Assembly (NCBI GenBank): GCA_027451445.1 | Contig: DAIDJG010000102.1 | Span: 1-35,373 of the forward strand | Direction of reading: 5' to 3' | DNA length: 35,373 nucleotides | Origin: Singulisphaera sp. | Lineage (GTDB): Bacteria > Planctomycetota > Planctomycetia > Isosphaerales > Isosphaeraceae | Made by a program: the position numbers and the translations under genes | Shown here: positions 1 to 35,373 of the stretch, in pieces | Layout of the letters: each line of letters starts with the position of its first letter | How positions within the stretch are numbered: the stretch's first letter is position 1 | The notes under the pieces: model-generated | Told to the model about the DNA's origin: nothing | Databases searched by the model: none | The model's input: only the letters and a program-made list of their open reading frames with translations

Positions 1-88
1 GTACGCTCCCCGTCCGGGAAGATCGGCCTTCACAAGCCCATACCATCGCGATAATCGTCAAATTGTCCAGCCGACTTGAGCCGGGGCG

Positions 89-613
89 TCAACCGACGGG
101 TTTGCGGTTGCAGGATTCCGCCGATTCAGGCGGGTCAGAAATGGTGAATCGGAAGTCGCAGTGAGGCGCGCCTTGCATGATCGTCTGCGTTCGAGTCAAT
201 CGAATGGTGGGGTTGAAGCCCTGAACCAGGGCCGCGTCGCGGATGCACGAGAGGTTCGCCCCAAGGTCCGCGAGCCCGAGAGCCCGGTACATCTCCGCGT
301 ACCGGCAGCGAGTGACATTGAACGAAAGCCGCTCTGAGGACTGTTCGAGCATCTCGATCTCGAGCGCTCCCCCTTCGCGCCAACGATCCAGCGTCTCGGC
401 GAACGCCTCGAGTGTGCTTTCTCCGAAAAGGCGCGCTAGGTCGGCGCCGCTTTGCCGGGCGAGTTCAGAAATCACCGTGCGAACAATCTCGAGCGTACGT
501 TCCTCGCCGATCTCCTCGCGAACGGCACGCAGCAACGGACCCACGATTTTCGCCTCGATCTCGCGCTGCTGGAGCAAACTGATCTTGGCACCAGGGTCCG
601 GTGGCGCGGACAT
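89..613 (-). CDS. L-2-amino-thiazoline-4-carboxylate hydrolase family protein (ATC hydrolase-like)
   Basis: This 174-residue protein resembles the ATC hydrolase Pfam family. The namesake member opens the thiazoline ring of L-2-amino-thiazoline-4-carboxylate on the route to cysteine. Most other members are uncharacterised, so the substrate here is unknown. The family signature is in the C-terminal half: RCRYAEMYRALGLADLG, then a Cys-x-x-Asp segment (CIRDAA), then RTQTIMQGAPHCDFRF with its conserved Cys-x-Phe. No signal peptide or membrane segment is visible, so it is probably cytosolic. I chose the ATG at 613, which has GGAG about nine bases upstream, over an in-frame GTG at 646 with no ribosome binding site. 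The nearest gene is a receiver on the same strand 167 bases upstream, so shared transcription is possible but unproven. Family call fairly sure; reaction uncertain. Confidence 0.72.
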   Translation of the reverse strand: MSAPPDPGAKISLLQQREIEAKIVGPLLRAVREEIGEERTLEIVRTVISELARQSGADLARLFGESTLEAFAETLDRWREGGALEIEMLEQSSERLSFNVTRCRYAEMYRALGLADLGANLSCIRDAALVQGFNPTIRLTRTQTIMQGAPHCDFRFTISDPPESAESCNRKPVG

Positions 614-780
614 CGCAGTGGCTCCAGCAAGGTGTGGAGTGAGCACGGGTCGCTCACGCTGATCCCAACCCTAATGATAAGGAGACCCTGCGTAAAGCGC
701 CATTTCTCAAGGCATGCGAAACCAACCACGGATCCGGCCCGTGGACGGGGGATGGGACACGAGAATCACGCCGTTAACGC

Positions 781-1164
781 TCAGGCATTGAGCGCCTTGA
801 GCCGCTCGAGCAGCGAGGGCAGGTCGATGGGTTTCATGATGAAATCGACCGCACCGGCCTCGCGCGCTTGCCGCTCAGTCTGTTCGTTGCCGTCAGCGGT
901 GATGGCAACAATTGGGATCTCGGACGTTTCGGGAAGCTCACGCAGGCGCCGAATCAATTCCACGCCATCCATGACCGGCATCATCAAGTCCGTCAGGACA
1001 AGCTGCGGATGGAAGTCCTCGACCGAAGCGAGCGCCTCGCGACCGTCGTTCACCTCTTTCACGTCAAAGCCGTGAAGCCGCAACAACCGTCCGAAGGCAT
1101 AGCGCAAGAACGGGGCGTCCTCAACCAGAAGCACCCTCGGCTTGATATCTGTTTCAGCCCACAT
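781..1164 (-). CDS. Single-domain CheY-like response regulator receiver
   Basis: This 127-residue protein is a lone receiver domain with no output domain, so it probably acts by protein-protein contact, as CheY or a phosphorelay intermediate does. The acidic pair E15-D16, the phospho-acceptor D59 in LTDLMMPVMDG, the switch Thr at 89 (ITAD) and K111 in FIMKP are all present, so it should be phosphorylatable. The start at 1164 has AAGGGCGG a few bases upstream. No histidine kinase adjoins it. The nearest kinase in the window is the hybrid sensor more than 30 kb away, and a pairing between them is only speculation. The cognate kinase and target cannot be read from this context. Confidence 0.93.
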   Translation of the reverse strand: MWAETDIKPRVLLVEDAPFLRYAFGRLLRLHGFDVKEVNDGREALASVEDFHPQLVLTDLMMPVMDGVELIRRLRELPETSEIPIVAITADGNEQTERQAREAGAVDFIMKPIDLPSLLERLKALNA

Positions 1165-1557
1165 AGGACCGCCCTTAGATCAGTGTCCCTGGGAACTCGA
1201 GGGATCTCCGTGGTTTTCGCCCCTTCCGCGCTCCCGTCGGTCCGTTTACCTCGGTCATCGGCGCACGAGTTGCGCACTCGATACGCCGGTCGTTGAGAGA
1301 AGGCCGACGGAAGGCAATCCCGATTGCTTTATTCCCGCTGCAAAACGCATGCCAATTCCTATGAATTTAGTGGCTCCGTTGCTCTCGCGTTATGATGATA
1401 GGCAACGGGTGGGGAGAATCCGTTCGTCAACCGTATGCCGACCGCCACGGCTGATTCGATGAAACGAAGGTGAACCGCGAGTAAATCACGGCCGATCGAT
1501 CGAAATACGCATCGATCGCAGTGCGAGGACGAAACGTTTGGAAGGGGGAATTGGAGA
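1165..1557. other. Intergenic region between divergent receiver and esterase genes
   Basis: This 393-base gap separates the minus-strand receiver from the plus-strand esterase and must hold both promoters. I see no convincing small gene. The only structure I can support is the 8-bp inverted repeat at 1493-1518, listed separately. The middle part, about 1320-1440, is less GC-rich than the flanks, as expected for a promoter zone, but I could not fix -35/-10 boxes. Confidence 0.5.
1493..1518. promoter_or_regulatory. 8-bp inverted repeat, possible operator upstream of esterase
   Basis: CGATCGAT at 1493-1500 is followed after ten bases by its exact reverse complement ATCGATCG at 1511-1518. It lies about 40 bases before the esterase start codon, where a repressor site could sit. 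Each arm is built from the self-complementary GATC/CGAT motif, which lowers its significance. No regulator can be assigned. Confidence 0.25.
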
Positions 1558-2556
1558 ATGACGGGGGCCGTCGAGAGAACCAGGGCGTCGTCTTCGCGCT
1601 GGGAACTAGCGACCAGGACCCTTCGCGTTCTTGCCTGGCTCGCACTTCTCGGGGCCAGTGGAATGCTCGCACGATCGGAAGTGCGACGGGCGGATTGGCC
1701 CGAAGGTGTCATCGCGTACACGGACGTGGTTTATCGGCGCACGCCGGACGGCCGTCTTCGAATGGATATTTATGTCCCCGAAGACTTGAGTCCGACTCCA
1801 AAGCGACGGCACCCGACTGTGCTGGCGATTCACGGCGGAGGTTGGCGCGGGGGCAGCCGCATCAGCTACGGTTGGATGGCCGCGCGGCTAGCCCAGCACG
1901 GCTATGTCGTCGCGTCGGCCGATTACACACTCGCGAGGCCTGGGAAGCCGAGCTGGCCAGATTGCCTCGACGACTTGCGCGCCGCGGTTCATTGGCTCCG
2001 CCGCAACGCGGAACAATACGGTATCGATCGCGATCGGATCGTCGTGATGGGAGCGTCCGCAGGGGGACACTTGGCAGTGCTTCTGGGCACCTTGAACGAC
2101 GACGATCCTTCACTCGGCGTGCGTGGTGTGATCGACTTTTACGGACCGACTGACCTGCGAAGACTCGCCGAAGAGACCCCGGTGTCCGCAGCGCCGATCG
2201 CCGAATTCCTTGGGGGCACGCCAGGGCAGGTCCCGGATCGATACCACGACGCCTCGCCCGTCTTTCGAGTGACCCCGACATGTCCTCCCATGATCCTGCT
2301 TCACGGCGCCGACGATCCGCACGTGCCGATCGAGCAGTCGAAGCTCCTGGCCGAGGCGCTCGCGCAGCATGGAGTGCCCCATCGTCTGGTGGAAATCCCG
2401 CGGGCTCGCCACGGGTTCGACGTTCGAATTGACGGGCACCACGACCTGCTTCCGGAGATCCTCGATTTCTTCGCCAACGTAGGAGAGGCGAAAGGCACCC
2501 GTCCATCTGTCGAGCCATCCGTTCCCACGAAGGCCGCGAGCGAGCTTCATCGCTAA
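1558..2556 (+). CDS. Alpha/beta hydrolase, esterase/lipase (BD-FAE / Aes-like), membrane-anchored or exported
   Basis: This 332-residue protein has an N-terminal hydrophobic stretch at about residues 22-38 that could be a signal peptide or anchor, followed by an alpha/beta-hydrolase domain. The oxyanion-hole motif HGGGW is at 92-96 and the nucleophile elbow GASAGG places Ser167. HGADDPHVP supplies the likely acid Asp253 and ARHGF supplies His285, so the triad looks intact. The HGGG motif places it with the hormone-sensitive-lipase/BD-FAE type carboxylesterases. Many planctomycete relatives sit among sugar-ester and polysaccharide genes, but here the neighbours give no substrate. GGAAGGGGG about ten bases before the ATG is the likely ribosome binding site; GGAG also lies directly before it. 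The last 20 or so residues are a low-complexity tail. Confidence 0.88.
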   Translation: MTGAVERTRASSSRWELATRTLRVLAWLALLGASGMLARSEVRRADWPEGVIAYTDVVYRRTPDGRLRMDIYVPEDLSPTPKRRHPTVLAIHGGGWRGGSRISYGWMAARLAQHGYVVASADYTLARPGKPSWPDCLDDLRAAVHWLRRNAEQYGIDRDRIVVMGASAGGHLAVLLGTLNDDDPSLGVRGVIDFYGPTDLRRLAEETPVSAAPIAEFLGGTPGQVPDRYHDASPVFRVTPTCPPMILLHGADDPHVPIEQSKLLAEALAQHGVPHRLVEIPRARHGFDVRIDGHHDLLPEILDFFANVGEAKGTRPSVEPSVPTKAASELHR

Positions 2557-3019
2557 AACACCCCGCGCGACAGCGTAAGCAAGACGATCAGGGCCTTTCG
2601 GCAGCGCGGACCTCGACTTCAAGCTGAGCCATTCATGGAGGCGAACAGAAGCGAGTCGCGTTTTCGCGACGAAACGCGTAGGCATCTAAGTTCCTGCGGA
2701 AGCGCAATGACGTTGTACCTGGTGCGCGCTCTCATGACAACCCATAACGCCTTTTCAATCTGTACTCGCCGTCACGCTCACGCCAAGGGAGCGTAGGTTC
2801 AGGGCGGACGGGCGAACCCCTCAAAAGCCCTACGATCGGGAGGGTCGGCGCGTTGGGTCGAAGTTTACGGGAACGACTCGGAACGAATGCCTTAGATGCT
2901 TGCTTTTCGCGCCATTTCCTGGTTCGATAAGAGAAGCACGTTCTAACGAATTGGCCGTTCGACCGAAGCGCTGTGACCTAGAATAGTAGCGTCCTGTTCC
3001 ACGTTCCCAGGAGGCGGCC
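2557..3019. other. Intergenic region upstream of the M24-fold gene
   Basis: This is a 463-base gap between two plus-strand genes. Open frames here run antisense into the flanking genes and show no family signature, so I treat the gap as non-coding. At its right end an AGGAGG ribosome binding site (3009-3014) precedes the GTG start at 3020. A TAGAAT at 2979-2984 could be a -10 box, with a poor TTCGAC at 2958-2963 and a short 15-base spacer, so this promoter call is weak. I see no clear hairpin terminator after the esterase. Confidence 0.45.
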
Positions 3020-4288
3020 GTGGCAACTGTCACGCAGCAAGCTGGATTGATCGTTCCGTTTGACGACGGCCCCGATCTCTCGGGTGAGTTCGACCGTGTC
3101 TTGCACACGGCCGGCGACCGGCCGAATACCGATACGCTTCCCGCTCTCACGGATCCCACCGCCGACTTTCAGGATCTTACGGTCGCCCGCCGGCGCGACG
3201 ACGTCGAGGAAAAGCACCGGCGGATCTGTGACTTCCTCGACGCAACGGGGCACGACGCCGTCGTGCTCGGCCGAGCGGACTCGATCGCCTGGTTCACGTC
3301 CGGCGGCGATCTCGGTCAGGATCTGGGTGGCGAGCTTGGGTCCGTCCAACTCTTCATCAACCGCACGTGCCGCGCCGTCATCACGGATAACGTACAGAGC
3401 GCGCGGGCCTTCGAGGAGGAGCTAGCCGGTCTTGGCTTTCAGCTCAAGGAGCGGGCCTGGCACGACGACCCGGGGCAGATCGTCGGGCAATTGAGTCGCA
3501 ACAAGAAAATCGCGACGGACCTGTGCCTCGAATCGACCCCGTGGACCCGAAAGCTCGATTGCCTGCGGAGCCTGCGCCAGCCCTTGACCGGGCTCGAACG
3601 GCAACGGATGCGTGAACTCGGACGCACCCTCAGCGCGGCCGTCGAAGCGACCTGCCGCAACTTCGTGAAGGGCGAAAAAGAGGCGGATATCGCCGGTCAC
3701 CTGGCCCACCGATTGATCCGTGAAGGGGTCATTCCCGTCGATTTGAGAGTCGCCGGCGATGATCGCCTCGAGCGATTTCGCCAATCGACCTTCAAGTCCG
3801 TACCCATCGAGAAGCGGGCGACGATCACCGTGACCGGCCGCCGCTTCGGCCTCTGCGCATCGCTGAGCCGGACCGTCTCGTTCGGCCCCGTTGAACCCGA
3901 GTATCGGGCAAAGCATCTCGTGGCCACGATGGTGGACGCGAGCTGTTTCTATTTCTCGCGGCCCAAGGAGAAGGTGTCGGAGGTGTTCCGCCGGGCCAAA
4001 CGGATCTACGAAAAGTTTGACCACCCCCACGAGTGGACTCTCGACTACCTCGGTCATGTCATCGGCTACGCCCCTCGCGAGATTCTGATCACGCCTGATA
4101 GCCCGTTCGTCCTCCGCGACGACACCGCGCTCTGCTGGAGCCCGAGCGTCGGCGCGGCGCGTTCGTGCGACACCGTCGTCATCGATTCCCGCGGCTACGA
4201 AGTCGTCACCGCAGCGCGCAACTGGCCACAAATCGACGTGGCCGTCAAGGGCTATGTGATCCACCGCCCAGGCATTCTGGAGCGTTAA
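3020..4288 (+). CDS. M24 (creatinase/aminopeptidase P) fold protein, probably without the metal centre
   Basis: This 422-residue protein has the two-domain layout of aminopeptidase-P/creatinase proteins: an N-terminal creatinase-like domain at about residues 65-190 and a pita-bread domain at about 195-400. In active M24 enzymes two Asp, one His and two Glu bind two metals. The equivalent of the DLTRT motif reads SLSRT (residues 281-285), so that Asp is lost, and the preceding Asp strand reads TITVTG. H346 survives in GHVIG. The Glu positions near the end read LCWSPS (371-376) and RSCDT (381-385). This looks like a non-catalytic or altered member. Translation starts at a GTG with AGGAGG five bases upstream. 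The final A of the TAA stop is also the first base of a palindromic repeat. Fold is confident; loss of metals is from motif alignment by eye. Confidence 0.8.
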   Translation: MATVTQQAGLIVPFDDGPDLSGEFDRVLHTAGDRPNTDTLPALTDPTADFQDLTVARRRDDVEEKHRRICDFLDATGHDAVVLGRADSIAWFTSGGDLGQDLGGELGSVQLFINRTCRAVITDNVQSARAFEEELAGLGFQLKERAWHDDPGQIVGQLSRNKKIATDLCLESTPWTRKLDCLRSLRQPLTGLERQRMRELGRTLSAAVEATCRNFVKGEKEADIAGHLAHRLIREGVIPVDLRVAGDDRLERFRQSTFKSVPIEKRATITVTGRRFGLCASLSRTVSFGPVEPEYRAKHLVATMVDASCFYFSRPKEKVSEVFRRAKRIYEKFDHPHEWTLDYLGHVIGYAPREILITPDSPFVLRDDTALCWSPSVGAARSCDTVVIDSRGYEVVTAARNWPQIDVAVKGYVIHRPGILER

Positions 4289-4399
4289 GAGTCTGTCCCG
4301 GAAGTGGAGCGGAGCTGGAAAAGGGGGACTGGCTCCGAGTCTTCGAGGTGCCTGTCCCCCTTTTCTGGCGGAGCGGGCGTGGAAAGGGGGACAGATTCT
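4288..4399. repeat. REP/MITE-like palindromic element, copy 1 (short form)
   Basis: This 112-base element starts with AGAGTCTGTCCC (4288-4299) and ends with GGGACAGATTCT (4388-4399), an inverted copy with one mismatch. Inside, GAAAAGGGGGAC (4318-4329) pairs perfectly with GTCCCCCTTTTC (4354-4365) around a 24-base loop. It is a near-identical but shorter relative of the element at 29270-29445. It lies between the convergent M24-fold and FKBP genes, where its stem-loop could also end transcription. It is non-coding. Confidence 0.85.
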
Positions 4400-4456
4400 C
4401 AGACGCGGGCCAGCCCACACTCGGCTGGCCCCGCGATCCGCGCTTCGATGAACGCA

Positions 4457-5026
4457 TCACTGCGAGATGCTTACAACCTCAACTTCGAAGTTCAGGTTCG
4501 CGTTCCCAGGCACGACAGGTGGCTTGCCGCGCTCACCATAGGCCAGCTTGGATGGGATGAAGATCTTTCGCTTCTCCCCCACATGCATGCCGACGACCCC
4601 TTCCAGGAAGCCCGGAACGAGCTGGCCGTAGTTGAGGATGAACGGCACGGGTGTGTCGGTGCGCGAGTCAAACACCTTACCGTCGTCGAGCGTGCCGGTG
4701 TATTTGACCAGGACGGTCTGTCCCGACTTCACTTCCACATTGTTCCCGGCTTTGAGCGTTTCGTACTTCACCCCTCCCTCGAGCTCCTTGCTCTCACCCG
4801 GGGCCGTAGGAGGGGCGGGCTTGATCGGGGTCGGCTCAGGCTGGGGAGACGCCTTGGGGTCGTGCTGTTCGCCAATCGCCTGTGGACCCTTGTCGCCCTT
4901 CTCCGATTCCGGGATCTTGTTCACGATCGCCCCTGGCGGGTTGGTTTGGACGACCTGCGGCGGTTCTTCGCAACCGACGATCGCCAGCCCAAGCATCCCC
5001 GACCACAACCAATAGCATCTCCGCAT
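4457..5026 (-). CDS. FKBP-type peptidyl-prolyl cis-trans isomerase, lipoprotein
   Basis: This 189-residue protein begins with a lipoprotein signal ending at Cys19 (AIVGC) and continues with a Pro- and Lys-rich linker to about residue 80. A single FKBP domain follows, recognisable by VKYTGTLDDGKVFDSR, PFILNYGQLVPGFLEGVVGM and KIFIPSKLAYGERG. FKBPs isomerise X-Pro bonds and assist folding; the lipobox places this one on a membrane facing the periplasm. I chose the ATG at 5026 because GGGAGGGGG lies just upstream; an in-frame ATG at 5056 would add ten residues that spoil the signal peptide. The acidic-Gly-x3-Phe-Asp and Tyr-Gly core residues are present, so it should be active. It stands alone, convergent with the M24-fold gene. 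Confidence 0.93.
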   Translation of the reverse strand: MRRCYWLWSGMLGLAIVGCEEPPQVVQTNPPGAIVNKIPESEKGDKGPQAIGEQHDPKASPQPEPTPIKPAPPTAPGESKELEGGVKYETLKAGNNVEVKSGQTVLVKYTGTLDDGKVFDSRTDTPVPFILNYGQLVPGFLEGVVGMHVGEKRKIFIPSKLAYGERGKPPVVPGNANLNFEVEVVSISQ

Positions 5027-5523
5027 CGAGTCCCCCTCCCAGACTGTCCGCCGCAACTCGCTTGCATGGAAAAACGCGATAAATGGAAGCCCGGGAACAG
5101 CCGTCCCCGAAACTAGGAATACTTCATTATGCCGGTCGGGCCGACATCATGGCCAGACCCTTGTCTGCTCCGAGTCGTGAGCTCGAGGGAGAGACTATGC
5201 GGTAAGGACGGAATGATCCGAATCGAGGGGAAACCGGCCGGCGGCCGGTTCGGCGTGGGTCTCCTGACCCCGCCGCGCGTCTGTTCGCAGGCTCGAGCCC
5301 TCGCGCAGCCATCTCGATGCCCCGGTTCCACGCCGACTCCGCTTTGCGAACGCTCCGGCGGGGTCGGGAGACCCACGCCGAACGACCGGTGGTCGTTGAA
5401 ACGACACGAAGCAATCGGAGTTTCTCGGTGACGACGAAATCCGCGCAACCGAAACGAGGCTCCTCCGGCGCTGCAAGACCGCTGAAACGCCAACTTTCCA
5501 CCGCGCGTGCCGGCTCCATTGAC
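5027..5523. other. Intergenic region carrying a complex inverted repeat
   Basis: This 497-base gap lies between two minus-strand genes (the AsmA-like gene upstream, FKBP downstream). The dominant content is the palindromic element at about 5234-5393. Several open frames run through it on both strands, but they are by-products of the palindrome and show no family signature. The FKBP promoter should be near 5040-5110; I could not fix its boxes. Confidence 0.55.
5234..5393. repeat. Complex palindromic intergenic repeat with 27-bp arms
   Basis: The outer arms 5249-5275 and 5356-5382 are reverse complements at 26 of 27 positions (core GTGGGTCTCC against GGAGACCCAC) around an 80-base loop. Each arm is bordered by a small hairpin: ACCGGCC-GGC-GGCCGGT on the left (about 5234-5250) and CGACC-GGT-GGTCG on the right (5381-5393). 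Inside the loop GTTCGCA pairs with TGCGAAC. The design resembles the unrelated-sequence element at 24424-24576. It is non-coding and could act as a terminator or be a small mobile repeat. Confidence 0.75.
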
Positions 5524-8500
5524 TCACTTCACAAAGCCGAGCGGCAGCTTGAGTACACCCGAAAAAAACGCCACGGCCGTATCGGCAACGACGACGGACG
5601 GGTCGATCGCGGTCGATGGGTTACCGACCGTCCCGGTCACGCGCAGTTTGAGGAGGCGATTCGAGAGGTAGTTGGCAACCCGAAGGGCCGACTGATCGCG
5701 ACGGTTGAGCACGTTGCTGAGCCCAGGGATTTTGCTGACCAGGGCCTGGCCCGTCTCCGGGATGATCTGGTTCGTGTTCACGAGCACTTCGAGATTGAGC
5801 TGGCCGTCGAATCCAACTGTCCCTGACGCGTGGAGCTGGGCCAGCCGGCCTTGCAACGTCGACTGATCGATGTTGAGTTGCTTGTTGAGAATCATCCCAT
5901 GAAACTCGCCGTTCTCGAACAACCCACCGCGCGAGGCACCGAGGAACTTGTCGATCTCGCGGACCACCGGGAGACTGATCAGCGACGCATCGGAGAGCGC
6001 CAGGTCGACACGCCCCCGATAGCTCCTGGGGTGGGCGAGGTGGTGACCGCTCAGTCCGATCCGCCCGGTAATGCGTCCCGATTCGGTCCGCCGAGCGTCG
6101 GACATCAACCGAGTGACGGATTCGAGATCGAGCTCGGTGACGACCACCTCACCCTGAAATGAGGGCTCAGTACCGACGTGAAGGAGCGCGTTCCCGCGGA
6201 CTCGTCCGCCGGCGATGCGTGCGTTCCAGTGTCGGACATGGAGTTGCCCGGTTCCCGTCGTCGGATTGAGCACCAGCTCCGCGGGGGCCCGCAGCTCACT
6301 CACCGCAACACCGTAAATCCGGCCGTGCGTAACGTCCAGCTCGGCCGACGCACGACACGACTCGTCCATCTCGCCAGCCATGCGGAGCGTACCGAAACCC
6401 TCGCTGTGTTTGGCGAGCTCGGGCTCGAACGCGAGCAACTGATGGAGCGCCGCGCGGTCGATCCGAAGCTCGAACCCCGCCTTCGCAGGCCGTTTCGTAG
6501 GAAACGTCCCCCACGCGCGACCGTTCGCCAGGCCGCCGAAAAGACCGCCTTCGAGCGGCTCGATCCACCAGGAATCCGGCATCAGGGCGATGGTACCGCG
6601 GACCTGGCCCAGGGAATGATGCTTGCCCCAGCTCAGATCGCGTAGCTCCGCGAGTCCATGCGCCCAAACGCCGTCCTCGCGACCAATTCGACCCGCGCGG
6701 ATGTTGGCATCGAGCGAGGCCACGCCTTCCAATCGTCCGGCAGCCCCGGACAGGCCCAGGGCTTTCCATAAGGGCTCGAGACCAAGGTCCGTCGCTCGCA
6801 ACTCCCCTTCCGCAGCCTTGCCAGCAGAGATGTCGGCAAGGGGCACGGAACCGTCGAATCGAAGCCTTCCGCCCAGAGAGTCGGCCGACAGTACGTAGCT
6901 CACCACACCCTTGTGCGCCACGAGCGAAGCTTGGACCTGCTCGACCGGGATCCCGTCGACCTTGAGAGTCGGTGCCGAGAGCGCGATGTTGGTTTCCAGC
7001 TTCGAAATGTCCGAGGCGATCGCAAAACCGAGCTTTCCACCCGCCTCGCCCGAGAGCTTCAACCGTTGACCGGGGATCGCCGTGGCGACGCCGGCCATAT
7101 CAAGTTTTTCAAGCGTTGCAGAACCTTCGATCGGTCGCCCCCGAACGGTCGGCACCCGCGCCTCGGCGACGATGCGGCCACCGAACGGGTGCGCGTCGAC
7201 GTCGGAAATCACGATCGTGTCGCCGATCGTCGCCCAGCGGAAGGTCACGTCGCCCAGCGGCACGGGCCCGGTTTGAAAGCGGCCGAAACGCCCTTCACCT
7301 TTCGAGGTCAGGTTTGCGGGAAATAACGTCCCGTCGGCTTCCGCATGCGCGGACAACGAACCCACGATGGGAGCGGGCTGCGGGAAGCTCGGAATCAGGG
7401 CGGCAAGCGCGGCGATGTCCCATTCCGCCATGTCGAGGCGGCTCGTGATTGCGTAAGGACGCGAGAGCTCCAACGTCAGATTTGCCGACAGCGGCCGCCC
7501 CTTCAGCTTCGCCGTGCACTCCGACACGTTGAGCCGGCCGTCGCGCAGTGTGAAGCCGAGGGCGACCGAGTCGAGTCGCGACGCCTGATATCCCAACTGA
7601 ACACTCTGTGCACGCCCGCGCACGCTCCAGGCTTTGGGATCCGCGGCGTTCGCCAGAGTCGCGTCGGCAGCCGCGTCCAACGAAAGCAAACCTGAAACCG
7701 GCGTCGGTGGAGGAAACACCGGCGCCGCGACTTCTCCGAGCGGCAGCTCGTTTCCCTCGAGGCGAACGTTGAGCCGTCCCGGCGGTGAAACCTCCGCGCG
7801 CAGCGAGCCGCGAAAGGCGCCCGGCGGCAACGGGCCTTCGCGCGGGACACGCGACGCAGGCGGGGGCGGGTTGCCTGGCCCACCGTCCGGCCGGTCAACG
7901 AGCTGACCGCGCAAGTCGCTCAGCTCCAAAACGCCCCCGGCCAGGTCGAGCCGCGCTGCGAGCGTACCGACATCGACTTGGAAGATCGACGCCCCGCGCA
8001 GCGAGAGCTCGCCATGGAACACGTAGTCTTTAAGCTCACGCAGCGCACCGAGCGGAATCGTCGCCTCAGCCTTGAGATCGAGCTTTCCGGACACCGGAAT
8101 GGCCATCCGTGAACCGAGCAGCAGCTTCGATCGGGCGACCAGCTTACTCAGGTCCACGTCTTGCAACGCGATTTTCGTTGTGATGGACCGCGGTAGCTGA
8201 AAGCCGCCCGTTTTCGGCATTGCGTCGCGGTGCTTCGGAACTTCGCTCGGACCGGGGCCCATGCCCGCAGACTTGGGTTGGCCCGGGAGCGTCTGCGGCG
8301 ATCGCAAGCCATCGAAGGTCTTCGACGCGGAAAGCTCCGGGACCGCATCGAGCAGCTTCTGAAGGGTTCTTTGTAGCTCGGAAGCGCCGGGCACTTTTGA
8401 CTCGTATCGAAGCTCGTTGCGGTCGGCATGCATCACGAGCTTCAGTGCCTTGACCGGTATCCCCTGAATCGAACCGTCCGTGACCTCCGCCTCCCCCGTC

Positions 8501-9582
8501 GATCCGGAGAGATCGATCCCGTCGCGCAGTAACGCGGCTTTCAGGCGGGCCGTTCCAGCGAGGCGGCCCGTGACTCGGGATTGATCGAGCTGCCACGACT
8601 TGGGGGCGTCGGCGACGTTGATTCCCTGCAGCCCCAACGAGAGGTCGAACTGCGGAGGCGCGAGGCTGAAGTCGAGCGTTCCGCTCGCCTCGACGCGGCC
8701 GCCAATGGCGTCGCCCGCGACCTTCTCGAGCGTGACGCGAGCACCGTCGACAACGACTTTGCCCGAGGTGTGCCCGGAGGTCAGGTTGAGCGCAGTGCTC
8801 TTGACGCGCGTGTTCCTGAGACCGACTTCGATTCGTGTGCGGCACGTTCCATCGGCGCTGATCTCCAGAGTCATCTGGGCATCGACGGTCCCGTCGGGAA
8901 GGACGTTCGTCCAGACTTCGGGAGGCACGAACGGAATTCGTTCCACCTTCGCTGGGTCGACGGTAATGCCCCGTTTGGAATTCACCTCGACGCGACCGGT
9001 TCGGAACGAGTTCGCAAACTCACCCAGCGCTTCGACCGGCCCCCAGTCGGGGTCATCGGAGCGCGCCGCGAGCTGAACTTTTCCTTGATACGAGGCCAGG
9101 CGCACCTGGATACGCTTCAAGGTCAGCTCGGGACGTCCTTCCTGCCGTATCGTGACCTCGGCATTCCTCATCACGAGCGTGGGCAACGCACCGCTGCCGC
9201 CCGAGGAATGCGCGCTGATCGGCGTGAGCAGCTTCCCGGCTCGGTCGAGCCGCAGTGTGAGCCGGGCGCCGTCGATGGTGATGCGCCGAGGGAGGAATTG
9301 CCCGCGAAGCAACCCTTGAAGCGAGAGATCCGTGCCGACGCGATCGGCCGCGGCCCACAAGGGCGCCCCGTCGGCCCGGGTTTCATACAACGCCAGGCGT
9401 GTCAGCCCGGCCGACGACCCACCGAGCCACCAGGATCCGATCGTCGCCCGGCCACCCGTCTGCGCCTCGATCTGGGACACAAGCAGCGCGGGCAGAATCC
9501 AGGACCGAAGCAGGACCACCACCAGCGCCGCGAGCAACAGCCCAAGTCCCAGCACCTTCCAGAGCCTGAACCGGACTCGCAT
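5524..9582 (-). CDS. Large AsmA/TamB-like envelope protein
   Basis: This 1352-residue protein has one N-terminal membrane segment (about residues 10-28), after which the chain should lie in the periplasm. The rest consists of repetitive beta-rich sequence typical of AsmA-like proteins, with recurrent motifs such as ITIDGARLTLRLDRAGK, VEASGTLDFS and VRGNALLHVGTEP. The C-terminal 250 residues resemble the AsmA C-terminal/DUF3971 region. Such proteins are thought to form long lipid-conducting grooves between inner and outer membranes (AsmA, TamB, YhdP). A Pro/Gly-rich low-complexity insert lies near residues 565-590. The start at 9582 has GAGGAG about ten bases upstream. A PP2C phosphatase lies 226 bases upstream on the same strand. 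Family call is good; the lipid or cargo is unknown. Confidence 0.82.
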   Translation of the reverse strand: MRVRFRLWKVLGLGLLLAALVVVLLRSWILPALLVSQIEAQTGGRATIGSWWLGGSSAGLTRLALYETRADGAPLWAAADRVGTDLSLQGLLRGQFLPRRITIDGARLTLRLDRAGKLLTPISAHSSGGSGALPTLVMRNAEVTIRQEGRPELTLKRIQVRLASYQGKVQLAARSDDPDWGPVEALGEFANSFRTGRVEVNSKRGITVDPAKVERIPFVPPEVWTNVLPDGTVDAQMTLEISADGTCRTRIEVGLRNTRVKSTALNLTSGHTSGKVVVDGARVTLEKVAGDAIGGRVEASGTLDFSLAPPQFDLSLGLQGINVADAPKSWQLDQSRVTGRLAGTARLKAALLRDGIDLSGSTGEAEVTDGSIQGIPVKALKLVMHADRNELRYESKVPGASELQRTLQKLLDAVPELSASKTFDGLRSPQTLPGQPKSAGMGPGPSEVPKHRDAMPKTGGFQLPRSITTKIALQDVDLSKLVARSKLLLGSRMAIPVSGKLDLKAEATIPLGALRELKDYVFHGELSLRGASIFQVDVGTLAARLDLAGGVLELSDLRGQLVDRPDGGPGNPPPPASRVPREGPLPPGAFRGSLRAEVSPPGRLNVRLEGNELPLGEVAAPVFPPPTPVSGLLSLDAAADATLANAADPKAWSVRGRAQSVQLGYQASRLDSVALGFTLRDGRLNVSECTAKLKGRPLSANLTLELSRPYAITSRLDMAEWDIAALAALIPSFPQPAPIVGSLSAHAEADGTLFPANLTSKGEGRFGRFQTGPVPLGDVTFRWATIGDTIVISDVDAHPFGGRIVAEARVPTVRGRPIEGSATLEKLDMAGVATAIPGQRLKLSGEAGGKLGFAIASDISKLETNIALSAPTLKVDGIPVEQVQASLVAHKGVVSYVLSADSLGGRLRFDGSVPLADISAGKAAEGELRATDLGLEPLWKALGLSGAAGRLEGVASLDANIRAGRIGREDGVWAHGLAELRDLSWGKHHSLGQVRGTIALMPDSWWIEPLEGGLFGGLANGRAWGTFPTKRPAKAGFELRIDRAALHQLLAFEPELAKHSEGFGTLRMAGEMDESCRASAELDVTHGRIYGVAVSELRAPAELVLNPTTGTGQLHVRHWNARIAGGRVRGNALLHVGTEPSFQGEVVVTELDLESVTRLMSDARRTESGRITGRIGLSGHHLAHPRSYRGRVDLALSDASLISLPVVREIDKFLGASRGGLFENGEFHGMILNKQLNIDQSTLQGRLAQLHASGTVGFDGQLNLEVLVNTNQIIPETGQALVSKIPGLSNVLNRRDQSALRVANYLSNRLLKLRVTGTVGNPSTAIDPSVVVADTAVAFFSGVLKLPLGFVK

Positions 9583-9808
9583 CGCTCGGGGCTCCTCGGC
9601 CGTGCGGGCGTCAGGACTCCGATTCCCGGAGTCTTGAAAGGAAAGACTTCTGTTGAGACGGGCCCACCGCGACTCCGCGCTTCAGGCCGTATCAGAAGAG
9701 GATCGGTCAGCGATCCGTGCGATCTGAAGGCAAAAGACGTACCAGCGCGAAAACGCAAGGTGTCCGTTCCCTCGTGCGATGATCTCGACTCGAAAGCGGC
9801 TTCGAAAG

Positions 9809-10708
9809 CTAGCCAGCGACGCGGAAACGCGCGACGACCGCCGTGATATTGTCGCGCCCGCCGCCGTCGAGGGCAAGCTCCACAAGATGATCGGCCGCAT
9901 CCTGCGCGCTGGGCGCTGACGCCAGAACCGAGGCGATCGACGAATCGTCGACAGGCTCGCTCAAGCCGTCGCTGCAGAGCAGCAGCACATCGCCGTCCTG
10001 GAGGCGAAGCTTGTGGATCTCGGCACGAACCCCCGGATGCGGGCCGCCGAGGATGTTCGTGACGACATTGCGACACCGGTGATGACGCGCATCTTCGGCG
10101 GAAAGCGCCCCGCTGGCGACCAACGTCTGGACAACCGTATGGTCGGTCGTCAACTGTTCGAGCTCCCCATCCCGCAGCAGATAGGCGCGAGAATCACCTG
10201 CGTGAATAATGAACAGATCCTCACTCACGCTGTAAGCGGCCGTCAACGTTGTCCCCATACCCTTCAGCTTGGGGTCTGCCGCGGTCCGTTCAAAGATTGA
10301 GCGATCCGCATTCTCCATTCCGAGGCGCAGCTCAGCCGCGAGTTCGTTATCCCTGCAACCGTCCTGATGAAGATACCAGTGGAACGTGTTGAGGAGGTAT
10401 TCTTCGACGGTCTCCACGGCTAACGCGCTCGCCCACTCTCCCGCGGCGGCTCCCCCCATACCGTCGGCGACGATCAGCAAGTAGCCTTCGTCATGAGAGA
10501 ATCGTGTCTGGCCCGTTTGATTCAAGCTGCTCTTCGCGACGTGCATCGACTTGGCCAAACGTGCAATCAAAAACTGATCTTCGTTGTTTGGCCGCACCTT
10601 TCCTTGATGCGTGAGCGCTCCGGTTTCGACCGCGACACGAGTTGGCAGTTTGCTGGGACGTTCGAAAACAACTTCACGCGTCGTGGGAAGTTTTATGGCG
10701 CTGGACAT
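9809..10708 (-). CDS. PP2C-family Ser/Thr protein phosphatase (Stp1/PrpC-like)
   Basis: This 299-residue soluble protein carries a complete PPM/PP2C domain. The motifs in order are RPNNEDQF, VADGMGGAAAGEWAS, GMGTTLTAA, IIHAGDSRAYLL, LTTDHT, CSDGLSEPV and GGRDNITAVV. All the Asp residues that bind the two metals appear present, so it should dephosphorylate Ser/Thr on proteins. In planctomycetes such phosphatases counter the many PASTA-less Hanks-type kinases; no kinase of that type lies in this window. An insert between the first two motifs (about residues 55-75) is longer than in minimal bacterial members. I chose the ATG at 10708; the frame extends to a TTG at 10765 with no ribosome binding site. 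The AsmA-like gene follows 226 bases downstream on the same strand. Confidence 0.92.
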   Translation of the reverse strand: MSSAIKLPTTREVVFERPSKLPTRVAVETGALTHQGKVRPNNEDQFLIARLAKSMHVAKSSLNQTGQTRFSHDEGYLLIVADGMGGAAAGEWASALAVETVEEYLLNTFHWYLHQDGCRDNELAAELRLGMENADRSIFERTAADPKLKGMGTTLTAAYSVSEDLFIIHAGDSRAYLLRDGELEQLTTDHTVVQTLVASGALSAEDARHHRCRNVVTNILGGPHPGVRAEIHKLRLQDGDVLLLCSDGLSEPVDDSSIASVLASAPSAQDAADHLVELALDGGGRDNITAVVARFRVAG

Positions 10709-10905
10709 TGTGACGGTTCCGCTCGGAAAACTTGAAGTGCTGGGCTTCGGAGTATCACCCACCAAGTCCGAGGAGCAAAAACGGGGCCGTCACCAAGAAA
10801 TGAAACGCACCAACGTCCCGCAGGGGGCCAATTGGGAGGACCGTACGCACAATCGGGGCGCGTGCGACCGCATCGAACCCGCAGCGCCCCTTGTGATGTG
10901 TTTCC

Positions 10906-13413
10906 TCACTCGCAGAAGCTGAACTCTTTGGTATTGAGCAGCGACCAGAGGATGTTCTCATAGGCGAGTTTTTTATCGTTGCCCGAGCGAGCAATGTGCT
11001 CGAGGGCTGCCTGGAGCTGGCTGTCCTTGGGCTTGTGGGCCAGGGCCCAGAGGAAAAGCTCCTCCACCTTCTCGGCATCGGGCCTCGGGTCTTTCGCGAG
11101 CAGATCGGCGCGACTCCCGGAGCGTGCGATCCGGTCCTGCACCTCGTTGGAATTCAGCAGGTGGAGAACTTGAGCCAGGTTGGCTTCGTTCACGCGTTCG
11201 CACTCGCACGCGCTCAAACGCTGCGGACGGCCGAAGACGTCGAGGAAATACGAGCGGAACGACTCATCGGGAAGCATGATCGCGCGACTGGGAGCGTAAC
11301 GGTCCTGCGGCAGGCCGTTGAAGTTCGGCGGGCTCCCTGTGACCTGAGTGATCGCGTCGAAGAGGACCTCGGCGGACATTCGCTTGGGGTAGTAGCGGGC
11401 ATAGGCGTGCCTGTCGCGATCGTTGAACTCGTTCGGGGTCGCGCTGAGCTGATAGGTCCGGCTCTTGCAAAGAGTCCGGACGAGATGCTTGAGGCTATAC
11501 TTATGCGCAATGAAGTCTTGCGCAAGGGCATCGAGCAGCTCCGGATTCGACGGCGGATTGGTCACGCGCATGTCGTCGATCGGATCGACGATTCCGCGGC
11601 CGAAGAAGTGGGCCCAGTAACGGTTGACAACCGCCGTCGCGAAGAAGGGATTGCGCGCGTCGACCATCCAGTCGACGAGAACCTGGCGGGGATCATCGCC
11701 AGGCTCGACCTCAATGGCCGTACCGTCGAGCGGGCGCATCGGCGACTCTTGATTCGTCCGTTTGTTCCTCACGCTGCCGGTCGTGCTGATGAAAAGCGCC
11801 TGGCGTGCTTCGTTGTTCTGGAGTATCTCGCCGGGAAGCACCACGTTTTTGCGCTTCAGGCGCCCGAAGAACGCGGCCATTCCATAGTAGTCGTCCTGGC
11901 TCCATTTCTCGTAGGGATGATGGTGGCACTGCGCACACGCGATGCGCGTGCCGAGGAAGACCTGCGACGTGTCGTCGACCAGTTGCTCGGGAGTCTTCAG
12001 GTCTTTGTACCAGACAGCAGCCGGCGATTTCGTCTCGTCTCCCAGGGCACCCAGGATCTCACGGGCGAACGCGTCATACGGGAGATCAGCGGCCATGGCC
12101 TGCCGGATCCAGCCGTGGAACGTGAACGTTCCGTGGATCCGATTTTGCTGGTTGAGCCGGCTCACGCGCAGAATATCGGCCCACTTGTGTGCGAAGAAGT
12201 CGGCATACTCCGCAGTATCGACCAGGCGGTCGACCAGTTTTGTACGCTTCTGGGGATCGTTGTCGGCCGAGAAGGCGAGCACTTGCGCCGGGGTCGGCAA
12301 GGCGCCCGTAATGTCGAGCGACGCCCGGCGCAGGAACTGGGCGTCGTTGCACGGCTCGGACGGCATCAGCCCAAGTTCACGCCACTTCTTGACCGTGAAC
12401 CGGTCGACGAGTGTCTGTTCCGGGAATTCGAACGCCGGAACCGCCTTGCCGAGCGGAACCGTCGCGCGGAAGACCGTGACCTTTCCCTGGTACCGAACCA
12501 TGATCGCCGATTCGCCGCTCAAGGCCTGGGTCTGGACTCGCCCCTCGCCGTCGACCGTCGCGACCTCGATGTCGTTGCTCTCATATTGAGCGCTCCGGGT
12601 AACGTCGGCGTGTGAACCGTCGCTATACTCCGCCCAGACGGCAAGCTGCTGCTGGTTCTGGCGGGTCATCACCCGACGGTCGGGATAGACCGAGACTTTC
12701 GCCAGCACCGCGTCATCGGCCTTGCCCGGGGGTGCGCCGGCGGCAATCCAGCGGCGAATGGTCTGATAGTCGTCCGAGCTCTTATCGAGCTTCTTGCCCC
12801 CACCGTGCGGAATCTTGCCCGTCGCCTTGAGGAGTAGCAGACTCTGCTCCGGTGCGCCGAGAAGGAGGCGCCGGCCTCGCCCTTCGTGCACAAGCGTGTC
12901 AAAATCGAGCTGAGGATCGAACCCAAGCAATGAGAGGCGGAATCCATTTTGGCCGCTCAGCTTGCCGTGGCAGCCGCCGGAGTTGCAGCCGAGCTTGGTG
13001 AAGACGGGGATCACCTGATTCGGAAAGCTCACCGGGGGATCCACCTCGCATGAGGCCACTTCCACCGGGACCTTCACCTCCCGTGCCCCGAGTTTCGCGC
13101 GGATCTCGGCCTTCCCGTTCGACTTCGGAACGATGCGGCCTTCCGGGGTGATCGTCACGACGCGGTCGCCGGTGAGCGAATAGGTCACTTGCCCCGTAAG
13201 ATCCTGGAGCCGTCCTCCCGACAACGTCGCCGTGATCACGAGTTGCCGCGCGTCGTGGCTCCCCTTCAGCGTCAACGCGCTGGGGTGGACCTGGAGAGTC
13301 AGTATCTCCTCGGGCCTCGGTGCCGCCACCGGCTCCGCCTGGGCCGAAAGCCAACCAGCCGCAAGGAATCCCCAAGCCAGGGCAATCGGCAAGTGTTCGC
13401 GCAGCGTCTTCAT
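10906..13413 (-). CDS. Planctomycete cytochrome / DUF1549-DUF1553 protein with Ig-like N-terminus
   Basis: This 835-residue exported protein has a signal peptide (about 1-26, ending near SAQA) followed by a BIG2-like Ig domain (about 40-120). A planctomycete-cytochrome segment has CNSGGCHG, a C-x4-C-H variant heme motif (Cys143/Cys148/His149). A second Ig-like stretch follows at about 240-325. DUF1549 comes next and ends near CAQCHHHPYEKW, a canonical C-x2-C-H at about residue 490. DUF1553 fills the C-terminus (DWMVDARNPFFATAVVNRYW, LLNSNEVQDRI). Function is unknown; two possible covalent hemes suggest redox activity in the periplasm. I chose the ATG at 13413 with GAGGG upstream rather than an in-frame TTG at 13431. 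The DUF1501 gene directly upstream on the same strand is its usual partner. Confidence 0.92.
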   Translation of the reverse strand: MKTLREHLPIALAWGFLAAGWLSAQAEPVAAPRPEEILTLQVHPSALTLKGSHDARQLVITATLSGGRLQDLTGQVTYSLTGDRVVTITPEGRIVPKSNGKAEIRAKLGAREVKVPVEVASCEVDPPVSFPNQVIPVFTKLGCNSGGCHGKLSGQNGFRLSLLGFDPQLDFDTLVHEGRGRRLLLGAPEQSLLLLKATGKIPHGGGKKLDKSSDDYQTIRRWIAAGAPPGKADDAVLAKVSVYPDRRVMTRQNQQQLAVWAEYSDGSHADVTRSAQYESNDIEVATVDGEGRVQTQALSGESAIMVRYQGKVTVFRATVPLGKAVPAFEFPEQTLVDRFTVKKWRELGLMPSEPCNDAQFLRRASLDITGALPTPAQVLAFSADNDPQKRTKLVDRLVDTAEYADFFAHKWADILRVSRLNQQNRIHGTFTFHGWIRQAMAADLPYDAFAREILGALGDETKSPAAVWYKDLKTPEQLVDDTSQVFLGTRIACAQCHHHPYEKWSQDDYYGMAAFFGRLKRKNVVLPGEILQNNEARQALFISTTGSVRNKRTNQESPMRPLDGTAIEVEPGDDPRQVLVDWMVDARNPFFATAVVNRYWAHFFGRGIVDPIDDMRVTNPPSNPELLDALAQDFIAHKYSLKHLVRTLCKSRTYQLSATPNEFNDRDRHAYARYYPKRMSAEVLFDAITQVTGSPPNFNGLPQDRYAPSRAIMLPDESFRSYFLDVFGRPQRLSACECERVNEANLAQVLHLLNSNEVQDRIARSGSRADLLAKDPRPDAEKVEELFLWALAHKPKDSQLQAALEHIARSGNDKKLAYENILWSLLNTKEFSFCE

Positions 13414-13450
13414 GACCACGACCCTCGACAACCCGCGTATCCGAAATGTC

Positions 13451-13490
13451 CGAGGGCCGGCTGTGCCGGCTCGAGCACAGCCGGCCCTCG
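13451..13490. repeat. 16-bp perfect hairpin between DUF1501 and DUF1549 genes
   Basis: CGAGGGCCGGCTGTGC (13451-13466) is followed after eight bases by its exact reverse complement GCACAGCCGGCCCTCG (13475-13490). It lies in the 119-base gap between two co-directional genes. No T-tract follows on the minus strand, so it is not a standard terminator. It may modulate downstream expression, protect the upstream message, or be a dispersed repeat copy. Confidence 0.8.
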
Positions 13491-13532
13491 TGGAAGAAGC
13501 GACCGGTCCAGCGATTCGAGCCGAGCCCCGAC

Positions 13533-14813
13533 TCAGATGAGCTCGGGGATCGGCTTCCGGTCGTCGAGGATGTACATCGGCCGTCCGCTGCCGTTGCGGA
13601 AGGTAAGCGACGGATCGATGCCCATCGCGTGGTAGACCGTGGTCAAAACTTGCGGCACGGTGACCGCACCGTCTTTGGGACGTTCACCACGCGCGGTTGT
13701 GGAACCGATCGCCTGTCCCATCTTGAGACCACCACCGGCAATCAGACCCGACATCACGGGTCCCCAGTGATCGCGGCCGCCGTCGTTGTTGTTGATCTTC
13801 GGCGTTCGGCCGAACTCGCCCCACATCACCGTCACAACGTCGTCCTGCATCCCCCGGACGTGCAGATCTTCGATCAGGTTGGCGATCCCGCGATCGACGT
13901 CGGGCAACTGCTTGCGAAGCTGCTTGAAGTTGCCGCTGTGCGTATCCCAGCCACCAATCGACAGCGTGACGCACCCAACCCCTGCCTCGACCAGCCGGCG
14001 CGCCGTGAGGAACGACTCGATCCCCTTGTAGCGATCGCGGGTCTTCGGATCTTCGCGCGACAGGTCGAGTGCCTTGTGCACGGTTCCCGAGGCGACCATG
14101 TCGAACGCACGCTCGGTGAACGAATCCAGCCCGGCCATCGTGCCGCTGTCGTCGATTTCCCTGCGCACGTCGTCGAACCGGGCGAGGAGCGACTTGCGAT
14201 CATCCATCCGCCCGACGTTCACGCCGTTGGGCAGTTTCAAGTTCTCGAGCCCCGGTCCACTCGGCGTGAACGGCCGGTGCGCCACGCCGAGGTAACCCGG
14301 CTCGGTCCCCCGGCTCATTCCCCGAAGGCTGACGAACGGAGGCACCGTGCTGCCCGACTCACTCCGCATCTTCGAGACCACCGCCCCGAACGACGGCCGG
14401 TTCGCCACCCGGTTCTCGCGCTCGCTGTAACCCGTCATCACCAGCGAGTCGGAGTGCTCGTCGACCGGGACAATCGAGCGGATGACCGACAGCTTGTCCC
14501 ACATCCGGGCCTGCAAGGGCATCAGCTCGCAGATGTCGACGCCCGGTACGTTGGTCTTGATCGGGCTGAACTCGCCGCGAAATTCCTTGGGAGCATCGGG
14601 CTTCAGGTCGTACATGTCCATGTGCGACGGTCCGCCCGGCAGGTAAATCAAGATCGCGGCCTTGTTGGAGACCGACGTCCCTGTCCCCGCCATGCTCCGC
14701 GAGCGAAGCATGTCGGCCAGCGACAACCCTGCGCCGAATGCGCCGATTCTGAGGAAATTGCGGCGCGTCAAGCCATCGCAAAACCGCTGGCGATCACCCC
14801 AAAGCGTCAGCAT
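13533..14813 (-). CDS. DUF1501 protein, Tat-exported (sulfatase-fold related)
   Basis: This 426-residue protein starts with a twin-arginine signal, RRNFLRIGAFGAG, at residues 17-29, so it is probably exported folded. The DUF1501 body shows LIYLPGGPSHMDMYDLKP, SIGGWDTHSGNF and GEFGRTPKINNNDGGRDHW. The His/Asp/Asn-rich motifs resemble the alkaline-phosphatase/sulfatase fold, but no activity is established for the family. The frame stays open far upstream. The ATG at 14813 is chosen because GAGGAGG lies nine bases before it and the Tat motif falls at the right distance. It is probably co-transcribed with the downstream DUF1549/1553 gene and is divergent from the PPC-domain gene across 216 bases. 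This trio is a common planctomycete arrangement of unknown role. Confidence 0.93.
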   Translation of the reverse strand: MLTLWGDRQRFCDGLTRRNFLRIGAFGAGLSLADMLRSRSMAGTGTSVSNKAAILIYLPGGPSHMDMYDLKPDAPKEFRGEFSPIKTNVPGVDICELMPLQARMWDKLSVIRSIVPVDEHSDSLVMTGYSERENRVANRPSFGAVVSKMRSESGSTVPPFVSLRGMSRGTEPGYLGVAHRPFTPSGPGLENLKLPNGVNVGRMDDRKSLLARFDDVRREIDDSGTMAGLDSFTERAFDMVASGTVHKALDLSREDPKTRDRYKGIESFLTARRLVEAGVGCVTLSIGGWDTHSGNFKQLRKQLPDVDRGIANLIEDLHVRGMQDDVVTVMWGEFGRTPKINNNDGGRDHWGPVMSGLIAGGGLKMGQAIGSTTARGERPKDGAVTVPQVLTTVYHAMGIDPSLTFRNGSGRPMYILDDRKPIPELI

Positions 14814-15029
14814 CGTTCGGGACCTCCTCGCAGAGAAGAGCCGATCGCTCGCGCGACCGAGGAGAAAGGTTCGGATAGCATTGATGTTAGTGCCCAATCG
14901 AGCACTTGGCAAGCCAATTTCAAACAATTTTTGAAAAACTCTTCGGCGCGTTTGTTTACACTCGGATTGCTCCGGCGTACCGTGGAGCGGGGGGTCCGTC
15001 GAACCGAAGTCGGTGAGGGAGGAATACGG
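14814..15029. promoter_or_regulatory. Divergent promoter region between DUF1501 and PPC genes
   Basis: This 216-base gap must hold promoters for both divergent genes. The middle (about 14875-14965) is clearly richer in A+T than its surroundings. On the plus strand TTTACA near 14952 could be a -35-like box, but no good -10 follows, so I do not define boxes. Ribosome binding sites are clear: GAGGAGG before 14813 (minus) and GAGGGAGGA before 15030 (plus). Confidence 0.45.
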
Positions 15030-17624
15030 ATGAACCACTTGTTCTGGCGACACGGCATTGCCGTCGGATTGCTGCTCGGATTCACGCTCAGCGGCCGGGA
15101 AACCTTGGCCCAGCGCATACCTCCGCCCCCCGGCCTGCCGTCCCCTCGACTCTTCGTGGTCCAGCCCAACGGGGGGCAGGCGGGGAAATCGGTGGAGATC
15201 ACCCTGACCGGCATCGATCTCGACAACCCCCAGGATTTGCTCTTCAGCCACCCTGGATTCTCGGCCGAACTGCTTCCCTCCGAGGAACCCAAGCCAAACT
15301 CCGATCAGGCGAAGGGGAAGCGCAGGGGAATGCAACGGGGAGGCCCTCCGCGCGAGTCGCAGCGCTATCGTGTGACCATTCCTGCCGACGCCCCACTCGG
15401 GACCCACGATGTTCGATTCGTGAACAAGTGGGGAGTGAGTAACCCTCGTGCGTTCGTGGTCGGGGACCTGGCCGAGACGCACGAGACGGAGCCGAACAAC
15501 GACGTCAACGAGGCTCAGAAGGTTGCCATCGAGTCAACCATCAGCGGCGCGATTGAAAGCCAGACCGACGTCGATGACTTCGTCTTCACGGGTCGAAAAG
15601 GCCAACGCGTCGTGATCAGCGGCTTGAGCTCGAGTATCGACAGCCGACTCCTGCTGTCGCTCGAACTGCGCGACGCATCAGGGAAACTCCTCGGGTCCAA
15701 CCACGAGTATTCCGGCAACGATGCGCTGCTCGACGTCGACCTGCCCGCGGACGGCGATTACCTCCTGCGCGTGTCCGCCTTCACGTATACGCAAGGTGAT
15801 GACGAACACTTCTATCGGATCAGCATCACTACGGCCCCGTGGATCGACGCCGTGTTTCCTCCGGTCTTCGAGCCCGGCAAGTCGGCCGAAGTGACCGTCT
15901 ATGGACGGAATCTCCCGGGGGGACGCGCCGACTCGTCTGCTGTTGTCGAGGGCCGGACGCTGGAAACGCTTCGAACCACGGTCAAGGCTCCCGACGACCC
16001 GCAGACCCTCGCATACCGAGGCCACCTGTCCCCGAGCGCAGCGGGGCTCGATGCGTTCGAGCTTCGGGTGAAGAACGATTCCGGGACGTCGAACCCTTAC
16101 CGCATGACACTCGCCAAGGCGCCCGTCGTCCTCGACCAGGGCAAGAACGACACGTTCGACACCGCCCAATCGATCGTCCCTCCTTGCGAGATTGCCGGCC
16201 GGATCGAGGCGAGGCGCGACCGCGACTGGTATGCGTTCGAGGCGAAGAAAGGCGACGTGCTTTCGATTGAAGGGTACGCGGAACGGATCGGGTCGCCGAT
16301 CGACCTTTACTTCGCGCTGCGTAATGCGCAGACCAAACAGATCATGGGCGAGTACGACGACATCATCGAGCCCAACAACAACCAGGCCCGGATGCAAGGC
16401 CGGCGGCAGTTCTATGAGCGAACGGAGGACCCCGGCCGGATCCGTTTCGTGGCGCCGAGCGACGGCCGGTACGAGCTGCTGGTGTCGAGCCGCGAGGCGC
16501 CCAACCAGGCGAGCCCTCGCGGTCTCTACCGCGTCCGAATCACACCCGAGCAACCCGACTTCCGACTGATCCTGATGCCCGCCTCCCCCGACTACCCCGC
16601 CGGTTGTGTCCTCAGACAGGGCGGAGAAGTGGAGGCATCCGTGTTCGTCGTGCGCCAGGATGGATTCAACGGGGCGATTACACTGAGCGCCGATCAATTG
16701 CCGAACGGCGTTTCGTGTCGCCCTCAGGTCGTCGGAACCGGCGAACGGCAGGGTACCCTGGTTCTCAGCGCCTCTGCCGACGCTCCCGCCTGGACAGGAA
16801 CGATCAAGGTCAAGGGCACCGCGACGATCAACGGTCAGGCTGTGACAAGACAGGCACGCGCCGCGACCGTGACCTGGCCCGTGCAGCAACAGAGCAACAT
16901 CCCGCTCATCTCCCGTCTCGATCACGACTTCATCTTTGCCGTGCGGGACAAGGCCCCGTTCCGGCTTGAGGCTGGCCTGAGCGAGCTAACCCTCGTTCAG
17001 GGCGAGAAGGCCAGCGTCCCGCTGAAGCTCACCGCGCTTCGGGACGACCTGAAGACGGGCCTTCAGAACGTCACAACCGCTGTTGCCATTCCCAACCTCA
17101 ACGCCAACGCGTCGCTTCCCAAGCCGGGCGAGGCCAAGGTTGAGGTGTCCACAACGACGAACACTCCGCCTGGCGTGCACACCCTCGTCTGGCGCGGCCA
17201 GGCTCAGGTCCCGTTCAATAAAGACCCGCAAGCGAAGCAGAAGCCGAACGTCCCCGTGACGATTTCCTCCACCCCGGTGACGCTCACGATCGTGCCGAAG
17301 GAACTCGCCCGCCTGAACCTCAACCCCGGCAACGTTTCGGCCAAGGTCGGACAGACCGCCGAGCTCACCGTTCGGGTCAATCGCCTGTTCGAATACGCGG
17401 GCCCGTTTCGGGTCGAGGTCGTCCTCCCCGACAACGTCAAAGGGGTCCAGAAAGCCGAGGGCGAGATCCCCGCAGGCCAGGATGAGACGAAGCTTGCCCT
17501 CAAGATCGATCCCGACGCACAGCCCGGGAATCGAACCAATCTCGCTGTGCGCATCACGGCGGAGTTCGTGGAGAAGCACCCCACGACTCAAGAGACGAAG
17601 TTCAGCGTAAACGTCAACAAGTGA
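15030..17624 (+). CDS. Large secreted protein with pre-peptidase C-terminal (PPC) domains
   Basis: This 864-residue protein has a signal peptide (about residues 1-28, ending LAQ) and then an Ig/IPT-like domain (LFVVQPNGGQAGKSVEITLTG). One PPC domain lies at about 150-270 (ETEPNNDVNEAQ, DVDDFVFTGRKGQRV, DLPADGDYLLRVSA). A second lies at about 370-510 (DTAQSIV, RDRDWYAFEAKKGDVLSIEG, APSDGRYELLVSS). The C-terminal 350 residues are further Ig-like beta domains. No catalytic domain is visible, so a surface or adhesion role is plausible. The frame stays open for about 1.6 kb upstream, but that part is antisense to DUF1501. The ATG at 15030 with GAGGGAGGA six bases upstream and a good signal peptide is the real start. 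It is divergent from the DUF1501/DUF1549 pair. Confidence 0.9.
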   Translation: MNHLFWRHGIAVGLLLGFTLSGRETLAQRIPPPPGLPSPRLFVVQPNGGQAGKSVEITLTGIDLDNPQDLLFSHPGFSAELLPSEEPKPNSDQAKGKRRGMQRGGPPRESQRYRVTIPADAPLGTHDVRFVNKWGVSNPRAFVVGDLAETHETEPNNDVNEAQKVAIESTISGAIESQTDVDDFVFTGRKGQRVVISGLSSSIDSRLLLSLELRDASGKLLGSNHEYSGNDALLDVDLPADGDYLLRVSAFTYTQGDDEHFYRISITTAPWIDAVFPPVFEPGKSAEVTVYGRNLPGGRADSSAVVEGRTLETLRTTVKAPDDPQTLAYRGHLSPSAAGLDAFELRVKNDSGTSNPYRMTLAKAPVVLDQGKNDTFDTAQSIVPPCEIAGRIEARRDRDWYAFEAKKGDVLSIEGYAERIGSPIDLYFALRNAQTKQIMGEYDDIIEPNNNQARMQGRRQFYERTEDPGRIRFVAPSDGRYELLVSSREAPNQASPRGLYRVRITPEQPDFRLILMPASPDYPAGCVLRQGGEVEASVFVVRQDGFNGAITLSADQLPNGVSCRPQVVGTGERQGTLVLSASADAPAWTGTIKVKGTATINGQAVTRQARAATVTWPVQQQSNIPLISRLDHDFIFAVRDKAPFRLEAGLSELTLVQGEKASVPLKLTALRDDLKTGLQNVTTAVAIPNLNANASLPKPGEAKVEVSTTTNTPPGVHTLVWRGQAQVPFNKDPQAKQKPNVPVTISSTPVTLTIVPKELARLNLNPGNVSAKVGQTAELTVRVNRLFEYAGPFRVEVVLPDNVKGVQKAEGEIPAGQDETKLALKIDPDAQPGNRTNLAVRITAEFVEKHPTTQETKFSVNVNK

Positions 17625-17667
17625 TGGAATCGCAGAAAGAACATAGCTCCTTCGCGAGCGAGCAAAT

Positions 17668-17725
17668 GTTAAGAGCACTTAACCGTAAAAGGGCGTCAAT
17701 TCCGTCTTTGTCCCGTAGGGACAAA
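17668..17725. terminator. Two small hairpins between convergent PPC and RND genes
   Basis: GTTAAG-AGCA-CTTAAC lies at 17668-17683 and a perfect 8-bp stem TTTGTCCC-GTA-GGGACAAA at 17707-17725. Both sit in the 183-base gap where two genes converge, a natural place for a bidirectional terminator. No run of T follows directly, so factor-independent termination is only possible, not clear. The second hairpin also looks like a dispersed repeat unit. Confidence 0.45.
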
Positions 17726-17807
17726 TACAGGATCTCAATCCCGCAGCTTCGCGCATTCTCTGCCCTCGAGAACACGCGCCCGACCCGCTGATTATCACGC
17801 GACCGCC

Positions 17808-20800
17808 TCAATCACGCCCCACTCCGGAGCCGGTCTCAACGCGCTCCGGCTTGAACCCTTCGAGATGAGGCACGTGTGCCTCCCTCGGCGCGACGGAGAA
17901 CCGAATCCCCATTCGCCTCGTGAGATTAACCCACATGTCGAGCAACGAGTAGAAGACCGGCGTAACGATCAGCGCCAGCACGAGCGAAAGGGCCTGTCCG
18001 CCGATGATCACCTTGGCCATGCTCGCGCGGGCGCCCGCACCTGGACCGCGGCCCAGCGCGATTGGGACCATCGCCGCGATGAGCATGACCGTCGTCATCA
18101 AGATCGGCCGCAAGCGAGTGTGGTTCGCCTCGATGATCGCATCGAACCGAGGCAGACCCGCGGCGCGAAGCTGGTTGGTCGCGTCGACCTGCAAGATGCC
18201 GTTCTTCTTCACGATCCCCACCAGCATGAACAGGCCGAACATGGCGTAGATGTCCATCGGCGTGTGAAACAACACGAGCGACAGAAGACCGAACGGCACC
18301 GTCACTGGCAGGGCCATCAGAATCGAGGCCGGCTGCGTCCAGCTCTCGAACTGCGCCGCCAGGATCATGAACATGAACAGGATCGAGAGACCAAAGGCCA
18401 CCACGAAGTAGTAACCCGTCTCACCCATCGTCTTGGCCTGACCGCTGAAGTGGTACGAATACTGGGGAGGCAGTTGGATCTCGTTCTTGAGAATCGACTC
18501 GGCCCGGTTGACCGCCTCGCCGAGCGGGATGCTCTCCGGGTTGCCCAGCACCGTCACGATGCGCTCACGGTTGAGCCGCTCGATCTCCGTCGGCCCCTGG
18601 TCTTCGACGAGCTTCGCCACGCTCGAAAGCTTCACCGGTCCGGTCGACATCGAGGGGAGCGAAATCCGATAGAGGTCTTCGGTGGACGACCGCTCCGATG
18701 CGACGGCACGAAGCCAGACGTCGTATTGCTCGTCGCCGTCGCGGAACTTCGAGACCGGCATGCCGCCGACCAGGATCCGCAGCGAGTCGGCGATGCTCTG
18801 CACCGGCACACCGAGGTCGGTCGCGCGCTCGCGGTCGATCTGCACCTGGACCTCGGGCTTGCTTAGCGAGAGCGTTGTATCGATGTCCGTCAGTCCGCCC
18901 GCCTTTTTGAGTGCCTTGGCAAGTGCCTCGGAGTATTGCTTCAGCTCGTGCAAACCCGGCCCCGAGAGATTGACCTGGAACGTCTGCGGCCGGGCCCCAT
19001 TCGAGAATGCAGAGACGTCGTTCACGCTCGCGCGGAGGTCCGGATAGTCCAGCAGCAACGCGCGCGTTTCCTGCTGAATGGCGAACTGGGTGTAGTCGCG
19101 ATTCTCCAGGTCCACCATACGCACATAAATCGTCGCCTTGGTGACATCCCCTTCCCCCTTCACGACGCGCCCACCGTTCGACTGGCCAATGGTCGTGAAG
19201 ACATGCGTCGTCCCCTTGAGCTTGCGCACCCGTTGTTCCAACTCGGTCATCAACCTGCTGGTCCGGTCCAGGCTGTAGCCTTCGGGGGTGGTGATCGTGA
19301 TCTCGTACTCGCTCTGGTCGTCGCGAGGAATGAGCGAGACGCCCATCACCTTGGCGATCGGCCCGGTGCTGAAAATGACGCCGATGGTGATGAGCACCAC
19401 GAGCCACTTGAACCGCAAGGCCCCTCGCAACAACCGCCCGTAGCTGCCGTCGATCAACCGGTAAATGAACCCCGACTTACTCTTCGCGTGGCCGGCTTCT
19501 CTCGGGTCGAGCTTGAGGAACCGGCTGCAAAGCATCGGCGTCAGGGTGAACGAGACGAACAGGCTCATCGAGACCGCGAAGGCCACAGTCAGCCCGAAGC
19601 TCGAAAAGAAACGGCCGACGATGCCTCCCATGAAGGCGATCGGGACGAAGATGACGATCAGCGAAAGGCTCGTCGCCAGGACCGGCAGGGCGATTTCCCG
19701 CGTGCCGATCCGGGCGGCCTCCATGCCGTCCATCCCCTCCTCTTCCATGTGGCGGAAGATATTTTCATGAACCACCACGGCGTCGTCGATCACGATGCCG
19801 ATCGCCAGGATCAAGCCGAGCATCGTGATGTTGTTGAGGGTGAACCCCATGTAGTGCATGAAGACGAACGTGGGGATGATCGACGTGGGGATCGCGAGCG
19901 TCGCGATGAGCGTCGTGCGCCAGTCGCGGATGAAGAGCAAGATCGTCGCCGACACCAGGGCCGCGGCCAGGAGCAGGTGGAACTTCACCTCTTCAATCGA
20001 CTTCTTGATGAACCGCGACTGATCGCGAATGATCTCGGTCGAAATATCCGGCGGCAAGCCCGCGCGAATCGTTTCGAGGCGGGCCTTGAGGTCGTCGACC
20101 ACCTTCACGGTGTTGACGCCAGACTGCTTCTGCACGACGAGGCTCACCGCGTTTGCGCCGTCGAGCCGGGCGAGCGTGCGCGGTTCCTCGAACGAGTCCT
20201 CCGCCCGCCCGATGTCGCTGACGCGAACAAGATAGCCCCCGCGATTCGCGACGATCAACCGGTTGAATTCGTCGGCGTCCTTGAGCCTTCCCAGAGTGCG
20301 CAAAACGAGCTCCCGAGGCCCCTGGTTAACCCGCCCGCCGGGCACCTCGAGGTTCTGCCGCAACAGCGAGAGTCGGACATCCTCGACGGTCAGGTTGTAG
20401 GCGGCGAGCTTGTCGGTATCGACAACGATGTTCATCGCCCGCACGCGGCCCCCCACCAGGGTCACCGCGCCGACGCCATTGACCGTCTCGAGCCGTTCCT
20501 TGATCCGCTTCCGCGCGAGCTCCGTGATCTCGCGAAAGTCGCGACGACCTGACACCGCGATCGTCAGGACGGGCATCGAACCGGTTTCGAACTTATCGAT
20601 GATCGGCGCCTCGGTCTGGTCGGGAAGGTCGCGGAGGATCGAGTTGACCTTATCGCGCACTTCCTGCGTCCCGACGTCGCCGTTCTTCGATAGCAAGAAC
20701 TGCACGGTCACGACCGACACGCCCTCCATCGTCGTCGAGCGCATCTCGTCGATCCCGGACACCGTGTTGATGATGTCCTCGATCGGCTTGGTGACCGTCG

Positions 20801-20981
20801 TTTCCATCTCCTCGACGCTCGCCCCCTGGAGCACGGTGGTCACCGTGCAGACCGGGAAGTCGACGTTCGGGAACAGATCCACGCCCAGCGACCCGTAGGA
20901 CACGAGCCCCAGCACCACCGGCGCGGCCACGAGGACCCATGTGAACACCGGACGCTTAATGCAGATTTCGGATATGCTCAT
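17808..20981 (-). CDS. RND efflux pump inner-membrane subunit (HAE1/AcrB family)
   Basis: This 1057-residue protein has the usual AcrB-family length. It begins MSISEICIKRPVFTWVL with the first membrane helix at about 12-32. A large periplasmic loop follows, then helices including LGLILAIGIVIDDAVVVHEN, whose paired Asp correspond to the proton-relay Asp407/408 of AcrB. A second loop follows, and then GLFMLVGIVKKNGIL with the conserved Lys. The proton path therefore looks intact, and it should export hydrophobic drugs or metabolites across the envelope. The frame extends to 21263, but homology starts at the ATG at 20981; ribosome binding there is weak (AAAGGCGA about 15 bases upstream). The adaptor gene ends 118 bases upstream. 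No outer-membrane channel gene lies in the window, so it must be encoded elsewhere. Confidence 0.96.
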   Translation of the reverse strand: MSISEICIKRPVFTWVLVAAPVVLGLVSYGSLGVDLFPNVDFPVCTVTTVLQGASVEEMETTVTKPIEDIINTVSGIDEMRSTTMEGVSVVTVQFLLSKNGDVGTQEVRDKVNSILRDLPDQTEAPIIDKFETGSMPVLTIAVSGRRDFREITELARKRIKERLETVNGVGAVTLVGGRVRAMNIVVDTDKLAAYNLTVEDVRLSLLRQNLEVPGGRVNQGPRELVLRTLGRLKDADEFNRLIVANRGGYLVRVSDIGRAEDSFEEPRTLARLDGANAVSLVVQKQSGVNTVKVVDDLKARLETIRAGLPPDISTEIIRDQSRFIKKSIEEVKFHLLLAAALVSATILLFIRDWRTTLIATLAIPTSIIPTFVFMHYMGFTLNNITMLGLILAIGIVIDDAVVVHENIFRHMEEEGMDGMEAARIGTREIALPVLATSLSLIVIFVPIAFMGGIVGRFFSSFGLTVAFAVSMSLFVSFTLTPMLCSRFLKLDPREAGHAKSKSGFIYRLIDGSYGRLLRGALRFKWLVVLITIGVIFSTGPIAKVMGVSLIPRDDQSEYEITITTPEGYSLDRTSRLMTELEQRVRKLKGTTHVFTTIGQSNGGRVVKGEGDVTKATIYVRMVDLENRDYTQFAIQQETRALLLDYPDLRASVNDVSAFSNGARPQTFQVNLSGPGLHELKQYSEALAKALKKAGGLTDIDTTLSLSKPEVQVQIDRERATDLGVPVQSIADSLRILVGGMPVSKFRDGDEQYDVWLRAVASERSSTEDLYRISLPSMSTGPVKLSSVAKLVEDQGPTEIERLNRERIVTVLGNPESIPLGEAVNRAESILKNEIQLPPQYSYHFSGQAKTMGETGYYFVVAFGLSILFMFMILAAQFESWTQPASILMALPVTVPFGLLSLVLFHTPMDIYAMFGLFMLVGIVKKNGILQVDATNQLRAAGLPRFDAIIEANHTRLRPILMTTVMLIAAMVPIALGRGPGAGARASMAKVIIGGQALSLVLALIVTPVFYSLLDMWVNLTRRMGIRFSVAPREAHVPHLEGFKPERVETGSGVGRD

Positions 20982-21099
20982 AGCCGTAACGTTCGTCGCC
21001 TTTGAGAACCGGGCGCGGTTTGTTCCGAGGGATTGGATTGGGCTGAGTGAGCGCACGTCCCGGGGATGGCCGTTGCCCCCCTGCCCCGGGATTTCAGGA

Positions 21100-22374
21100 T
21101 CACTGCACCGTCGCTTCGGGCTTGCGCACGACCACGGCGGTTCCGTCGGCAAGTTTGTCGAGCAGGCTCTGCCCCGTCGTGATGACGAGTGCCTTGGGGG
21201 GAACCTTGCCGTTGACTTCGATCCAGCCCGCCTTTTGCGGGCCGGTCTCAACCTCGATCGCACGCGACTTGTCGCCGTCGACGACGAAGACCTTCGTCAC
21301 CCCGGCAAACCGGACCACCGACTCGATCGGCACGACGTGTGCCAGCGCGTTCGTGCTCGTCAGGATCGACGCCTTCGCAAACCCGCCCGGACGCAACAGT
21401 CCCTTGTCGTTCGGCAGCGTCGCTTCCACCTTGAAGGTCCGGCTCTCCGCGTCGATCGACGGGTTGATCCGCGCCACGGTTCCCTCGAAGACGGTGTCGG
21501 GATAGGCGGCAACCCGCACGTGGACCGGCTGTCCGGCGCGCACGTCCGCAACGTGGCGCTCGGGGACGTTGACCCAGAGTCGCAACGGGTTCTCGATCAC
21601 GAGATCGAAAACGGCATCCCCTTGCTTGAGCGTCTGCCCCTCAGAAACCCGGCGTTTGATCACCGCATAGGTGATGGGCCGCGTCGCCCCCGGCGGGAGC
21701 GTCGAGGGAACTGGTGCAAGGATTTCCATATCCTGCCGTGCCTGCCGCGCGACATCCAGCGCCACGCGTGCGGCCTGGGCGCCCGCGAACGTCGACTCGG
21801 CGGTAAGGATCGCGTTCGCCAGGGCCGCCTCGGCCGACCGCGCGTCGTTCTCGGCGTTTTCCATGTCCTGCTGCGTCACCGCGCCCTTCTGACGGAGGGC
21901 ACGCTCGCGGGTCTGGTTCTGATTCGCGCGCTCCAGCGCCACACGCGACTGAACGACCGAGGGCACGGTCGACACGTCGAACCCTTTTTCCGGAAGCGAC
22001 TTCAACCCGAGCTTCGCCAGCTCGGTCTGGAGCTTCCGTTCGGACTGCTGGACCGAAAGGTCGGCATCGATCGTCTCGAGCTCGACGAGGAGTTCGCCCG
22101 GTTGGACGTGATCGCCCATGTCGTGGCGGACCTTGCCGACACGTCCTTCGCGCTTGGCGCCGATGGTGAGGTCTTCCCAACCGTGGAGCGTACCCACCAC
22201 CTCGACGGAGCGCTCGACGGGCCGCTCCTCAACCGCGGTTACCGTGACGGGCACGGGCGCCGATCGCTCATCCGCGCGGGCCGTTTTCTCGCCCACCGGC
22301 TTCGCGCAGCCCGCAATCAGGGCGGGCAGACCACACAACGCAAAGGGCAAGAGTGCCCTCATTCCCCTGCTCAT
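21100..22374 (-). CDS. RND efflux periplasmic adaptor (membrane fusion protein), lipoprotein
   Basis: This 424-residue protein has a lipoprotein signal ending in LIAGC (Cys23). It shows the split barrel-sandwich hybrid (LHGWEDLTIGAKREGRVGKV, GDHVQPGELLVELE), a long coiled-coil hairpin at about 95-210, and then lipoyl and beta-barrel parts (VSEGQTLKQGDAVFDL, GTVARINPSIDAESRTFKVEA). It should link the inner-membrane RND pump encoded directly downstream to an outer-membrane channel. Its ATG overlaps the tetR stop codon as ATGA (22371-22374), indicating translational coupling. A second in-frame ATG lies four codons later. The three genes tetR, adaptor and pump form one operon. Confidence 0.95.
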   Translation of the reverse strand: MSRGMRALLPFALCGLPALIAGCAKPVGEKTARADERSAPVPVTVTAVEERPVERSVEVVGTLHGWEDLTIGAKREGRVGKVRHDMGDHVQPGELLVELETIDADLSVQQSERKLQTELAKLGLKSLPEKGFDVSTVPSVVQSRVALERANQNQTRERALRQKGAVTQQDMENAENDARSAEAALANAILTAESTFAGAQAARVALDVARQARQDMEILAPVPSTLPPGATRPITYAVIKRRVSEGQTLKQGDAVFDLVIENPLRLWVNVPERHVADVRAGQPVHVRVAAYPDTVFEGTVARINPSIDAESRTFKVEATLPNDKGLLRPGGFAKASILTSTNALAHVVPIESVVRFAGVTKVFVVDGDKSRAIEVETGPQKAGWIEVNGKVPPKALVITTGQSLLDKLADGTAVVVRKPEATVQ

Positions 22375-22997
22375 GACGCGGACCCTCGCCCTTGAGTCGC
22401 CAATGTACCGAACCCGGATAAAAGGTCTCGGACCAATTGCCTCGCGCGCTCGGACTCGATCTCAGCACCTTGATACAGATAGTCCATGGCGGAAATGACA
22501 ATCATTCCCCGGCAAGCCCGCACGCACGCTTCAACGCGGTCCGGCTCGATCGTGCCCGCTTCGGACAGTCGGCGCACGACTTCCTCGAAGATCGCGAGTA
22601 TCTCCTGGTTGAGGGGTGCCAACTCGCCCGCGAGTCCGGCCCCTTGCGGCCCAAACAGGAGCGCAAAGACGAAGCGGGCCCGGTCCGGATCCTCGCGGCA
22701 GAAGGAGAATTGGGCCTCGAAAAATTGTTCGAGAGCCTCAATCGGATCGCCGTGCGCCGCCACGATCGCCTTCAATTTGGCAATCAATCCGGACATCGGC
22801 ACGGTCAGAAGTGCCTGCGCCAGCCCTTCCTTGCTCCCAAAGTGATAGTAGAGCGTCGGCTTGGTCACGCCTGCCGCCTCGACGATCATCCGCACCGAGG
22901 TTGCGTCATACCCCTGGGTCGCAAATAGCCGCGCCGCCACCTGCGCAATGTGACGCGCTACGGTCCCTAACTCACCCTTCACCAATGCTCCGACCAT
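22371..22997 (-). CDS. TetR/AcrR-family transcriptional repressor of the efflux operon
   Basis: This 208-residue protein has a TetR N-terminal helix-turn-helix at about residues 34-55 (SVRMIVEAAGVTKPTLYYHFGSKEGL region) and a helical ligand-binding C-terminal domain. The frame is open to 23237 and holds another ATG at 23075. I chose 22997 because it gives the standard TetR length. It also has GAGGG about twelve bases upstream and lies downstream of a recognisable promoter/operator at 23048-23090, whereas the 23075 start would precede the -10 box. The stop overlaps the adaptor start by ATGA. It most likely represses its own transcription and the pump genes, with release by a pump substrate. 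The ligand is unknown. Confidence 0.92.
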   Translation of the reverse strand: MVGALVKGELGTVARHIAQVAARLFATQGYDATSVRMIVEAAGVTKPTLYYHFGSKEGLAQALLTVPMSGLIAKLKAIVAAHGDPIEALEQFFEAQFSFCREDPDRARFVFALLFGPQGAGLAGELAPLNQEILAIFEEVVRRLSEAGTIEPDRVEACVRACRGMIVISAMDYLYQGAEIESERARQLVRDLLSGFGTLATQGRGSAS

Positions 22998-23047
22998 CGC
23001 GCGGATTTGCCCTCGAACTTGCGGGATGTGCGCTTTGTAGCGGCCTA

Positions 23048-23090
23048 TACCGAACGGTAGGTATTGTAACAGCATGCGGGATTCCCGCAA
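23048..23090 (-). promoter_or_regulatory. Promoter and TetR-type operator of the efflux operon
   Basis: On the minus strand a -35-like TTGCGG (23085-23090) and a -10 TACAAT (23063-23068) are separated by 16 bases. Directly downstream, over the expected transcription start, lies TACCGTTCGGTA (23048-23059), with 5-bp inverted half-sites TACCG/CGGTA typical of TetR-family operators. An additional ACCTACC extends it on the promoter side. A further imperfect palindrome GCGGGATTCCCGC (23076-23088) covers the spacer and part of the -35 box. Binding there would block RNA polymerase. Confidence 0.65.
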
Positions 23091-23263
23091 GTGCGAGTTA
23101 TCGGAGCTTGTTCGCGGTTCGGTCTTACGAGCCCGAAGAGGCTCCCTGGAGTGCAGTAGCTTGATACGGCTTTTTCGAACTGTATTCGGGACTCGAAAGC
23201 GGTAGTGTTTGGAAGAGCTGGTCGTTAGCAAATCCATGTCGTAGTCGGCGATGGAGTCTCACT

Positions 23264-24346
23264 ATGTTGCGCCGTGGCGTCCTCTGGTGCATCGTATTGA
23301 CAGGGATCTTCAGCGTGCCAGCGCGAGCGTGGGGTGAAGACGACGAACGGCCCCCTGAGTACGCGCAAGGACGCCAATTGCTTGAAGAGTCGCTGAAGAC
23401 CGACGACTACGAGAAACGGCAGGAACTCCTGAGTGAGGCCAGGCGGAAGATCGCGTCGTTCGCGGCCCAAAACCCTACGCACAAGCTGGCGATAGAGGCC
23501 ACGATTCAACTTGCTCGTGTGCTGGTGGAGAGCGGACATCTCGCGACTCTCCGAGCAAACGAACTTGGCGAAACTCAGAAGGAAGCCGAGCCTGCTCTAC
23601 TCCAGGAAGCACGCACCTCATTCGACGAGGCCCGCGAGACCTATCGCAAGGCGATCCTGCGTCTGAAGCAAGCGTTTGAAGCCTATCCCAACTTCATTCC
23701 CGAAAATGATCCGCGTCGGGAACAGCGGTCCCATGCGCACGCCGCATTGATGGACGCACAGTTGCAGAAGGCCGTCGTCGACTACGAAGAGTCTCAGACC
23801 TACGAACTGGGCTCGCAGGAGCGCAACCGATGCCTCGACGCAGCCCTCGTTCAGTTCGACGAGCTTTACAAGAAGTACCGAACCCAGATGGCGGGACTGG
23901 TCGCTCACATGTGGCAAGGGAAGTGCCACGAAGAAAAGGGCGAACTCGGCAAGGCGCTGGGCATCTACAAGGCGTTGCTCGAGCACTCCGACCCCAGGCT
24001 CCGCGACCTTCAGCGTCACGTCGCCTTCTTCCAAATCATCGCCGAGCGGAAGCGTGAAATGTTTACTCTCGCCGCCGACGATTGCGATCGCTGGCTCCAG
24101 CGTTTTAACACACGCGAAGAACGCCACTCCCACGAAGGGCTGGGCGTGTTGCTGGAAAAGGCAAAGAACATCATCGCGCAGCTTCCGACCGCCTTGGATG
24201 AAGCCGAGCGAAACCAAATGATCGGCGCCGCGCTCGAATCTGCGCGCGAGGTCGTGAAGTTCGCGACGTGCTGGAAACGCGAGGCGTCGGCGATCATTGA
24301 GCAATACGCACCCAAGGAAGCCGGCATTAACGGCAACCGCGGTTAG
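23264..24346 (+). CDS. Secreted tetratricopeptide-like helical repeat protein
   Basis: This 360-residue protein has an N-terminal signal peptide (about 1-24, ending in ARAWG) and an otherwise almost all-helical, charged sequence. TPR-like units are visible, e.g. YAQGRQLLEESLKTDDYEKRQELLSEA and MWQGKCHEEKGELGKALGIYKALLE. It should be a periplasmic scaffold or assembly protein; no catalytic motif is seen. From memory, related planctomycete proteins are often much longer. This one ends with an abrupt INGNRG tail close to a complex palindromic repeat, so C-terminal truncation is possible. GGAG lies seven bases before the ATG. It is divergent from tetR and convergent with the amino acid permease. 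Function unknown. Confidence 0.78.
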   Translation: MLRRGVLWCIVLTGIFSVPARAWGEDDERPPEYAQGRQLLEESLKTDDYEKRQELLSEARRKIASFAAQNPTHKLAIEATIQLARVLVESGHLATLRANELGETQKEAEPALLQEARTSFDEARETYRKAILRLKQAFEAYPNFIPENDPRREQRSHAHAALMDAQLQKAVVDYEESQTYELGSQERNRCLDAALVQFDELYKKYRTQMAGLVAHMWQGKCHEEKGELGKALGIYKALLEHSDPRLRDLQRHVAFFQIIAERKREMFTLAADDCDRWLQRFNTREERHSHEGLGVLLEKAKNIIAQLPTALDEAERNQMIGAALESAREVVKFATCWKREASAIIEQYAPKEAGINGNRG

Positions 24347-24423
24347 AGCGGTTCTCACTCGCAATGCGCGCGCCAGGCCCTACCGCGATCGTTCCATGTT
24401 TGGCATCCACATACCTATGGGAT

Positions 24424-24576
24424 GGCGAGGCTCCGTCCGAGCCAGCCTTGTTCGGAGGACGAGTCTTCGAGTCCTCTGAACACAGCGTGTGATGACGCAG
24501 ACCCCTGGGCCGCGCGATGATCCATCGGCTCGAAGACTTGCCGATGGATCAAGGCTGGCTCGGACGGAGCCTCGCC
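24424..24576. repeat. 27-bp perfect inverted repeat enclosing two hairpins (three-way-junction element)
   Basis: The arms 24424-24450 and 24550-24576 are perfect reverse complements (core GGCTCCGTCCGAGCC / GGCTCGGACGGAGCC). Directly inside, TTCGGAGGAC (24451-24460) pairs with GTCCTCTGAA (24471-24480) with one wobble. GATCCATCGG (24519-24528) pairs perfectly with CCGATGGATC (24541-24550). Outer stem plus two hairpins would fold into a three-way junction. It lies between the convergent helical-repeat and permease genes. It is non-coding and may be a bidirectional terminator or a small mobile repeat. Confidence 0.85.
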
Positions 24577-24649
24577 CTCCCGGCTGTGCGCAACGCAACT
24601 GCGAGGCTCTCAGTCGTGCGATTTGCTCAGAAACACGGCGGGAAGGCGC

Positions 24650-26152
24650 TCATTCCAGCACACCGCCGCCAACGTCCTCGGGTTCTTTCGCAATATGCGT
24701 GTGGTACCGGCTGTACGCAAAGTAAATGACCATACCGACAGCCAGCCAGACAAACAGGCGAATCCAGTTGTCCTTGCCCAGCCAGAATAGCAACCCGCCG
24801 TTAACGAGCAGACCCATGCCGGCCATGAACGGAAGAGCCGGAACGCGGAACGGACGAGGTATCGCGGGACTGGTATACCGCAGGATCAACACCGCGCCGC
24901 AGACGATCAAGAACGCGAAAAGGGTCCCGACGCTCACGAGATCGGCCAGGAACCGCAGCGGGGCCAGCGCACCACCCAATCCGACGACCACGCCGACCAG
25001 GATGGTCGATTTCCAGGGGGTCTTGAACCGGGGATGAACCGCCCCGAAAAACGACGGCGGCAACATGCCGTCGCGCGACATCGCGAGCAGAATGCGTGCC
25101 TGACTCAGGTTGCCCACAAGGATGGTGCTCGTCATGCCCGCCAGGATCCCGCACGTGATCAAGGCCCCCGCGAAGCCCAGCCCCTTGCTGCGAAACGCCG
25201 CGGCGAGCGGAGCATCGACGTTGATCTCCATGTAGGGAATCATGCCGGTCAGCACGGCGGCCACAGCAACGTAAAGGATCGTGCAGATTGTCAGAGCCCC
25301 GAGGATACCAATGGTCAGGTCGCGCTGGGGGTTGCGGGCTTCCTCGGCGTGCGTGGAGATCGAGTCGAACCCGATGTAGGCGAAGAAAATGTGCGCCGCC
25401 CCCATCGCAACGCCATACCACCCCCGGTCCTTGTGAAAGAACGGCTGCCAGTGGCTCGGCTGGACGTAAAACGAGCCCACGCCGACGATCGTCAGAATGA
25501 TCCCGATGTTGAGGATCACCATCCCGGCGTTGAATCGCGCGCTTTCCTTGATGCCGATGACCAGGACCACCGTGATGGCCGCAGTGACGATCAACGCCGG
25601 GAGATTGCACCAGGCGTTCACCGTCGCCCCGGACGCAAGGGTGACCGTCTTCCAGTAAAACGTGCCGGTCTCGACCTCGAAGTCCCAGGGGGCGTTGATG
25701 AACCGCGGATCGAGTTGTATGTGCAACGCGTGCTGAATCAACTCGACGAAGTAGTTCGACCAGCCATTCGCAACGGCGGCGTCGCTGATCGCATATTCCA
25801 GCACGAGGTCCCAGCCGATGATCCACGCGAAGACCTCGCCGAGCGTCGCATAAGCGTATGTGTACGCACTGCCGGCGACCGGAACCATGCTCGCGAGCTC
25901 GGAGTAACAGAGTGCGGCGAACCCGCAGCCAATGGCCGCCAGCAGGAACGAAAGCATCAGCGACGGTCCCGCGTAGTTGCGCGCGACTTCGCCCGTGAGC
26001 ACGTAGATTCCCGTCCCAATTGTCGCGCCGACCCCGAGGGCCGTCAGCGAAACAGGGCCGAGCACACGCTCCAAACGTTCGCCCCCCGTCATCTCTGAGA
26101 GCAAGGTCTTGATCGACTTTCGAGCGAACGGGTCGGACGGTCTCGACTTCAT
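24650..26152 (-). CDS. APC-family amino acid permease (cationic amino acid transporter type)
   Basis: This 500-residue integral membrane protein has about twelve to fourteen hydrophobic segments. The first carries GVGATIGTGIYVLTG, the unwound helix-1 motif of APC transporters that holds the amino acid backbone. FAYIGFDSISTHAEEARNPQRD is the conserved helix-6 and loop motif of the CAT/YfnA subgroup. It should import amino acids by proton symport or exchange; the substrate cannot be fixed from sequence. The frame extends to 26230, but I chose the ATG at 26152 with AGGA seven bases upstream because the upstream extension enters the repeat region. It stands alone, convergent with the helical-repeat gene and divergent from the acyltransferase gene. 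Confidence 0.94.
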   Translation of the reverse strand: MKSRPSDPFARKSIKTLLSEMTGGERLERVLGPVSLTALGVGATIGTGIYVLTGEVARNYAGPSLMLSFLLAAIGCGFAALCYSELASMVPVAGSAYTYAYATLGEVFAWIIGWDLVLEYAISDAAVANGWSNYFVELIQHALHIQLDPRFINAPWDFEVETGTFYWKTVTLASGATVNAWCNLPALIVTAAITVVLVIGIKESARFNAGMVILNIGIILTIVGVGSFYVQPSHWQPFFHKDRGWYGVAMGAAHIFFAYIGFDSISTHAEEARNPQRDLTIGILGALTICTILYVAVAAVLTGMIPYMEINVDAPLAAAFRSKGLGFAGALITCGILAGMTSTILVGNLSQARILLAMSRDGMLPPSFFGAVHPRFKTPWKSTILVGVVVGLGGALAPLRFLADLVSVGTLFAFLIVCGAVLILRYTSPAIPRPFRVPALPFMAGMGLLVNGGLLFWLGKDNWIRLFVWLAVGMVIYFAYSRYHTHIAKEPEDVGGGVLE

Positions 26153-26595
26153 AGGGGGTTCCTGCCGGCGATGAGGGAGGGGCGGCTCATTCCTACAACT
26201 CCTAGCAAAGATGGCAGATGCGAAATGCAAAATGGCAAATGCAAGATGTTAGACGATGCCAAACGAACCATCGCCCTGGCGGAGGAATTAGTCTCGTCGC
26301 CGCACTTTCGGCATTCTCCGTTCTGCATCTGCCATCTGCCATTTTGCATTTGCCATTCGATTCAGCGTCACATCCCTCGCGTACCATACTGGGCGCGGCG
26401 GATTGGCGGAAGGGCAGCGATCGCCGGCCTTGCGCCGGAAGCCGACTCCCCCAAATCGCGTTCCAACGATCCTTCCGTTCGTGGAATGTGCGATTGTTTC
26501 GTTTCGCACGCCCGTAGGATCGCTTACAATCGCCGTTCAATGCGGAGCCTTCCTCAAGTCGCCTCAATCTCCACCCGCCGCCCGGAGCGATCGGA
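26153..26595. other. Intergenic region with an A+T-richer inverted repeat
   Basis: This 443-base divergent intergenic region lies between the permease and the DUF5009-like gene. Its main content is the ATGGCA/TGCAAA repeat pair at 26211-26357, listed separately. Open frames crossing it on both strands consist of low-complexity repeat translation and are not genes. Promoters for both flanking genes should lie here; I could not fix their boxes. A CGGAG about ten bases before 26596 is the ribosome binding site of the plus-strand gene. Confidence 0.5.
26211..26357. repeat. Inverted pair of ATGGCAAATGCAAA-type dispersed repeats
   Basis: The left block (26211-26247) is a string of ATGGCAGATG, AAATGCAAAATGGCA and AATGCA units. 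The right block (26323-26357) carries the same units inverted (TGCATCTGCCATCTGCC, TGCCATTTTGCATTT). The shared core AAATGCAAAATGGCA pairs exactly. The blocks enclose about 75 bases. A related shorter piece lies at 27962-27983, on the other side of the next gene. It is non-coding, with visibly lower GC than the flanks. Confidence 0.75.
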
Positions 26596-27870
26596 ATGAC
26601 GAGCCACGTGAAGGTGAAACCCGGGGAGCGGTTGGTGTCCCTCGACGCGTATCGCGGGTTCGTGATGCTCGCGATGGCGTCCGCCGGGCTGGCGATTCCC
26701 AAGGTCGCAACCCATTTCCCGGACAGCCAGCTCTGGAGCATGCTCGAACATCAGGTCGAGCACGTCTCCTGGACCGGCTGCGCGTTCTGGGATCTCATCC
26801 AGCCGTCGTTCATGTTCATCGTGGGCGTGGCGATGCCTTTCTCGTACGCCCAGCGCCGGGAGCAGGGCCAGACCTGGGGACAATTGTTCCGCCACGCGGT
26901 CTGGCGCTCGATCGTCCTGATCGCGCTCGGCGTCTTCCTCGCGTCGGCCTGGAGCGCGCAGACAAATTTTGTCTTCACGAACGTGCTGGCGCAAATTGGC
27001 CTCGGCTACACGGTCGTCTTCCTCGTCCTGGGCCGTCGTCCGTCCACGCAGGCCGCTGTGGCCCTGGTGATCCTCGTCGGATACTGGCTCGCGTTCGCGC
27101 TCTGGCCGCTCCCGGCTCGCGACTTTAACTATGCGGCCGTGGGTGTACCGGCACACGTCGTGAAACTGCAAGGCTTCGCCGCGCACTGGGGAATGAACAC
27201 TAACCCCGCGGCGGCCTTCGATCGCTGGTTCCTGAACCTGTTCCCTAGGCCCGATGGCAAGCCGTTTCATGCCAATGAGGGGGGTTATGCCACACTGAAT
27301 TTCGTGCCCTCCATCGCCACGATGATTTTCGGTGTCCTCGCGGGCGAGTTCCTTCGCACGCGCAACGCGGTTTCCGCCAAGGTGCGAACGCTCTTCCTCA
27401 CCGGCGCGTGCTGTATCGTGCTCGGTTCTGCGCTCGACGGCAGCATTTTCCCCGTCGTGATTTGCCCAATCGTGAAGCGAATCTGGACGCCTTCCTGGAC
27501 GATTTTCAGCACTGGCTGGACGCTGATCTTGCTCGCCATCTTTTATGGGCTGATCGATGGGGCCGGCTATCGACGTTGGGCGTTCCCCTTCGTCGTCGTC
27601 GGCCTAAACTCCATCACGATCTACATGATGGCGCAGTTGATGAAGCCCTTCGTTGCCAATATGCTCAAGATCCACGCCGGTCCGCTCTGGAAGGCCGTCG
27701 CGCACTGTGAACGCATCGATCGCTGGGTCTTCCAGGAGTACGGCATGCATCTCGATCCCCAACTGTTTGGGGGGCTCTACGGACCGATGGTTCAGAGTGC
27801 CTCGGTGCTCTTCGTATTCTGGCTCATTTGTTATTGGCTGTACCGGCAACGGATCTTCGTGAAGATCTGA
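26596..27870 (+). CDS. DUF5009/HGSNAT-like multi-pass membrane acyltransferase
   Basis: This 424-residue protein has about ten hydrophobic segments and begins with the signature RLVSLDAYRGFVMLAM. That signature is typical of DUF5009 and of the bacterial relatives of heparan-alpha-glucosaminide N-acetyltransferase. HGSNAT moves an acetyl group from cytosolic acetyl-CoA to a sugar amine across the membrane, and bacterial relatives (NagX-like) are linked to amino-sugar use. A conserved-type segment DLIQPSFMFIVGVAMPFS follows in the second helix. A short soluble loop at about 185-225 carries His residues. The gene stands alone, so no sugar pathway can be assigned. Repeat sequences flank it on both sides and a hairpin follows the stop codon. 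Confidence 0.85.
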   Translation: MTSHVKVKPGERLVSLDAYRGFVMLAMASAGLAIPKVATHFPDSQLWSMLEHQVEHVSWTGCAFWDLIQPSFMFIVGVAMPFSYAQRREQGQTWGQLFRHAVWRSIVLIALGVFLASAWSAQTNFVFTNVLAQIGLGYTVVFLVLGRRPSTQAAVALVILVGYWLAFALWPLPARDFNYAAVGVPAHVVKLQGFAAHWGMNTNPAAAFDRWFLNLFPRPDGKPFHANEGGYATLNFVPSIATMIFGVLAGEFLRTRNAVSAKVRTLFLTGACCIVLGSALDGSIFPVVICPIVKRIWTPSWTIFSTGWTLILLAIFYGLIDGAGYRRWAFPFVVVGLNSITIYMMAQLMKPFVANMLKIHAGPLWKAVAHCERIDRWVFQEYGMHLDPQLFGGLYGPMVQSASVLFVFWLICYWLYRQRIFVKI

Positions 27871-27898
27871 GGTGGTGGGACTCTCGAGTCCCCTCACC
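27871..27898 (+). terminator. Hairpin directly after the DUF5009-like gene
   Basis: GGGACTC (27877-27883) pairs with GAGTCCC (27886-27892) across a two-base turn, extended after a mismatch by GGTG (27871-27874) with CACC (27895-27898). It begins immediately after the stop codon. No T-run follows, so it may stabilise the 3' end or act as a weak terminator. Confidence 0.4.
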
Positions 27899-28261
27899 GA
27901 ACACCATCGCGCAGCGCCACTTCGTGACAATTCCGCGACGTCACTGATAAGTCCTAACAGAATGGCAGATGCAAGATGGCAGACGACGGACGGCACAAGC
28001 CTTCCCAGATGTCGTAGAGCACCATATTTGAGAGGCGTCAGAAGCGGAAGAATCGCAAGGATCGGCCGGTTGGCCGCTGAAACCGATTCGTCTCGGATCC
28101 CAGGCCCTGGAAGGAACGCGACGACGCGCTTCACCCAGACGGAATCGGCCTGGCGCACCCACGAAGGCAAGCTCACACACCGGTTGCCCAGTCACGTTCC
28201 CCTACCCAAAAGTGGGGCCGATGCCATAGGATTGATGAGGAAAGGATAAACCGGAGGACGA
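27871..28261. other. Intergenic region upstream of cysD
   Basis: This 391-base gap lies between two plus-strand genes. It holds the post-stop hairpin, a partial copy of the ATGGCAGATGCAA repeat at about 27962-27983, and the cysD leader. The ribosome binding site CCGGAGGA (28252-28259) precedes the ATG at 28262 by only two bases. I did not find a convincing promoter, riboswitch or attenuator for the sulfate genes, and no small gene with family support. Confidence 0.5.
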
Positions 28262-29176
28262 ATGAACAGTAGCAGTTACAATCTGACCCACCTGAAGGTA
28301 CTCGAAGCCGAGAGCATCCACATCATTCGCGAGGTCGCCGCCGAGTTCGAGCGGCCGGTGATGCTCTATTCGATCGGCAAGGACTCGGCCGTCATGCTCC
28401 GGCTGGCGCAGAAGGCGTTCCACCCCGGCCGGCTGCCGTTCCCACTGCTGCACATCGACACGACCTGGAAGTTCCGGGCGATGATCGAGTTCCGCGATCG
28501 GTACTGTCGCGAGCAGGGCCTCGACTTGAAGGTCTGGGTCAACCCGGAGGGGCGAGCCCAAAACATCAACCCGTTCGACCACGGCTCGAAAAAACACACC
28601 GACATCATGAAAACCGCGGCGCTGAAGCAAGCGCTGAACCACTACCAGTTCGACGCCGCATTCGGTGGCGCCCGCCGCGACGAGGAAAAGAGCCGGGCCA
28701 AGGAGCGCGTCTATAGCTTTCGCGATCGCCTGCACCAGTGGGACCCGAAGAACCAGCGTCCGGAGCTCTGGAACCTGTACAACTGCAAGGTCAACAAGGG
28801 CGAGAGCATCCGCGCCTTCCCATTGAGCAACTGGACCGAGCTCGACGTCTGGCAGTACATCCACCTGGAAAACATCCCGATCGTGCCGCTCTACTTCGCC
28901 GACGTCCGGCCCGTCGTCGAGCGCGATGGCACGCTGATCATGGTGGACGACGAGCGGATGCCCTTGCGGCCCGGCGAGGAGCCCATGATGAAGCGAGTCC
29001 GGTTCCGCACGCTGGGCTGCTACCCGCTCACCGGCGCGATCGAAAGCGATGCCACAACCCTGCCGGAAATCATCGAGGAAATGCTACTGGCGAGGAACTC
29101 CGAACGGCAGGGCCGAGTGATCGACCACGACGAGACGGGGTCGATGGAGCAAAAGAAGCGCGAGGGGTACTTCTGA
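28262..29176 (+). CDS. cysD: Sulfate adenylyltransferase subunit 2
   Basis: This 304-residue protein is full-length CysD, the N-type ATP pyrophosphatase subunit that makes APS from sulfate and ATP. It carries the PP-loop [14 protein letters not shown] (about 37-50) and continues with [53 protein letters not shown] and [14 protein letters not shown], all characteristic of CysD. It acts in the cytosol as a heterodimer with the GTPase CysN, encoded here as the fused CysNC at 30425. Normally cysD and cysN are adjacent or overlapping; here they are 1.25 kb apart, separated by a repeat element and two unrelated genes. GGAGGA lies just before the ATG. Confidence 0.97.
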
Positions 29177-29269
29177 GAACATCGGGCTTTCCCGCCTGGC
29201 ACGCGGGTCGTCCGAGCGGAAAGTCTGTTACAATGGGGACAGGTCATCGGGGAGGATTTAGCGATACTA

Positions 29270-29445
29270 GAGTCTGTCCCGGAAGCGAAGCGGAGCCGGA
29301 AAAGGGGGACTGGCTCCGAGTCTTCGAGGTGCCTGTCCCCCTTTTCCGGCGGAGCGAGAGGCGTGGAAAAGGGGACAGGCACCGTCCGAACACGTCCGGA
29401 GCCAGTCCCCATTTCCACGCCTCTCGCACTATTGGGACAGACTCT
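29270..29445. repeat. REP/MITE-like palindromic element, copy 2 (long form, two inverted units)
   Basis: This 176-base element is bounded by the perfect 12-bp inverted repeat AGAGTCTGTCCC (29270-29281) and GGGACAGACTCT (29434-29445). Unit 1 is the hairpin GAAAAGGGGGAC (29300-29311) with GTCCCCCTTTTC (29336-29347). Unit 2 has arms 29355-29377 and 29405-29427, complementary at 22 of 23 positions. Unit 2 repeats the inner sequences of unit 1 in inverted order (GGGGACAGGCACC, CGGAGCCAGTCCCC), so two alternative foldings are possible. No coding capacity; 25 bases separate it from the next gene. Confidence 0.88.
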
Positions 29446-29470
29446 TACTTCGCGGAAAGCAGGGGAATCA

Positions 29471-29752
29471 ATGAAATTCATTAAAAATGAATATATCGAT
29501 ATGGCGTTGCGAACCCTCGACGCTGATGAACGGCAGAAGGTTTTGTCGTGGTTCGACCACCTCGCGAACTGGGAGAACGACGAACACGTCCGCAAGATGG
29601 CGAAGGCCATGCCATATCAAAACACATTTTTCATTGATACACCTGATGATATGAGAATTTTCTTTACGTTGGATAATACAGCAAGGGAGATCGTCGTCCT
29701 GGATCTGGCCAAGCCTTCCAGGTTCGAAGCCGTTGGGGCGGCATCGGAGTGA
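29471..29752 (+). CDS. Small RelE/ParE-like protein (putative toxin or accessory of the DUF4263 gene)
   Basis: This 93-residue protein has two N-terminal helices (about 5-48, including ALRTLDADERQKVLSWFDHL) followed by beta strands FFIDTPDDMRIFFTL and EIVVLDLAKPSRF. This is the order and spacing of RelE/ParE toxin-fold proteins, in which the last strand carries an Ile-x-Val-Leu-Asp pattern. Resemblance is structural in pattern, not a clear family match, and catalytic residues cannot be assigned. No antitoxin gene precedes it. The ATG at 29471 has AGGGG about five bases upstream; longer forms would start within the repeat element. The first 40 bases and the stretch around 29615-29680 are markedly A+T-rich compared with the flanking cys genes, suggesting transfer. 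The DUF4263 gene starts six bases after its stop. Confidence 0.6.
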   Translation: MKFIKNEYIDMALRTLDADERQKVLSWFDHLANWENDEHVRKMAKAMPYQNTFFIDTPDDMRIFFTLDNTAREIVVLDLAKPSRFEAVGAASE

Positions 29753-29758
29753 TCGGCC

Positions 29759-30388
29759 GTGGCCCAGCAATTTGCCAGCGTCAACTTCGATCCCAGGCAA
29801 TGTCGCATCGAGATCGATGAGTTAGGAAGCATGCTCGGATCCAAAACCGAGTTGTCGGAAAAACTCGACATTCAACCGTTCTTCAAGAGTCGAGTACAGG
29901 TTTCCGCATTTATCGGTTCGTTCATGCGGAGCATTGGCCCGGCGACGCAAATCTGTTTTGAGTACAACTTCTTCGGTGACTTCGCCGCCGACCTGGTCGT
30001 CGGAGACAAGGCGTACCGCCAGTTCTGTGTCATCGAGTTCGAGGACGGGAAGCTGCAGAGCATCTTCAAACCATCACGGATCGGGAAAACCCGGCGATGG
30101 AGCGCTCGTCTCGAGCATGGTTTCTCGCAGATCATCGACTGGTACACGATGCTCGACGATCTGAAGAAGACCGAAAGATTCAAGAGAGATTTTGGTGACG
30201 GCCACATCCGGTTCTCCTCAATGCTGATCATCGGCCGAGATGCGGGTTTGTTAGACTCACATGACCGGTTTCGGCTCGATTGGAGGTCGGACAAGGTGAG
30301 TGTCGATACCAACAATGTGATCTGCGTAACGTTTGATGGACTCCACCGTCACATGGATCACCAACTGCGGCTAAATACGGGCTACTGA
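29759..30388 (+). CDS. Shedu-type DUF4263 protein (SduA C-terminal domain-like, putative nuclease)
   Basis: This 209-residue protein matches the DUF4263 domain of Shedu anti-phage protein SduA, a PD-(D/E)xK-type nuclease fold. Recognisable segments are FFKSRVQVSAFIGSF, FEYNFFGDFAADLVVGD (Asp78 as candidate metal ligand), CVIEFEDGK (Glu93 and Glu95), and RWSARLEHGFSQIIDWYTML with Gln124. After these come SMLIIGRDAGL and VICVTFDGL. Typical Shedu proteins carry an additional N-terminal domain; here only about 40 residues precede the core, so it is a short form. The E-x-K lysine appears replaced by Glu (E-F-E). It starts at a GTG six bases after the small upstream gene, with GGAGT as ribosome binding site, so the two are probably co-translated. 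cysNC follows after 36 bases. Family call good; defence role inferred. Confidence 0.82.
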   Translation: MAQQFASVNFDPRQCRIEIDELGSMLGSKTELSEKLDIQPFFKSRVQVSAFIGSFMRSIGPATQICFEYNFFGDFAADLVVGDKAYRQFCVIEFEDGKLQSIFKPSRIGKTRRWSARLEHGFSQIIDWYTMLDDLKKTERFKRDFGDGHIRFSSMLIIGRDAGLLDSHDRFRLDWRSDKVSVDTNNVICVTFDGLHRHMDHQLRLNTGY

Positions 30389-30424
30389 TTTTGCTTCCTG
30401 CGAATCGCCACGGGAAAACCCGAG

Positions 30425-32359
30425 ATGCAAACCGTTGATCTGAGTCAAGAAGACATCCACACCTACCTCGCCCGCCACCAGAAGAAGGAGCTGCTCCGCT
30501 TCCTCACTTGCGGCAGCGTCGACGACGGCAAGAGCACGCTCATCGGCCGGCTCTTGCACGATACCAAGATGATCTATGAGGACCAGCTTGCCGCCGTCAA
30601 ACGCGACAGCGAGAAGGTCGGTACCACGGGCGCAGGCGAAATCGACCTCGCGTTGCTGACCGACGGTCTGAAGGCCGAGCGCGAGCAAGGGATCACGATC
30701 GACGTCGCCTATCGCTACTTCTCGACCGACCGCCGCAAGTTCATCATTGCCGACACGCCCGGCCACGAGCAGTACACTCGCAACATGGCCACCGGCGCAT
30801 CGACGTGCCAACTGGCCATCATCCTCATCGACGCCCGCCACGGCGTCATGACCCAGACGCGCCGGCATTCGTTCATCGTGTCGCTCCTGGGCATCCGCCA
30901 CGTCGTCGTCGCCATCAACAAGATGGACCTCGTCGACTATTCGCGCGACGTGTTCGAGCAGATCAAGGACGACTACACCGGCTTCGTCGCCAAGCTTGCC
31001 CTGCGCGACATCACGTTCATTCCGATGTCGGCACTGAAGGGCGATAACGTCGCGTCCCGGAGCGAAACGATGCCGTGGTACTCCGGCCCAGCGCTGCTGG
31101 AACACCTGGAGACGGTCCACATCGCCAGCGACCGCAACCTCACCGACCTGCGATTCCCGGTGCAGTACGTCATTCGCCCGAACCTCGATTTCCGCGGCTT
31201 CGCCGGCACGGTGGCGTCCGGCATCCTCCGCAAGGGCGACGAGGTCATGGTGCTACCGTCGGGGAAGCGCAGCCGGGTGAAGTCGATCGTCACGTACGAG
31301 GGCGAGCTGGACGAAGCGTTCGCGCCCCAGGCGGTGACGGTGACCCTCACCGACGAGGTGGACGTCAGCCGAGGCGACATGCTGGTATTGCCGGAAAATC
31401 CGCCGCACGTCAGCAGCGAGATCGAGGCGATGGTCGTCTGGATGGCCGAGCAGCCGCTCGTTCCCGGACGAGCCTACACGCTGAAGCAAACGACACGACA
31501 GGTGACGGCCGAGGTCGCCGCGTTCCGCTACGGCGTCGATGTCAACACCCTGGAACACCGGGCCATCGCAAGGCTGGGTCTGAACGAGGTTGGCCACGTC
31601 CAGCTCAGCCTCACCCAACCCCTGGCGTGCGACCCGTATCGCACCAACTCCGCGACCGGAGCCTTCATTCTCATCGACCGCCTCACGAACAACACGGTGG
31701 GCGCGGGAATGATCGTGGACGCTGGCAGCACTCGGGGGACGGCCGACATCTGGGCGGCCGAGCCCGCGGTGCGCCTCAAGCTGCGCGAGAGCCTCATCGC
31801 GCCATCCGAGCGTGCGCAGCGCTTCGGTCAGACCCCGGTGACGGTGTTACTGGTCGGCCTGACCGGCAGCGGCAAGAGCCGGATCGCGTACGGACTCGAG
31901 CGCCGGCTGTGGGACGAGGGCCGTGCGGTGACGGTGTTGTACGGCCAGAACATGCGGCACGGTTTGAACCGTGACCTGGGGTTCACCGCCGACGATCGCT
32001 CGGAGAACCTGCGGCGCTCGGCCGAGGTGGCGAAATTGATGAACGATGCCGGAATCATCACCATCGCTGCGTTCGTGGCACCGCACGAGGCGGTCCGCGA
32101 GAAGGCGAAGCAATTGATCGGCCAGGACCGCGTGCTGGAGGTGTACTGCACCGCGCCCATGGACGTGATGCGAGCGCGCGACCAGAGCGGCGCGTACCGC
32201 TTGGCCGACGAGGGCAAGATCGCGCAGATGCCGGGTGTGACCGCCGCGTTCGAGGAGCCCAAGGCTCCGGACCTGGTGCTGCAGACGGATCGGGTGAGCG
32301 TTGACGAGAGCGTCAGCCAAATCGTCGAGCTAATGAAGTCGCGGGGTTATCTGCGCTAG
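30425..32359 (+). CDS. cysNC: Bifunctional sulfate adenylyltransferase subunit 1 / adenylylsulfate kinase
   Basis: This 644-residue fusion makes the GTPase subunit of ATP sulfurylase and an APS kinase in one chain. The CysN half (about 1-440) shows the GTPase motifs [28 protein letters not shown] and NKMDLVDY, then two beta-barrel domains. The CysC half (about 465-644) has the Walker A motif GLTGSGKS (near residue 480) and [10 protein letters not shown], and the lid-type segment [21 protein letters not shown]. The APS-kinase LDGDN motif reads LYGQN here (about residue 505), discussed as a finding. CysN works with CysD (28262-29176), and the kinase passes APS to PAPS. The gene starts 36 bases after the DUF4263 gene, so in the present layout it may depend on transcription through the inserted genes. 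Confidence 0.95.
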
Positions 32360-32442
32360 TGGTCAGCGTGGCCTATGGTTCAGTCCGGCGTGACGTGCAC
32401 TCTTACCTTTGCAGTGGCGTGACACCATGAGGGATGCGGGGC

Positions 32443-35373
32443 TCAATGTTTCGCGTCCTCTAAAGAGCCCAGCAGAGCCTCCAGATCCGCGGGCTCGACC
32501 GGCTTGACAAGGTGATGGTCGAAGCCCGCCTCCTGCGAGCGCTGCTTATCCGCATCCTGTCCCCATCCGGTCAGGGCGACGATGACGATGGACTTGCCCC
32601 ACGGCTGCTCCCGGATCCGGCGACAGGCGTCGAACCCGTTCAGCTTCGGCATCCCCACGTCGAGCACGATCATGTCGGGCCGGTACGCCGCGGCCGTCGC
32701 CACCGCCTCTTCACCGTCATGGGCCGTGCGAATCTCGTTGCCCATGATTTTGAGCAACATCCCCAGGCTTCGGGCCGCGTCCTCGTTGTCGTCAACCACC
32801 AGAATGCGCCGCTTCGCCCGCGCCGCGCGGGGGCCTTCCTCGGCCGGAGTCAGCGCGACGGCATCCGCGTGCTCATCGAGCACTGGCAGGCGGACGGTGA
32901 ACGTGCTCCCCTCGCCCAGCCCAGGGCTCTCGGCCGTGACGCTGCCGCCGTGCATCTCGACCAGTCCCTTGACGAGCGCCAGGCCGATGCCGAGCCCGCC
33001 TGTGGAGCGTTCGATACTGCGGTCCACCTGACTGAACATGTCGAAGATGCTGCGCAGGGATTCGGCCGGAATGCCGATGCCGTTATCACGCACGGAGACG
33101 ACGACCTCGGCCCCTCGCCGCCCGGCCGAGAGCCAAATGCACCCCCCGCGCGGGGTGTACCGGGCGCTGTTGGTGAGCAGGTTGCCAAAGACCTGGGCGA
33201 GCCGGGTCAGGTCGGCATCCAGAGGCACGGGCTCCGGCGACAGCGAAACGCTGAGCTCATGTCCCGACTCCTCGATCGCGGGGCGCACCGTTTCCACCGC
33301 GCTGTTGACGACATCCGCGAGCAGCACGCGGGCGCGGCGCAGCTCCATCTTGCTGCGGCTGATACGGGAGATGTCGAGCAGGTCGTCGATCAGCCGCACC
33401 ATGTGTCCGAGCTGCCGCTCCATCATGGCCCGCGCCGGGCCTACGGCGCTCGGGTCCGCCCCGGCGAGACGGAGCACCTGGAGTCCGTTGCGGATCGGCG
33501 CTAACGGGTTGCGCAGCTCGTGCGCGAGCAGGGCAAGGAACTCGTCCTTGCGACGGTCCTGTTCTCGAAGCTCATCATTGAGCCGGGCGTTTTCGATCGC
33601 AATGGACGCGATGTGCGCCAGTTGGGCAAGGGCCGCCTCATCGCTCTCGGAGAAGTCGCCATCGTTCCGATCGGAAACCCGGATCAGTCCCAGATTTTTG
33701 CCCCCACGGCTGATGAGAGGCACGGCCATCCACCCCCGCAGCGGAGGATACGCATCGCGTGCCTCGCTTGCAGCTTGCCAGGCCGGATGGTTCTCCAGCT
33801 CGGAGTGGGTGAGCCGCATCGGACGGTTGGTCCGGCACACTTCGGCGCACGCGCTTTCCACGGGCGGCGGGACGCTCGACTCGCGCCAGCGCTCGTACCC
33901 CGCGGACGTAGACACGGCGCTGGTCGCCTGCGCGCAGTCTTCCCCAACCGTCAGGCTGGCAACCGCCCGGTGCGCTCCAAGGATGCTCCGCGCTTCTCCT
34001 GCGATGACGCTCAAGACGCTGTCGAGCGATCCCGCTGAGTGGATGGTCAGCCCCGCCGCAGCCACCTGACGCAGCAGCCGCGTCTGCTCGCGCACGATGG
34101 CTTCCGCCCGCTTCCGCGCGGTGATGTCTCGCGCGATCTTCGATGCACCGATGATGTGACCATCGCTGTCGCGCACCGGGGAAACCGTCAGCGAGATGTC
34201 GAGCCGCCGTCCGTCCTTGGCGACGCGCACCGTCTCGAACTGCTCGACCCGCCGCCCACGCCGCAGGCGCTCCAGGATCGCCGGCTCCTCATCAAGCCGC
34301 TCCGGCGGGATGAGCAGAGTGATGGGCCGGCCCACGGCCTCCGCCGCCGTATAGCCGAAGAGGCGCTCGGCGCCCTGGTTCCAGCTCGTGATGACGCCAT
34401 CGAGCGTCTTCGAGACAATCGCGTCGTCGGACGACTCCACGATGGCGGCCAGCCACGCCTGTGACTCCTCGGCCCGCTTGCGGGCCGTCACGTCGATTGC
34501 CGCGCCAAACCACTCGACAATCTCGCCACCGGCGTCCATCAGTGGGACGGCGCGGGAGAAGGTCCAGCCGAGCGTACCGTCGAGCCGCACGACGCGGTGC
34601 TCCAACTCGAAGACGCTCCGGGTCCGGATGGCCTCCCCGATGGCGTTCAATACGCGCGGCTCGTCGGCCGGGTCGATGTACTTCTCCAGCCAATTGCGAT
34701 TTGGCTCGTGCGTGCCGGCGATAAAACCCCGGCCTTCAAGAAAGCGCATTTCGGTCCAGTCCGCGCTCATGCGGTACAACACGTCCGAGCTGGCGGTAAC
34801 AAGGGCACGGAATCGCTCCTCGCTCTCGCGCACGGCCCGCTCGGCCTCCCGCCGCATTCGGGCCATCTTCAAGTGCGACGACACGCGGGCCAGAAGCTCT
34901 CTTGCACCGAAGGGCTTCACGAGGTAATCGTCGGCGACAGCCTGCATGCCCTCGACCCGGCTCTCCTCGCCCGCCCGGGCCGACAGGAGAATCACCGGTA
35001 GGGCGAACAACCTCTGGTCCGCACGAATCTCCCGCAGCAGTCCAAATCCGTCGAGCCGTGGCATCATCACGTCGGTCAGGATCAGATCGGGCCTCGACCG
35101 CGTGATGGCGTCGCGCGCCGCGACGCCGTCGGACACCGCCTCGACGTCATAATGGTCGGAAAGAAGCCGTTGGAGGTACCGCCGCATGTCGGCGTTGTCG
35201 TCCGCGAGCAAGATGCGAGGCCTTTCGCCAGTCACCGGCAAATGGGCACCGAGCTCCAAGTGGAGTGTGCCAACCGAGGCCGGCGCTCCGTCCCCGGCGG
35301 CGCCGGCGTCAGGAAGCCAGCTCAACGCCTCTTCAACGTAGTGACCGGTTCGCAACACCATCGAATTCGGCGC
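32443..35373 (-). CDS. Hybrid sensor histidine kinase, REC-PAS-PAS-GAF-HisKA-HATPase-REC (5' end beyond the window)
   Basis: At least 972 residues are visible, counted from an ATG at 35361. The frame remains open to the window edge, and the first 45 residues look like the tail of a preceding domain, so the true start is probably outside. In order there is a receiver (about 48-165, Asp97 in LTDVMMP, Lys149). Two PAS domains follow (about 178-295 and 300-415), each ending in a DVTARKRAE or DITARKRAE linker. A GAF domain (about 430-595) comes next, then HisKA with the H-box LLAHELRNPL (His614). The ATPase has an N-box GNLLTNSARYT (Asn731) and G-boxes DNGIGIP and GGLGIGLAL. A final receiver (about 852-968) has Asp901 and Lys953. 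All phosphotransfer residues are present. No membrane segment is seen, so sensing is probably cytosolic. Signal and target unknown. Confidence 0.93.
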   Translation of the reverse strand, partial: APNSMVLRTGHYVEEALSWLPDAGAAGDGAPASVGTLHLELGAHLPVTGERPRILLADDNADMRRYLQRLLSDHYDVEAVSDGVAARDAITRSRPDLILTDVMMPRLDGFGLLREIRADQRLFALPVILLSARAGEESRVEGMQAVADDYLVKPFGARELLARVSSHLKMARMRREAERAVRESEERFRALVTASSDVLYRMSADWTEMRFLEGRGFIAGTHEPNRNWLEKYIDPADEPRVLNAIGEAIRTRSVFELEHRVVRLDGTLGWTFSRAVPLMDAGGEIVEWFGAAIDVTARKRAEESQAWLAAIVESSDDAIVSKTLDGVITSWNQGAERLFGYTAAEAVGRPITLLIPPERLDEEPAILERLRRGRRVEQFETVRVAKDGRRLDISLTVSPVRDSDGHIIGASKIARDITARKRAEAIVREQTRLLRQVAAAGLTIHSAGSLDSVLSVIAGEARSILGAHRAVASLTVGEDCAQATSAVSTSAGYERWRESSVPPPVESACAEVCRTNRPMRLTHSELENHPAWQAASEARDAYPPLRGWMAVPLISRGGKNLGLIRVSDRNDGDFSESDEAALAQLAHIASIAIENARLNDELREQDRRKDEFLALLAHELRNPLAPIRNGLQVLRLAGADPSAVGPARAMMERQLGHMVRLIDDLLDISRISRSKMELRRARVLLADVVNSAVETVRPAIEESGHELSVSLSPEPVPLDADLTRLAQVFGNLLTNSARYTPRGGCIWLSAGRRGAEVVVSVRDNGIGIPAESLRSIFDMFSQVDRSIERSTGGLGIGLALVKGLVEMHGGSVTAESPGLGEGSTFTVRLPVLDEHADAVALTPAEEGPRAARAKRRILVVDDNEDAARSLGMLLKIMGNEIRTAHDGEEAVATAAAYRPDMIVLDVGMPKLNGFDACRRIREQPWGKSIVIVALTGWGQDADKQRSQEAGFDHHLVKPVEPADLEALLGSLEDAKH

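What the first reader, a model, noticed from the sequence alone, without database searches (positions are those of the whole stretch)
29471..30388. Two-gene toxin-like/Shedu-like module inserted in the sulfate activation operon
cysD and cysNC are normally adjacent. Here they are split by a small RelE/ParE-like gene and a short DUF4263 (SduA-domain) gene, spaced by six bases and probably co-translated. Seen directly: the gene order, the tight spacing, the A+T-richer first gene, and the palindromic element just upstream. Known: DUF4263 is the core of the Shedu anti-phage system, where SduA normally acts as one larger protein. Inference: this is a compact two-component variant in which the small protein is a partner, inhibitor or second effector. 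Riding on the transcript of a housekeeping operon could ensure its expression.
Basis: partly seen in the sequence, partly recalled or inferred. Interest (0 to 1): 0.78.

Follow-up and report, generated by a model that had tools for sequence, protein, structure and literature searches.

The report
RelE-fold partner with nuclease-only Shedu
Two small adjacent genes in a planctomycete genome form a widespread, mobile, almost inseparable pair: a stripped-down version of the Shedu anti-phage DNA-cutting enzyme and a partner shaped like a RelE toxin; the partner probably does in a second protein the control job that other Shedu enzymes do with a built-in domain, but this has not been tested.

Summary
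cysD and cysNC are split by a 93-aa gene (29471-29752) and, six bases on, a 209-aa SduA_C/DUF4263 gene (29759-30388). The pair is low in G+C and was inserted in this genome only; five family relatives have cysD and cysNC touching. The cys location is therefore incidental.

The pair itself is real and recurrent. Two more copies lie elsewhere in this genome. Of 55 short-SduA loci from about ten phyla, 48 carry a recognisable partner gene directly upstream, five more a diverged one, and two are broken. It also occurs on plasmids and temperate Vibrio phages. In 24 carrier genomes, 30 of the 31 best partner hits touch an SduA gene.

The partner has a RelE/ParE fold (Z about 11) but lacks the usual RelE end motif and a RelB-like antitoxin. 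SduA matches only the nuclease half of solved Shedu structures; its active site reads E..D..E-x-E where other SduA proteins have E-x-K.

Best reading: a two-gene Shedu variant in which the RelE-fold protein replaces the missing N-terminal control domain. Defence activity, physical interaction and direction of control are inferred. The key paper on Shedu diversity (Gu 2025) could not be read, so prior description is possible.

The parts
29471..29752 (+). Partner gene: 93-aa protein of RelE/ParE (BECR) fold, with no RelB-like antitoxin gene and without the usual RelE C-terminal motif
   Evidence: Family profile hits archaeal RelE 1wmi E 1.7e-5 and YoeB 7.5e-4; AF2 pLDDT 84; VIA Z 11.4 to RelE; directly upstream of short SduA in homologous loci
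29759..30388 (+). Short SduA gene: 209 aa, nuclease domain only, PD-(D/E)XK fold with E68, D78, E93-x-E95, Q124
   Evidence: PF14082 E 3.8e-22; PADLOC PDLC00379 SduA E 8.4e-67 over the whole length; VIA Z 13.9 to the B. cereus Shedu nuclease domain, residues 183-379; active-site residues invariant in 42/42
29753..29758 (+). Six-base spacer between the two genes; suggests translational coupling (median gap 3 nt in 45 homologous pairs, 14 of them a 4-base overlap)
29269..29445 (.). About 177-bp MITE-like inverted repeat between cysD and the partner; not part of the system
   Evidence: At least 40 near-full copies in the genome; terminal inverted repeats GAGTCTGTCCC/GGGACAGACTC with TNA-type flanks in other copies
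28262..29176 (+). cysD, host gene upstream of the insertion
   Evidence: PAPS_reduct E 7e-55
30425..32359 (+). cysNC, host gene downstream of the insertion
   Evidence: GTP_EFTU and APS_kinase; touches cysD in five family relatives

Best explanation
A mobile two-gene Shedu variant. SduA here is only the nuclease core. The separate RelE-fold protein, made just before it from the same message, is its control subunit: it stands in for the N-terminal sensor/regulatory half of one-chain Shedu, most likely binding SduA, holding it inactive or directing it, and releasing or guiding it when foreign (probably phage) DNA is met. Shown: the near-obligate pairing, the co-divergence, the folds, the missing N-terminal half, and an intact but altered (E-x-E) active-site set. 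Inferred: DNA cleavage, direct binding, control of SduA by the partner, and phage defence.
For: Pairing: 48 of 55 short-SduA loci have a partner hit directly upstream on the same strand and none elsewhere on the contigs (6 of the 48 were seeds of the profile); five more have a diverged small ORF there; two loci are frame-broken. In 24 genomes, 30 of the 31 best partner hits adjoin SduA; the weaker hits examined are ordinary relBE toxins. Plasmids and a Vibrio phage: the partner is present in all six inspected, one of them broken. Gap median 3 nt, 14 of 45 a 4-base overlap; distance matrices of partner and SduA correlate r = 0.83, permutation maximum 0.22. SduA aligns only to the nuclease half of BcShedu (183-379) and EcSduA (202-408), Z 13.8-13.9, so the roughly 200-residue N-terminal half is missing. 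In one-chain Shedu the nuclease is held back by its N-terminal part (PMC12904381; nuclease core with diverse N-terminal domains, PMC12137116). The partner itself gains N-terminal DNA-type domains in some lineages: REase_AHJR-like E 7.5e-24 in Nostocales, a weak Replic_Relax match in planctomycetes, as expected of a module that carries recognition parts. Phage and plasmid accessory positions support defence or exclusion: in Vibrio phage PQ189353 the pair sits between replication and lysis genes beside a gene labelled GajB.
Against: AF2 of the read-through partner-SduA chain gave pTM 0.70, no confident interface. No natural single-chain fusion was seen. The neighbourhood scan with PADLOC was not decisive. 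The catalytic lysine that VcSduA needs (K557, PMC12137116) is Glu here; activity with E-x-E is plausible (BamHI precedent, from memory) but untested. Co-divergence is partly explained by shared host ancestry. No phage test exists for this subfamily that I could find.
Confidence: 0.5

Rival explanations
1. Toxin-antitoxin-like arrangement: SduA is a nuclease dangerous to its own cell and the RelE-fold protein is a plain inhibitor (immunity protein). The cassette persists as an addiction module rather than as phage defence.
For: Two small coupled genes, mobile, patchy, several copies per genome. One-chain Shedu expressed in foreign hosts can be toxic (PMC12904381). The partner is always made first.
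Against: Selective addition of DNA-type domains to the partner is odd for a plain inhibitor. A RelE fold serving as an antitoxin would be unusual (general knowledge). One orphan partner with no SduA was seen, which fits either view.
Confidence: 0.22
2. Two effectors: the RelE-fold protein is a real ribosome- or gyrase-targeting toxin, triggered together with the SduA nuclease in an abortive response.
For: RelE fold with the R61-type arginine conserved in 41 of 48. RelE homologues occur in other multi-gene defence operons such as ptuXYZ (PMC11980606).
Against: The C-terminal HR..VY motif matched 0 of 48. By eye, E. coli RelE K52, K54, R81 and Y87 have no counterpart in the window protein. It is acidic (pI 5.0) and has no RelB-like antitoxin gene upstream.
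Confidence: 0.13
3. Not defence: a selfish or housekeeping DNA-processing pair (homing, plasmid competition, transposon-associated), with the Shedu label coming only from shared nuclease ancestry.
For: The E-x-E active site differs from one-chain Shedu. Neighbourhoods in chromosomes are mixed and the defence enrichment is not decisive.
Against: Position in phage and phage-plasmid accessory slots, in one phage next to another defence-type gene. PADLOC SduA models match all 42 family members.
Confidence: 0.12

Closest known systems
Shedu / SduA (DUF4263, PF14082; EcSduA 8ps4, BcShedu 8ti8/8ti9)
   Same: Same nuclease fold (Z 12.3-13.9); Pfam SduA_C above its cut-off; the Q-containing helix and the GR region align
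   Different: The whole protein is the nuclease core, with no N-terminal half. E-x-E replaces E-x-K. A separate RelE-fold gene lies upstream.
VcSduA, type I-D Shedu (GHKL ATPase N-terminus; PMC12137116)
   Same: DUF4263 nuclease controlled by another domain
   Different: The control domain is a GHKL ATPase in the same chain; K557 is essential there, where the short family has Glu
RelE/ParE toxins (PF05016, YoeB, archaeal RelE 1wmi)
   Same: Fold, with the conserved arginine on the second-last strand
   Different: No adjacent RelB/Phd-type antitoxin, no HR..VY end, paired with a nuclease gene downstream
ptuXYZ operon (PMC11980606)
   Same: A RelE-superfamily protein inside a multi-gene nuclease-type defence operon
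   Different: Three genes with a PtuA-like ATPase and a DUF262 protein; the paper does not mention Shedu or DUF4263
Hachiman HamAB (PMC12278908)
   Same: A nuclease subunit held in check by a separate partner protein
   Different: The partner is a helicase; the proteins are not related by any test made here

Membership tests
Shedu (SduA) | SduA_C/DUF4263 nuclease domain above the curated cut-off | tested here: met
   PF14082 79.6 bits against cut-off 27; PADLOC PDLC00379 E 8.4e-67
Shedu (SduA) | Shedu nuclease fold | tested here: met
   Top structural matches are 8ti9, 8ps4, 8ps5 and 8ti8, Z 12.3-13.9
Shedu (SduA) | N-terminal regulatory domain in the same chain (the type I design) | tested here: not met
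   The 209-aa protein aligns only to BcShedu 183-379 / EcSduA 202-408; the preceding ORF is a separate gene
Shedu (SduA) | PD-(D/E)XK active site with lysine (E-x-K) | tested here: not met
   E-x-E in 42/42 of the family and in the plasmid and phage members; E-I/L/F-K in the six longer SduA-type proteins read by eye
Shedu (SduA) | Anti-phage activity by DNA cleavage | not testable with these tools
   Needs bench work
RelE/ParE superfamily | RelE (BECR) fold | tested here: met
   Profile hit to 1wmi E 1.7e-5; VIA Z 11.4 to 3g5o and 1wmi; ParE_toxin matched weakly by 12/48 members
RelE-type type II toxin-antitoxin | Adjacent RelB/Phd-type antitoxin gene | tested here: not met
   In the window the upstream neighbours are the repeat element and cysD and the downstream one is SduA; contrast ordinary relBE in the same genomes
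RelE-type type II toxin-antitoxin | Catalytic residues of E. coli RelE (K52, K54, R61, R81, Y87) | tested here: inconclusive
   The R61-type Arg is conserved 41/48 and the motif HR..VY is found in 0/48. The correspondence was read by eye and the control set was ParE-rich (3/27).
RelE-type type II toxin-antitoxin | Toxicity by mRNA cleavage or gyrase inhibition | not testable with these tools
   Needs bench work

The most novel reading that the evidence does not exclude
An undescribed, widely spread two-protein branch of Shedu: a BamHI-like E-x-E nuclease core controlled in trans by a RelE-fold protein that has given up toxicity to become a sensor or scaffold, and that itself takes on extra DNA-recognition domains.
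Probability: 0.35. Interest if true: 0.78.

Novelty: new variant of a known kind. Interest (0 to 1): 0.6.

Why it matters
Shedu is described as a one-protein system whose many built-in N-terminal domains sense the invader. A split version with a removable regulator would allow the nuclease core and its control to be studied apart, and would show a toxin fold turned into a regulator. Defence-finding tools that list only SduA overlook half of the system: PADLOC has no model that matches the partner, and PLSDB's gene table lacks it on the Ri plasmid pRi1724. Bench tests of SduA alone from this branch could therefore be misleading.

Tried and rejected
(1) A special link to sulfate metabolism: rejected. 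The junction is closed in five family relatives; in four class-level relatives it holds gaps of about 118-722 nt, one with a 151-aa ORF and one with a transposase-like ORF, none with the pair. (2) The palindrome as a regulatory element of the pair: rejected; it is a genome-wide repeat. No terminator-like site was called in it. (3) AF2 of the partner-TGA-SduA read-through chain (TGA read as W; 12 paired rows, the rest unpaired) to look for an interface: pTM 0.70, inconclusive. (4) Net charge as a sign of ribosome binding: family median -0.5 against +1.0 in a ParE-rich control, p = 0.3, uninformative. (5) PADLOC neighbours: 143 models matched by 123 neighbouring proteins against 42 by 96 control proteins. 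Many are redundant models of a few proteins and some are housekeeping look-alikes, so this is not decisive. (6) IMG/VR scan for short SduA: no confirmed relative; a scan with the partner alignment was not possible. (7) PDB sequence search with the SduA profile: nothing at E <= 1; only fold comparison finds Shedu. (8) Literature: Loeff 2025 and Gu 2025 are not held. Searches for a two-gene or RelE-linked Shedu found nothing relevant.

Full report
What is there. The window holds cysD (28262-29176), a repeat element, a 93-aa gene (29471-29752), a six-base spacer, a 209-aa gene (29759-30388) and cysNC (30425-32359). The two small genes have 48% and 53% G+C against 62% and 65% for cysD and cysNC, and third-position G+C of 61% and 69% against 88% and 87%, which suggests recent arrival. 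The palindromic element (about 29269-29445) folds very stably, but it occurs at least 40 times almost complete in the same genome, with terminal inverted repeats and TNA-type flanks in other copies. It is a MITE-like repeat and not part of the system.

The location is an accident. In five relatives of the same family cysD and cysNC touch (0-6 nt apart). In four class-level relatives the gap is about 118 to 722 nt and holds other things, for example a 151-aa ORF or a transposase-like ORF, never the pair. The same genome carries two more copies of both genes on other contigs (C180, C614), in the same order, without cys genes near them.

The second gene. It is a full-length match to PADLOC's SduA model PDLC00379 (E 8.4e-67) and matches Pfam SduA_C. 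The predicted structure (pLDDT about 96 over most of this part) matches B. cereus Shedu residues 183-379 and E. coli SduA residues 202-408 at Z 13.8-13.9, the nuclease half only. Across 42 relatives E34, E68, D78, E93-F94-E95, Q124 and D127 do not vary. The six longer SduA-type proteins I read by eye have E-x-K at the E93-x-E95 place, and K557A kills VcSduA (PMC12137116). The family is thus an E-x-E variant. BamHI is a working E-x-E nuclease of the same fold class (from memory), so activity is plausible but untested. More distant short SduA proteins, and those on plasmids and in the phage, also have E-x-E.

The first gene. Alone it has no meaningful Pfam match. A profile of 48 homologues finds archaeal RelE 1wmi (E 1.7e-5), YoeB and RelE3 in the PDB; twelve members match ParE_toxin weakly; the AF2 model (pLDDT 84) matches RelE toxins at Z up to 11.4 over about 80 residues. 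It is probably not an ordinary toxin: there is no RelB/Phd-type gene beside it, the usual HR..VY end is absent (0 of 48), and in the window protein only the R61-type arginine of E. coli RelE seems kept (read by eye).

The pairing. A scan of about 85,000 species genomes with the short SduA alignment gave 55 loci, mostly Cyanobacteria and Planctomycetota, also Kapaibacteria, Bacteroidota, Bacillota, Gemmatimonadota, Desulfobacterota, Thermomicrobiales and Methylobacterium. The profile of ten seed partners hits 48 of them directly upstream, same strand, and nothing else on those contigs (6 of the 48 were seeds). Five of the other seven have a diverged small ORF in the same place (L038, L082-L085). 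Two loci, L081 and L087, are frame-broken. Gaps run from -14 to 42 nt with median 3, fourteen of 45 being a 4-base overlap. The reverse test in 24 carrier genomes: of the 31 best partner hits (E <= 5.4e-9) 30 adjoin SduA. The exception is an orphan in a Spirulina genome (L177), and the weaker hits I read are ordinary antitoxin-toxin pairs. Partner and SduA distances correlate (r = 0.83, permutation maximum 0.22), though shared host ancestry contributes. A more distant SduA (L091) also has a small coupled upstream ORF.

Mobility and defence. Thirteen plasmids (8 predicted conjugative) and two Vibrio phages carry the short SduA. Five plasmid loci and one phage locus were inspected and all have the partner, unannotated in pRi1724 and broken in the E. 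hormaechei plasmid. In Vibrio phage PQ189353 the depositors labelled the two genes 'RelE-like' and 'Shedu__SduA'; the next gene is labelled GajB, and the set lies between replication and lysis genes. In Enterobacter phage-plasmids it lies among SSB, head and lysis genes. This fits cargo defence or exclusion. Chromosomal neighbourhoods gave no decisive enrichment.

How it most likely works (inference). One-chain Shedu holds its nuclease back with an N-terminal part that senses DNA ends (EcSduA, reviewed in PMC12904381), and Shedu as a family has a common nuclease with very diverse N-terminal domains (PMC12137116, citing Gu 2025). Here that half is missing and an upstream, translation-coupled RelE-fold protein is present instead. 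In some lineages that protein has itself gained an N-terminal REase_AHJR-like or a weakly matched Replic_Relax domain. The simplest reading is that regulation has been moved to a second chain. A plain inhibitor (addiction module) and a two-effector abortive system remain open. My one computational test of contact, the read-through chain, was inconclusive (pTM 0.70).

Novelty. SduA of this type is already filed under Shedu in PADLOC, and one phage record names both genes, but no library used here describes the pair as a unit (partner: no PADLOC model) and no held paper does. The most relevant paper could not be read. Verdict: a new variant of a known kind, firm on anatomy and co-occurrence, moderate on mechanism.

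Noticed in passing
window 29269-29445: About 177-bp MITE-like element, terminal inverted repeats GAGTCTGTCCC/GGGACAGACTC, usually flanked by TNA in a CTNAG-like target (IS5-type style by memory); at least 40 near-complete copies in the genome.
   Followed up: partly
L100 1059-1514 and L101 826-1365 (reverse-complement coordinates): The cysD-cysNC junction of two class-level relatives holds other insertions, a 151-aa ORF and a transposase-like ORF, so this junction may be a repeated insertion point.
   Followed up: partly
L036 4784-5986, L047, L050, L052, L057, L068, L086: Nostocales partners of about 400 aa: N-terminal REase_AHJR-like nuclease domain (Pfam-tested in L036 and L047), a middle region, then the RelE-like domain, overlapping SduA by 4 bases in most. 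This would put two nucleases in one two-gene system.
   Followed up: partly
L150 4696-7934 (Vibrio phage PQ189353): RelE-like, SduA and a gene labelled GajB in a row in a temperate phage: a possible compact defence cargo slot.
   Followed up: partly
L177 689-1830 (minus strand): Orphan partner gene without SduA, beside what looks by eye like a DUF433-DUF5615-type pair in a Spirulina genome.
   Followed up: no
G457 (contigs C874, C90, C419, C1136, C63): One planctomycete genome carries five diverged copies of the partner-SduA pair, the fifth with only part of SduA in the matching frame.
   Followed up: no
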